Shown: positions 1 to 41,136 of the stretch, in pieces | Numbering within the stretch: position 1 is the first letter of the stretch | How the letters are laid out: the number at the start of each line of letters is the position of its first letter | From: an uncultured Chitinophagaceae bacterium | GTDB taxonomy: Bacteria; Bacteroidota; Bacteroidia; Chitinophagales; Chitinophagaceae | NCBI GenBank assembly: GCA_903883945.1 | Contig: CAISCV010000046.1 | Span: 1-41,136, forward strand | DNA: 41,136 nucleotides | Direction of reading: 5' to 3' | The notes under the pieces: generated by a model | The model's database searches: none | Told to the model about the DNA's origin: nothing | The model's input: only the letters and a program-made list of their open reading frames with translations | Translations under genes and position numbers: made by a program

Positions 1-36
1 AAATCGGCTCAAACATTTTTAACACAAAAAACAACA

Positions 37-507
37 ATGAAAAAAGTATTATTAGCAAGCACCTTAAGCCTTTTGTTGATGGGTGCTTTTGCACAAGTAG
101 ACAAAACAACCGAGCGGCAAGCACAGTGTAACTTGACGAGTAAGCAACTAGCCATTAAAGGCTATGATCCTGTAAGTTATTTTACCGAGGGAAAAGCAAA
201 AGAAGGTAAAGAAACTTTCGTTGCAACTTATCAAGGGATTAATTATCACTTTACCAGTGCGGCAAACAGGGATTTATTTAAAACCAATCCCTCAAAGTAC
301 GAACCTCAATATGGTGGATGGTGTGCCTATGCCATGGGGAATGATGGCAGTAAGGTAGAAGTAGACCCAGAAACCTTTAAAATAAACAATGGCAAACTTT
401 ATTTATTCTACAATAAGTACTTTACCAATACAAAAAAGAGTTGGGATAAAGACGAAGCTCGTTTAATGAAAAACGCAGATGCTAATTGGGGGAAGACATT
501 TAAATAG
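37..507 (+). CDS. Secreted YHS domain-containing protein
   Basis: A 156-residue protein whose first ~20 residues form a Sec signal peptide (positive MKK, hydrophobic LLLMG core, AFAQ cleavage region), so it should be exported. The rest is a YHS domain: 'AIKGYDPVSYF' near residue 40, an aromatic 'YQGINYHF' strand, 'ANRDLFKTNPSKYEPQYGGWCAYA' spacing, and a C-terminal half typical of the Bacteroidota YHS proteins. The YHS fold is found in metal-handling and heavy-metal ATPase proteins, but the substrate of this stand-alone exported type is not established. It is followed by 115 bp of AT-rich inverted repeats before the next gene, so it is probably transcribed alone or at low coupling. The ATG at 37 is chosen because it gives an intact signal peptide. 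Confidence 0.9.
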   Translation: MKKVLLASTLSLLLMGAFAQVDKTTERQAQCNLTSKQLAIKGYDPVSYFTEGKAKEGKETFVATYQGINYHFTSAANRDLFKTNPSKYEPQYGGWCAYAMGNDGSKVEVDPETFKINNGKLYLFYNKYFTNTKKSWDKDEARLMKNADANWGKTFK

Positions 508-622
508 TTAGTTATAAGTTGTAGTAATAAGATTTAAGTAAGCATCTTACATTGACTTATGTCCTACAACTTATTGCTTACAACTTATTACCTATTACTT
601 ACAACTCATAAATACAAATACA
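508..622. repeat. AT-rich inverted/heptamer-like repeat between YHS and DoxX-like genes
   Basis: The spacer carries several copies of a TAAGTTGTAGTAATAAG-like word on one side (about 513-531) and its near reverse complement, CTTATTGCTTACAACTTAT, on the other (about 570-588). It can fold as a long weak hairpin. It may act as a terminator for the YHS gene. The same type of TTAGT/ACTAA simple sequence recurs after other gene ends in the window. Confidence 0.5.
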
Positions 623-1012
623 ATGAAAACAACAAACATTTTACTTTGGATTAGCCGCCTAGTAGCCGCTATCATTATGTTACAAACCCTGTTTTTTAAG
701 TTTACGGCTGCGCCCGAGTCGGTGTATATTTTCGATAAAGTAGGGCTAGGAGCACCAGGACGTATTGGTTCGGGCATAGCCGAGTTGATTGCTTCGTTAC
801 TAATCCTTTTCCCTAAAACATCCGTATATGGGGCAGTATTAGCAGTTGGGGTAATGGCAGGTGCAATAACATCCCACTTATTTATTCTAGGAATAGACGT
901 AATGGGCGACCATGGACAATTGTTTATTTATGCGGTATTGGTTACTATTGCATCTTTGTATATTATCTGGGATGGAAGAAAGCAACTGCTCGCATTAATT
1001 AACATAAAATAA
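623..1012 (+). CDS. DoxX-like integral membrane protein
   Basis: A 129-residue protein with four predicted membrane segments (roughly residues 7-29, 47-67, 72-95 and 100-119) and the DoxX-type features 'RLVAAIIMLQTLFFKF' in helix 1 and 'GSGIAELIASLLILFP' in helix 2. DoxX/DoxD-like proteins are small four-helix inner-membrane proteins linked to thiosulfate oxidation in archaea and to oxidative-stress complexes in mycobacteria. The role here cannot be read from sequence. It starts the tight run DoxX-DinB-NRDE-ATP-grasp, with 12 bp to the next start codon, so co-transcription is likely. A second, different DoxX protein lies at 17795-18277 in the stress cluster. Confidence 0.85.
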   Translation: MKTTNILLWISRLVAAIIMLQTLFFKFTAAPESVYIFDKVGLGAPGRIGSGIAELIASLLILFPKTSVYGAVLAVGVMAGAITSHLFILGIDVMGDHGQLFIYAVLVTIASLYIIWDGRKQLLALINIK

Positions 1013-1024
1013 AACTTTCTACGT

Positions 1025-1489
1025 ATGACAACCACCGTGATACAGGAATTAATCGATTTTTTGTGTATAGTCGAAGCCGAGCATTACACCCGTCCTTCAA
1101 ACATTTTAAACAAGGCAACTATTGGACAGCACGTGCGCCATTCGATAGAAATGTATCAATGCCTTTTGGCAGGATACTCCGATGGTAATGTAGACTATGC
1201 CAAAAGAAAAAGAGATATTGTTATAGAAAGCGCGCCCGACTATGCCATAGAATGCTTGCAGAAAGTATTGGTTGCAGTATTGAGAAAAGATAAGCCACTA
1301 GAACTTATCAATAACAACGACTCTTTTGCCACGAGCTTTGCCCGTGAGTTGTTTTATTGCGATGAACACACCATTCATCACCTGGCCTTGATAAGAGTGG
1401 GTATCAACGAAATTGGTGGTTATCAGTTGCATGATTCCTTTGGCGTAGCACCTTCCACCATCAAACACAGGCAACAATGTGCACAGTAA
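1025..1489 (+). CDS. DinB-fold metal-binding protein
   Basis: A 154-residue protein matching the DinB/YfiT four-helix bundle. 'TIGQHVRHSIEMYQCLL' (about residues 36-52) supplies the first metal-ligand His, and 'FYCDEHTIHHLALIRVG' (about residues 109-125) supplies the other His ligands. Bacterial DinB-like proteins often act as thiol-dependent (mycothiol or bacillithiol) transferases, and many have no assigned substrate. The last 13 bp overlap the start of the NRDE gene in another frame, a sign of translational coupling. Nothing appears truncated. Family assignment is firm, enzymatic activity is inferred. Confidence 0.85.
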   Translation: MTTTVIQELIDFLCIVEAEHYTRPSNILNKATIGQHVRHSIEMYQCLLAGYSDGNVDYAKRKRDIVIESAPDYAIECLQKVLVAVLRKDKPLELINNNDSFATSFARELFYCDEHTIHHLALIRVGINEIGGYQLHDSFGVAPSTIKHRQQCAQ

Positions 1490-2187
1490 GTTTTGTACCT
1501 GTACCCAATAAGGTGATAATTACTAGCAATCGGGATGAGAAAAGCGTTCGCCCTGCTGCGACCCCACCTCAACAGATACAAACTAAAAATGGTGCGGTAT
1601 ACTACCCTGTTGATACAAAAGCAGGCGGCACTTGGTTTATTGTTAATGACAAAGGAGATGCAGGGGTATTGCTGAATGGGGCATTTACAAAACATCTTCC
1701 CCAAGCACAATATGCCTGTAGCAGAGGTAGTATTCTCCCCGCTTTGTTTGATAACAATGATCCTATAGAAGCAGTAAAAACATTTGATTTTGCAGAAATA
1801 GAAAACTGCACCCTAGTGCTTTATTGCAACAGTCTTTTGTATGAATGCGTTTGGGATGGGCGTGAATTGTTCCTGACAAAGCTAGATGCTTCACTGCCTT
1901 ATATATGGTCTTCGGTTACTTTATACAACACAGCAATGATTGCTGATAGAAAACAGTGGTTTAATACATTCATTGCTTCAAATCCTACCCCTTCACAACA
2001 GGACCTCATTCATTTTCATACAAATACAGGCAAGGGCAATGATATTTACGGATTAAAGATGAACAGGGATAATGCGATGCTTACCGTAAGTATTACCTCT
2101 GTTGCCCTATCAGAGGGCACCTCACTACTTAAATATACCGATTGTTTATTGGAGACTCAAACGATACACAACATAGATAATAGCTAA
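1477..2187 (+). CDS. NRDE family protein (TANGO2 homologue)
   Basis: A 236-residue protein with the diagnostic start 'MCTVSFVPV' followed by 'ITSNRDEK', the Asn-Arg-Asp-Glu motif that names the family. The Cys at position 2 matches the nucleophile position of Ntn-type hydrolases, to which the family is structurally related. 'GGTWFIVNDKGDAGVLLNG' (about residues 50-68) is the usual second conserved block. In animals TANGO2 is tied to acyl-CoA, lipid and haem homeostasis; bacterial function is unresolved. The gene overlaps the DinB gene by 13 bp and is followed after 18 bp by the ATP-grasp gene, so it sits inside an operon. The start at 1477 is fixed by the required Met-Cys. Confidence 0.93.
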   Translation: MCTVSFVPVPNKVIITSNRDEKSVRPAATPPQQIQTKNGAVYYPVDTKAGGTWFIVNDKGDAGVLLNGAFTKHLPQAQYACSRGSILPALFDNNDPIEAVKTFDFAEIENCTLVLYCNSLLYECVWDGRELFLTKLDASLPYIWSSVTLYNTAMIADRKQWFNTFIASNPTPSQQDLIHFHTNTGKGNDIYGLKMNRDNAMLTVSITSVALSEGTSLLKYTDCLLETQTIHNIDNS

Positions 2188-2205
2188 ATTGCTTAACCCA
2201 ATCAG

Positions 2206-3273
2206 ATGGTAAGATTATTACAACAACTTCGTCAGCAACCATTCATTATACGCATATTCAATTGGGAATACTGGCCCTTCGATGTTGTGTATGCACCTAT
2301 GTATCTGGTCTATCTTTGGTTTGGTATCCGGGCACGCTCTTTCTTCTTTTTTGCGGCCGCCAACCCTACCATTAAGAATGGGGGCTTTTTGATGGAAACA
2401 AAGAGTGCGATTGATCCCCTTATTCCTAAAGAATTCAAACCCAACACTCTCTATTTTGATAATGGCACCAACTTCTCCACCGTTCTTAAATCATTTAAGG
2501 AACACCAACTTGCTTTCCCGTGTATCATAAAACCCGACAATGGTTCGCGTGGCAGAGGCGTTAGAAAAATACTGAATGAACAAGAACTGCAACAGGTAAT
2601 TGCATCATACCCTGTCCCTTATGTGATACAAAACTTTATACCTTTTCCCAAAGAGATGGGCTTGTTCTACGTACGGATGCCCAACGAAACAAGGGGTAGG
2701 ATAACCGGGATAGTTGGTAAAGAATTTGTGCAGATTACTGGTGATGGTCACAGTACTATCCTACAACTTCTACAACAAAATAATCGTTACATCCTTCAAC
2801 TACCTGTGTTAAAGAAACTGATTCCCGAGAAATTACAAGTCATACTACCTACAGGCGAAAAAGAAGTATTACTACCGTATGGAAGCCATTCACGCGGATG
2901 CTTATTTATAGACTTAAGTAACCAGACAGATGCGCGCCTAACCGATGTAATGAACAAAGTTTGTACGCAAATTGATGGCTTTTATTACGGTCGTCTCGAC
3001 ATTCGCTACAACACCTGGGAAGAATTATTGGATGGAAAGAACTTTTGTGTCATTGAAATAAACGGTGCCGGCTCTGATCCTACACACATGTACGACCCCA
3101 AGCATACTATTTTCTTCGCATGGAAAGAGATACTAAGACATTGGAAATGGATGTACAAAATAGCAGTCCTCAACCGCAAAAGGGGTCATCCTTATCTTTC
3201 TGTAAAAGAGGGCCTTCAAATGTTTAAAGAGAATGCGGCTTATGATAAAACGCTGAATGCGCTGTTGGTTTAA
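2206..3273 (+). CDS. ATP-grasp family ligase (D-Ala-D-Ala ligase-like)
   Basis: A 355-residue protein with an ATP-grasp core. 'CIIKPDNGSRGRGVRKI' (about residues 106-122) is the glycine-rich nucleotide loop, 'PYVIQNFIPF' is the hinge, 'YYGRLDIRY' begins the metal-binding part, and 'FCVIEINGAGSDPTHMYDP' (about residues 283-301) holds the Glu and Asn that bind Mg-ATP. The N-terminal ~60 residues are aromatic and hydrophobic ('YAPMYLVYLWFGIRARSFFFF') and could bind the membrane. Such proteins are often named D-alanine-D-alanine ligase in Bacteroidota, but the substrate-side residues of Ddl are not evident, so the acceptor is unknown. It is the last gene of the DoxX-DinB-NRDE-ATP-grasp run. Confidence 0.85.
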   Translation: MVRLLQQLRQQPFIIRIFNWEYWPFDVVYAPMYLVYLWFGIRARSFFFFAAANPTIKNGGFLMETKSAIDPLIPKEFKPNTLYFDNGTNFSTVLKSFKEHQLAFPCIIKPDNGSRGRGVRKILNEQELQQVIASYPVPYVIQNFIPFPKEMGLFYVRMPNETRGRITGIVGKEFVQITGDGHSTILQLLQQNNRYILQLPVLKKLIPEKLQVILPTGEKEVLLPYGSHSRGCLFIDLSNQTDARLTDVMNKVCTQIDGFYYGRLDIRYNTWEELLDGKNFCVIEINGAGSDPTHMYDPKHTIFFAWKEILRHWKWMYKIAVLNRKRGHPYLSVKEGLQMFKENAAYDKTLNALLV

Positions 3274-3370
3274 GCAAGTTGTTAGTGGTTAGTGTTGAGA
3301 TATAACATAAGGAATATCAGATTATAATTATCAGGGTACTCTAACATGTAAACTATCTAACCACTAACCA
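3274..3370. terminator. Bidirectional hairpin of TTAGTGG repeats between convergent genes
   Basis: Directly after the ATP-grasp stop codon lies GTTGTTAGTGGTTAGTG, and just before the end of the convergent small gene lies CTAACCACTAACCACTAATAAC. The two are near-perfect reverse complements and can form a long stem around an AT-rich loop. Position between two gene 3' ends suits a shared terminator, although it lacks a clean U-tract on the plus strand. Confidence 0.55.
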
Positions 3371-3613
3371 CTAATAACTACTATCTAATACTTCTTTTAT
3401 TCTTTCTTTTACTTCTTCAGACAATTTTTCTTCTGAGTGGGTATGTTTGGTATTCTTTATTATAAAGTCCGTCTGTTGCTCGAACCGCTTGCAAACCCCG
3501 CAAATGCCAAGGTGTATCTGTAGGGTAATTCTATCAAACAAACGTATCTTACCTTGTTCCTTTTTTGAAACGAGGTAAGTGGCTTTTTTACAACTTATGT
3601 TTAGTAAATTCAT
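3371..3613 (-). CDS. Small zinc-finger-like (anti-sigma type) protein
   Basis: An 80-residue soluble protein with 'SCKKATYLVSKKEQG' near the N-terminus and 'LQIHLGICGVCKRFEQQ' in the middle. The His-x3-Cys-x2-Cys arrangement is the zinc-binding signature of the ZAS/zf-HC2 anti-sigma domain. No transmembrane segment follows, so it would be a cytoplasmic zinc-binding partner rather than a membrane anti-sigma factor. It begins 10 bp after the ECF sigma gene, which supports an anti-sigma or modulator role. The C-terminal ~30 residues are charged and helical. The family call rests on the motif and the neighbour. Confidence 0.75.
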   Translation of the reverse strand: MNLLNISCKKATYLVSKKEQGKIRLFDRITLQIHLGICGVCKRFEQQTDFIIKNTKHTHSEEKLSEEVKERIKEVLDSSY

Positions 3614-3623
3614 GGTGCGTACT

Positions 3624-4184
3624 TTAACTGTTAATCCAATTTAGCTCTAAACACTTTCTCAAATGCAACTTTGCTCTGTGGATTATCACCCAATAGTTAG
3701 ACGAAGAAATGTTAAGAACCTTACAAATTTCTTCTGCACTCAGGTCTTCCATATATTTCATTACAAAAACGTTTCGTTGCATATCCTGCATTTTCTTTTT
3801 GCAATAGGCCAATATGCTGTAAAACTCTTTCGTTTCTACTGGCTGCTGGTAGTTGATCCCCCATTCGTTTGGTTGTGCTTCCTTGGTCCAATGTTCTGCT
3901 TCATCAAAAAAATGATCGGTTGTATCCACCTCGGCATATTGAACAGGGCTGCTGCTTTTTTTACGGTAATGGTCAATTATTTTGTTCTTACAGATGGCAA
4001 AAAGCCACGTTTTCTCCGAGGCATCCGATTTGTAAGTTTCCCTACTTTTCCAGGCACTCAAAAAGGTCTCTTGCACAATATCTTCTGCCAGGCCTTTGTC
4101 CGAAACCCTTTGTAGGGTATAGTTATACAGCAAATCGCCATATTTTACTACCCATTCTTCTGCTTGCAACGAAGGCTTGTTCAT
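3624..4184 (-). CDS. ECF RNA polymerase sigma-70 family factor
   Basis: A 186-residue ECF sigma factor. Region 2 is seen as 'LAEDIVQETFLSAWKSRETY' with the downstream 'EKTWLFAICKNKIIDHYRKK' (about residues 32-75), and region 4 as 'MQRNVFVMKYMEDLSAEEICKVLNISSSNYWVIIHRAKLHLRKCLE' spread over about residues 133-181, containing the helix-turn-helix. There is no region 3, as expected. It should direct RNA polymerase to a small regulon in response to a signal passed through the adjacent zinc-finger protein. The start ATG at 4184 gives a normal N-terminus. No autoregulatory promoter was recognised upstream. Confidence 0.93.
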   Translation of the reverse strand: MNKPSLQAEEWVVKYGDLLYNYTLQRVSDKGLAEDIVQETFLSAWKSRETYKSDASEKTWLFAICKNKIIDHYRKKSSSPVQYAEVDTTDHFFDEAEHWTKEAQPNEWGINYQQPVETKEFYSILAYCKKKMQDMQRNVFVMKYMEDLSAEEICKVLNISSSNYWVIIHRAKLHLRKCLELNWINS

Positions 4185-4311
4185 TAGTTAATAATTGTTA
4201 CGGGATAAAAATAAGGGATAAACCTTTATACTACTCCCAACCCAAAGAAACGGCTACTTACTTTTCTACTTACTCAATCCTCTTTTGGGTCTCTACGAGC
4301 GTATAAAAAGC

Positions 4312-4364
4312 AAAAAAGGTCAAAAGCCTTCGGTTCCTCAACCTCTAGCTTTCAACCCCTTTTT
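4312..4364 (-). terminator. Terminator-like hairpin downstream of locus A gene
   Basis: AAAAAAGGTCAAAAGC (4312-4327) pairs imperfectly with GCTTTCAACCCCTTTTT (4348-4364). Read on the minus strand it is a stem followed by a run of T just past the stop of the 4407-5060 gene. It resembles the hairpin at 31088-31141 downstream of locus C. Confidence 0.55.
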
Positions 4365-4406
4365 GTATGCACGCTTCCTTCATTACCACTCACCACTCAC
4401 CATTTC

Positions 4407-5060
4407 TTATCCTTGCACCGTAGCAGAAAATACAGGACTCCAAGTACCTTTTTCGTTTAGGCTGTTCACCCAACGCATCCAGTAATAAATCATCTTTCCT
4501 GCATCCACACCCGGAAAATCGGTTGCAAAAACAGCATTACTGGTAGAGCCAATATACGAAAGTTCGCTCGCATCTACCGGAGTAACACCCCCTATCTTTT
4601 GCCAAACTTCACAAGCACTAACTCCATGTGGACGGGCACTTTTTTTAGAAACGCTATCCGTAAGCGTAATTACATGGTGTAATCTTGCGCCTGCATTTGC
4701 TTTTCCAATGGGGGTACTTTCTCCCATTGGCACATGGGAATGTGCACCACCCACTACCGGTATGTTAAACGTATCTCTGTCGGTAGCCGTCAATACGCTT
4801 TCGGGAATATCCCCATAAATGCCTCTCAAGATATTCTTCATCTTTGCTTCAATAATATCCTTTGATGCCACATTGCTATGTGTTTGAGTGGCATGGGTAG
4901 ATGCCAAAGGATATTCAACCACCCACAGTGCGTATTCATCTGTTAGCGCTGTTTTATTGGGAAGCGTAATTAATAACCGTGTAAAGTTTAGCCCGATATA
5001 AGCTACCACTACCTGAAAGTAGTAGCTTAATGTTGCTTCTTTATCTGGAAAATGTGCCAT
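4407..5060 (-). CDS. Locus A protein: Fn3-like C-terminus, repeat-array associated
   Basis: A 217-residue protein with no signal peptide (start MAHFPDKEATL) and no catalytic motif I recognise. The middle block 'LRGIYGDIPESVLTATDRDTF' (about residues 78-98) is shared with the locus B protein ('IYGDIPDSILSDDDKKKF'), so the two are paralogues about 15 kb apart. The C-terminal ~110 residues contain beta-strand patterns ending 'MIYYWMRWVNSLNEKGTWS', which look like a fibronectin-III-type strand F/G ('YYxxRWxN...G.WS'). Similar MAHFP-type proteins are common uncharacterised proteins in Bacteroidota, from memory. The 5' side carries a nine-unit palindromic 21-bp repeat array on the same transcript strand, and a terminator follows. 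Function unknown. Confidence 0.8.
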   Translation of the reverse strand: MAHFPDKEATLSYYFQVVVAYIGLNFTRLLITLPNKTALTDEYALWVVEYPLASTHATQTHSNVASKDIIEAKMKNILRGIYGDIPESVLTATDRDTFNIPVVGGAHSHVPMGESTPIGKANAGARLHHVITLTDSVSKKSARPHGVSACEVWQKIGGVTPVDASELSYIGSTSNAVFATDFPGVDAGKMIYYWMRWVNSLNEKGTWSPVFSATVQG

Positions 5061-5188
5061 TATTCGTTAATTTAATTTATTACTAAACAGATTTGGCAAT
5101 GGTAGCCAACATCTAAAAACGCTGTAACCCTTTAAGCTAAAGCATTCTGTCTTTTTAATCCTCTTTCCCTTCACTAAAATTGGGTCGT

Positions 5189-5370
5189 GACGCACTTGAG
5201 TCAAGCTTCGACTCACTTGAGTCACGACCTGACCCAAGTGAGTGGAACCGTCACCCATCTGAGTCGAGGCGAGACCCAAGTGAGTCAGGGTTTGACTCAG
5301 GTGAGTCGAAACGTAACCCACTTGAGTCAAACCCTGACCCACTTGAGTCGAAACGTGACTCAAGTGAGGG
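5189..5370 (-). repeat. Array A: nine 21-bp tandem units with palindromic core
   Basis: Nine units of exactly 21 bp start at 5189, 5210, 5231, 5252, 5273, 5294, 5315, 5336 and 5357 (the last core ends at 5370). Each is a 14-bp imperfect palindrome of consensus GACYCAMKTGAGTC followed by a 7-bp spacer that varies (AAGCTTC, ACGACCT, GAACCGT and so on; GAAACGT twice). The centre appears as CACTTG in some units and as its reverse complement CAAGTG in others. The array lies 129 bp upstream of the start of the 4407-5060 gene. Both strands are open through it, with the same heptad T-[HQ]-[LV]-[SG], but no ATG opens the minus frame, so translation is doubtful. Confidence 0.93.
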
Positions 5371-5741
5371 AAAGTCCCTTAAACTTAGGTGGAGCTCTCG
5401 TACACGTTGCCCGGTTTAGGCTGAGCAAAGTGGAAATTCTTGTTATATGTTGAGGTAAAGAAGTAGGGTGTGAAAGCAGGGCAATATGGCTTTGGTAAAC
5501 AGCATTTGAAAAAGTGTACTGAAGTAAATGCCGGCACCTATTAAAAACATGGATGGATACTAGCTTGATAAAATGAAATATACGAGGCACCGCAGACGTA
5601 ATTGTTAGTACTAAACAAACAAAATAATAGGGCAGCTTGCTGCTTGTTTTGTGTGCCATTATGTTAGGTAAAAGATTCATCTTACGATCCATTTATTACT
5701 TTACAACATCACCTTCTATATACTGTATACAACCCCGCAGC
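5371..5741. other. Intergenic stretch with no supported gene
   Basis: This 371-bp stretch separates array A from the end of the glycosyltransferase gene. A 110-codon minus-strand frame from an ATG at 5692 ends in the first array unit, but its composition is unlike a real protein. The region probably holds the promoter for array A and its gene; no convincing -7 box was identified. Confidence 0.5.
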
Positions 5742-8138
5742 TTACGCCGTTTGCAATTGTTCATCAAAAACAAGTTCCTGCATCGTCTCCTCCTCTTTTG
5801 TTTGCACGCCCCTCAGGTACTTTTCTATTGTTAACCTCGCCATCAGATAGCTTACGGTAGATTCGGCGCCTTGGTTCAGGTTTACATAGTTCTCTTCCAA
5901 GCCATCATAACAACCACCTGTACAAGGATTATAGATAATTTGGTGTAGGTGATTGGCTCCCAAAAACCACGCAAAAGCAAGCTCCATTTGTTGCTTGTAG
6001 GCGCTTTCATTAAAGGCTAAATAAAATTTATTCAATGCCAAAATGGTATAAGCCACATCTATTGGTTGCTCGCCACCTACTGTTTCATAGGCGCTATCTG
6101 TATCGTTTTTGGTTTTATGCAACCATCCTTTGTTGGAAATAACCTTTATGCGTCCATCACTAAATATCTTAGATAACAGAAAGTCGAACGACGATTTTGC
6201 AATGTCTCTATAGGTGTTATCACCTGTATCCAACCACGCACACAACATGGCTTCGGGCAAAATACTGTTGGCATAAGTGAGATAACTTTCAAACCATTGC
6301 CAGTTAGTCTCGGCTTCGTGCCGGTACATTTGAACCAACCTATTGGCAAGATGTGTAATAATTTCGGTATGGTTAACCAGTTTTTTGAATGTATTGCTGT
6401 AATACAACCCTTTTATTACAAACGCCATAGCACGGGTAGAGTGCATTTTGTTTACATTTAATAAGGCTTTTTTCATGGTGGCTGCTGCATCCAAAGCAAT
6501 GGATTGCGATGTGACAGGCAATAGTGCACTGATAGAAACGAGGTAACCCAAAGCCCATATAGCCCTTCCGTTAGAATCGGCTAGGTTGGTAGTATAATTT
6601 TGTTGGGTAAAGTGTTTTTGTTCGTCTACATAATTCAAAAAGTAGCCTTCATCTTGCAGACAATACTTAATAAATTGCAGGTATTTGTCAATTTCTACGA
6701 GGTCTGTAACATCATTCGTCAATTCAAAGTGTTGGCACATTGCCACCATTGCACGGGCATTGTCGTCTAATGTATAGCCCGAACTGATGTCGGGCTGACT
6801 GATAGTAGCAAATTGAATCATCCCAAACTTAGTGGTCATTTTTTTGATATGATTCAGGTTAATCTTGGGCGAATTATAATACAAACACACCTGACCTGAA
6901 TCTATTTTCTCAAACAACATGGCATGAGAGATAGCCGAATTTTCCCAAGCAGTAGATGCCATCCGATGCAAGCCATTAGAACTGATATTTTTTCTCAGAT
7001 GCTCATCTTTTAGCAAACTGAGTACTGCATTTGCCAGTTGATCCGGGTTTTCGAAGTCTACAATTATCCCCGCATCATTACCCAAAACCTCCCGTGCATG
7101 AGGGATAGGCGTAGAAATTACCGGGCATCCCGAACTGATGGCATACGAAAAAGTACCACTCACAGCCTGGTTGCGGTCTTTGGAAGTAAATAAATAGATG
7201 TCTGTCAATTGTAAATACTCCAACAGTTCCGGTAGAGGTACAAAATGATTGATGAAACGCACATACTGTTCCAAGTGCTTCTCCGTAACTTTTTCCTGAA
7301 GCATTTGGCGGTATTGCTCCCCTTCATGCTTAACGACAGAGGGGTGCGTTTTGCCAATAATCAAAAACAATACATCCGGAAATTGCGCTACAATTGCAGG
7401 CAAAGCATCCAAAGTGGTCTCGATACTTTTGCCCGAACTAAGCAACCCGAAAGTAGAAAGGATTCTTTTGCCTCCTAAATGATATTTGTTTTTAAGCAAA
7501 TCGACATCATTTTGAGACACCAGATGCGTACCATGTGGGATAACCGTAATCTTTTTCTTATCAATCAAATAATCGTTCACCAATATATTAGCCGAAGCAT
7601 TCGTCATCACAATGATGGATTCGGCAACACCAATTATTTGATTTACTTGCGCCTTCAAAACTTCGCTAGGATGAGGCAATACGGTATGAAAAACAATAAC
7701 AATGGGCTTGGTTACTGCAGAAATAAACTGATTGAAATGGCTTTCTTTCTTTTCGAAGAACCCAAACTCATGCTGAATCATCACAATCTGAATGGCCTTA
7801 TTTTCGTTGATGGACTTTGCTAATATGGCAAAAGCATCGGGTAGATCGGTATTAAGGGTATACTTTATTTCATCGGCATAATAATGCTTTTCGTTGTCCG
7901 ATTCCAATGGGCAAACACTTATCAGAAAGGAGTGACCGAACTTGTTATTCAATGCCTTAATCAAATCTTGTGAGTAGGTAGCAATGCCGCATTCCCTCGG
8001 TGGATAGGAAGTAATGAAGAGTATCTCGGGCAATGAATGGGTGTTTCCATTAGCGATACTGCCATTTAACAAGCACTGCTTTTGATGAGTATTATGTGAA
8101 GTATCCTTTAAATCGATACTTGTATTTTCATTGTTCAT
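5742..8138 (-). CDS. GT4-type glycosyltransferase fused to alpha-toroid-like domain
   Basis: A 798-residue cytoplasmic protein. Residues ~36-420 form a GT-B glycosyltransferase of the GT4 type: 'FITSYPPRECGIATYSQDL' at the start of the acceptor half, 'VIPHGTH', 'LSTFGLLSSGKSIETTLDA' opening the donor half, and 'SGTFSYAISSGCPVISTPI' plus 'HAREVLGNDAGIIVD' at the nucleotide-sugar site. Residues ~440-790 look like an (alpha/alpha) toroid ('DDNARAMVAM', 'ADSNGRAIWALGYL', 'NWQWFESYLTYANSILPEAM', 'EQPIDVAYTILAL'), similar to glycan-processing folds. The last bases overlap the preceding GH130 gene by 11 bp, so the two are translationally coupled. Together they suggest synthesis or turnover of a mannose-type glycan, which is inference. 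Confidence 0.85.
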   Translation of the reverse strand: MNNENTSIDLKDTSHNTHQKQCLLNGSIANGNTHSLPEILFITSYPPRECGIATYSQDLIKALNNKFGHSFLISVCPLESDNEKHYYADEIKYTLNTDLPDAFAILAKSINENKAIQIVMIQHEFGFFEKKESHFNQFISAVTKPIVIVFHTVLPHPSEVLKAQVNQIIGVAESIIVMTNASANILVNDYLIDKKKITVIPHGTHLVSQNDVDLLKNKYHLGGKRILSTFGLLSSGKSIETTLDALPAIVAQFPDVLFLIIGKTHPSVVKHEGEQYRQMLQEKVTEKHLEQYVRFINHFVPLPELLEYLQLTDIYLFTSKDRNQAVSGTFSYAISSGCPVISTPIPHAREVLGNDAGIIVDFENPDQLANAVLSLLKDEHLRKNISSNGLHRMASTAWENSAISHAMLFEKIDSGQVCLYYNSPKINLNHIKKMTTKFGMIQFATISQPDISSGYTLDDNARAMVAMCQHFELTNDVTDLVEIDKYLQFIKYCLQDEGYFLNYVDEQKHFTQQNYTTNLADSNGRAIWALGYLVSISALLPVTSQSIALDAAATMKKALLNVNKMHSTRAMAFVIKGLYYSNTFKKLVNHTEIITHLANRLVQMYRHEAETNWQWFESYLTYANSILPEAMLCAWLDTGDNTYRDIAKSSFDFLLSKIFSDGRIKVISNKGWLHKTKNDTDSAYETVGGEQPIDVAYTILALNKFYLAFNESAYKQQMELAFAWFLGANHLHQIIYNPCTGGCYDGLEENYVNLNQGAESTVSYLMARLTIEKYLRGVQTKEEETMQELVFDEQLQTA

Positions 8139-9171
8139 CTGTTTTGGTATAAATCATTAGCTCTTGCAATAGCGCAGACAAGCTTACAGAAGCGCAGGCA
8201 ATGTGTTCGTCTGCTGCGCCGTAATATATGTATAGGGTGTCGTCTACGACTAAAGCCCCTGTTGGAAAACAAACATTGTTTACTTCGCCTTTCAGCTCCC
8301 AATCTTCCTCGGGTTTAAACAACGCATAGGGAAGCCTGGCAAGTTCTTTTAGTGGGTTATTGAGGTCTAGCAGTGCCGCGCAAGCCGAATAAACGTACCC
8401 ATTTACGGTGTCGTGCACCCCATGATAAATTAATAACCACCCTTCTTTTGTTTCTATGGGAGGACATCCCCCACCAATGTAACTTACCTCGTGATCGTAC
8501 TTGGCAGATAATACAATGTTTTCATGTAGATGAAGAAAATAATGTTGCCAGAATTCGTTGGTTAATTCTTTTAAATCACACACAGCAACCAACTGAATAT
8601 CTGGTTTCACCCGATGCAGAAAATGCAGTTTGCCATCTATTTTCCGAGGAAAGAAGATGACATTTTTGTCCCAGACAAAGATTTTCTTACCTTCCTTTTC
8701 TTGTATATGGCTAGGATCATTGTAACGAATGTACTTCTCGTTTAAAATGCCTTTGGCAGAAGCAAGGTGTAAAAACTCGGCATAAGGAATTTTAGGAACA
8801 ATGATTCCGTACCGATGCCAATGAACTAAATCTTCTGATAATGCCAATACCCCCAATGCATTAACACCATCAAAGCCGGTATAAGTCATATGATATATGC
8901 CATCAATTTTCGTTATCCGAGGATCTTCAACGCCATGTGTTTCATAATCGCATTGAGGAAAGTGAATGGGCACATCTGCTCTTTCGCCCACTACTAAAGG
9001 ACTAGATAATTTACAATACCCAATGCTGGAATAATTACCTTTTGCAACCGCCCTATAAAATAGATGTATGCCATCCTCGTTCCTTATTACTGCAGGATTC
9101 AATACCCCTTCGTTTTCGAAGCCCAAATCTGTTTTATTTAGCAGTATCCCTTCCTTTTTAATCGTTATCAT
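8128..9171 (-). CDS. GH130 family glycoside phosphorylase-like protein
   Basis: A 347-residue five-bladed propeller protein of GH130: 'GFENEGVLNPAVIRNEDGIHLFYRAV' blocks at residues ~16-42, the hallmark 'GVEDPRITKIDGIYHMTYTGFDG' region at ~78-100, 'PPIETKEGWLLIYHGV' at ~237-252 and 'CFPTGALVVDDTLYIYYGAAD' at ~299-319. Known members phosphorolyse beta-mannosides such as mannosyl-glucose or beta-1,2/1,4-mannooligosaccharides. Bacteroidota members are sometimes mislabelled as a pesticidal protein. No signal peptide is present. It overlaps the glycosyltransferase gene by 11 bp and is first in this pair. A terminator for the upstream cupin gene lies ~75 bp before its start. Confidence 0.9.
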   Translation of the reverse strand: MITIKKEGILLNKTDLGFENEGVLNPAVIRNEDGIHLFYRAVAKGNYSSIGYCKLSSPLVVGERADVPIHFPQCDYETHGVEDPRITKIDGIYHMTYTGFDGVNALGVLALSEDLVHWHRYGIIVPKIPYAEFLHLASAKGILNEKYIRYNDPSHIQEKEGKKIFVWDKNVIFFPRKIDGKLHFLHRVKPDIQLVAVCDLKELTNEFWQHYFLHLHENIVLSAKYDHEVSYIGGGCPPIETKEGWLLIYHGVHDTVNGYVYSACAALLDLNNPLKELARLPYALFKPEEDWELKGEVNNVCFPTGALVVDDTLYIYYGAADEHIACASVSLSALLQELMIYTKTDEQ

Positions 9172-9246
9172 GAGTATGAATTAATCTATTGATGAAAATG
9201 CATTATCTGGGTCTGGTTAATAAGAAACTGGAAAGGGGTTAAAAGA

Positions 9247-9268
9247 GGGCCGTTGAGACCAACAGCCC
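9247..9268 (-). terminator. Rho-independent terminator after cupin gene
   Basis: On the minus strand the stem is GGGCTGTTG, a loop of four bases, then CAACGGCCC, followed by TCTTTT (9241-9246 on the plus strand). It sits between the cupin stop (9348) and the GH130 start (9171) and separates the stress cluster from the glycan genes. Confidence 0.75.
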
Positions 9269-9347
9269 GTTTACTAAAAAACAACCTCTTTCTATATTTC
9301 TAAATTATTATCTTAATAAGAAGTCTTTAATGAATGTGATCGTTATT

Positions 9348-9686
9348 TTATTCATACCCACTTTTAATAACAGTCAAAATCATTTTAAATCTACCATCAG
9401 GCTTTATATGATTGGGGGTATGTGCAGGAATAATGATGGAATCGCCTGTTTTTAATAAATGCAAACTATCTCCAATTACAAGTTCAACTTTTCCATCAAT
9501 TACTTGAGCAAACGTGTCGAAGGGGGTCGTTTTTTCGGTAAGACCTTCGCCCGTATCTACCGACATCACACTGATATTTCCAGTTGATTTCTTAAGAATC
9601 GTTTTGATTACTACAGAATTTGCTACATATTCAATAATCTCTACGGTGATAAATGCTTTGTCTTTTTCCATTTCTGAACTTTCCAT
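9348..9686 (-). CDS. Cupin domain-containing protein
   Basis: A 112-residue single-domain cupin. 'TPFDTFAQVIDGKVELVIGDSLHLLKTGDSIIIPAHTPNHIKPDG' over about residues 55-99 carries the two cupin motifs, with the PxHxPNH pattern of motif 2. The usual metal-binding HxH of motif 1 is replaced ('TFAQVIDG'), so metal binding may be reduced. No substrate can be assigned. It is the last gene of the minus-strand stress cluster, 71 bp after CsbD, and ends at a good terminator. Two Met codons at the start (residues 1 and 6) are both possible; the upstream one is used here. Confidence 0.85.
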   Translation of the reverse strand: MESSEMEKDKAFITVEIIEYVANSVVIKTILKKSTGNISVMSVDTGEGLTEKTTPFDTFAQVIDGKVELVIGDSLHLLKTGDSIIIPAHTPNHIKPDGRFKMILTVIKSGYE

Positions 9687-9757
9687 AATTTCTTTTTTGT
9701 GTAGTTTAAAATGATATTAACCGCCTGAATGAAAGGTTATCTCTCAATTGGTTTTGT

Positions 9758-9943
9758 CTACATGTCTGAGATAATTTTATGAAGCTGCTCTTTAGATTTC
9801 CCTAATTTGATTTGCAGTCTTCCCAACATTTCATCTTTTGTTCCTTCTACAAACAATAAGTCATTGTCTGTAAGTTGGGCAAATTGTTGTTTCAGTTTTC
9901 CTTTTTGTTCATTCCATTTGCCTTCTAATTCTGTAGTATTCAT
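9758..9943 (-). CDS. CsbD family stress protein
   Basis: A 61-residue hydrophilic protein with the CsbD pattern 'ELEGKWNEQKGKLKQQFAQLTDNDL' at its start (residues 5-29) and 'GTKDEMLGRLQIKLGKSKEQ' later. CsbD-like proteins are small general-stress proteins (sigma-B controlled in Bacillus, YjbJ in E. coli) of unknown biochemistry. The promoter region carries the 9-11-9 inverted repeat at 10012-10040 and a -7-like box at 9980-9989, the same geometry as two other promoters in the cluster, supporting shared stress control. Confidence 0.9.
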   Translation of the reverse strand: MNTTELEGKWNEQKGKLKQQFAQLTDNDLLFVEGTKDEMLGRLQIKLGKSKEQLHKIISDM

Positions 9944-9979
9944 TTTATTTATTTTAGTTGTATGTAATAATTTTTATTT

Positions 9980-9989
9980 TGTAAAGGTG
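9980..9989 (-). promoter_or_regulatory. -7-like promoter box of the csbD-type gene
   Basis: Read on the minus strand it is CACCTTTACA, 37 bp before the start codon and exactly 22 bp from the inverted repeat at 10012-10040. The same word, with the same spacing, occurs at 16144-16153. It is a variant of the Bacteroidota TAnnTTTG box. Confidence 0.6.
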
Positions 9990-10011
9990 GGCGGCAGGGG
10001 TACTATAATTG

Positions 10012-10040
10012 TTATATAACTAACCCTATCATTTGCATAA
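10012..10040 (-). promoter_or_regulatory. 9-11-9 inverted-repeat operator (site 1)
   Basis: TTATATAAC, 11 bp, TTTGCATAA. Against the perfect copy at 19119-19147 the left half matches 8 of 9 and the right half 7 of 9. It begins 69 bp upstream of the CsbD start, the same distance as the site before the 58-aa gene. Confidence 0.6.
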
Positions 10041-10085
10041 TTCCACGATAATTTATTTAACTTTTCAAGTAATCATGCAGTTGGT

Positions 10086-10397
10086 CTACAGTAATTCTTC
10101 AAAAGCAGGCAAATCATTTTTAGGAGCCTCAGATGCTGCTTGTTGAATTCCCTTTTTGTAAATGAATTTACCCCACGTTACCCCATTCCAGAACCGTTCA
10201 TGAAAAAAGTAAGCAGCTGCTATATAAAAATTACTCACAGCCAAATAGCCAAAGGCAAACTTCATTTGATCTGATAACATATACATAAATATTATGTCTA
10301 GTACCAGAATTAGTAGTCCGTAACTAATTGTTTTTGAAACAGACCTTTGCCATATTTCTTTTGCTCGATGCGTATGGGGTAACGTTCTTTGTATCAT
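10086..10397 (-). CDS. DUF2061 membrane protein
   Basis: A 103-residue protein with the DUF2061 core: 'SVSKTISYGLLILVLDIIFMYML' (about residues 19-41), a short linker, then 'AFGYLAVSNFYIAAAYFFHERFWNGVTWG' (about residues 48-76) with the conserved 'YFFHERFWN'. It has two membrane-spanning helices. Function unknown; the family occurs beside sulfur and stress genes. Its start overlaps the stop of the UspA gene by 4 bp (ATGA type), so it is coupled to YceI and UspA. The C-terminal ~25 residues are polar. Confidence 0.85.
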   Translation of the reverse strand: MIQRTLPHTHRAKEIWQRSVSKTISYGLLILVLDIIFMYMLSDQMKFAFGYLAVSNFYIAAAYFFHERFWNGVTWGKFIYKKGIQQAASEAPKNDLPAFEELL

Positions 10398-10864
10398 TTC
10401 TTGATAGGTATTACAAACACTGGTATTTCTGAATGTCTAATTACTTTTTCGGCAACACTTCCAATCATTAAATGCGCTAACCCTGTTCTGCCGTTGGTAC
10501 CCACTACAATTAAGTCGGCATTCCATTCTTCAGCAACCCGTAAAATGGCTTCATACGGCGAGCCTTCTTCTATAAAAGTGACTACTTTGTGATTGAAAAA
10601 TAATTTGCTAATAAGTCTTGTATTAGCTATTTCAAAATTTTTATGTAGAATACCTTCTATCTCCATTTCGGAGGTTAGGTTTTCATTAAATCCATAACTA
10701 GGTATAGGCAAGTCGGCTTCATTTATTACTGCGGGTGTTTCAACAACACTTACAATCGCAACTTCAGTATGCAATTGTTCAACCAATTGCAATGCACCCA
10801 ATGCAACTTCTTCGGAGGATGTTTCACTTTCGATTGCTATCAATATTCTTTTTATATTTTTCAC
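10394..10864 (-). CDS. Universal stress protein, UspA family
   Basis: A 156-residue single-domain Usp. It starts with 'KRILIAIESETSSEEVALGAL' and ends with the ATP-binding signature 'VGTNGRTGLAHLMIGSVAEK' (about residues 121-140), matching G-x2-G-x9-G-S, followed by 'PVFVIPIKK'. ATP-binding Usp proteins are induced by growth arrest, redox and envelope stress. It lies 18 bp after YceI and overlaps the DUF2061 gene by 4 bp, so the three form an operon segment within the stress cluster. Confidence 0.93.
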   Translation of the reverse strand: MKNIKRILIAIESETSSEEVALGALQLVEQLHTEVAIVSVVETPAVINEADLPIPSYGFNENLTSEMEIEGILHKNFEIANTRLISKLFFNHKVVTFIEEGSPYEAILRVAEEWNADLIVVGTNGRTGLAHLMIGSVAEKVIRHSEIPVFVIPIKK

Positions 10865-10882
10865 AATAATTTGTTTTATATG

Positions 10883-11452
10883 TTATGATTGCAAAACCAT
10901 TTCTGTCTTTTTTTCACTAACGTTTATTAGTTCTATCTCACAAGAAATTTTCACTTCGTCACTTATCAAAAAGCCACCAGTTTCAATGTAAGAGTTCCAA
11001 TTGAGTCCGAAATCGCTTCTGTTAATCTTGCCCGAAATAGAGAAGCCTGTTTTTTCATTTCCCCAAGAATCATTGACTATCCCGCCAAAATCAACATTCA
11101 ATTTTATATTCTGAGTTATTCCTTTTATGGTTAATTCTCCCCATAAATCGTGGCTTCCTTCTTTATCCGCTTCAGTCATTGTGCTGGCAATGAAAGTTAT
11201 TTGTTTGTGATTTTCCACATCTAAAAAGTCAATTCCTCTTAAATGCTCGTCTCGTTGTTCATCCCCTGTATAAATTGAGCTTGCATCAATCCACAAATCA
11301 ATCTCGACAGTTGTAAAGTCTTTTCCACTGGTATAAATACTACCATCAAAACTTTTGAAGGCGCATTTCACATTGGAAATCATCAGATGCCTAATCTTAA
11401 ACTCAATAGTACTGTGGGTTTGGTCTATTGACCATTTTGTTTCTTTTATCAT
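10883..11452 (-). CDS. YceI family lipid-binding-like protein
   Basis: A 189-residue YceI-domain protein: 'KWSIDQTHSTIEFKIRHLMISN' at the N-terminus, 'RDEHLRGIDFLDVENHKQITFIAS' in the middle (about residues 83-106), 'GELTIKGITQNIKLNVDFGG' at ~125-144 and 'FSISGKINRSDFGLNWN' at ~157-173. YceI is a lipocalin-like barrel that binds polyisoprenoids. Unlike E. coli YceI there is no signal peptide here, so it should be cytoplasmic. It precedes UspA by 18 bp. Confidence 0.92.
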   Translation of the reverse strand: MIKETKWSIDQTHSTIEFKIRHLMISNVKCAFKSFDGSIYTSGKDFTTVEIDLWIDASSIYTGDEQRDEHLRGIDFLDVENHKQITFIASTMTEADKEGSHDLWGELTIKGITQNIKLNVDFGGIVNDSWGNEKTGFSISGKINRSDFGLNWNSYIETGGFLISDEVKISCEIELINVSEKKTEMVLQS

Positions 11453-11493
11453 TTTATTTATTTTTTTGATTACAATATAATTCTGATACCTTT

Positions 11494-11877
11494 TTATAAA
11501 TCAGACATCTTATCCATTATCCCAATTTGTGTTTTCTCTCTTTTAATATCTTGCTTAATAAAAGCATACAAACTCATATAAATATTTGCAATCCACACAA
11601 GTGCAAAGCCTGCTATTAGATACCCAACCCAATCATCTAACAACAATTTGAATTTGGTTAAAAAAAGAAAGAGTAGGGTTACATAATGGCTGAAGCAATA
11701 CTCACAGGTCAATAGGTAGAAAAACTTTTTTTTAATTATTGTGGTGCTACTCTTATAACTTTCTGTACAATACACTTTCAATTCCTTAAATATTTCTTCC
11801 TGGGTAACCGTCCAAGCAATACAAGCAATAGGGAGCGGTAGTATAAAAAGCCAGAGTAGTTGAGTAGTTATGTCCAT
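11494..11877 (-). CDS. Small membrane protein with CxxC motif, function unknown
   Basis: A 127-residue protein with likely membrane segments at about residues 6-25, 62-78 and 83-108. 'LLTCEYCFSHYVTLLFLF' (about residues 55-72) puts a Cys-x2-Cys-x2-Ser-His at the start of a helix, a pattern I associate with DUF1360-like membrane proteins, but I am not certain of the family. The gene begins 27 bp after the BON-domain gene and is probably co-transcribed with it. Confidence 0.7.
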   Translation of the reverse strand: MDITTQLLWLFILPLPIACIAWTVTQEEIFKELKVYCTESYKSSTTIIKKKFFYLLTCEYCFSHYVTLLFLFLTKFKLLLDDWVGYLIAGFALVWIANIYMSLYAFIKQDIKREKTQIGIMDKMSDL

Positions 11878-11904
11878 GTTTAATGACGTTAAAAAAAGTA
11901 ATTT

Positions 11905-12573
11905 CTAAAACTTCAATCTATCATATTCAATCGCCAGTTCATTATCTACGTTCCAAACTCCTGGGGCATTCCACGCTATTCTTGCTGCTTCATCTTTTTG
12001 GTATAAAGACCCTACGGTTCCAGTTAGTGTTACCCTATTTCCTATAACCTTTACCATTATATTCTGGGTACTAACCGACCAATTACGAGCAAGTGCTAGT
12101 TCAATGTCTTCTTTTTCTACCTCGTCCTCACTTTCAGATCTTACTATAACTTCATTTACCACTCCCCTTACCCCAAGCTGTTTACTAGCCGCATGACGAG
12201 CAGCTTCCTTCTGATAATTCCATTCAAGTACTCCTTCCAAAGTCACCCAGCCATCTTCAACTTTAACTTTCAAGGTATTATTTGGCACATCCCAATTCCA
12301 CTTAAAAGCGTTTAGTACTTCATCTGCAATTTTGTTGTCATCGAGGGTTACTATTTCTCCAAAGTCAATAATAATTTTTTCAACAACTGCTTTCACGCCT
12401 GCAACACTTTTGGCTGCATTCTCCGCCTCCATCTTCTTTGCATAACTACTCACGATTCCAGAAAGCGTTACTACGCCATCTTTAACTGTAACCCCAATTT
12501 CTGCTGCGTTCAATAATGGCTCCCATTTAATGGCATCTTGTACGTCTTTTTGCAATTCTTCGTTACTTCTCAT
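11905..12573 (-). CDS. Triple BON-domain (OsmY-like) protein
   Basis: A 222-residue protein made of three BON domains at about residues 2-70, 76-146 and 149-220. Each has the 'V.V.DG.VTLSG.V.....K..AE.AA....GV..V.N.I' pattern, for example 'GVTVKDGVVTLSGIVSSYAKK', 'LKVKVEDGWVTLEGVLEWNYQKE' split across the second, and 'VKVIGNRVTLTGTVGSLYQK' in the third. BON domains are thought to bind phospholipid surfaces; E. coli OsmY is a periplasmic osmotic-stress protein. This protein has no signal peptide. A palindromic AGGAAAGTTTCCT lies ~20 bp upstream of the start. Confidence 0.92.
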   Translation of the reverse strand: MRSNEELQKDVQDAIKWEPLLNAAEIGVTVKDGVVTLSGIVSSYAKKMEAENAAKSVAGVKAVVEKIIIDFGEIVTLDDNKIADEVLNAFKWNWDVPNNTLKVKVEDGWVTLEGVLEWNYQKEAARHAASKQLGVRGVVNEVIVRSESEDEVEKEDIELALARNWSVSTQNIMVKVIGNRVTLTGTVGSLYQKDEAARIAWNAPGVWNVDNELAIEYDRLKF

Positions 12574-12592
12574 TTGTATTTGTTTTGCATTA

Positions 12593-12605
12593 AGGAAAGT
12601 TTCCT
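12593..12605. promoter_or_regulatory. Palindrome upstream of BON-domain gene
   Basis: AGGAAAGTTTCCT is a perfect 6-1-6 palindrome 20 bp before the start codon. It could be an operator or simply a leader hairpin. No second copy was seen in the window. Confidence 0.3.
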
Positions 12606-12652
12606 CAATAGTTAAAAAATAATCGTATTGATTCAGAGTTTTAATTCTTTGA

Positions 12653-12678
12653 GTGGGTATTCCGTTTTATATACCCAC
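12653..12678 (-). terminator. Hairpin between PRC-barrel and BON genes
   Basis: GTGGGTAT, 10-bp loop, ATACCCAC: a perfect 8-bp stem 10 bp past the stop of the PRC-barrel gene. It lacks a U-tract, so it may be an attenuator, processing site or operator rather than a strong terminator. Confidence 0.45.
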
Positions 12679-12687
12679 ACAAGTTTA

Positions 12688-13080
12688 TCAAACAAAACTC
12701 CAGTAATCGTATACCCTATCATAATGTATGTTTGTATCCGGCCAATGATCCATGTCAAAGCCAGGTGCGTTTTCTAAAGCTTCTTTTGATTGATTAAAAT
12801 GGTACGCATGCTTTATAGAATCGACGATAAGTAGTTTGAAAGGAATGGCAAAATATTTAGTCCCCATTCCAAGGAACCCGCCAAACTCTATGATGTAATA
12901 ACTGATTTGACCATCAGAAATATCAATCATAATATTCTTAATTACCCCCATCTTTTCATTGTGGTTATTATAAACACTATCCCCTATGATTGACAATGCT
13001 GTTAAATATTTCAATGGACGATTTTTGTCTGGACCTTCATGGTTAATACCTGTAAGGTCATCTTTAGTTAATGTTGTCAT
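12688..13080 (-). CDS. PRC-barrel domain-containing protein
   Basis: A 130-residue cytoplasmic protein. The PRC-barrel covers about residues 27-95: 'LTALSIIGDSVYNNHNEKMGVIKNIMID' then 'GQISYYIIEFGGFLGMGTKYFAIPFKLL', the classic beta-barrel pattern with the conserved 'G..YFAIP' strand. PRC-barrel proteins bind other proteins or RNA, and stand-alone forms are common in stress clusters. It follows the SDR gene by 42 bp. Confidence 0.9.
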   Translation of the reverse strand: MTTLTKDDLTGINHEGPDKNRPLKYLTALSIIGDSVYNNHNEKMGVIKNIMIDISDGQISYYIIEFGGFLGMGTKYFAIPFKLLIVDSIKHAYHFNQSKEALENAPGFDMDHWPDTNIHYDRVYDYWSFV

Positions 13081-13122
13081 TTTTATTTAATTAAATTATA
13101 AAGAAAATTTTATTGATTCATA

Positions 13123-13866
13123 TCAACTAGTAAGATATCCGCCATCTATTGGATAGTACCCGCCGGTTGCATATGAAGCTTCGTCTGAACTCAGCCATAT
13201 TACCAAAGCTGCTACTTCTTTGGGTTCACCCAACCTACCTATAGGATGTTTTAGTGATAACTCCTCTTTTGATTTTGCATTCATCGTACTTAAAAGAGGG
13301 GTATTAATAAAACCAGGCGCCACACAATTGATACGTATTCCCTTGGAAGAATATTCAAAAGCAGCATTTTGTGTAAGACCAACAACTCCATGTTTTGCAG
13401 CAACATATCCGCTAAAGGAAGCAAAGCCTACTACACCCAATATAGAAGCCGTATTTACGATAACGCCACTGCCTTGTTTTAGCATAGCTGCTATCTCATA
13501 TTTCATACAATAGAAAACCCCATTCAGGTTTACGGAAATTACCTTTTCAAAACCATTGTTACTCATATCTGCCAAAGTGTTTGTTTCGCCCAGGATGCCC
13601 GCATTGTTAAAGGCGATGTCTATTTTTCCATATTTATGAAGGGTTTCTTCTATTAATCTCTCACATTCAAGGGCTATACTAACATCTGTTTTTACAAAGT
13701 ACGCTTCACCACCTTCCGCAACTATTTTCGCTACTGTATCATTATCCTTTATATCCGACACAATTACTTTTGCTCCATTTGCTGCATAAGAGAATGCCGC
13801 TGCCTGACCAATCCCCGAACCTGCGCCTGTTACCAAGGCTACCTTATCCTGAAATAATCTTTTCAT
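13123..13866 (-). CDS. SDR family oxidoreductase
   Basis: A 247-residue classical short-chain dehydrogenase. It has 'VTGAGSGIGQ' (cofactor loop, residues ~13-22), 'DIAFNNAGIL' (NNAG, ~84-93), catalytic Ser in 'NTASILGVVG', catalytic Tyr and Lys in 'SGYVAAKHGVVGLT' (YxxxK, ~152-165) and 'VAPGFINTPL' (PG motif). The acidic residue after strand 2 ('VIVSDIKDND') suggests NAD rather than NADP preference, which is inference. C-terminal 'GGYYPIDGGYLTS' completes the fold. Substrate unknown. It sits in the stress cluster between an orphan 119-aa gene and the PRC-barrel gene. Confidence 0.93.
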   Translation of the reverse strand: MKRLFQDKVALVTGAGSGIGQAAAFSYAANGAKVIVSDIKDNDTVAKIVAEGGEAYFVKTDVSIALECERLIEETLHKYGKIDIAFNNAGILGETNTLADMSNNGFEKVISVNLNGVFYCMKYEIAAMLKQGSGVIVNTASILGVVGFASFSGYVAAKHGVVGLTQNAAFEYSSKGIRINCVAPGFINTPLLSTMNAKSKEELSLKHPIGRLGEPKEVAALVIWLSSDEASYATGGYYPIDGGYLTS

Positions 13867-13932
13867 TTTTGTATTTTAATCCGTTAATTTTTACTAATAG
13901 TTCAATCATTTGCTTAATTCCACGTAGTATGC

Positions 13933-14292
13933 TTACAAATCTGACAACTCCCATAACCAACGCGCCATCTTTTCATTGATAGTTGGCATTTGCATCACCA
14001 TTAAGTTGAACCCATTTCTGCTCATCAACCAATCAATCCTAAGCTCTTCCAATTGTGAGTCGTATATGAAAACCTTTTTAAAATGATGCCTACTGTTTAT
14101 GCCTAATAAATAGCATACCTGAAGCGACTTTTGCAATGCTTCTTCCATAATCATCGCTGTAGAATGATTACCCGTAAATGATAACTGCCCAATTGAATAA
14201 GTAAGCTTGGAATTATAAAAAACATCTTCAAGCCCCCAAGAGGAAAACTGATGTTTGCAAGACGGGTAACGACTAATGTTTACTATTTTCAT
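13933..14292 (-). CDS. Hypothetical protein, 119 aa
   Basis: I do not recognise the family. The protein is soluble, with mixed alpha/beta character. 'MIMEEALQKSLQVCYLLGINSRHHFKKVFIY' (roughly residues 48-78) is amphipathic, followed by 'RIDWLMSRNGFNLMVMQMPTINEKMARWLWEL'. The start ATG at 14292 lies 33 bp after the DnaJ stop and the stop is 66 bp before the SDR start, so it belongs to the same run. Coding is supported by position and lack of an alternative frame. Confidence 0.7.
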   Translation of the reverse strand: MKIVNISRYPSCKHQFSSWGLEDVFYNSKLTYSIGQLSFTGNHSTAMIMEEALQKSLQVCYLLGINSRHHFKKVFIYDSQLEELRIDWLMSRNGFNLMVMQMPTINEKMARWLWELSDL

Positions 14293-14325
14293 ACATTTTC
14301 AATTATTTCCATCCAATAATGATGG

Positions 14326-15237
14326 TTATGTTGTTGCCTTTAATGTTTCAAATAATTCCTTTTGTTTGTCAGTAAGTTCCGTTGGTATTGTTATTTCCAA
14401 TTGAATATATAAGTCGCCAAAATCATTGGGTTTGCCATAAACCGGCATTCCTTTTCCTTTTAGTCGGATACTTTTGCCATTTTGAGAACCCGCTAGTATT
14501 TTTATCTTTACTTGTCCCGACATAGTATCCACTAAAACTTCTCCGCCCAAAACCGCTGTGTATAGGTCTATCTTCTGATTAAAATATAGATTATCTCCCT
14601 TCCGAACGAAAAGGCTATCCGGCTTTACTTTTATAGTCACCATCAAATTGCCATTGTATTCATTGCTACTTCCTTTGCCCCCCTTGCCTTTGATGTTTAA
14701 AAGCTGATCATTATAAGAACCAGGCTTTGTAGTAATCCGAAGCTTTTCATTTTCCAATTGCACAATTCTGCTTGTTCCTTTATAAGCTTCTTTCAAAGTG
14801 ATTTCCATTTCCGTTTGATAATCTTCCCCTCTGAAAGTACTACTCCTATTCTGTCCTTTTGCTTTGCCAGTCCTGTTAGAAAAGAACTGTTCGAAAAAAT
14901 CGGAAAAATCTCCATTACCACCGCCGAAAGCATCATTGGTATTTCCTCTTGCAAAAGGGTCTCCCGATCCATCAAAAGGGTTGCCTCCTTGTCTATTTTT
15001 ATATTGCTCGTGTTGTGCCCAATTTTCCCCAAGCTCGTCGTATTTCTTTCTTTTTTCGGGATCGCTTAGCACTTCATTTGCTTCATTGATGGTTTTAAAT
15101 TTTTCCTCCGACTCTTTATTGCCTGGATTCTTGTCGGGGTGATATTTTACCGCCAAAGCCCTATATGCTTTTTTTATTTCAGCCTGAGCCGCCTTTTTAT
15201 CTACCCCTAATACTTTATAGTAATCTTTATAATCCAC
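14326..15237 (-). CDS. DnaJ/CbpA-type co-chaperone (class II J protein)
   Basis: A 303-residue J protein. The J domain is at residues ~4-70 with 'YHPDKNPG' (the HPD motif that stimulates DnaK), then a Gly/Phe-rich linker ('[15 protein letters not shown]', '[14 protein letters not shown]') to ~115, then a DnaJ C-terminal substrate-binding region ('[20 protein letters not shown]', 'IKGKGGKG', '[18 protein letters not shown]'). The Cys-rich zinc finger of DnaJ is absent, so it is a CbpA-like class II member. It is in the stress cluster 51 bp after the acidic protein gene, consistent with a stress-induced rather than housekeeping role. Confidence 0.93.
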
Positions 15238-15288
15238 GGTATTAAAATAAATAGCCTTAAAATCATTTTAACCAACACCTTTTGTTCA

Positions 15289-15624
15289 TTAGTCGCCTTT
15301 ATCCTCTTCCAAATCATCATGTTCATCTCCACCAAGACTATAATAATTATTCTCTTCATCCTCACTACCTATCTTTTCGTCTTCATCATCTAGTTCTGCC
15401 CCTGGCACATCTAAATCTTCTATATAGTTTGGCTCTTTTACTTCTGAATGCCTACTTCTTTTTCTTGTTTCTTTGAGTTGAGTAATATCTTCTGGGTCTA
15501 TATCTTGTTCTTCTTTACTCCTTTTATAAATGTCATCGCCTTTAGGATACATTGGATAATCTGGAAACTCATTTAACTCATTTTGACTATCTGCCAGGTT
15601 TGTATATTTCGCCTTCTTGTTCAT
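15289..15624 (-). CDS. Highly acidic small protein, function unknown
   Basis: A 111-residue, probably disordered, strongly acidic protein. The tail 'LDVPGAELDDEDEKIGSEDE' followed by 'ENNYYSLGGDEHDDLEED' (residues ~70-109) is a pattern I recall from many Bacteroidota genomes, where such proteins are uncharacterised. The N-terminal part holds 'YPKGDDIYKRSKEEQDIDPED'-type charged sequence. It lies 11 bp after the SHOCT gene, so they are co-transcribed. No enzyme motif is present. Confidence 0.8.
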   Translation of the reverse strand: MNKKAKYTNLADSQNELNEFPDYPMYPKGDDIYKRSKEEQDIDPEDITQLKETRKRSRHSEVKEPNYIEDLDVPGAELDDEDEKIGSEDEENNYYSLGGDEHDDLEEDKGD

Positions 15625-15635
15625 GATTATATTTT

Positions 15636-15896
15636 TTATTTACTTTTTTTAATATGATCAATTGTTTGTAGTGCAGCCAAATCTTCTTCGAGAATTCTTT
15701 TACGTTCCTTGTATTCTTCTGTTGTCATTTGGCCCATTGCATACCGTTGTTGTAGAATATCTAGTGGGGTGTCTTTTGCTTTTCTTTGACCTGGCACATC
15801 GTAGGGAGTTGCAAAAATCCAGAAGAGAATGACCATCCATATTATCCACCATATTGCGTTCATTCCCCAGTAATAATTTGTGTAAAACATTGTCAT
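15636..15896 (-). CDS. SHOCT domain membrane protein
   Basis: An 86-residue protein with one N-terminal membrane segment ('GMNAIWWIIWMVILFWIFAT', residues ~11-30) and a C-terminal SHOCT motif, 'DTPLDILQQRYAMGQMTTEE' followed by 'YKERKRILEEDL' (about residues 42-73). SHOCT is a short two-helix oligomerisation motif. It lies between the 58-aa gene (34 bp) and the acidic gene (11 bp). Confidence 0.88.
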   Translation of the reverse strand: MTMFYTNYYWGMNAIWWIIWMVILFWIFATPYDVPGQRKAKDTPLDILQQRYAMGQMTTEEYKERKRILEEDLAALQTIDHIKKSK

Positions 15897-15930
15897 TAAT
15901 TTATAATTTGAAAAATGGGTTTAACCTTTA

Positions 15931-16107
15931 TTAGCGAATACGCTCTGCTTCAATTCCATCTTGTATCATTTGTATTCTGGTAGCATTGTAAGCAGACATT
16001 CTGGCTAGGTATTCATTGTCTTTTTTATAGTCTTGAATTTTCTTTCTTAATTCATCAGATGATAAGCTTTTCACTTGATCCTTGGTGGAAATAGCTGCGA
16101 TATTCAT
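15931..16107 (-). CDS. Small 58-aa protein heading the stress run
   Basis: A short frame with ATG at 16107 and TAA at 15931, giving 58 residues: MNIAAISTKDQVKSLSSDEL, then a Lys/Asp-rich helical stretch with 'RKKIQDYKKDNEYLARM', ending 'DGIEAERIR'. It is probably coiled-coil and cytoplasmic. I do not recognise the family. Support for coding is its position as first gene after the 9-11-9 operator and -7-like box (start codon 69 bp from the site, as for CsbD), 34 bp before SHOCT, and a normal amino-acid composition. Confidence 0.7.
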   Translation of the reverse strand: MNIAAISTKDQVKSLSSDELRKKIQDYKKDNEYLARMSAYNATRIQMIQDGIEAERIR

Positions 16108-16143
16108 TGTAGTAAAATTTATTTTGTAACTGATTTATTACGA

Positions 16144-16153
16144 TGTAAAGGTG
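16144..16153 (-). promoter_or_regulatory. -7-like promoter box of the 58-aa gene
   Basis: Minus-strand CACCTTTACA, identical to the CsbD box and also exactly 22 bp from its inverted repeat (16176-16204). Confidence 0.6.
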
Positions 16154-16175
16154 AGTGTTGGTAGCAGGGCTATCA

Positions 16176-16204
16176 TTACACAATCGATACGAAAAGTTGT
16201 ATAA
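16176..16204 (-). promoter_or_regulatory. 9-11-9 inverted-repeat operator (site 2)
   Basis: TTACACAAT, 11 bp, GTTGTATAA. The right half is identical to the perfect copy at 19119-19147 and the left half matches 7 of 9. It lies in a 253-bp intergenic region that otherwise holds no gene. Confidence 0.7.
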
Positions 16205-16360
16205 TTCATTGATTTTTATTTTTTTAACTCCAAAAAAGCTTTAAAAGAGGGGTTTCTGTATTTCTTTAGCTAATAAGCACACTTTATTCTTTTAAATCTT
16301 ACGCATTTAACTTGGTTTAAAAAATATAGAACCAGTTGGGATGATTCATTAAGTTGAGTC

Positions 16361-17176
16361 TCATTGAAACTTCAGAGGGGTTTCATACTCAACCTTAGTA
16401 ATATTAAATTTTGCATAGCTGAAATCGCCGTCTCTTAATCTCCATAATACTTCAAAGGCTGTAGGTATTATTACCTGATTCAATTCCTTGTAGTTGGATA
16501 CTTTTATAACCCAATTCTCTAATTTGTTTTCATCCATAAACCGTTTGGTTTGCATTTCGACAATTTGCCCTAGTTGGTTGAAGGAAACATAGAAAAATAA
16601 GGAAAGTCCCTTGTAGTTATAGGTAAACTTGGCAGAAGTATCATTCACAAAATACCATTGCAACAATTTGCTAGGCAACAAATTGGTAGGATACATTATA
16701 CTCTCGCCAAGCCATCGAAGCAGTTCTCCCTGATTGTAATTTCCTCCTTTGCCCTCAACTACTTTTATTAAAGACAATATATAAACGGTAAGCCTTCCAA
16801 TTTCCCCTATATACCTATCAAATGCGATGAAAATAGCTGTGGTTCCTTTCCAGATAAACCCTGGTTTTTGGGTTGTAGCATATTGTTCGCCTTTTATTTG
16901 AATCCAATCTTTTTTAAGACCCGTTTTAAAAAATCCACTATGGGTAATGCGTACATAACTGATATAGGGCTGCCCTTCTTTTAACACATAATTGAAATAG
17001 CGCTGAACAGGTTCGGGCAAATGATCCAGTTGTTTTTTGTGAAAGACTATGTTCGAAATATTGTTGGATTGGGCAAATAGTTCTTTCACCTCTTTATCAA
17101 ATTTATTTACTAAAGTCACTTTGCCAATCAACAGGATTAGAACGAGGAAAACTATTAGGGTGAATGCAATAATCAC
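16361..17176 (-). CDS. DUF6544-like protein with N-terminal membrane anchor
   Basis: A 271-residue protein with one N-terminal membrane helix ('IIAFTLIVFLVLILLIGKV', residues 2-20). The body begins 'LDHLPEPVQRYFNYVLKEGQ' (about residues 50-69), the block I associate with the DUF6544/DUF6920 group, followed by 'RITHSGFFKTGLKKDWIQIKGEQY' spread over ~78-101 and 'PGFIWKGTTAIF'. This is a beta-rich, possibly lipid-contacting fold, but function is unknown. It is the last gene of a four-gene operon behind rubrerythrin, DoxX and the oxidoreductase, 15 bp after the last. The DUF number is from memory. Confidence 0.75.
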   Translation of the reverse strand: MIIAFTLIVFLVLILLIGKVTLVNKFDKEVKELFAQSNNISNIVFHKKQLDHLPEPVQRYFNYVLKEGQPYISYVRITHSGFFKTGLKKDWIQIKGEQYATTQKPGFIWKGTTAIFIAFDRYIGEIGRLTVYILSLIKVVEGKGGNYNQGELLRWLGESIMYPTNLLPSKLLQWYFVNDTSAKFTYNYKGLSLFFYVSFNQLGQIVEMQTKRFMDENKLENWVIKVSNYKELNQVIIPTAFEVLWRLRDGDFSYAKFNITKVEYETPLKFQ

Positions 17177-17191
17177 TTTCTATTTTTTTGT

Positions 17192-17770
17192 TTATTGTTG
17201 TTGTTTGCCTAGCAGCTCAACTTGTTTCAACCACTTTGCTCTTTTTAACTCATCTGAAGACTTTATAGGCGAAAAGGAAGTAATTTTCACAGGCTTTATT
17301 CCGCAAAATTCCAAGGTTGCGCGTTTCATAGCGTTGTGTCCCGGACTTCGGTACAGCAACCAATAATACCATTTGGGGGCATCCATGGTAACGATGAGTC
17401 TGGCAGTTTTTCCTTTTAATAGTTTATCCCAAAGGGGAGAATCTTTATGGTATTTAAATGCGTAATTGGGTAGAAAAATCCTATCTATAAACCCTTTCAA
17501 CAAGGCAGGGAAAGTTCCCCACCAAGTTGGATATACAAAAACGAGGTGATCGGCTTTCAAAATTTCTTGCTGTATATGTACTAAATCTGGCTCTAGTTCC
17601 GATACTACTCTATAGCCATAAGTGAGGATGGGATTAAAGGAGACATCTATCAGGTGTACCAATGTACATTCGGCACCACTAGACAGTACGCCCGCTTGAT
17701 ACCTTTCGGCCAAACCAAAACAAAAACTTTCTTTATCGGGATGACCATTTATGATGAGTATCTTTTTCAT
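17192..17770 (-). CDS. NAD(P)H-dependent quinone reductase-like flavoprotein
   Basis: A 192-residue flavodoxin-fold protein of the NQO1/MdaB/KefF group. 'KILIINGHPDKESFCFGLAE' (residues 3-22) binds the flavin phosphate, and 'DHLVFVYPTWWGTFPALLKG' with 'FIDRIFLPNYAFKY' (about residues 73-106) forms the flavin ring site. These enzymes reduce quinones with two electrons and protect against redox cycling. Its position between DoxX and DUF6544-like genes, downstream of rubrerythrin, fits an oxidative-stress operon. Confidence 0.92.
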   Translation of the reverse strand: MKKILIINGHPDKESFCFGLAERYQAGVLSSGAECTLVHLIDVSFNPILTYGYRVVSELEPDLVHIQQEILKADHLVFVYPTWWGTFPALLKGFIDRIFLPNYAFKYHKDSPLWDKLLKGKTARLIVTMDAPKWYYWLLYRSPGHNAMKRATLEFCGIKPVKITSFSPIKSSDELKRAKWLKQVELLGKQQQ

Positions 17771-17794
17771 ATTCTTAGTTAATAAGGCTATTTG

Positions 17795-18277
17795 TTATTT
17801 ATCCTCTTTTATTATTTGTGCTTTTTCATTATTCTTAGATTGATGTTTCTTCATTCTATAATAGTCCAATGAAAAGGCTCCGCTATTTCTTACAAAAAGA
17901 AAAAAAAGAGGAATTAACATCAGCATCACAACATTCATATCCGAATTTCCTACAAAAGAATTTTGCGGTTGTTTATAATAACTCTCAAGTAATATCGCAG
18001 GAACTTGTAAAACAATTACAATGCGGGTAAACAAACCAATTACTATAAAAAAACCTCCTAACAATTGTATCGTCACAATGAATAAAACAAGAATTTCTGC
18101 TATCGAAAAATTAAAATCCTTGCTTAATACTTCCACTATTTGTGTATTTTGACTAAAAAAGAAAAGCCCATTTAAGATAATAAATAGCCCCACTGTTATT
18201 CTACTAATTAACTCCAAATAATTCGCCCCAGTGTATCTGCTCTTGTTTTTTGGGTTATAAAGCGGTAATTCTTTCAT
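17795..18277 (-). CDS. DoxX family membrane protein
   Basis: A 160-residue protein with four membrane helices. 'LISRITVGLFIILNGLFFF' (about residues 23-41) and 'IVTIQLLGGFFIVIGLFTRIVIV' (about residues 68-90) fit DoxX. The C-terminus is Lys/Asn-rich. In mycobacteria a DoxX forms a membrane redox complex with superoxide dismutase; here the neighbours are rubrerythrin and a quinone reductase, so a redox-defence role is plausible but inferred. It starts 23 bp after the rubrerythrin stop. Confidence 0.87.
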   Translation of the reverse strand: MKELPLYNPKNKSRYTGANYLELISRITVGLFIILNGLFFFSQNTQIVEVLSKDFNFSIAEILVLFIVTIQLLGGFFIVIGLFTRIVIVLQVPAILLESYYKQPQNSFVGNSDMNVVMLMLIPLFFLFVRNSGAFSLDYYRMKKHQSKNNEKAQIIKEDK

Positions 18278-18300
18278 GTTTTTGCATATTTAATAGTGGA

Positions 18301-19059
18301 TTATAAGGCGGAGACTTTTATAAATTTATCTCTGGGTGTAAAGGAAAAGTCGCAACGTTTGGGGGCAGTGGCTTCGTAGGTATTACCACAAACGGGGCAA
18401 ACAAAATATATTGAGGGCATTGTTTTAAGGGTATTGCTGTTAATGTCTCCCAGGGCTTTTTCGAAGAATATTTTGTGTTTTTTTTCGGTTTCCATCGCAT
18501 ACAAAATACTTGTATGAGCCAACTGATTATTGGCTTCTTCTGCCACTTTCAGATAGCTAGGATAGACAGACCTCGCTTCATTAGCCTCATTATCTATATC
18601 ATTATGCAAATTTTCTTTGGTCGTTTTTACCACAAAAGCAGGTATTAGTATAGGTATTGCCGCACTTGTCTCTTGCAAAACTTCTTTGTGGTTATTGGCT
18701 TGAATGCTTTCGGCAATGGACACTGCTTTATATAACAGCGCAACAGGAGGATAGCCCTCTTCGGCTGCTTTTTTGGAATAGGCGGCATATTTTGCGGTAG
18801 CCGTTACTTCATCTCTGAAGGCAGTTTTCATGTTCTCTATTGTTTTCAGCTTGGCGTTTGCTTCCAACGTGTCTATATACGATTTGTCTTTTTTTGTTTG
18901 GTGGGTTTCATCGGTCGTTCCTTTTACAGCAGCGGAGTCTTCATAATAGCTGTTGTCTTGGGGTATCTTATTTTCCTTCGTGTTGTTACTACCGCAACCA
19001 CTGCCGATTGCCAGGCTAAAAACTAATAAAACGGAACATACCCTGATTGCTTTTTTCAT
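18301..19059 (-). CDS. Rubrerythrin family lipoprotein
   Basis: A 252-residue protein. Residues 1-22 are a lipoprotein-type signal ending 'LAIGSGCGSN'. Residues ~75-210 are a ferritin-like four-helix bundle: 'AFRDEVTATAKYAAYSKKAAEEG', 'SIAESIQANNHKEVL', 'HTSILYAMETEKKHKIFFEKAL'. Residues ~218-240 carry a rubredoxin-type knuckle, 'CPVCGNTYEATAPKRC', but the second Cys pair is reduced to one Cys ('RCDFSF'), and the first Glu-x2-His of the di-iron site reads Glu-Ser-Ile-Gln. Rubrerythrins reduce peroxide with two irons; this copy may be altered. It heads a four-gene operon preceded by a perfect 9-11-9 inverted repeat. Confidence 0.88.
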   Translation of the reverse strand: MKKAIRVCSVLLVFSLAIGSGCGSNNTKENKIPQDNSYYEDSAAVKGTTDETHQTKKDKSYIDTLEANAKLKTIENMKTAFRDEVTATAKYAAYSKKAAEEGYPPVALLYKAVSIAESIQANNHKEVLQETSAAIPILIPAFVVKTTKENLHNDIDNEANEARSVYPSYLKVAEEANNQLAHTSILYAMETEKKHKIFFEKALGDINSNTLKTMPSIYFVCPVCGNTYEATAPKRCDFSFTPRDKFIKVSAL

Positions 19060-19088
19060 TATCTAACTATTTAATTTTAATAATGATG

Positions 19089-19096
19089 CAAAACTA
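19089..19096 (-). promoter_or_regulatory. -7 box of the rubrerythrin operon
   Basis: Minus-strand TAGTTTTG matches the Bacteroidota TAnnTTTG box. It lies 29 bp before the start codon and exactly 22 bp from the inverted repeat at 19119-19147. Confidence 0.7.
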
Positions 19097-19118
19097 TTTC
19101 TAGTCCTTGGCTTGGTTG

Positions 19119-19147
19119 TTATACAACTGTACCTAAAAGTTGTATAA
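19119..19147 (-). promoter_or_regulatory. 9-11-9 inverted-repeat operator (site 3, perfect)
   Basis: TTATACAAC, 11 bp, GTTGTATAA: both 9-bp halves are perfect reverse complements, 20 bp centre to centre (about two helical turns). It lies upstream of the -7 box where a -33 element would be, suiting an activator. Confidence 0.75.
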
Positions 19148-19175
19148 TTTTTGGTTTGGGTATTGGCAAAAAAAG

Positions 19176-19210
19176 AAAAGCCCTTGCAAATTTCTCTGCA
19201 AGGGCTTTTT
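19176..19210 (-). terminator. Rho-independent terminator after locus B gene
   Basis: AAAAGCCCTTGCA, 8-base loop, TGCAAGGGCTTTTT: strong GC stem flanked by A and T runs, so it can work in both directions. It ends the locus B transcript 23 bp past its stop. The stem sequence is nearly the same as in the terminator at 23365-23400. Confidence 0.85.
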
Positions 19211-19232
19211 AGGTAAACTTTATTATAAACGC

Positions 19233-19901
19233 CTACATAATCATAAAACTAATAATGACACTTTCGGGACTACGATCTCCTTTTTTAATTTGATAATAAC
19301 AATGCAGGTAACAGGTTTTGCCTACCTGATCGTTGGTAAAATGAAAAGTATGAGAAGAACTTGAACAGACATTGCCATGGGTAAAAATAAGATCCGCATC
19401 TGCAATGCCTGCTTCGCCAATATATGCTTCGAAGAAAACAAAATTACCCACAGGCGCCTCTTTGCTCGTAGGCGTTGCTGGATTGTGAAAAAGAATTTTT
19501 GCCCACAAATGCCCTGCAGAATCCATTCTTAATTCTGGTGAAACAGGCGATGCGACTATTACCGTAGGTGGCTTACGATCGAAGATTAAAAACTTTTTCT
19601 TATCGTCGTCCGATAAAATCGAATCGGGGATATCCCCATAAATCAAATCGAGGCTATCGTCTATCTTAGCCTCTAAACTGTCCTTTAAATCAGTTATTGT
19701 TTTATTTACGATGAATTTATCATTATACTTAACCCAATTAGGACCCCAAAGTCCATAATTGAGGTTTAGAGTTGCCAAAACCGATGGAGTCGTCTTAAAG
19801 CGCAATTGGTTGTTAACATCGTTTATATACGGCACTACTACTATATAATAACTGTTTTTATCATCGTCTTTTGTTGGGATGCGAGCATCATAATGTGACA
19901 T
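19233..19901 (-). CDS. Locus B protein: paralogue of locus A protein
   Basis: A 222-residue protein without signal peptide (start MSHYDARIPTKDDDK). 'DDSLDLIYGDIPDSILSDDD' (about residues 81-100) matches the locus A block 'RGIYGDIPESVLTATD', and the C-terminal half from ~113 ('PPTVIVASPVSPELRMDSAG' onward) is beta-rich, ending with a strand pair 'KTCYLHCYYQIKKGDRSPES' like the last strands of a fibronectin-III-type fold. No catalytic motif is seen. As in locus A, the gene follows a 21-bp palindromic repeat array (62 bp from array to ATG) and is closed by a terminator. Sequence divergence from A is high, so they are old paralogues. Confidence 0.8.
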   Translation of the reverse strand: MSHYDARIPTKDDDKNSYYIVVVPYINDVNNQLRFKTTPSVLATLNLNYGLWGPNWVKYNDKFIVNKTITDLKDSLEAKIDDSLDLIYGDIPDSILSDDDKKKFLIFDRKPPTVIVASPVSPELRMDSAGHLWAKILFHNPATPTSKEAPVGNFVFFEAYIGEAGIADADLIFTHGNVCSSSSHTFHFTNDQVGKTCYLHCYYQIKKGDRSPESVIISFMIM

Positions 19902-19960
19902 AATTTATATTTTTAAATGGTATGAATGAATGTATTAAATGCGTAATTCCTTTTTATTCT

Positions 19961-20179
19961 TGCTAATTTGAAATCCTAAATTGGCAATTTGAAATCCTAA
20001 ACTACCAATTTGAAATCCTAAATTGGCAATTTGAAATCCTAAATTACCAATTTGAAATCCTAAATTGGTAATTTGAGATCCTAAATTGGTAATTTGAGAT
20101 CCTAAATTGGTAATTTGAGATCCTAAATTACCAATTTGAAATCCTAAATTGGTAATTTGAAATCCTACATTGTAGGCTT
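19961..20179 (-). repeat. Array B: nine 21-bp tandem units with palindromic core
   Basis: Nine full units start at 19978, 19999, 20020, 20041, 20062, 20083, 20104, 20125 and 20146, with a partial unit before (19961) and a decayed one after (20167). Each has a 13-bp core of the form AAATTnnnAATTT and an 8-bp spacer, GAAATCCT or GAGATCCT. The central three bases are GGC twice, GGT four times and ACC three times; GGT and ACC are reverse complements, so the core occurs in both orientations. The minus strand is open through the array with heptads such as FQIGNLG. The frame also reaches an ATG at 20294 but is broken by one TAG at 20238-20240. Confidence 0.93.
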
Positions 20180-20183
20180 TCAA

Positions 20184-20540
20184 ACCAATCAGCCATCTTT
20201 TTGAAGTTGCGTAACCAATACTGCTGTTGAGTAGCAGCTATTTCGTGCCTTGCAGCAGAGAAATTGGTATGAGAAAATTGTATTCATAATGCATCGTTTT
20301 TTGGTTTGGTATTTATTTTGTTTTTAAATGTTGGTAAAGTTTCAATGAAAAGGTTGATATTAGTATGTTAAAATTAAAATAGATTTTTGGGTGGGATATT
20401 TTACAAGTTTTTAGTAGCATACTTACCTAATCCTGTAGCGGGATATGTTTCAACCAGCTTTCTTAGATACCTACTAAATAACAAGTTTGACAAAAAAACT
20501 GCTTATACATTTCAACCCTTACTTTTACCTTCCAAATTAA
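20184..20540. other. Divergent intergenic region between array B and DUF2461 gene
   Basis: This 357-bp stretch should contain the promoters for both the array B transcript (minus) and the DUF2461 gene (plus). An interrupted minus-strand frame from ATG 20294 runs into the array. No copy of the 9-11-9 operator was found here and no other gene is supported. Confidence 0.5.
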
Positions 20541-21218
20541 ATGGCTACTGATATGTTACAAACAACTACCCTAGATTTTTTAACGGAATTGAAGCTGAAT
20601 AACCACAAAGACTGGTTTGATAAAAACAGAAAGAGGTATGAATATGCCAAAGCAGACTATTTGCAATTGATTGCTGATGTGCTTGCGGGTGTAAGCCAGA
20701 ATGATCCATCGATTGCTGCCATGCAACCGAAAGATTGTGTATTCCGCATTAACAGGGATGTTCGGTTTAGTAAAGATAAAAGTCCGTACAAAACCAATAT
20801 GGGTGCGGGTTTCAGCAAAGGAGGAAAGAAAATGATTGTGGCCGGTTACTACCTGCATTGCGAACCGGGTGGTAGTTTTATTGCAGGAGGAATGTGGATG
20901 CCCGATGCCCCCTCGTTAAAGAAAATACGACAAGAAATAGATTATAGTTTCGAGGAATTTGATGGTATTGTAAAAGCCCCGTCTTTTATAAAACAATTAG
21001 GCGGTTTGGAAAGTGGTAGCGACGTTACCCTTACGCGTCCACCAAAAGGATATGAAGACACCAACGCTGCGATAGGTTATTTGAAATTGAAAAGCTTTAT
21101 AGCCACCCACCCTATTTCCGATGAGATGCTGATAAGTAAAGAATTGGCTTCTGCCATTATAGCCGCTTGTGCTGCATTACAACCTTTGATATATTTTATA
21201 AACAGAGGACTGGAATAG
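20541..21218 (+). CDS. DUF2461 domain-containing protein
   Basis: A 225-residue cytoplasmic protein of the DUF2461 (TIGR02453) family: 'LDFLTELKLNNHKDWFDKNR' (residues ~11-30) with the typical N-H-K-x-W-F, 'FRINRDVRFSKDKSPYKTNM' (~75-94), and 'AGYYLHCEPGGSFIAGGMWM' (~107-126). The family is widespread and has no assigned function. A second Met four codons in (ATG at 20550) is an alternative start. The gene stands alone and is followed by TTAGTGG heptamer repeats. Confidence 0.92.
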   Translation: MATDMLQTTTLDFLTELKLNNHKDWFDKNRKRYEYAKADYLQLIADVLAGVSQNDPSIAAMQPKDCVFRINRDVRFSKDKSPYKTNMGAGFSKGGKKMIVAGYYLHCEPGGSFIAGGMWMPDAPSLKKIRQEIDYSFEEFDGIVKAPSFIKQLGGLESGSDVTLTRPPKGYEDTNAAIGYLKLKSFIATHPISDEMLISKELASAIIAACAALQPLIYFINRGLE

Positions 21219-21260
21219 TGGTTAGTTGTTAGTGGTTAGTGGTTAGTGGTTAGAAGATAT
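21219..21260 (+). repeat. TTAGTGG heptamer repeat after DUF2461 gene
   Basis: Five to six consecutive copies of a TAGTGGT-type heptamer, starting right after the stop codon. The same heptamer occurs after the ATP-grasp gene (3274 on), before 3370 in reverse, and as looser TTAGTT words after MsrA and the YHS gene. Confidence 0.65.
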
Positions 21261-21356
21261 CACTTTATGGAGTAAGTTTTAAAGTTTATTAATTTACATA
21301 GTTTTAAATTATTTTTACCAATAATGTGTATTTCAAAACTAATAACTGATAACTAA

Positions 21357-21605
21357 TAATGCGAATAAAGGGTTGAAAGTACCGTTAGGTACGAAATATT
21401 GGTAGCAATCCAGCAAATGAGGGGTAAGCGTGTCGTAGGCACGGCATATCTTTTTAAATGGCTGGATTAATTCATTTACGATTCAGATTATTAACCAATA
21501 GGTCGTCCCCAAAGGGACTTCACCCTATCTAATCACTGAATTTTCTACCAATATTCCGTGCCTAAAGGCACTTATCTACACTGTTTTCAACTCTTGTTCG
21601 CATTA
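21357..21605. repeat. Four-hairpin intergenic element with terminal inverted repeats
   Basis: The ends are inverted copies: TAATGCGAATAAAGGGTTGAAA at 21357-21378 against 21585-21605, and inside them a hairpin plus AATATTGGTAG (21395-21405 and its reverse complement at 21545-21555). Four tight hairpins are spaced through it: GTACCGTTAGGTAC (21379-21392), CGTGTCGTAGGCACG (21429-21443), GTCCCCAAAGGGAC (21505-21518) and GTGCCTAAAGGCAC (21558-21571). No frame of gene size is present. It resembles a non-autonomous mobile or structured repeat (MITE-like). Similar hairpin-AATATTGGTAG words are familiar from other Bacteroidota intergenic regions, from memory only. Confidence 0.7.
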
Positions 21606-21733
21606 ATAACTAATAACTGATAACTGTTAATTGATAACTAATATCTAACCACTGTTCTTGTAAGGTTTTCTCGCTTTGCTCGTATTACTGATTGAATCAA
21701 CTAATTAATTTAAATGTTGTTAATCTATTCGGT

Positions 21734-22366
21734 ATGAAAAAAGTATTATTAATGGCTGTGTTGGCACTAGGCGTGCTGGCATCTAAAGCACAAAAACAAA
21801 CAAAAATGAATACAAACAAAACAGAGACTGCTTACTTTGGTGAGGGTTGCTTTTGGTGTACGGAAGCTTTCTTTCAAAGACTGGAAGGCGTAATAAGTGT
21901 ACGGAGTGGTTATGGTGGTGGTCATGTAGAGAACCCTACTTACGAGCAAGTTTGCGACAAGCATACGGGTCATGCCGAGATGACTAAGATTGAGTATGAT
22001 CCTACCAAAATAACGTACGATGAACTATTGGAAGTATTCTGGAAAACACACGATCCAACAACTTTAAACCGTCAGGGGGCAGATGCGGGACCACAATATA
22101 GAAGTGTTATCTTTTATACGAATGAAGATCAAAAGCACAAGGCCGAGCATTATAAAGTAGCTTTAGACAATAGTCATGCTTACGACAAGCCCATTGTTAC
22201 GGCTATTGAGCCTTTTAAGAACTATTATCCTGCCGAGAATTATCACAACAACTATTACAACGAAAACCCAAGTCAGGGGTATTGTTCTTATGTGATAAGA
22301 CCCAAAGTAGAGAAGTTTGAAAAGGTCTTCAAGCACAAGCTGAAGAAAGAATATCAGGGGAAATAA
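21734..22366 (+). CDS. msrA: Peptide-methionine (S)-S-oxide reductase, exported
   Basis: A 210-residue MsrA from the ATG at 21734. An in-frame TTG at 21692 is less likely because the ATG directly opens a signal peptide (MKKVLLMAVLALGVLASKAQ). The active site is 'GEGCFWCTEAFF' (about residues 37-48) with the catalytic Cys; 'SGYGGGHVENPTYEQVC', 'GHAEMTKIEYDP', 'HDPTTLNRQGADAGPQYRS' and 'PAENYHNNYY' are the remaining family blocks. It repairs methionine-S-sulfoxide in proteins, here in the periplasm. No MsrB domain is fused and none is adjacent. Full length for the family. Confidence 0.95.
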   Translation: MKKVLLMAVLALGVLASKAQKQTKMNTNKTETAYFGEGCFWCTEAFFQRLEGVISVRSGYGGGHVENPTYEQVCDKHTGHAEMTKIEYDPTKITYDELLEVFWKTHDPTTLNRQGADAGPQYRSVIFYTNEDQKHKAEHYKVALDNSHAYDKPIVTAIEPFKNYYPAENYHNNYYNENPSQGYCSYVIRPKVEKFEKVFKHKLKKEYQGK

Positions 22367-22423
22367 TGAGTTATTAGTTGTTAGTTCAAAATACATTGCT
22401 ATTCGGGTTTAGACAAGGGCAAG

Positions 22424-22487
22424 AATAGCTTTCAATTATTGACAAGTCCCGACCTGAGGGATTGGATCAAGAAAGAGGAAAGCTATT
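22424..22487. terminator. Hairpin between convergent msrA and lipoprotein genes
   Basis: AATAGCTTTC (22424-22433) and GAAAGCTATT (22478-22487) are perfect inverted 10-bp arms around a 44-bp loop that holds its own weak GTCCC/GGGAT stem. It lies between two gene 3' ends and could end transcription from both sides. Confidence 0.45.
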
Positions 22488-22537
22488 GAAAGTATTTGCG
22501 AGCTACATACATCTTCCGGATTAGGTATGTATGCAAA

Positions 22538-23059
22538 TTATCGATTAGCTCTGAATCTTCCTGTGAAAGTTGGGTTTGAAACATCCGCAGAATTGGTTTG
22601 ATTAACTACCTGAGAACGGTAACTACCCGATACAAAGCTATTATTTATGGTATCAATCGTGATGCTCGTTGGCAGAAAAGGGAATGATTTATATCTATTG
22701 CCATTTACCTGAAAATAAGTGGTTACGTTCTGACTAGCAGAATAAGTAATTTGTGAGATGGTGTTATTATAATTGATATAAAATATCAGGTAGTTGGTAA
22801 CGGCACTGATATTATTAATGTTCGTACGATTATTAAATACAGAAGAATCATTCACACTAGAGTTCACAATTACAATACTATCATTGTTAAGTGGAGAAGT
22901 GTAAAAAGCCTTGGAAGAACCTAACAAATCGGTACTAATACCATTGATTGTAATGTTGGGGTTGGCATCTATTGCAGGTGAACTGGTATTATCTTTTTTG
23001 CAAGCAATAAACCCAAACATGATAAAGACTGCTACTAATAGACTTAATTTGTTACTCAT
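22538..23059 (-). CDS. Small lipoprotein, function unknown
   Basis: A 173-residue protein with a lipoprotein signal ('LLVAVFIMFGFIACKKDN', Cys at about residue 20) and then a Ser/Asn/Thr-rich, beta-stranded body ('ITINGISTDLLGSSKAFYTS', 'SFVSGSYRSQVVN'). I recognise no domain. The Cys-Lys-Lys-Asp after the signal is usual for Bacteroidota outer-membrane lipoproteins. It stands alone, in convergent orientation to msrA. Confidence 0.75.
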   Translation of the reverse strand: MSNKLSLLVAVFIMFGFIACKKDNTSSPAIDANPNITINGISTDLLGSSKAFYTSPLNNDSIVIVNSSVNDSSVFNNRTNINNISAVTNYLIFYINYNNTISQITYSASQNVTTYFQVNGNRYKSFPFLPTSITIDTINNSFVSGSYRSQVVNQTNSADVSNPTFTGRFRANR

Positions 23060-23421
23060 TTTAATTATAATTACAAGGTTAATGTAAGAAGCGTAAGCTT
23101 TTTAAATTATGTGTAAATATAGTGGCTAGCAATTTAAACTGTAGCTTCTTTTATTTTAAAGCAATTAAATAACTGGTAAAAAAGGTGGATAAGAAATAAA
23201 TTTTTAGGTATAGCTTAAACATTACAATAGGAAACAACTATAGATTTTAAATCCATCCCTTGTAATATAGTTTACTTAAAGTCATTTGAAAATGCTTTGA
23301 ACTACATTGAAAACTATAAGTTAAAGGTCTTAAATGAAGTTGGCGTGCTGCGAACAGTTTAAACAAAAAGCCCTTGAAGAATACTCGTCAAGGGCTTTTT
23401 ATTATTTAGTAATATCTTTTA
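23060..23421. other. Intergenic region upstream of lipoprotein gene
   Basis: This 362-bp AT-rich stretch contains the promoter of the lipoprotein gene and the terminator of the sulfite reductase gene (23365-23400). No frame of gene quality and no repeat was seen in the rest. Confidence 0.6.
23365..23400 (-). terminator. Rho-independent terminator after sulfite reductase gene
   Basis: AAAAAGCCCTTGA, 10-base loop, TCAAGGGCTTTTT, 22 bp past the stop codon; strong stem with flanking A and T runs. Confidence 0.85.
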
Positions 23422-25527
23422 CTACGCCGTTACCGCTTCTTCTTTGTATGTTTTTGCATAGTCTATAAAGGCTTTGGCTTGTTGCAAATAACTTTGTGCA
23501 AACTCGGCACCGGGCTCGTTCTTATTTATTTGTAATACCAATTCCTTAAAGCTATCTGTAGCACTGTACAATCCCTTTTCGGTGAAATGAGCATCGAAGT
23601 CTTTCAAAATACCTGTTTGGGTATTGCATTGCACCTGATGATTTAGTAATAAAGCTTTCGCCGTATTAATGAACCCTGCATAAGTATAATAGATACTATC
23701 GGCAAAGGCTCCATTCTCTACACTTGAAATAGCAAGATCAATCTTTTCTTCGGCTTCGAAGATCAAGGTAGACACTAAATCGACCATTACGCCTGCACAC
23801 TCTCCTACTCCAATGGCAGTTGCAAAAGTCTCAACATGACCCCAGTCTATATATTCTTCTGCTTCAAGGGTTGCCGTGTTGGTAAGTGGTTTCAATAAAT
23901 CGTAATAATACCTGTCTCCAACCCTGAAAGTATATTGCAACAATGTTTCTTCGCCTTGTTTGTTGGCGTTAAAATCATTTACTACATAACGAACCACTTC
24001 GGGCGCACGTTTGCTAGGCACTTTCAACACCTTGTCTGCAATACGTCCGTCGCCACCGCCTAAGTTTCCACCACCAATTAACACCTGAACGGCAGGTACT
24101 ACTTTATCTTTTACTTTCAACGAGCTACCATGAAAACCAATCGTGCCAATGCCATGCTGACCGCAAGAGTTCATACATCCGCTGATGCGGATAGCAATAT
24201 CTGTATTTAATAATAACTCGGGATATTCATCTTCAATAACTGAAGACAATACAACAGCCAAGCTTGTACTGTTAGATATACCGAGGTTGCAAGTGTCGGT
24301 TCCAGGGCAAGAAACAATGTCTGCCGCACTACCATAACCAGGTGTAGCTAAATTTTCTGCTTCCAACACACTGTATACATATTCTAAATGCTCGGGTTTT
24401 ATATAACGGAACTGTAAGTTTTGGGTGATGGTAACACGCACATCATCTGCAACAACAGAATGAAGTTTATCTATCAATCTCCGACTAACATCAGAGCTTA
24501 TATTACCGTTAGATACACGTACAAATGCTAAGTAATATCCCTTTTGCTTTTGCTCTTTTACATTTGTTTTCTTCCAAAGCTCGAAGTTTAACGGGTTTTT
24601 TATCTTAATGTCCCCTGCAGGCAAAATACCGGTTGGCAACTCACTTTCGGCATGAACATTAGAATCAATTTTATACGTTTTAATACTTACTGCTTTTTGT
24701 TCAGCTTCAACCAACTCATTAAAAGCGTCGATACCAATTTGATTAATCAGGAATTTGATACGCGCTTTATGACGGCTATTACGTTCGCCGTTTCTATCAA
24801 ACACACGGATAATAGCCTCTATGTAAGGAATCAATAAATCTTCTTCCAAAAACTCATGTGTAGTTTTAGCAAGAAAGGGTTGTGCACCCAATCCACCACC
24901 TACAACTACTTTAAATCCTCGAACTTCCTTACCATCTATTACTTTAATGCGAGGAATAGCTCCTAAATCGTGCATGAATACAAGGGCGGTATCTTTTTCG
25001 CTGCTAGAAACTGCTATCTTAAATTTACGGCCTAGTTCCTGACCAAAAGGTTTACGCAAAAAGTATTCGAAGATTGCATGTGCATAAGGGGTGATATCGA
25101 AAGGTTCTTCTGGATCCACACCAGCAATGTCTGAACCTGTAACGTTACGCACCGTGTTTCCACAAGCTTCGCGCATGGTGATGCTTTCTTCTTCCAACAA
25201 GCTCCACAACTCGGGCGTACGATCTAGGCTTACGTAGTGAATCTGAACATCTTGTCTTGTAGTAAGGTGCAGATTGCCCGTAGAGAATTCATCCGAAACA
25301 TCGGATATACGTTTCCACTGAGCAAAAGACATTTTACCATACGGTAATTTGATTCGAACCATCTGAACCCCTTGTTGACGTTGGCCATAAACGCCACGTG
25401 CCAAGCGGAGGCTACGGAACTTTTCATCGGGAATCTTACCCTCTTTAAAAGCCCTTATTTTTTGTTCTAGTTCAATAATATCCCTTTCTACTAGTGGATT
25501 CTCTAACTCGGTGCGAAAACTTTGCAT
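23422..25527 (-). CDS. Siroheme sulfite/nitrite reductase with extra C-terminal domain
   Basis: A 701-residue siroheme enzyme. Residues ~40-110 hold the first ferredoxin-like half ('QMVRIKLPYGKMSFAQW', 'FSTGNLHLTTRQDVQIHYV'), with 'REACGNTVRNVTGSDIAGVD' at ~118-137. The Fe4S4-siroheme ligands are 'CPGTDTCNLG' near 405 and 'SGCMNSCGQHGIG' near 447, giving Cys-x5-Cys and Cys-x3-Cys. Residues ~565-701 form an extra all-helical domain that I read as HEPN-like. Sulfite versus nitrite cannot be settled from sequence; no nitrate-assimilation or cys genes are near, so context does not help. It is likely cytoplasmic, with electrons from ferredoxin. Confidence 0.9.
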   Translation of the reverse strand: MQSFRTELENPLVERDIIELEQKIRAFKEGKIPDEKFRSLRLARGVYGQRQQGVQMVRIKLPYGKMSFAQWKRISDVSDEFSTGNLHLTTRQDVQIHYVSLDRTPELWSLLEEESITMREACGNTVRNVTGSDIAGVDPEEPFDITPYAHAIFEYFLRKPFGQELGRKFKIAVSSSEKDTALVFMHDLGAIPRIKVIDGKEVRGFKVVVGGGLGAQPFLAKTTHEFLEEDLLIPYIEAIIRVFDRNGERNSRHKARIKFLINQIGIDAFNELVEAEQKAVSIKTYKIDSNVHAESELPTGILPAGDIKIKNPLNFELWKKTNVKEQKQKGYYLAFVRVSNGNISSDVSRRLIDKLHSVVADDVRVTITQNLQFRYIKPEHLEYVYSVLEAENLATPGYGSAADIVSCPGTDTCNLGISNSTSLAVVLSSVIEDEYPELLLNTDIAIRISGCMNSCGQHGIGTIGFHGSSLKVKDKVVPAVQVLIGGGNLGGGDGRIADKVLKVPSKRAPEVVRYVVNDFNANKQGEETLLQYTFRVGDRYYYDLLKPLTNTATLEAEEYIDWGHVETFATAIGVGECAGVMVDLVSTLIFEAEEKIDLAISSVENGAFADSIYYTYAGFINTAKALLLNHQVQCNTQTGILKDFDAHFTEKGLYSATDSFKELVLQINKNEPGAEFAQSYLQQAKAFIDYAKTYKEEAVTA

Positions 25528-25757
25528 CTATTGTTATGTTGATTAAATGAAACTAAATTAATACCCTATTGACTATGTGGGGAATGCGAAAATAATAGAA
25601 TGGGCTTTCATCTACAAACTTTATTTTTATGAGGGATAGATTTTTATTCAAATCGTAAGAAAAGAATGCGTTGTTCTGCCATTGAAACATAGAAAAAACA
25701 GAGAATAAATACCAAATAGAAAAGATATATCTCTTCTTACTTAATATTCTTAAAAGT

Positions 25758-26939
25758 TTAAAAGACATACTTAAAAGTCATGTAATCGATACCGGGAAGT
25801 GTGTTGCCACTGAAATCGAAGAAGGTATTATTGTCCCAACTAGAGCCTGTCCCCCACTTGTCTTTCATGGAAGTGCTTATCCAATCGGGCGCCCAATACA
25901 TGACACCCGCACCACCCCCCGAAATAACTTGTTGGGTAAGGTCTTTCATGTATTGAAACTGCCCTTGTAGAGATATAGGATAACTAGCGAATGCAGCGTT
26001 GCATATGTTATTATAATGATCGGCATTCAGCAAAGTCCACGGGTAAGAGGCTTCGGCAAGCATCATCTTTTTGTGATATTTAGCTTTCAATATGCTAATA
26101 TTGGTACTTACCTCGCTCATAGACGTAAGCGTCGTATAATCGGCATAATGCGAGATGCCTAATATATCGAAATCGGTAACCCCTGCTTGTGTAACCCCAT
26201 TGGCATACCAATCTGCATTTTGAAATTGTGCTACATGCAATATAATCAAAGGTTTTATGGCAGAAGTAGCAGAGAAGTCTCGTACCGCCTTTATGCCGCT
26301 TTGTAACAACTTTGCAAAAGCAGTGAAGTCGTTATTTGTTACTTTACCAACTGGCCAAAGCATTCCTTGATTGGTTTCATTCCCAATTTGAATCATCTCG
26401 GGGGTAAGGTTGTTGCTTTTACAAACATTTAAAACAAACAAGGTGTATTGATATACGGAGTCTTGCAGGGTACTAAGGGGCAGGCCTACCCAAGCAGCAG
26501 GAATATTTTGATTGTTTGGGTCGGCCCAAGTATCGGAATAGTGTAAGTCGAGACATACCGCCATCCCTGTAGCCTTTGCGCGTTGCATTGTTTTGGTTGC
26601 ATCATTCAGGTCACTGTAAAGATGCCCGTTATTGTAGGATGCCAACCAACCTGGATTATTCCATAGCCTTACCCGTACTACATTGGCTCCATGATTTTTG
26701 AAAATAGTATAGGGGTCTTGCACAACTCCCGAATCTTTATAAATGCCTCCATAATCTTGCACTTGATTGGTAAAGGAAAGGTCGGCTCCCATTACAAATG
26801 AGGTCCAATTATAAAAGACCTTCGTAGATACATTGGGCAAAGTATCGTTACTTGGGGGTGTTGCTGATAGGTTCTTTTTGCAAGAAGCGAGTAAGAATAC
26901 CAATACTATATAACGTAGCAAACCTATTTTTTTGAGCAT
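25758..26939 (-). CDS. GH53 endo-beta-1,4-galactanase lipoprotein
   Basis: A 393-residue enzyme when started at the ATG at 26939, which gives a lipoprotein signal ('LLRYIVLVFLLASCKKN'). A longer frame from 27110 adds residues with no signal-peptide logic. GH53 blocks: 'FVMGADLSFTNQVQDYGGIY' near the start, 'NHGANVVRVRLWNNPGW', 'CLDLHYSDTWADPNNQNIPAAW', 'IQIGNETNQGMLWPVGKV' (the acid/base Glu in NE) and 'KKMMLAEASYPWTL' (the nucleophile Glu). It cleaves beta-1,4-galactan side chains of pectin, and the lipid anchor places it at the cell surface. No SusC/SusD pair is nearby, so it is not in an obvious utilisation locus. Confidence 0.92.
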   Translation of the reverse strand: MLKKIGLLRYIVLVFLLASCKKNLSATPPSNDTLPNVSTKVFYNWTSFVMGADLSFTNQVQDYGGIYKDSGVVQDPYTIFKNHGANVVRVRLWNNPGWLASYNNGHLYSDLNDATKTMQRAKATGMAVCLDLHYSDTWADPNNQNIPAAWVGLPLSTLQDSVYQYTLFVLNVCKSNNLTPEMIQIGNETNQGMLWPVGKVTNNDFTAFAKLLQSGIKAVRDFSATSAIKPLIILHVAQFQNADWYANGVTQAGVTDFDILGISHYADYTTLTSMSEVSTNISILKAKYHKKMMLAEASYPWTLLNADHYNNICNAAFASYPISLQGQFQYMKDLTQQVISGGGAGVMYWAPDWISTSMKDKWGTGSSWDNNTFFDFSGNTLPGIDYMTFKYVF

Positions 26940-27217
26940 AGCAAATCTTTTTGTGCTTCTTAGAAAGCGATACGAAGTTATAGGGTGTATATTACATTTA
27001 CAAGGAATAGTCTGATTGGGAGTATACATGAGTAACACAAAAAGGGAGGAAACATAGAAAAACCATTGTGTTCTTCGTTGCAACCGTTCTGTAATTTGTG
27101 GTAATGCCACCTAGGTAATATTCGATCTTATAATTAAACCAATTCTTTTTAACCCAAACTCCCTATTTTCGAACCTACTATTAATGTATACTATACTTAG
27201 TTTTATACCTTTCGAAC

Positions 27218-27799
27218 ATGCATACACTCATTTTTGCTACTAACAACACCAATAAGGTTGAAGAAATAAGAAAAGTCACCGATGGATTATTCAATATCAT
27301 CACCCTCAAAGAAGCAGGGATAGACATTGACATTCCCGAGCCTCATGATACACTCGAAGCCAATGCTACCGAAAAGTCTACGGTAATACACGCTATGACA
27401 AATGAAAATGTTTTTAGTGAAGACACCGGTTTGGAGGTTGCTGCGCTAAATGGTGAACCTGGCGTGAAGAGCGCGCGCTATGCAGGAGATGGAAGAGATT
27501 TTCGGGCTAATATAGATAAGTTAATGGCTAATTTACAAGGGCAAACTAATAGAGAAGCACAGTTCCGTACGGTTGTTTCTCTTATTTTGAATGAGCAAGA
27601 ATACTTGTTTGAAGGGATATGCAAAGGACGGATTACTACTGAACAAAAAGGGTTGCAAGGCTTTGGTTACGACCCTGTCTTTATCCCTGATGGTGCCAAT
27701 AAAACTTTTGCAGAGATGACGATGGACGAAAAGAACCAATATAGCCACCGTAAAAAAGCCATCAGTAAACTGATAGACTTCTTATTTATTAAAAACTAA
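27218..27799 (+). CDS. rdgB: Non-canonical purine NTP pyrophosphatase, RdgB/HAM1 family
   Basis: A 193-residue ITPase. 'IFATNNTNKVEEIRKV' (residues 4-19) is the substrate-binding N-terminus, 'FSEDTGLEVAALNGEPGVKS' with 'ARYAGD' (about residues 65-90) contains the catalytic Asp region, and 'GFGYDPVFIPDGANKTFAEM' (about residues 148-167) with 'SHRKKAISKL' closes the active site. It hydrolyses dITP and XTP to monophosphates and keeps deaminated purines out of DNA. Full length; it stands alone, divergent from GH53. Confidence 0.95.
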   Translation: MHTLIFATNNTNKVEEIRKVTDGLFNIITLKEAGIDIDIPEPHDTLEANATEKSTVIHAMTNENVFSEDTGLEVAALNGEPGVKSARYAGDGRDFRANIDKLMANLQGQTNREAQFRTVVSLILNEQEYLFEGICKGRITTEQKGLQGFGYDPVFIPDGANKTFAEMTMDEKNQYSHRKKAISKLIDFLFIKN

Positions 27800-27934
27800 C
27801 CCTTGGAGGCCACAAGTGACTTTTATTAAAAAGGGTTTTCCCTTAAGGAGCTACTAATGGTAGCTGTACTTCTTGTAATTAGGGAACCCGTAAATACTTG
27901 ACCCTATTAGTCTATTTTTCTTTTCTAGGTTAAA

Positions 27935-27991
27935 CTTGTTTTAGGTATAAATAGTCTTCCTTGCTAAAGGAGCGTAGTAGCCTAGAACAAG
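27935..27991 (+). other. Stem-loop in the leader of the GH106-type gene
   Basis: CTTGTTTTAGG (27935-27945) pairs with CCTAGAACAAG (27981-27991), 10 of 11 by Watson-Crick plus one G-U, around a loop that contains a second small stem (TCCTT/AAGGA). It ends 55 bp before the start codon. It could be a leader structure or a factor site. No known riboswitch was recognised. Confidence 0.4.
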
Positions 27992-28046
27992 AAGAATTGA
28001 CTATCTTGACCTAGTTATTAATAATTGAATCCCAAAATAGAATTTT

Positions 28047-31043
28047 ATGCTAAACAGACGATCGTTTGCTTTTATCTTGTTGGTAGTAGTTTCTTATGTA
28101 AATGGTTTTTCTCAAAGTAAACCTTTTCTTCAGTCTGATGAGTTGGAACAAAGGTTCCTAAATCCTCCAACTAGTGCCAAACCCTATGTGTGGTGGCATT
28201 GGATGGGGAGCAATTTCTCTAAATATGGCATCACGAAAGACTTAGAAGCCATGAAGGCATCCGGTATTGGTGGGGCTACAATTTTCAACCTCACTTCTGC
28301 GGTGCAAGAGTCGAACGCCCCTACAGAAAATCTCCCTTGGCCCGAGCAAACCTATAGAAGTCCTGCCTATTGGGAGGCTATTAAGTTTGCTGCATCCGAA
28401 GCGTCTAGGCTAGGTTTAGAAATTGGGCTGCATAACTCAGTTGGATATTCAACCACCGGTGGACCATGGATAACGCAAGAACAAGGAATGAAGAAGTTGG
28501 TCTGGACTAGTGTGGAAGCAGATGGAGGAAAAAATATTTCCATCAATATACCTAAGCCATTATTACCAGCTCAAGCAGAATGGGGCATTTCTAAAAGACA
28601 AGCAACTTACTATAAAGACATTGCCATACTTGCAGTACCAGTTGCAGATACCTTGCAGCTAAAAGCGATTAAGATTCTAACTGCTTTGACTGATTTAAAT
28701 GACACCATTCAATGGGATGCACCTGCTGGCAAATGGAAAATTTTCCGCTTTGGCTACAGTCCTACAATGGTTTCTCCACACCCCATTCCTGATGAACTGA
28801 TTGGGAAAGCATTGGAGGTAGATAAAATGAGTGCCTCACTGAATGAATTTCATTGGAATAATGTGATTGATTCCATCAGAAAGAACCTTGGAGCTTTTGT
28901 AGGAAAAAGTTTTAAGCACTTGTTAATTGATAGTTATGAATCGGGTTATCAGAACTGGACTGCCAATTTCCGGGCGGAATTTATTAGACGTAAAGGTTAT
29001 GACCCCGTTCCGTGGCTGGCATGTTTGGGGAAGCCTGTAACAGGGGCAAAAGAGGACAAACAACTCCATATAATTAATTCAGCAGAGGAGACCAAACGTT
29101 TTGAATGGGATTACACTGATGTTATTAACCGGTTATTTAATGATAGTGGTTGGGCTGTTGGGAAGAAAATTTGTAAGGAGCATAACCTTGCCCTTCAATG
29201 GGAACCCTATTCGGGACCTTTTGATATAGTAGAAGGTGCGGGATTGCCCGATTTGCCCATGGGAGAATTCTGGACGGGCGGAAAGGGAGGTATCAACGCC
29301 GCTATTCCTGCTGCAGCTCGTGCTGCGGGTAAAACCATAGTTGGGGCAGAATCTTTTACGGGGTTACCATCAATCAGTAAGTTTACGGAAGACCCTGCTG
29401 CCTTAAAACCTTCTGCAGATGGAACTTACGCTTCTGGGGTGAACAGGTTGGTACTGCATCATTGGGTACATCAACCGTTTGACGACAAGTACCAGCCGGG
29501 CATGGGAATGGGTTGGTGGGGAACCCATTTTAGCAGACATCAGACTTGGGCGGAACCAGGTAAAGCTTTTTTTGCCTATCTAGGTCGTACACAGGCTTTA
29601 TTGCAATACGGCGAGCAGGTGGCAGACTATCTCTGTATAGATAAACAAGATGGATTTAGCGATCTGATGGCTACGAACGATTTTTTGGTGAGGGACTTAA
29701 AGGTAACAGACCATCAGGTTGTACTGCCTTCGGGAAGAAAGTACCGTTTTATCGTTTTCCCAAATGGAGCTACGATGCTTCCTGAAGTAGCAGAAAAGAT
29801 TAAAAGGTTGGTTTTGAATGGTGCTTATATCGTTTCTCCCAAGCCAGTGGCTTCACCTAGTCTACAAGATTATCCGATGGCAGATGTGAAAGTAAAGAAA
29901 ATTGCAGCGGAACTTTGGGGAAATATGCAAGAGCATAACTATGGGATGGGTTGGGTTGGAACAAATGTAAAAAGTGCAGTTGCAAAATGTGTTATTACCC
30001 CCGATTTCAGTGTCGAAAAAGCAGACAGTGCCAAGTATATTAAGTGTGTGCATCGTAAAAAGGGAGAGACCCATCTGTTCTTTGTTGCCAATACCGATAA
30101 TCACCCTGAGCAAGTAACGCTTTCCTTTAGGGTGAACAGATTACAGCCTGAGCTTTGGCAACCAGAGGATGGTAACATTTCGGGTGCCCCACTCTGGAAA
30201 GAAGAAGGTGACAGGACTCAGGTACAAATTTTTCTAAAAGGTAATCAATCTGTTTTTGTTGTTTTTAGAAGGCCTGTAAAAAACGGACTACACGCAGAAT
30301 CTATTCAGATAACTTCAAATACTACAGACGAAAATCATCGATTTATCGTTGATGCCTCAAAGTTTGTAGCCTATAAAGAGGTGGCAGCTACAGTAAACTT
30401 TTCTGATGGAAATACTAAGTCGGTTCAGATTCATCCTAACCCCCCAAAGGAAATTACGGGTAGCTGGCATGTAGCTTTTGTTCCCAAACTAGATACTGCT
30501 TTCGAACAGGTCTTCCCTCAGCTACTAGACTTTTGTAGGAGTGATAATCCCACTGTTAAATACTTTGCAGGCACGGCACATTACACTAAAACTATCCATA
30601 TCACGGCTGAAGAATTGGCAGCAAACAAAAGGATTCAGCTAGATTTAGGCACGGTGAATAATATCGTGCAGTTGTCCATAAACCATAAAGACCTTGGGGT
30701 AATGTGGTATCCGCCGTATGAAAGGGACATAACCAACGCTTTGAAGGTTGGTGAGAATACGGTAGATATTGCTGTCACCAATAATTGGGCGAACCGATTA
30801 ATTGGGGATGAACAAGAACCTGCAGACTTTGAGTTTGGAATAGACCGTGGGGACAGAGGCAGGGCTTTGAAAGCTTATCCAGATTGGTTTATCAAGAACC
30901 AACCTCGTCCATCTACAGGAAGAAAAGCATTTACAAACTGGTATTATTACCGTAAGGATAGTCCGCTTCAACCTGCGGGTTTAGCAGGGCCTGTGTTTTT
31001 GCAATTTGGAGAGGCAATAGACCTAAACAAACTTAATCAATAA
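28047..31043 (+). CDS. GH106-type glycoside hydrolase (alpha-L-rhamnosidase-like)
   Basis: A 998-residue exported enzyme. Residues 1-22 are a signal peptide ('SFAFILLVVVSYVNGFSQ'). The N-terminal block 'FLNPPTSAKPYVWWHWMGSN' (about residues 37-56) with 'GITKDLEAMKASGIGGATIF' is the GH106 hallmark, followed by 'WPEQTYRSPAYWEAIKFAA', 'LLIDSYESGYQNWTANFRAEF' and 'GAESFTG' around the catalytic face. The C-terminal ~150 residues are a jelly-roll ligand module ('RIQLDLGTVNNIVQLSINHK', 'MWYPPYERDITNALKVGENT'). Members release L-rhamnose from pectin and other plant glycans. It fits with the GH53 galactanase as a pectin side-chain function, although they are not in one operon. Confidence 0.9.
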   Translation: MLNRRSFAFILLVVVSYVNGFSQSKPFLQSDELEQRFLNPPTSAKPYVWWHWMGSNFSKYGITKDLEAMKASGIGGATIFNLTSAVQESNAPTENLPWPEQTYRSPAYWEAIKFAASEASRLGLEIGLHNSVGYSTTGGPWITQEQGMKKLVWTSVEADGGKNISINIPKPLLPAQAEWGISKRQATYYKDIAILAVPVADTLQLKAIKILTALTDLNDTIQWDAPAGKWKIFRFGYSPTMVSPHPIPDELIGKALEVDKMSASLNEFHWNNVIDSIRKNLGAFVGKSFKHLLIDSYESGYQNWTANFRAEFIRRKGYDPVPWLACLGKPVTGAKEDKQLHIINSAEETKRFEWDYTDVINRLFNDSGWAVGKKICKEHNLALQWEPYSGPFDIVEGAGLPDLPMGEFWTGGKGGINAAIPAAARAAGKTIVGAESFTGLPSISKFTEDPAALKPSADGTYASGVNRLVLHHWVHQPFDDKYQPGMGMGWWGTHFSRHQTWAEPGKAFFAYLGRTQALLQYGEQVADYLCIDKQDGFSDLMATNDFLVRDLKVTDHQVVLPSGRKYRFIVFPNGATMLPEVAEKIKRLVLNGAYIVSPKPVASPSLQDYPMADVKVKKIAAELWGNMQEHNYGMGWVGTNVKSAVAKCVITPDFSVEKADSAKYIKCVHRKKGETHLFFVANTDNHPEQVTLSFRVNRLQPELWQPEDGNISGAPLWKEEGDRTQVQIFLKGNQSVFVVFRRPVKNGLHAESIQITSNTTDENHRFIVDASKFVAYKEVAATVNFSDGNTKSVQIHPNPPKEITGSWHVAFVPKLDTAFEQVFPQLLDFCRSDNPTVKYFAGTAHYTKTIHITAEELAANKRIQLDLGTVNNIVQLSINHKDLGVMWYPPYERDITNALKVGENTVDIAVTNNWANRLIGDEQEPADFEFGIDRGDRGRALKAYPDWFIKNQPRPSTGRKAFTNWYYYRKDSPLQPAGLAGPVFLQFGEAIDLNKLNQ

Positions 31044-31087
31044 CCTCTTTGCCTGCGTATAAGGTTAACTATTGCAAAAATGGGTTG

Positions 31088-31141
31088 AAAAAAAGGGTTG
31101 AAAGTCTTTGGTTTTACGACCGCCGACATTCAACCCTTTTT
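31088..31141. terminator. Bidirectional terminator between GH106-type and locus C genes
   Basis: AAAAAAAGGGTTGAA (31088-31102) and TTCAACCCTTTTT (31129-31141) form an 11-13-bp stem with T-runs on both strands. It serves both the plus-strand GH106-type gene and the minus-strand locus C gene. Confidence 0.85.
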
Positions 31142-31160
31142 ATAATTTACCTCCTACCAC

Positions 31161-32072
31161 TCACAATTTAACTAATACAAAATGTAATACACTAATGTTA
31201 CCACTGTAAATATGGTGAATGACGGTTTGGGTAGCATAGCCTGGCGCACCTACTTGGACCTGGTAGTCTTTTGCTTGAACTGGGCTGATAATATATTTGC
31301 CCAACAGGTTGGTGGCTGCCACCTTTTTGAGACCAATAATACGAATAGTAGCCCCATAAATAACTGCACCTGTTTCTGCTTCTGCTACTGTACCCTGAAT
31401 GCCGCTATGATGAACACCCATATGCACTACCATAGCATTCTTGTGGTATTCATCTACAAAATCCGGGTTGGTATCTTCGAATTGATTGATGAGCAGGTCG
31501 AAGAATTTGATATCGGATTGCAATACTTTTATTGCTTTATTAATGTTTTTATTCGCAATACTATCTATAATGATGAGTCCTTTTGCAGCACCAATCTGGC
31601 CATTGAAATTGATAGCCTTAGTTAATTGGGCAGCCAAAAAAGGGGCAGTGATGCCATAAGGAATGAAGGCAACATTTGCTAAGAATGGGGTAATGACCTC
31701 TATTGTATTTGATACAAAAGGCAAGATATCTACCTCTTTCATGTGCAAGATATCGCGTTCTGAGACATTCATTGCTGCTTCTAATTTGGTATCTCCTGAT
31801 TTGATGGCAAAGTCCTTTGTTTTACTACACACTAATGCAAACACTTTGGCAATGGCCTCTTTTTCCAATATTTTCTCTAAAGTAATACCCGTGGTTAGGG
31901 CTCCTTTATCTGGAATTAGGTTATCTAATTCCTCAAAGTGACCGTGAAAAATTGCCACATCTTGTTTGAAGGGTAAATAGGGTTCGAAAATAGATTTATT
32001 TGTGGACAAGCCAAATAGGTTATCTAACTGAGCAAAACGCCTGTATTCGTTTGACTGATTTAAATTGAGCAT
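31161..32072 (-). CDS. Locus C protein: helical domain plus carboxypeptidase-regulatory-like domain
   Basis: A 303-residue protein. Residues ~1-210 are predominantly helical ('LTTGITLEKILEKEAIAKVFAL', 'INKAIKVLQSDIKFFDLLINQ') with no motif I recognise. Residues ~228-303 are a CarboxypepD_reg-like beta-sandwich ('IQGTVAEAETGAVIYGATIRII', 'KYIISPVQAKDYQVQVGAPGY'). No signal peptide is seen, although this domain is usually extracytoplasmic in Bacteroidota. It is unrelated in its N-terminal half to the locus A and B proteins, but shares their layout: array upstream, terminator downstream. The gap from the array ORF stop to this start is 90 bp. Function unknown. Confidence 0.8.
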   Translation of the reverse strand: MLNLNQSNEYRRFAQLDNLFGLSTNKSIFEPYLPFKQDVAIFHGHFEELDNLIPDKGALTTGITLEKILEKEAIAKVFALVCSKTKDFAIKSGDTKLEAAMNVSERDILHMKEVDILPFVSNTIEVITPFLANVAFIPYGITAPFLAAQLTKAINFNGQIGAAKGLIIIDSIANKNINKAIKVLQSDIKFFDLLINQFEDTNPDFVDEYHKNAMVVHMGVHHSGIQGTVAEAETGAVIYGATIRIIGLKKVAATNLLGKYIISPVQAKDYQVQVGAPGYATQTVIHHIYSGNISVLHFVLVKL

Positions 32073-32162
32073 AATTTTCTTTTTAATTTAAAAAATGAAT
32101 TTGCCATAAATGGAACTAAAGTTTGCCACAAAGGCTCTGAAGCTCAAAGAGGCATGAAGAAG

Positions 32163-32690
32163 TTAAAGGAAAAAGGGTTGCCTCTTGTTCCTTTGTATAA
32201 CAGGCTTTCGATTTAAAACATGCAAACCGCTATTGATAAGTTGTCGTGCTATGCTTTGAGGGGTATTTTCAATTGAAGAGAAAAAAGCGATAGCAAAATT
32301 ATTGAAGCCATGTAAATTGTGATGTTTGACATAAGCTGTGCCGTTATTGGTATCAGTTGAGCTGTTATTGGTATCAGTTAAGCCGTTATTGGCAGCAGTT
32401 GTGCTGTTATTGGCAGCAGTTGTGCTGTTATTGGCAGCAGTTGTGCTGTTATTGGCAGCAGTTGAGCTGTTATTGGGAGCAGCTGAGCTGTTATTGGGAG
32501 CAGTTGAGCCGTTATTGGGAGTAGTTGAGCCGTTATTGGGAGTAGGCGTGAGTAGTAGGGCAAAGTGAGTGGTGAGCGGTGCGTGGTGAGTTGTGAGCGG
32601 TGCGTGATTGATGAGATGGGCTTGTTGAAAAGGCTTGATTTTGCTAGACTCAATGGTGGAAAGTTTGACAGAAGTAATCTTATACATCAT
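32163..32690 (-). CDS. Repeat-containing ORF that spans array C
   Basis: A 175-codon frame from tandem ATG ATG at 32690. It has an N-terminal part with a short repeat of 'HAPLTTH' type, then nine heptads read from array C ('TPNNGST', 'APNNSSA', 'AANNSTT'), then ~50 non-repeat residues ('GFNNFAIAFFSSIENTPQS' and a basic tail). It has a plausible promoter: a -7-like box at 32707-32716 and a 9-11-9 type site at 32739-32767. Whether it is translated is uncertain; loci A and B lack an ATG-opened frame across their arrays, which argues that the array acts as DNA or RNA. An Asn/Ser/Thr-rich secreted-like linker is the alternative. Confidence 0.45.
   Translation of the reverse strand: MMYKITSVKLSTIESSKIKPFQQAHLINHAPLTTHHAPLTTHFALLLTPTPNNGSTTPNNGSTAPNNSSAAPNNSSTAANNSTTAANNSTTAANNSTTAANNGLTDTNNSSTDTNNGTAYVKHHNLHGFNNFAIAFFSSIENTPQSIARQLINSGLHVLNRKPVIQRNKRQPFFL
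32351..32539 (-). repeat. Array C: nine 21-bp tandem units
   Basis: Nine units start at 32351, 32372, 32393, 32414, 32435, 32456, 32477, 32498 and 32519. Each has a 13-bp core (for example CAGCAGTTGTGCT) and an 8-bp spacer that is invariant, GTTATTGG. With the next G the core gives CAGCA-GTTG-TGCTG, a 5-4-5 palindrome, in three units; other units have shorter arms. Flanking partial units lie at 32330-32350 and 32540-32560. The period and number of units equal those of arrays A and B. Confidence 0.92.
32560..32608 (-). repeat. GTGAGTGGTGAGCGG simple repeat beside array C
   Basis: Two to three near-copies of GTGAGCGGTGCGTGGTGAG-type sequence, encoding 'HAPLTTHHAPLTTH' in the array C ORF. It resembles the CACTCACCACTCACC run at 4385-4402 downstream of locus A. 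Confidence 0.6.
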
Positions 32691-32706
32691 CTATTTAATT
32701 TGATGT

Positions 32707-32716
32707 AGCAAAACTC
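32707..32716 (-). promoter_or_regulatory. -7-like box upstream of array C ORF
   Basis: Minus-strand GAGTTTTGCT, 8 of 10 identical to the rubrerythrin promoter box region TAGTTTTGCA. It is exactly 22 bp from the 9-11-9 type site at 32739-32767. Confidence 0.5.
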
Positions 32717-32738
32717 GGATGGTATTAAGGTTTGGGCG

Positions 32739-32767
32739 TTGTCAAATTTTAATTAATTGTTGTATAA
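32739..32767 (-). promoter_or_regulatory. 9-11-9 inverted-repeat operator (site 4, degenerate proximal half)
   Basis: TTGTCAAAT, 11 bp, GTTGTATAA. The promoter-distal half is perfect; the proximal half matches the consensus TTATACAAC at only 5 of 9. The geometry to the -7-like box is the same as in sites 1-3. Confidence 0.45.
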
Positions 32768-32925
32768 TTAATAGAATTTGATACCTTGCTAGAATGGATG
32801 ACTTTATTTAGGACGAGACACAGGAACTACCCCGCCCTACGGGCACCCCTTGAGGAGGGGAATTGCACCACGAAAGGAGGTAAAAGCTTGGTTTTATAAG
32901 CATCTACTTCTAACTCATCCAGTGT

Positions 32926-32985
32926 AAGAATGTTTGAATGTGAGCGACTGGTGGAGTGACTCTGTCCTGAGCCTAGCTGTTACTT
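32926..32985. repeat. Left copy of 60-bp direct repeat flanking Bro-N gene
   Basis: This copy and 33964-34023 align without gaps at an offset of 1038 bp, with 47 of 60 positions identical by hand count, including a 16-bp identical core TTGAATGTGAGCGACT (32934-32949 and 33972-33987). Weaker similarity continues to a CCTGTA word at 33013 and 34049. Confidence 0.75.
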
Positions 32986-33125
32986 AATATATAACTAAAG
33001 TCACTTTCCAAACCTGTAAATAGTCTTCCTTACGGATAATAATAATGACTGTTAGGCACCCTGTATAGCTGAATTCGGTGTGTCAACATGGGCAGAAAAG
33101 GATAGATTTGCTTGAAATATAAATT

Positions 33126-33950
33126 ATGGAAAATATCAAATTGTTTGAGGAGAAGAAAGTGAGGAGTCATTGGGATGAAGAAGGGCAATATTGGCTTTTT
33201 TCTGTAATTGATGTGGTAGAGATATTAACAGAAAGTACCATTCCTAAACGGTACTGGGCTGACTTGAAAAAGAAATTAGTAAAGGAAGGAAGTGAAGCGT
33301 ACGAAAAAATCGTACGGTTGAAAATGCAAGCTACTGATGGCAAACTTAGGGAAACAGATATGGTTGATACGGAGACTTTGCTTCGCATTATTCAATCTAT
33401 TCCTTCACCAAAAGCAGAACCTTTTAAACAGTGGTTGGCAAAAGTAGGCTATGAGCGTATGCAGGAAATAAACGACCCAAGCAAAAGCGTAGATAGGGCA
33501 AGAGAGAACTGGCAAAAGCTTGGGCGTAGCGAAAAGTGGATTCAACAACGTATGACTGGACAAGAGACCCGAAACAAACTAACCGACTATTGGCTAGAAA
33601 GCGGTGTTGAAAAAGGGGAGGCGTTTGCGATGCTAACCAATATCATTCATCAGGAATGGACAGGCTTGACCGTGAAGAAACATAAGGACATAAAGGGGCT
33701 GAAATCACAAAACCTTAGGGATCACATGAGTGAAGCTGAATTGATATTTACAGCCCTTGCTGAATTGTCTACCCGACAAATAGCCGAAACAGAGGAAGCA
33801 AAAGGGTTGAAACAAAATGCCATTGCAAGCAAGAAAGGTGGGTCTGTAGCCAAAAACGCCCGAAAAGATTTGGAATCAAAAACAGGGAAAAGTGTGGTTA
33901 CTGGCGAGAACTTTCTACCCCCTACAGAAGAAAACAAGAAATTGAAATAA
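33126..33950 (+). CDS. Bro-N domain protein, DinD-like
   Basis: A 274-residue protein with an N-terminal Bro-N domain: 'ENIKLFEEKKVRSHWDEEGQ' then 'YWLFSVIDVVEILTES' (residues 2-38), and 'MVDTETLLRIIQSIPSPKAE' with 'PFKQWLAKVGYERMQE' (~79-115). Bro-N is found in phage antirepressors and baculovirus BRO proteins. The C-terminal half ('GQETRNKLTDYWLESGV', 'IIHQEWTGLTVKKHKDIKG', 'SVAKNARKDLESKTGKSVVT') resembles the DinD-like DNA-damage protein. It is a lone gene with no phage neighbours, bracketed by 60-bp direct repeats, suggesting past horizontal arrival. The start ATG at 33126 suits the domain. Confidence 0.87.
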   Translation: MENIKLFEEKKVRSHWDEEGQYWLFSVIDVVEILTESTIPKRYWADLKKKLVKEGSEAYEKIVRLKMQATDGKLRETDMVDTETLLRIIQSIPSPKAEPFKQWLAKVGYERMQEINDPSKSVDRARENWQKLGRSEKWIQQRMTGQETRNKLTDYWLESGVEKGEAFAMLTNIIHQEWTGLTVKKHKDIKGLKSQNLRDHMSEAELIFTALAELSTRQIAETEEAKGLKQNAIASKKGGSVAKNARKDLESKTGKSVVTGENFLPPTEENKKLK

Positions 33951-33963
33951 GTTACCCGCTAAC

Positions 33964-34023
33964 AGGAATGGTTGAATGTGAGCGACTTTTGGCGTGACTA
34001 TGTTTTGTGACTAGCCGTTATTG
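33964..34023. repeat. Right copy of 60-bp direct repeat flanking Bro-N gene
   Basis: See the left copy at 32926-32985. This copy starts 13 bp after the Bro-N stop codon and lies just upstream of the recG promoter region. Confidence 0.75.
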
Positions 34024-34052
34024 ATAATCATAGTTGCCTAATTGCCAGCCTG

Positions 34053-34060
34053 TATATTTG
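34053..34060 (+). promoter_or_regulatory. -7 box of recG
   Basis: TATATTTG matches the TAnnTTTG consensus exactly and lies 40 bp before the recG start. A GTTG word 16 bp upstream is a possible but short-spaced -33 element. Confidence 0.5.
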
Positions 34061-34100
34061 CAGATAAAATAAACAGGCTATTAATTACTCAGAAAACATA

Positions 34101-36191
34101 TTGGCAACACCCATTGAGTTTTTAAAAGGAGTTGGTCCCATGAGGGGCGATCTTCTTAAGAAAGACATCAATATCTATACTTTCGAGGACTTACTAGGGC
34201 ATTTTCCTTTCCGTCACATAGATAAAACCAAGGTAAATAGCATTGCCGACATTCATACCGATACCGATTTTATTCAGGTAATTGGCAGGCTCACTCACCT
34301 GGAAGCTATTGGAGAGGGAAGAGGCCGCAGACTTGTTGGGCAGTTGCAAGATGGAACGGGTGTGTTGGAACTGGCGTGGTTTCAGAGCATCAACTGGGTT
34401 GAAAAGAACCTAGTGCTAGGTTCTAGATACCTTGTTTATGGTCGTACAGGGGTCTTTAACAACAAACCACAGATGGTGCATCCCGAAATGGAGTTGTTTG
34501 TGCCCGCACAACAAGGCGCCAAGAACTTTCTGGAACCTGTTTACCCGAGTACTGAGAAATTAAAAGCAAGAAACTTAGGCGGCAGACAATTGGCCGCCCT
34601 TACTAAGCAACTGTTTTTGCAACTGAAACCGAAGGATATTCCTGAGAACATTCCTAGTAATGTTTTGGGGTCGCTCGGATTAATGTCTCGTTGCGAAGCA
34701 TATGAAAAAATACATTTTCCAACTTCCCCCGAAGCGTATGAGCGGGCACTGAACAGGCTTAAGTTCGAAGAGTTCTTTGTTGCACAAGTACGTTTGAGTT
34801 TAATCAGGTTGCAGCGTCATAAAAGTAGCAAGGGAGTATTGTTTGAAAAGGTAGGAGACTACTTCAATAACTTTTACAACAATCATTTACCTTTTGAGCT
34901 CACCAATGCACAGAAAAGGGTACTGAAAGAAATTCGACAAGATACTGCAAGGGGGCATCAGATGAACCGATTATTACAAGGCGACGTTGGAAGTGGAAAG
35001 ACCATTGTTGCCTTATTGAGTATGTTGCTGGCGGCGGATAATGGGTATCAGAGTTGCATTATGGCGCCGACCGAAATATTGGCGCAACAACATTATACTG
35101 GTCTGGGTGAATTATTGAAAGAAATGCCGTTGAACATCCGGATACTCACAGGCAGTACCAAAGCCAAAGAAAGAAGGGCAATCCATGCCGCTCTGTTGGA
35201 TGGGTCCCTTCATTTTCTGGTAGGTACCCATGCCTTGATAGAAGATACCGTTCAATTTAAGAACTTAGGCTTTGTGGTGGTAGATGAGCAGCATCGTTTT
35301 GGTGTGGCCCAGCGTGCGAAATTGCGAGATAAAGCAGTTGTACCTCCACATATATTGGTGATGACCGCAACGCCTATCCCACGGACACTGGCAATGACTG
35401 CCTACGGCGACCTGGATTATAGTGTGATGGATGAATTGCCACCTGGGAGAAAGCCAATACTTACCGTTCATCGCAATGATATGGCTAGAGCAAGCGTGAT
35501 GGAGTTTATTAGGGAAGAGGTAGGCAAGGGCAGACAAGCCTATATTATTTATCCGCTGATTGATGAGAGCGAAAAAGTGAGCTACGAAGATTTGATGCAG
35601 GGGTATGAACAGGTAAAGAGCTTTTTTCCCGAACCAACTTACCTGATTAGCATGGTTCATGGAAGGCAGCCTGCCGATATGAAGCAAACCAATATGGACA
35701 GATTCGTGAATGGCGAAACAAACATAATGGTAAGTACCACTGTCATAGAAGTAGGCGTTAATGTGCCTAATGCCAGTGTGATGGTTATAGAAAGCTCGGA
35801 GAAATTTGGTTTATCACAGCTACATCAACTTCGGGGAAGGGTAGGAAGAGGAAGTGAAAAAAGCTTTTGCATACTTTTAACGGGTCAGAAAGTAAGTAAA
35901 GAAGGCAGGGAACGTATTAAGGTTATGTGTGCCACCAATGATGGTTTCAAAATTGCAGAAAAAGATTTAGAGCTACGCGGGCCGGGAGATATAGAAGGTA
36001 CGAGGCAAAGTGGGGCATTAAACTTTAAACTTGTTTCTCTCGTAAATGACAGGCAAGTACTGGAAAGTGCCAAACAATGGGCAGAGGAAGTAGTTACCAC
36101 TGATGAAAAACTAGAAATGGCAGAGAATTTGCCTTTGAGGGATTTCCTCCAACAACAGAAAGGAAAAACTGGATGGAGCAAAATTGCATAG
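34101..36191 (+). CDS. recG: ATP-dependent DNA helicase RecG
   Basis: A 696-residue RecG, full length for the family. Residues ~1-250 form the wedge/OB domain ('PIEFLKGVGPMRGDLLKKDI', 'DLLGHFPFRHIDKTKV', 'GTGVLELAWF'). The helicase motor has Walker A 'LLQGDVGSGKTIVALL' (about residue 290), 'VVVDEQHRFGVAQRAKL' (DEQH box), 'MTATPIPRTLAMTAYGD', 'VSTTVIEVGVNVPNASVMVI' and 'QLHQLRGRVGRGSEKSF' (motif VI). It rewinds stalled forks and branch-migrates junctions. No ATG precedes the conserved 'TPIEFLKGVG' after the in-frame stop, so TTG at 34101 is taken as start; the first ATG (34140) would remove that conserved block. Confidence 0.95.
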   Translation: MATPIEFLKGVGPMRGDLLKKDINIYTFEDLLGHFPFRHIDKTKVNSIADIHTDTDFIQVIGRLTHLEAIGEGRGRRLVGQLQDGTGVLELAWFQSINWVEKNLVLGSRYLVYGRTGVFNNKPQMVHPEMELFVPAQQGAKNFLEPVYPSTEKLKARNLGGRQLAALTKQLFLQLKPKDIPENIPSNVLGSLGLMSRCEAYEKIHFPTSPEAYERALNRLKFEEFFVAQVRLSLIRLQRHKSSKGVLFEKVGDYFNNFYNNHLPFELTNAQKRVLKEIRQDTARGHQMNRLLQGDVGSGKTIVALLSMLLAADNGYQSCIMAPTEILAQQHYTGLGELLKEMPLNIRILTGSTKAKERRAIHAALLDGSLHFLVGTHALIEDTVQFKNLGFVVVDEQHRFGVAQRAKLRDKAVVPPHILVMTATPIPRTLAMTAYGDLDYSVMDELPPGRKPILTVHRNDMARASVMEFIREEVGKGRQAYIIYPLIDESEKVSYEDLMQGYEQVKSFFPEPTYLISMVHGRQPADMKQTNMDRFVNGETNIMVSTTVIEVGVNVPNASVMVIESSEKFGLSQLHQLRGRVGRGSEKSFCILLTGQKVSKEGRERIKVMCATNDGFKIAEKDLELRGPGDIEGTRQSGALNFKLVSLVNDRQVLESAKQWAEEVVTTDEKLEMAENLPLRDFLQQQKGKTGWSKIA

Positions 36192-36264
36192 GTGGGGCAG
36201 AGGGTGTTTTATAATCGGCGAAAGGTCGCAGTTGCGTTAATTTTAAATTGATATTTGTATCTGA

Positions 36265-39200
36265 ATGAGATCTATCTTACAATACTATATTTTTTGTTTA
36301 CTCCTATTGATATCATCATACGGAAAATCTCAGCAAAATCTAGAATTTATAGAGAATAGAGGACAGTGGGATAAAAGCATACAATTTAAAGGAGAGATGA
36401 CCATTGGTGCCTTTGTTCTGAAAGCTGATGGCGGATACAGAATGCTACAATACGACACGACCAACCTAAAAGAACTGTATGAGCAGATTCACCCGCACGA
36501 CAGTACTTCATTTGCTAAGAATGTAGATGCACAGAGCCCGACAACAGACAGAATAAATAATTCATTATCCCTTAATACTGGTGGAAAAGTAGCAAAACCT
36601 GTAGACTTTAACTTTACAATGAAAGGACATGTATATGAAGTGAAGTTTCTGAATGCAAATCCTAATCCTGTGGCGCTACCAGATAAACCCCTAGAGAAAT
36701 ACAACAATTATATCCTTGGCAAAGACAGCAGCAAATGGGCTGGTAACTGTAGGGTATTCACCGCAGTTACCTACAAAAATATCTATCCTAACATCGACAT
36801 CAGGTATTATACAGACATGGGAAGTCTCAAGTACGATTTCATTATCAATCCTGGAGGAGACGCCAAAGACATTGTAATGTATATTGACGGAGCAGATGAA
36901 GTAAGTCTGAAAAGGGGGCAACTATCCGTGCGTACTTCAGTGGGAGAAATAAAAGAAAGTATTCCTTCGTCTTATACGTTTAATACCGTTATCGGAAGGA
37001 AAGAAGTGGCGTGCAGGTATAAAGTGAATGGCAATATTGTTCATTTTAATGTTTCAGAGACCATTGATAAAAAAACTACGCTGATTATTGACCCTCAATT
37101 TGTATTCTGTACATTCACAGGTAGCAGATCTGACAATTGGGGTTACAGTGCTACCTACGATGCATTGGGTAATTTCTATGCAGGAGGTATTGTTTTTGGT
37201 TCAGGGTTTCCTATTACGAATGGTGCATTTCAGACCCAATTTGGCGGTGGGAATAATGGGACAGGTGAAGGGTATTCGGCAGGTTTTGATATTGGGATTA
37301 TGAAATTTAATCCATCTGGCACGAAGGTTATCTATGCAACTTACATTGGTGGTTCTGGCAATGAATACCCACACAGTTTGGTAGTGGATGCTGCTTATAA
37401 TCTTATTATCTCTGGAAAAACAACCTCCCCCAATTATCCAGTTTTTCCTGTTGGTATCGAACACTATGGCAATGGAGTAGCGAGTGACACAAAATTTGAT
37501 ATAATCCTTACCAAGTTGAATGCCTCAGGTGCAGGGTTAATAGGCTCGAGGTGTATTGGCGGGACAGGTAATGATGGCGTTAATATTCAAAATAAATATT
37601 CTACTAGCAGCGCGAGGGGTGCAGTTTCTGTAAGAAGAAATTATGGAGATGATTCCCGTAGTGAAGTCATCATTGACAGTTCTGGGAATATATATTTAGC
37701 TTCCTGTACACAGTCAACAGATTTTAAAGTCACCAACAATTCAGTGCACGGAAGTAATAAAAGTGGAGGATATAACCAAGATGCAGTCATTTTAAAGACA
37801 TCCCCTGATTTAAGAACCATCCTTTTTAGTACTTATCTTGGTGGCAATGGAGATGATGCAGCCTTTGTTTTGGCACTTGACCCAACTACAAATTTGTTAG
37901 CTGTTGCTGGTGCTACAACAAGTACAGACTTTCCGGGCGACACTTCCAATACGCTATTCCCCCATTTCATGGGTGGCGTTTGCGATGGTTTTATTACTTT
38001 GATGACAAGTGATGGGAGTCGTATTCTTCAAACAAGTTATCTGGGAACTTCCGGGAATGATATTATTTTCGGTGTGCAATATGACAAGTTTGGTTATCCT
38101 TACATACTAGGTACAACTACCGGTAGCTGGCCAACTGCAAATGCTAGTTTTGTACAAAAGGGAGCCAAACAGTTTATTGCCAAACTACAAAAAGATTTAA
38201 GTGGATTTGTTTATTCCACAACATTTGGAACGAGTGCAGCACTTGCACCCAACATTTCTCCTACTGCGTTCCTGGTAGATCGTTGTGAAAATGTGTACGT
38301 TTCTGGATGGGGAGGAAAAGGCAATATCTTACAGAAATATGAAAGTTCAGGTACTTTTGGGCTTTCAATAACTAGAAATGCTATCAAGAAACAAACTGAT
38401 GGAAGTGATTTCTACTTTTTTGTATTGGAGCATAATGCAAGTAGTCAGTTGTATGGGAGTTTCTTTGGACAAACAGGTGGCTACTATCCCAACCATGTAG
38501 ATGGAGGTACAAGTAGATTCGATAAAAACGGAGTCATTTATCAATCGGTTTGTGCTAATTGTGGTGGTGGAGCTGCTTTTCCGGTAACCTCTGGTGTTGC
38601 CTATCCCAATAATGGATCATCTGGTGGGTGTAATCTGGCAGCAATTAAAATCGCTTTCAATTTGGCAGGCGTTGGTTCTGCAATAAGATCAACTATAAAG
38701 GGAGTGCAAAATAAAGTAGTTGGTTGTGTACCTCTTTCTGTAAACTTTATTGATACACTTGGTGAAGGGAATAAATATATCTGGAATTTTGGAGATAATT
38801 CTCCCGATACAACTACTATAAAACCAAGTGTTTTACATGTTTATAACAACGTAGGTGCATACCAAGTATCAGTAGTTTCGGTAGATTCAACCAGTTGTAA
38901 TATAGCAGATACATCCAGACAGATAATTAAGGTTGCAAATAATGAAGCCACATTCAACTTAGTAGCGAATAAGACAGGAGGATGCTCTTCGACAACTTAT
39001 GAATTTAAGAATAACAGCACCGCCTTAAAAGCATTTCAAAGCAACAGTTTTACCCTTTTTTTTGGTGATGGAACACAGCAGAACATAACTGCTCCACAAA
39101 CCATTAACCACCAATATCCTTCAGTTGGAACTTATAGAGCTAGCTTATGGCTTACCGACCCGTCTTATTGTAATGCTCCAGACTCTATTCAGCTTATTAT

Positions 39201-39984
39201 TCGTATTTCGGACAGTTTGAAAGCAATAATCAGTACCAATCCGGTTGGTTGTGCGCCGTATGATGCTTTTATAGAAAACAACTCATTAGCAGGAGAGTCA
39301 TTTATATGGGACTTTGGAGATGGAAGTGCAAAAGATACCACTCAAGCTATTACACTTACGCATCACTATCAAGATACAGGAGTTTACACCATCAGGCTTT
39401 TTGCTACAGATAGTTCTACTTGCAATAAAGTCAACAATGCCACTTTTGTTCTCACCACCAAAACAAAGCCTACTTCCAATTTCACCTACTCTCCCGATCC
39501 TCCTGAAACCAACAAAGCAATTATTTTTAGTAATGAGTCTTCAAATGCAAATGAATACCTTTGGCTTTTTGCCGATGGGGATAGCGTTTTAAAAAATAAT
39601 ACAGATACTGTCTCACATATTTTTAATACGAGCCAGGCTTATCGGGTTCAGCTAGTTGCAATTAATTATAGCGGATGCAGAGACACTTCCAGAAAAGACA
39701 TTCAAGCTGTTGTAGCCCCGTTGGTGTCAGTAGCAAATGCCCTTTCACCTAATGGAGAAAACCGAACCATACAAGTAAGAGGTTATGGGATAGATAAAAT
39801 GCACTGGGTAATCTATAATCGTTCGGGCCAAGTGGTATTTGAAAGCAGCAATCCGAATGAAGCCTGGGATGGCAGGTTTAATGGTCAAATACAGCCTTCA
39901 GATGTGTATACTTACACACTTGATGTTACTTTTACGAACAGACAACATTACACTAAAACCGGTGACATTACTTTATTGAAATAA
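36265..39984 (+). CDS. T9SS cargo: propeller and PKD-repeat surface protein
   Basis: A 1239-residue secreted protein. Signal peptide at residues 1-22. Residues ~26-280 begin 'FIENRGQWDKSIQFKGEM', a conserved N-terminal module of Bacteroidota surface proteins (DUF7948-like, from memory). Residues ~285-800 are SBBP-like beta-propeller repeats ('TYIGGSGNEYPHSLVVDA', 'STYLGGNGDDAAFVLALD', 'SYLGTSGNDIIFGVQYD'). Four PKD domains follow at about 835, 925, 1010 and 1095 ('IWNFGDNSPDTTT', 'LFFGDGTQQ', 'IWDFGDGSAKDTT', 'LWLFADGDSV'). The C-terminus (~1155-1239, 'LSPNGENRTIQVRGYGID', 'VIYNRSGQVVFESSNPNEAW') is a gliding-type T9SS targeting domain. It directly abuts a PorP/SprF gene, likely its secretion partner. 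Confidence 0.92.
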   Translation: MRSILQYYIFCLLLLISSYGKSQQNLEFIENRGQWDKSIQFKGEMTIGAFVLKADGGYRMLQYDTTNLKELYEQIHPHDSTSFAKNVDAQSPTTDRINNSLSLNTGGKVAKPVDFNFTMKGHVYEVKFLNANPNPVALPDKPLEKYNNYILGKDSSKWAGNCRVFTAVTYKNIYPNIDIRYYTDMGSLKYDFIINPGGDAKDIVMYIDGADEVSLKRGQLSVRTSVGEIKESIPSSYTFNTVIGRKEVACRYKVNGNIVHFNVSETIDKKTTLIIDPQFVFCTFTGSRSDNWGYSATYDALGNFYAGGIVFGSGFPITNGAFQTQFGGGNNGTGEGYSAGFDIGIMKFNPSGTKVIYATYIGGSGNEYPHSLVVDAAYNLIISGKTTSPNYPVFPVGIEHYGNGVASDTKFDIILTKLNASGAGLIGSRCIGGTGNDGVNIQNKYSTSSARGAVSVRRNYGDDSRSEVIIDSSGNIYLASCTQSTDFKVTNNSVHGSNKSGGYNQDAVILKTSPDLRTILFSTYLGGNGDDAAFVLALDPTTNLLAVAGATTSTDFPGDTSNTLFPHFMGGVCDGFITLMTSDGSRILQTSYLGTSGNDIIFGVQYDKFGYPYILGTTTGSWPTANASFVQKGAKQFIAKLQKDLSGFVYSTTFGTSAALAPNISPTAFLVDRCENVYVSGWGGKGNILQKYESSGTFGLSITRNAIKKQTDGSDFYFFVLEHNASSQLYGSFFGQTGGYYPNHVDGGTSRFDKNGVIYQSVCANCGGGAAFPVTSGVAYPNNGSSGGCNLAAIKIAFNLAGVGSAIRSTIKGVQNKVVGCVPLSVNFIDTLGEGNKYIWNFGDNSPDTTTIKPSVLHVYNNVGAYQVSVVSVDSTSCNIADTSRQIIKVANNEATFNLVANKTGGCSSTTYEFKNNSTALKAFQSNSFTLFFGDGTQQNITAPQTINHQYPSVGTYRASLWLTDPSYCNAPDSIQLIIRISDSLKAIISTNPVGCAPYDAFIENNSLAGESFIWDFGDGSAKDTTQAITLTHHYQDTGVYTIRLFATDSSTCNKVNNATFVLTTKTKPTSNFTYSPDPPETNKAIIFSNESSNANEYLWLFADGDSVLKNNTDTVSHIFNTSQAYRVQLVAINYSGCRDTSRKDIQAVVAPLVSVANALSPNGENRTIQVRGYGIDKMHWVIYNRSGQVVFESSNPNEAWDGRFNGQIQPSDVYTYTLDVTFTNRQHYTKTGDITLLK

Positions 39985-40995
39985 ATGAGCATTATCAAAT
40001 ACATATTGTTTCTATTTGCTTTGAGTAACAGCGCTACTTTTGCTCAGCAACTTCATTTTTCTCAATATTTCAATGTGCCATTACTTATAAACCCAGCAAA
40101 TACAGGATTTAATCCAGATTATGATTACCGTTTAGGTGGGACATATCGCAATCAGTGGTCAAACGTTATGACCAACCCATACAAGACCATGAGCCTTTGG
40201 GGAGATGCCCAATTGTTTACTGAAAGAATTGAAAGTGGGTGGGCTGGAATTGGGGGAACATTATACAAAGATCAGGCAGGCTCGGGAAACCTCACGAGCA
40301 CCCAAGGGTACTTATCAGTTGCCTATCATCAAATGCTAGGTAATTCTAGTTTGTTGAGTCTTGGTTTTAGTGGAGGTATCGTAAGCAATCAGATAGATGT
40401 AAGTAAATTAGTTTTTGATAACTGGGATTACAACAGCCAATCATTCTCAAATAATAATCTTAATCATATAAATTCAAATTCCTCACATGTTGATTTACAA
40501 GTGGGAATTAACTATGCCCTGTTTGTTTCGAACACTTCTTATTACAATATTGGAATAAGTACAATGCATATTAATAAACCTAAAGAGAATTTTCTAGTCA
40601 CGCCAAACAGTGATAATCAAACGGTACCTGTAAGAACAAATCTATTTTTAAATGCCAACTTCAAAATAGAGGACTTGTGGATACTGAATCCCAACTTTTA
40701 TATTAGTAATTCGGCTGATAGAAATGAGATATTGTTTGGAATGAATGCTAACAGAAATCTAAGTGGAGACGGAATAAAACAACTTATTTTCGGATTGTAT
40801 TATCGTTCAAATGATGCTTTAATTCCAATGTTGGGATATCAGCTAAATGACACAAAAGTTACCATCAGTTATGATGTCACAACATCAGCTTTAGGGGTAT
40901 TTAATAACGGGCGGGGGGGATACGAACTGACAATAACTAAAAATAGTTCATACAAAAAGGATCATCCAATCAAATGCCCTTCTATGAAATTTTAG
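39985..40995 (+). CDS. PorP/SprF family type IX secretion membrane protein
   Basis: A 336-residue outer-membrane beta-barrel protein. Signal peptide at residues ~1-20 ('YILFLFALSNSATFAQQ'), then 'LHFSQYFNVPLLINPANTGF', the PorP/SprF hallmark, followed by 'DYRLGGTYRNQWSNVMTNPY' and repeated amphipathic strands ('LISLGFSGGIVSNQID'-like). PorP/SprF proteins attach or help secrete large T9SS cargo with type-B C-terminal domains. The ATG directly follows the stop of the cargo gene (TAA-ATG), so the pair is an operon and a matched secretion unit. Confidence 0.93.
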   Translation: MSIIKYILFLFALSNSATFAQQLHFSQYFNVPLLINPANTGFNPDYDYRLGGTYRNQWSNVMTNPYKTMSLWGDAQLFTERIESGWAGIGGTLYKDQAGSGNLTSTQGYLSVAYHQMLGNSSLLSLGFSGGIVSNQIDVSKLVFDNWDYNSQSFSNNNLNHINSNSSHVDLQVGINYALFVSNTSYYNIGISTMHINKPKENFLVTPNSDNQTVPVRTNLFLNANFKIEDLWILNPNFYISNSADRNEILFGMNANRNLSGDGIKQLIFGLYYRSNDALIPMLGYQLNDTKVTISYDVTTSALGVFNNGRGGYELTITKNSSYKKDHPIKCPSMKF

Positions 40996-41136
40996 AATAG
41001 ACCTCTTTCCAAAATAAATTAGGGTGTTGCATATCTCAAGTTGTAGGTGGTTTCTTTTAGATTGACAATAGCAGCAATTATCAACCATGTTTTATGATAA
41101 TTTTTGTGTTTTCCTCTGTATGTCAGTTGTGTTATT

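Follow-up and report, generated by a model that had tools for sequence, protein, structure and literature searches.

The window, a stretch of 41,136 nucleotides from an uncultured Chitinophagaceae bacterium, holds four of the ~16 candidate promoters of one type found in this genome. Each pairs a 41-bp operator with a -7-like box, and they lie on the minus strand together with the genes listed below (operator scores are from a 69-column profile).

9348..9686, minus strand: cupin-domain gene (PF07883)
9758..9943, minus strand: CsbD-like gene, first after operator 1, assigned by likeness to other members
9982..9989, minus strand: -7-like box of promoter 1, CACCTTTA, 22 bp from the 9-11-9 core
10010..10050, minus strand: operator 1 (41-bp element), upstream of the CsbD-like gene, 43.1 bits
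14326..15237, minus strand: DnaJ-type co-chaperone (PF00226 and PF01556)
15636..15896, minus strand: SHOCT-domain protein (PF09851)
15931..16107, minus strand: gene of a 58-aa protein, first after operator 2
16126..16141, minus strand: predicted 5'-end hairpin, GTAAT-AAATCA-GTTAC, beginning at the predicted +1
16146..16153, minus strand: -7-like box of promoter 2, CACCTTTA
16174..16214, minus strand: operator 2 (41-bp element), upstream of the 58-aa/SHOCT/acidic/DnaJ run, 60.0 bits
17192..17770, minus strand: flavodoxin-like oxidoreductase (PF02525)
17795..18277, minus strand: DoxX/DoxD-like membrane protein
18301..19059, minus strand: rubrerythrin-domain protein (PF02915), first after operator 3
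19089..19096, minus strand: -7-like box of promoter 3, TAGTTTTG
19117..19157, minus strand: operator 3 (41-bp element), upstream of the rubrerythrin gene, palindrome-like to the eye, 50.9 bits
32709..32716, minus strand: -7-like box of promoter 4, GAGTTTTG
32737..32777, minus strand: operator 4, upstream of an ORF with 21-bp repeats, 31.4 bits

The original prediction had described three sites of a 9-11-9 layout, each 22 bp from a -7-like box and in front of genes of stress-related families. The pattern TTATACAAC-N11-GTTGTATAA, allowing up to three mismatches, occurs exactly three times in the window, at 10012-10040 (three mismatches), 16176-16204 (two) and 19119-19147 (none), compared with a mean of 0.05 and a maximum of one match in 100 shuffles of the window. 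An independent profile, trained only on 41 sites of four other genomes of the genus with this genome excluded, gave these sites 53.2, 44.6 and 37.7 bits (in descending order), while the best score on the plus strand of the window was -11.4. The three sites are thus real. The spacing can be read directly in the sequence, as the 10-bp minus-strand boxes CACCTTTACA (9980-9989 and 16144-16153) and TAGTTTTGCA (19087-19096) each lie 22 bp from their own site, and the sites do stand in front of genes of stress-related families. The fourth site (32709-32777; 30.5 bits with the independent profile) was absent from this earlier account, as were the 41-bp extent, the candidate regulator and the 5'-end hairpin.

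Whether such sites exceed the background rate depends on the pattern that is searched. The palindrome alone was found at 24 places genome-wide versus 12 for the reversed pattern, only twice the background, and was set aside as too weak to serve as evidence. Together with N22 and YANNTTTR, at up to three mismatches, it returned 19 rows genome-wide versus two in the reversed control, so that the composite motif stands where the palindrome by itself does not. Of the 19 rows, three read another site back to front and two (on C126 and C202) look like chance matches, leaving 14. Across 79 genomes, a general composite pattern identified 144 sites in 30 genomes, and its reversed control none in all 79. 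An operator-only scan gave 221 operators; the strict box followed at 22 bp in 95 cases, at 21 bp in 11 and at any other distance from 5 to 45 bp in one, a count that is partly circular, as the profile was built from 22-bp-spaced sites and some loci overlap. The profile employed 51 of the 59 genus rows (at most two mismatches; one back-to-front row dropped).

The element is asymmetric: a 41-bp operator built on a direct repeat of 21 bp, with a further box upstream, and not the inverted repeat of the original prediction. In this genome the repeat reads AATTRTAYAAC-N10-AATTRTAYAAC; elsewhere, TTATGTAAC-type cores are found. Among 52 sites of five genomes (one row back-to-front), 44 carry A at position 21, whereas a mirror of C9 would call for G (the search pattern permitted both), and 42 carry C at position 30, whereas a mirror of A0 would call for T. 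Nor do these 52 sites show a downstream mirror counterpart of the upstream box aaCCtgtGAA. Over 123 distinct sites near regulator genes the 21-bp direct register reached 0.575 and the best mirror 0.481; on these scores and the asymmetric columns we rejected a palindromic reading. The impression of an inverted repeat arises because TTRTAYAA is itself nearly palindromic.

A direct repeat about two helical turns apart, as seen in this 21-bp register, is the arrangement of AraC/XylS-type operators. The operator spans predicted -73 to -33, which brings its downstream half-site (predicted -42 to -34) up against or into the -35/-33 region, and the next box is mostly CACCTTTR. Both the +1 and this numbering are set by the published position of the box, -12 to -5 (PMC9723704, section 15), and the starts are hence predicted ones. 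In these predicted coordinates the layout is the AraC/XylS class II geometry. The fixed distance to the -7-like boxes, the -33 placement and the stress-family genes downstream suggest that this is probably an activator site, in agreement with the earlier reading of its position over the -33 region.

The best candidate for the regulator is a 185-aa protein encoded outside the window on contig C65 of this genome (G000; 3584-4141). It scores 62.2 bits against HTH_18 (PF12833; cut-off 33.6), as expected of an AraC/XylS protein, and the structure of an 82%-identical relative is predicted with a pLDDT of 90. Foldseek matched the DNA-binding half to AraC-type domains (YesN, MarA, AraC, SoxS, Rob) and, weakly, the N-terminal domain to GolB/Atx1 (TMt 0.66-0.69, E 0.07-0.14). 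In the predicted structure the elements of this domain follow one another as beta-alpha-beta-beta-alpha, and the final strand has just two residues. The regulator itself did not match Pfam HMA (PF00403) at E<=1, and a CxxC relative did so at E 0.0013, below the curated cut-off. The N-terminal motif on C65 is MVSIRC, in which the first metal Cys is replaced by Ser and the CxxC of HMA domains is thus lacking. Among 123 homologues, 92 carry SxxC and 21 CxxC, and 10 were unclassed by pattern, several of which read CxxC or SxxC by eye. The protein may be described as a putative HMA-like fold (~60 N-terminal residues, SxxC) fused to an AraC double-HTH domain. It is carried by genera such as Pedobacter, Niabella and Dyadobacter; in this genome, a site 549 bp upstream could act on it only by way of an intervening 104-aa gene, a point against the link. 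By eye, kinase-like and receiver-like genes follow it on C65.

The computation shows the motif with its spacing, asymmetry and conservation, and shows as well that it is linked to the regulator gene and co-occurs with it. Sites are present in 24 of the 27 genomes with a regulator of at least 190 bits and in 6 of the 52 others (P 1e-11), a count that takes in the five genomes that defined the motif and covers the AraC-type regulator family only. Outside the genus, the figures are 13 of 16 genomes with such a regulator versus 6 of the 50 others (P 5e-7), and 40 of 61 sites are no more than 10 kb away from such a gene, where 0.63 would be expected. Sites of at least 15 bits numbered 46 in 290 kb around 24 regulator genes versus one in 255 kb of random stretches of the same genomes; eight of these 24 loci were picked because sites had already been seen there, and the other 16 (187 kb) contain 26 sites, in 12 loci. 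The operator core sits at one fixed offset from the regulator stop in 36 of 100 genes, compared with 0.046% at other offsets, as scored with a profile whose training sites include those at regulator ends. There, the operator includes the last two codons and the stop of the gene, and faces the next gene.

Some counts weigh against the link. Three of the 27 strong-regulator genomes (G055, G059, G073) gave no site by the general composite pattern, although the regulator gene of G055 (L045) ends in a diverged 24-bit site. With the genus-trained profile, 27 of 80 named regulator loci showed no site of at least 15 bits. Of the six exception genomes, five have a site beside a weaker relative (160-183 bits), while G076 combines a site with the lack of a strong regulator. 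G007, with only a 45% relative, has no site in the 79-genome general scan but one in another pattern scan. In favor of the link, the best match in G005 is a 53-residue fragment with two stops, and neither pattern scan found a site there.

First genes were collected from 57 genus sites, six of which have none by our rule, and from 123 regulator-locus sites, yielding 113 distinct first genes. The domain scan took 40 of 51 and 87 of 113, respectively; regulator genes, near-duplicates, repeat ORFs and cut or doubtful ORFs were left out by hand, and the tallies are descriptive. Other species of the genus supply 8 of the 87 scanned genes and 16 of the 123 sites. Among the products of these first genes are CsbD, rubrerythrin, BON, cupin and ice-binding-like proteins. 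In the batch of 40, three members match CsbD, and the window member was counted in by likeness. A relative of the 58-aa protein also follows a site in G001 (L099:4353-4529).

Most of our remaining doubt concerns another regulator, of the response regulator, Crp/Fnr or TetR type, that would bind an inverted repeat and have the AraC gene merely as a frequent target or neighbor. The core does read 9-11-9 in the genus of the window, kinase domains occur among first genes (HisKA, 3 of 87), and the genes behind the regulator on C65 look kinase-like and receiver-like by eye. However, mirror symmetry breaks at positions 21 and 30 and on both flanks, and co-occurrence, proximity and the fixed 3'-end place tie the motif to the AraC-type gene family, and the operator at the regulator 3' end points to the gene downstream of the regulator; we regard this alternative as improbable. 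Far less likely still, the element would be the distal part of a promoter recognised by an alternative sigma factor. The fixed distance and the box, which is mostly not of the TAnnTTTG type, would suit this, but an element from -73 to -33 exceeds the length of sigma elements and the housekeeping-type TAGTTTTG stands at the same distance in 5 of 59 genus rows; spacing and length were the grounds weighed here. Duplicated promoter copies devoid of regulatory meaning are equally hard to credit: several promoters of this genome have a 5' leader in common, and paralogues occur among the first genes, yet the 41-bp pattern is kept in many genera, and before unrelated genes in other families, despite divergence of the variable spacer and of the 22-bp gap.

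We therefore consider it likely that the sites are operators of a small HMA-AraC-type activator acting in class II mode over stress-protection and envelope genes. Binding by this AraC-type protein, activation and not repression, and the role in stress are what we infer from the patterns above. Two regulator copies would bind head to tail on the direct repeat, and the downstream copy would contact RNA polymerase, at promoters that have no -33 TTG and whose box mostly departs from TAnnTTTG, and recruit it in the manner of AraC/XylS class II activators. The network would take in stress-protection and envelope genes, and part of its transcripts are predicted to begin with a common, covarying 16-nt hairpin.

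Class II activation in the AraC/XylS family is exemplified by AraC at I1-I2 and XylS at Pm. The likeness lies in the double-HTH C-terminal domain, the 21-bp direct repeat and the downstream half-site at -35/-33, whereas an HMA-like N-terminus in place of an effector-binding cupin, the extra conserved upstream box and the Bacteroidota -7 promoter set our system apart. MarA, SoxS and Rob, whose structures match the DNA-binding half, also belong to the AraC type and have many stress genes under their control; a single ~20-bp box is occupied by a MarA or SoxS monomer, unlike the two copies and the separate N-terminal domain proposed here. The N-terminal domain resembles the Atx1/GolB metal chaperones in the order of its elements and differs by its Ser and the missing Pfam match. 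The general stress systems RpoS, SigB and PhyR-EcfG control some similar kinds of targets (CsbD, BON, DJ-1) through a sigma switch, whereas a one-component activator is proposed here. To our knowledge, Bacteroidota have neither RpoS nor SigB, and we know of no defined switch for genes such as CsbD, rubrerythrin and BON in this phylum.

A stress network of the same phylum, the sigma-54 promoters of Flavobacterium psychrophilum, employs other promoter elements (-24/-12) and other targets (GroEL, DnaK, ClpB, Lon), and the alternative sigma factors listed for this species are one chaperone-linked sigma-54 and seven ECF factors (PMC9723704, section 15). The terms AraC, CsbD, hairpin and general stress do not occur in the main text of that paper, and the titles and abstract openings read among open-access papers do not name the regulator or the operator.

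Taken together, many Bacteroidota share a gene network in which stress-protection genes are prominent, and an AraC-type protein is its most likely activator. Where the operator holds the final two codons of the regulator gene and its stop, coding and regulatory constraints overlap in an unusual way, and the hairpin hints at a further layer of control, on the RNA. More speculatively, and with considerable doubt, environmental Bacteroidota may have here a general stress regulator that has so far escaped notice. In this reading, metal-responsive CxxC relatives gave rise to an HMA-AraC activator that senses redox state or is a metal-relic sensor, its operator is fixed within the 3' end of the gene encoding it, and the common 5'-terminal hairpin sets transcript stability or translation as a group. 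The candidate protein, the 41-bp operator and the promoter grammar (operator, about 20 bp, CACCTTTR and in part a hairpin at the predicted +1) make the question of how Bacteroidota switch their stress genes a testable one.

The three sites of the original prediction were recovered at their places, with few or no mismatches to TTATACAAC-N11-GTTGTATAA (0.05 such sites expected in the window), and each is followed after 22 bp by the proposed -7-like box. All three are oriented on the minus strand and face the first gene listed, and a profile scan added a fourth operator:

10012-10040, minus strand: core of operator 1, 3 mismatches, box CACCTTTACA; CsbD-like gene and cupin gene
16176-16204, minus strand: core of operator 2, 2 mismatches, box CACCTTTACA; 58-aa, SHOCT, acidic and DnaJ genes in one run
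19119-19147, minus strand: core of operator 3, 0 mismatches, box TAGTTTTGCA; genes for rubrerythrin, DoxX and a flavodoxin-like enzyme
32709-32777: operator 4 (32737-32777) with its box (32709-32716)

Across the 4.09-Mb genome, the 9-11-9 palindrome alone was only twice background (24 matches versus 12 for the reversed pattern), and the composite of palindrome and box at N22 stood out clearly (19 rows versus 2). Of the 19 rows, 14 were counted as separate sites; the general pattern added one at C281:43864 (3 mismatches), operator 4 of the window another, and candidate sites in the genome total about 16.

The composite was gathered from five genomes of the genus, yielding 59 rows, 52 of them with at most two mismatches (one of the 52 back to front). 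The conserved span covers positions -9 to 31 and reads aaCCtgtGAA, then TTATACAAC, a T-rich spacer and AATTGTATAAC. The original reading as an inverted repeat is contradicted by A at position 21 (44/52 rows, where the pattern permitted A or G), by C at position 30 (42/52 rows, not among the fixed letters of the pattern) and by the upstream box, which lies outside the search pattern and has no mirror image. Positions 21 and 30 instead fit AATTRTAYAAC repeated at 21 bp. Among 123 distinct sites near regulator genes, of which 16 come from other species of the genus and the remainder from elsewhere, the cores share one direction and mostly read TGTAA, with a score of 0.575 for the direct register versus 0.481 for the best mirror. 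As the genus profile had been used to find these sites, the comparison is not independent.

A scan with the operator columns returned 221 operators in 104 regulator loci, some of which overlap. Over 41 distances tested, the strict box [CT]ANCTTT[AG] lay 22 bp away in 95 cases, 21 bp away in 11 and at another distance in one; this sharpness is partly inherited from the 22-bp spacing of the sites on which the profile was trained. In loci of the four other genomes of the genus (G001-G004) 34 of 49 operators had the strict box, every one at 22 bp; among 15 operators of the window's own genome it occurred seven times at 22 bp, once at 24 and once at 30. Work on Flavobacterium psychrophilum places the box at -12 to -5 (PMC9723704). 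By this rule, the operator is predicted at -73 to -33 with its downstream core at -42 to -34; a TTG at the -33 so predicted is absent from the alignment columns of the genus rows.

Part of the promoters carry a 16-nt hairpin (e.g., GTAAC-AAATCA-GTTAC) that begins four bases past the box, at the +1 predicted from the F. psychrophilum rule. The window has one with a covarying stem at 16126-16141, with counterparts in the leaders of L008, L010, L013, L099, L112 and other loci. Among 172 distinct leaders the stem pairs differ (A-T, G-C, C-G, T-G) around a loop near AAWTC; all five outer pairs form in 41, against 5.7 expected with partners dealt anew, which is not a clean probability because the sites are related, and the full stem is missing in 131. 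This genome has five instances of the box with the hairpin, all following composite sites (reversed control, none). Six hand-picked leaders folded at -2.6 to -7.8 kcal/mol, with a z-score below -2.4 in only three.

A candidate regulator is a 185-aa protein with an AraC-type domain (contig C65), encoded in the same gene run as a 104-aa gene that has a site before it. As the genome holds 14 HTH_18 matches, this choice needed tests. The general pattern found 144 sites in 30 of 79 genomes and none when reversed. Sites occurred in 24 of 27 genomes with a regulator match of at least 190 bits versus 6 of 52 others, and outside the genus in 13 of 16 genomes with a strong regulator versus 6 of 50. In five of these six exceptions the contig that bears the site also encodes a weaker relative (160-183 bits); in the sixth, G076, it does not. 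Three strong-regulator genomes had no site by the general pattern (G055, G059, G073); the regulator gene of G055 ends in a diverged 24-bit site, and the genus pattern finds a site adjoining the CxxC relative of G059. G005, in which the regulator is matched at best by a short fragment containing two stops, had no site by either pattern, and G007, with only a 45% relative, had none by the general and one by the genus pattern.

Outside the genus, 40 of 61 sites lie within 10 kb of a regulator-type gene (0.63 expected). The 290 kb around 24 regulator genes contained 46 sites of at least 15 bits, and 255 kb of randomly chosen stretches contained one; 8 of the 24 loci had been selected because the genus-pattern search had already shown sites there, and the remaining 16 held 26 sites, present in 12. 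The best 80 of 371 named regulator loci, three from training genomes, yielded 104 sites in 53 loci, with none in shuffled DNA or with the mirror profile.

At regulator 3' ends the operator points toward the next gene. In 37 of 92 SxxC genes, a site scoring 14 bits or more overlaps the stop codon with a common start position (± one base). When scoring was confined to columns beyond the stop, the core sat at that offset in 36 of 100 genes versus 0.046% at other offsets, the profile behind these counts having been trained on sites including those at regulator ends. The upstream box reads AATGTGTGA in 14 and AACATGTGA in 9 of 102 regulator genes, encoding Asn-Val or Asn-Met plus stop. Across L179-L258, many regulator genes have this box as their final two codons plus stop (AAT GTG TGA, AAC ATG TGA), an overlap that may dictate the C-terminal Asn-Val/Met of the regulator.

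The predicted structure of the L179 protein, 82% identical to the regulator (pLDDT 90, pTM 0.77), shows a beta-alpha-beta-beta-alpha arrangement, its last strand two residues long, and then the AraC domain. In a Foldseek search AraC-type domains top the list, and the N-terminal part weakly matches GolB and Atx1 (E 0.07-0.14, TMt 0.66-0.69). Across 50 aligned homologues Cys13 never varies, and Ser10 is conserved in at least 90%; CxxC relatives make up 21 of 123. A second HMA-AraC relative in this genome (C120, L038) has an intact CxxC, and by eye its neighbours are HMA copper chaperone-like and heavy-metal-binding-like. HMA (2) and AcrB-type (1) genes occur among 87 scanned first genes of regulator loci. 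We infer a metal-responsive ancestry, with the role changed in the SxxC branch. By eye, 617-aa sensor kinase-like and 148-aa receiver-like proteins follow the regulator on C65 (L010 5609-7920), and HisKA kinase domains occur among first genes elsewhere (3/87).

The other first genes at these loci include ice-binding-like (8), Cupin_2 (7), CsbD (6), outer-membrane barrel (5), and DUF5670 (4; lmo0937-type, 4) families; 40 scanned in the genus include ice-binding-like (3), CsbD (3), BON (2), OmpA (2), rubrerythrin (2), YceI (1) and DJ-1 (1). The ice-binding-like family (PF11999) is the commonest in both sets, tied with CsbD in the genus. A "stress network" is our reading of this gene content, and the tallies are descriptive. 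In the window a 21-bp (7-codon) unit is tandemly repeated in three arrays, at 5186-5368, 19965-20172 and 32343-32539, the third inside the ORF after operator 4; by eye, short-repeat ORFs also follow sites in L006, L012, L103 and L128, and genes of 303-317 aa come next in the window, L006 and L012.

Taken together, the operator is real and widespread, and its candidate activator, a member of a known family, is strongly linked to it. A stress role of this system is likely. Its unusual features are the N-terminal domain of the candidate activator and the overlap of gene and operator.
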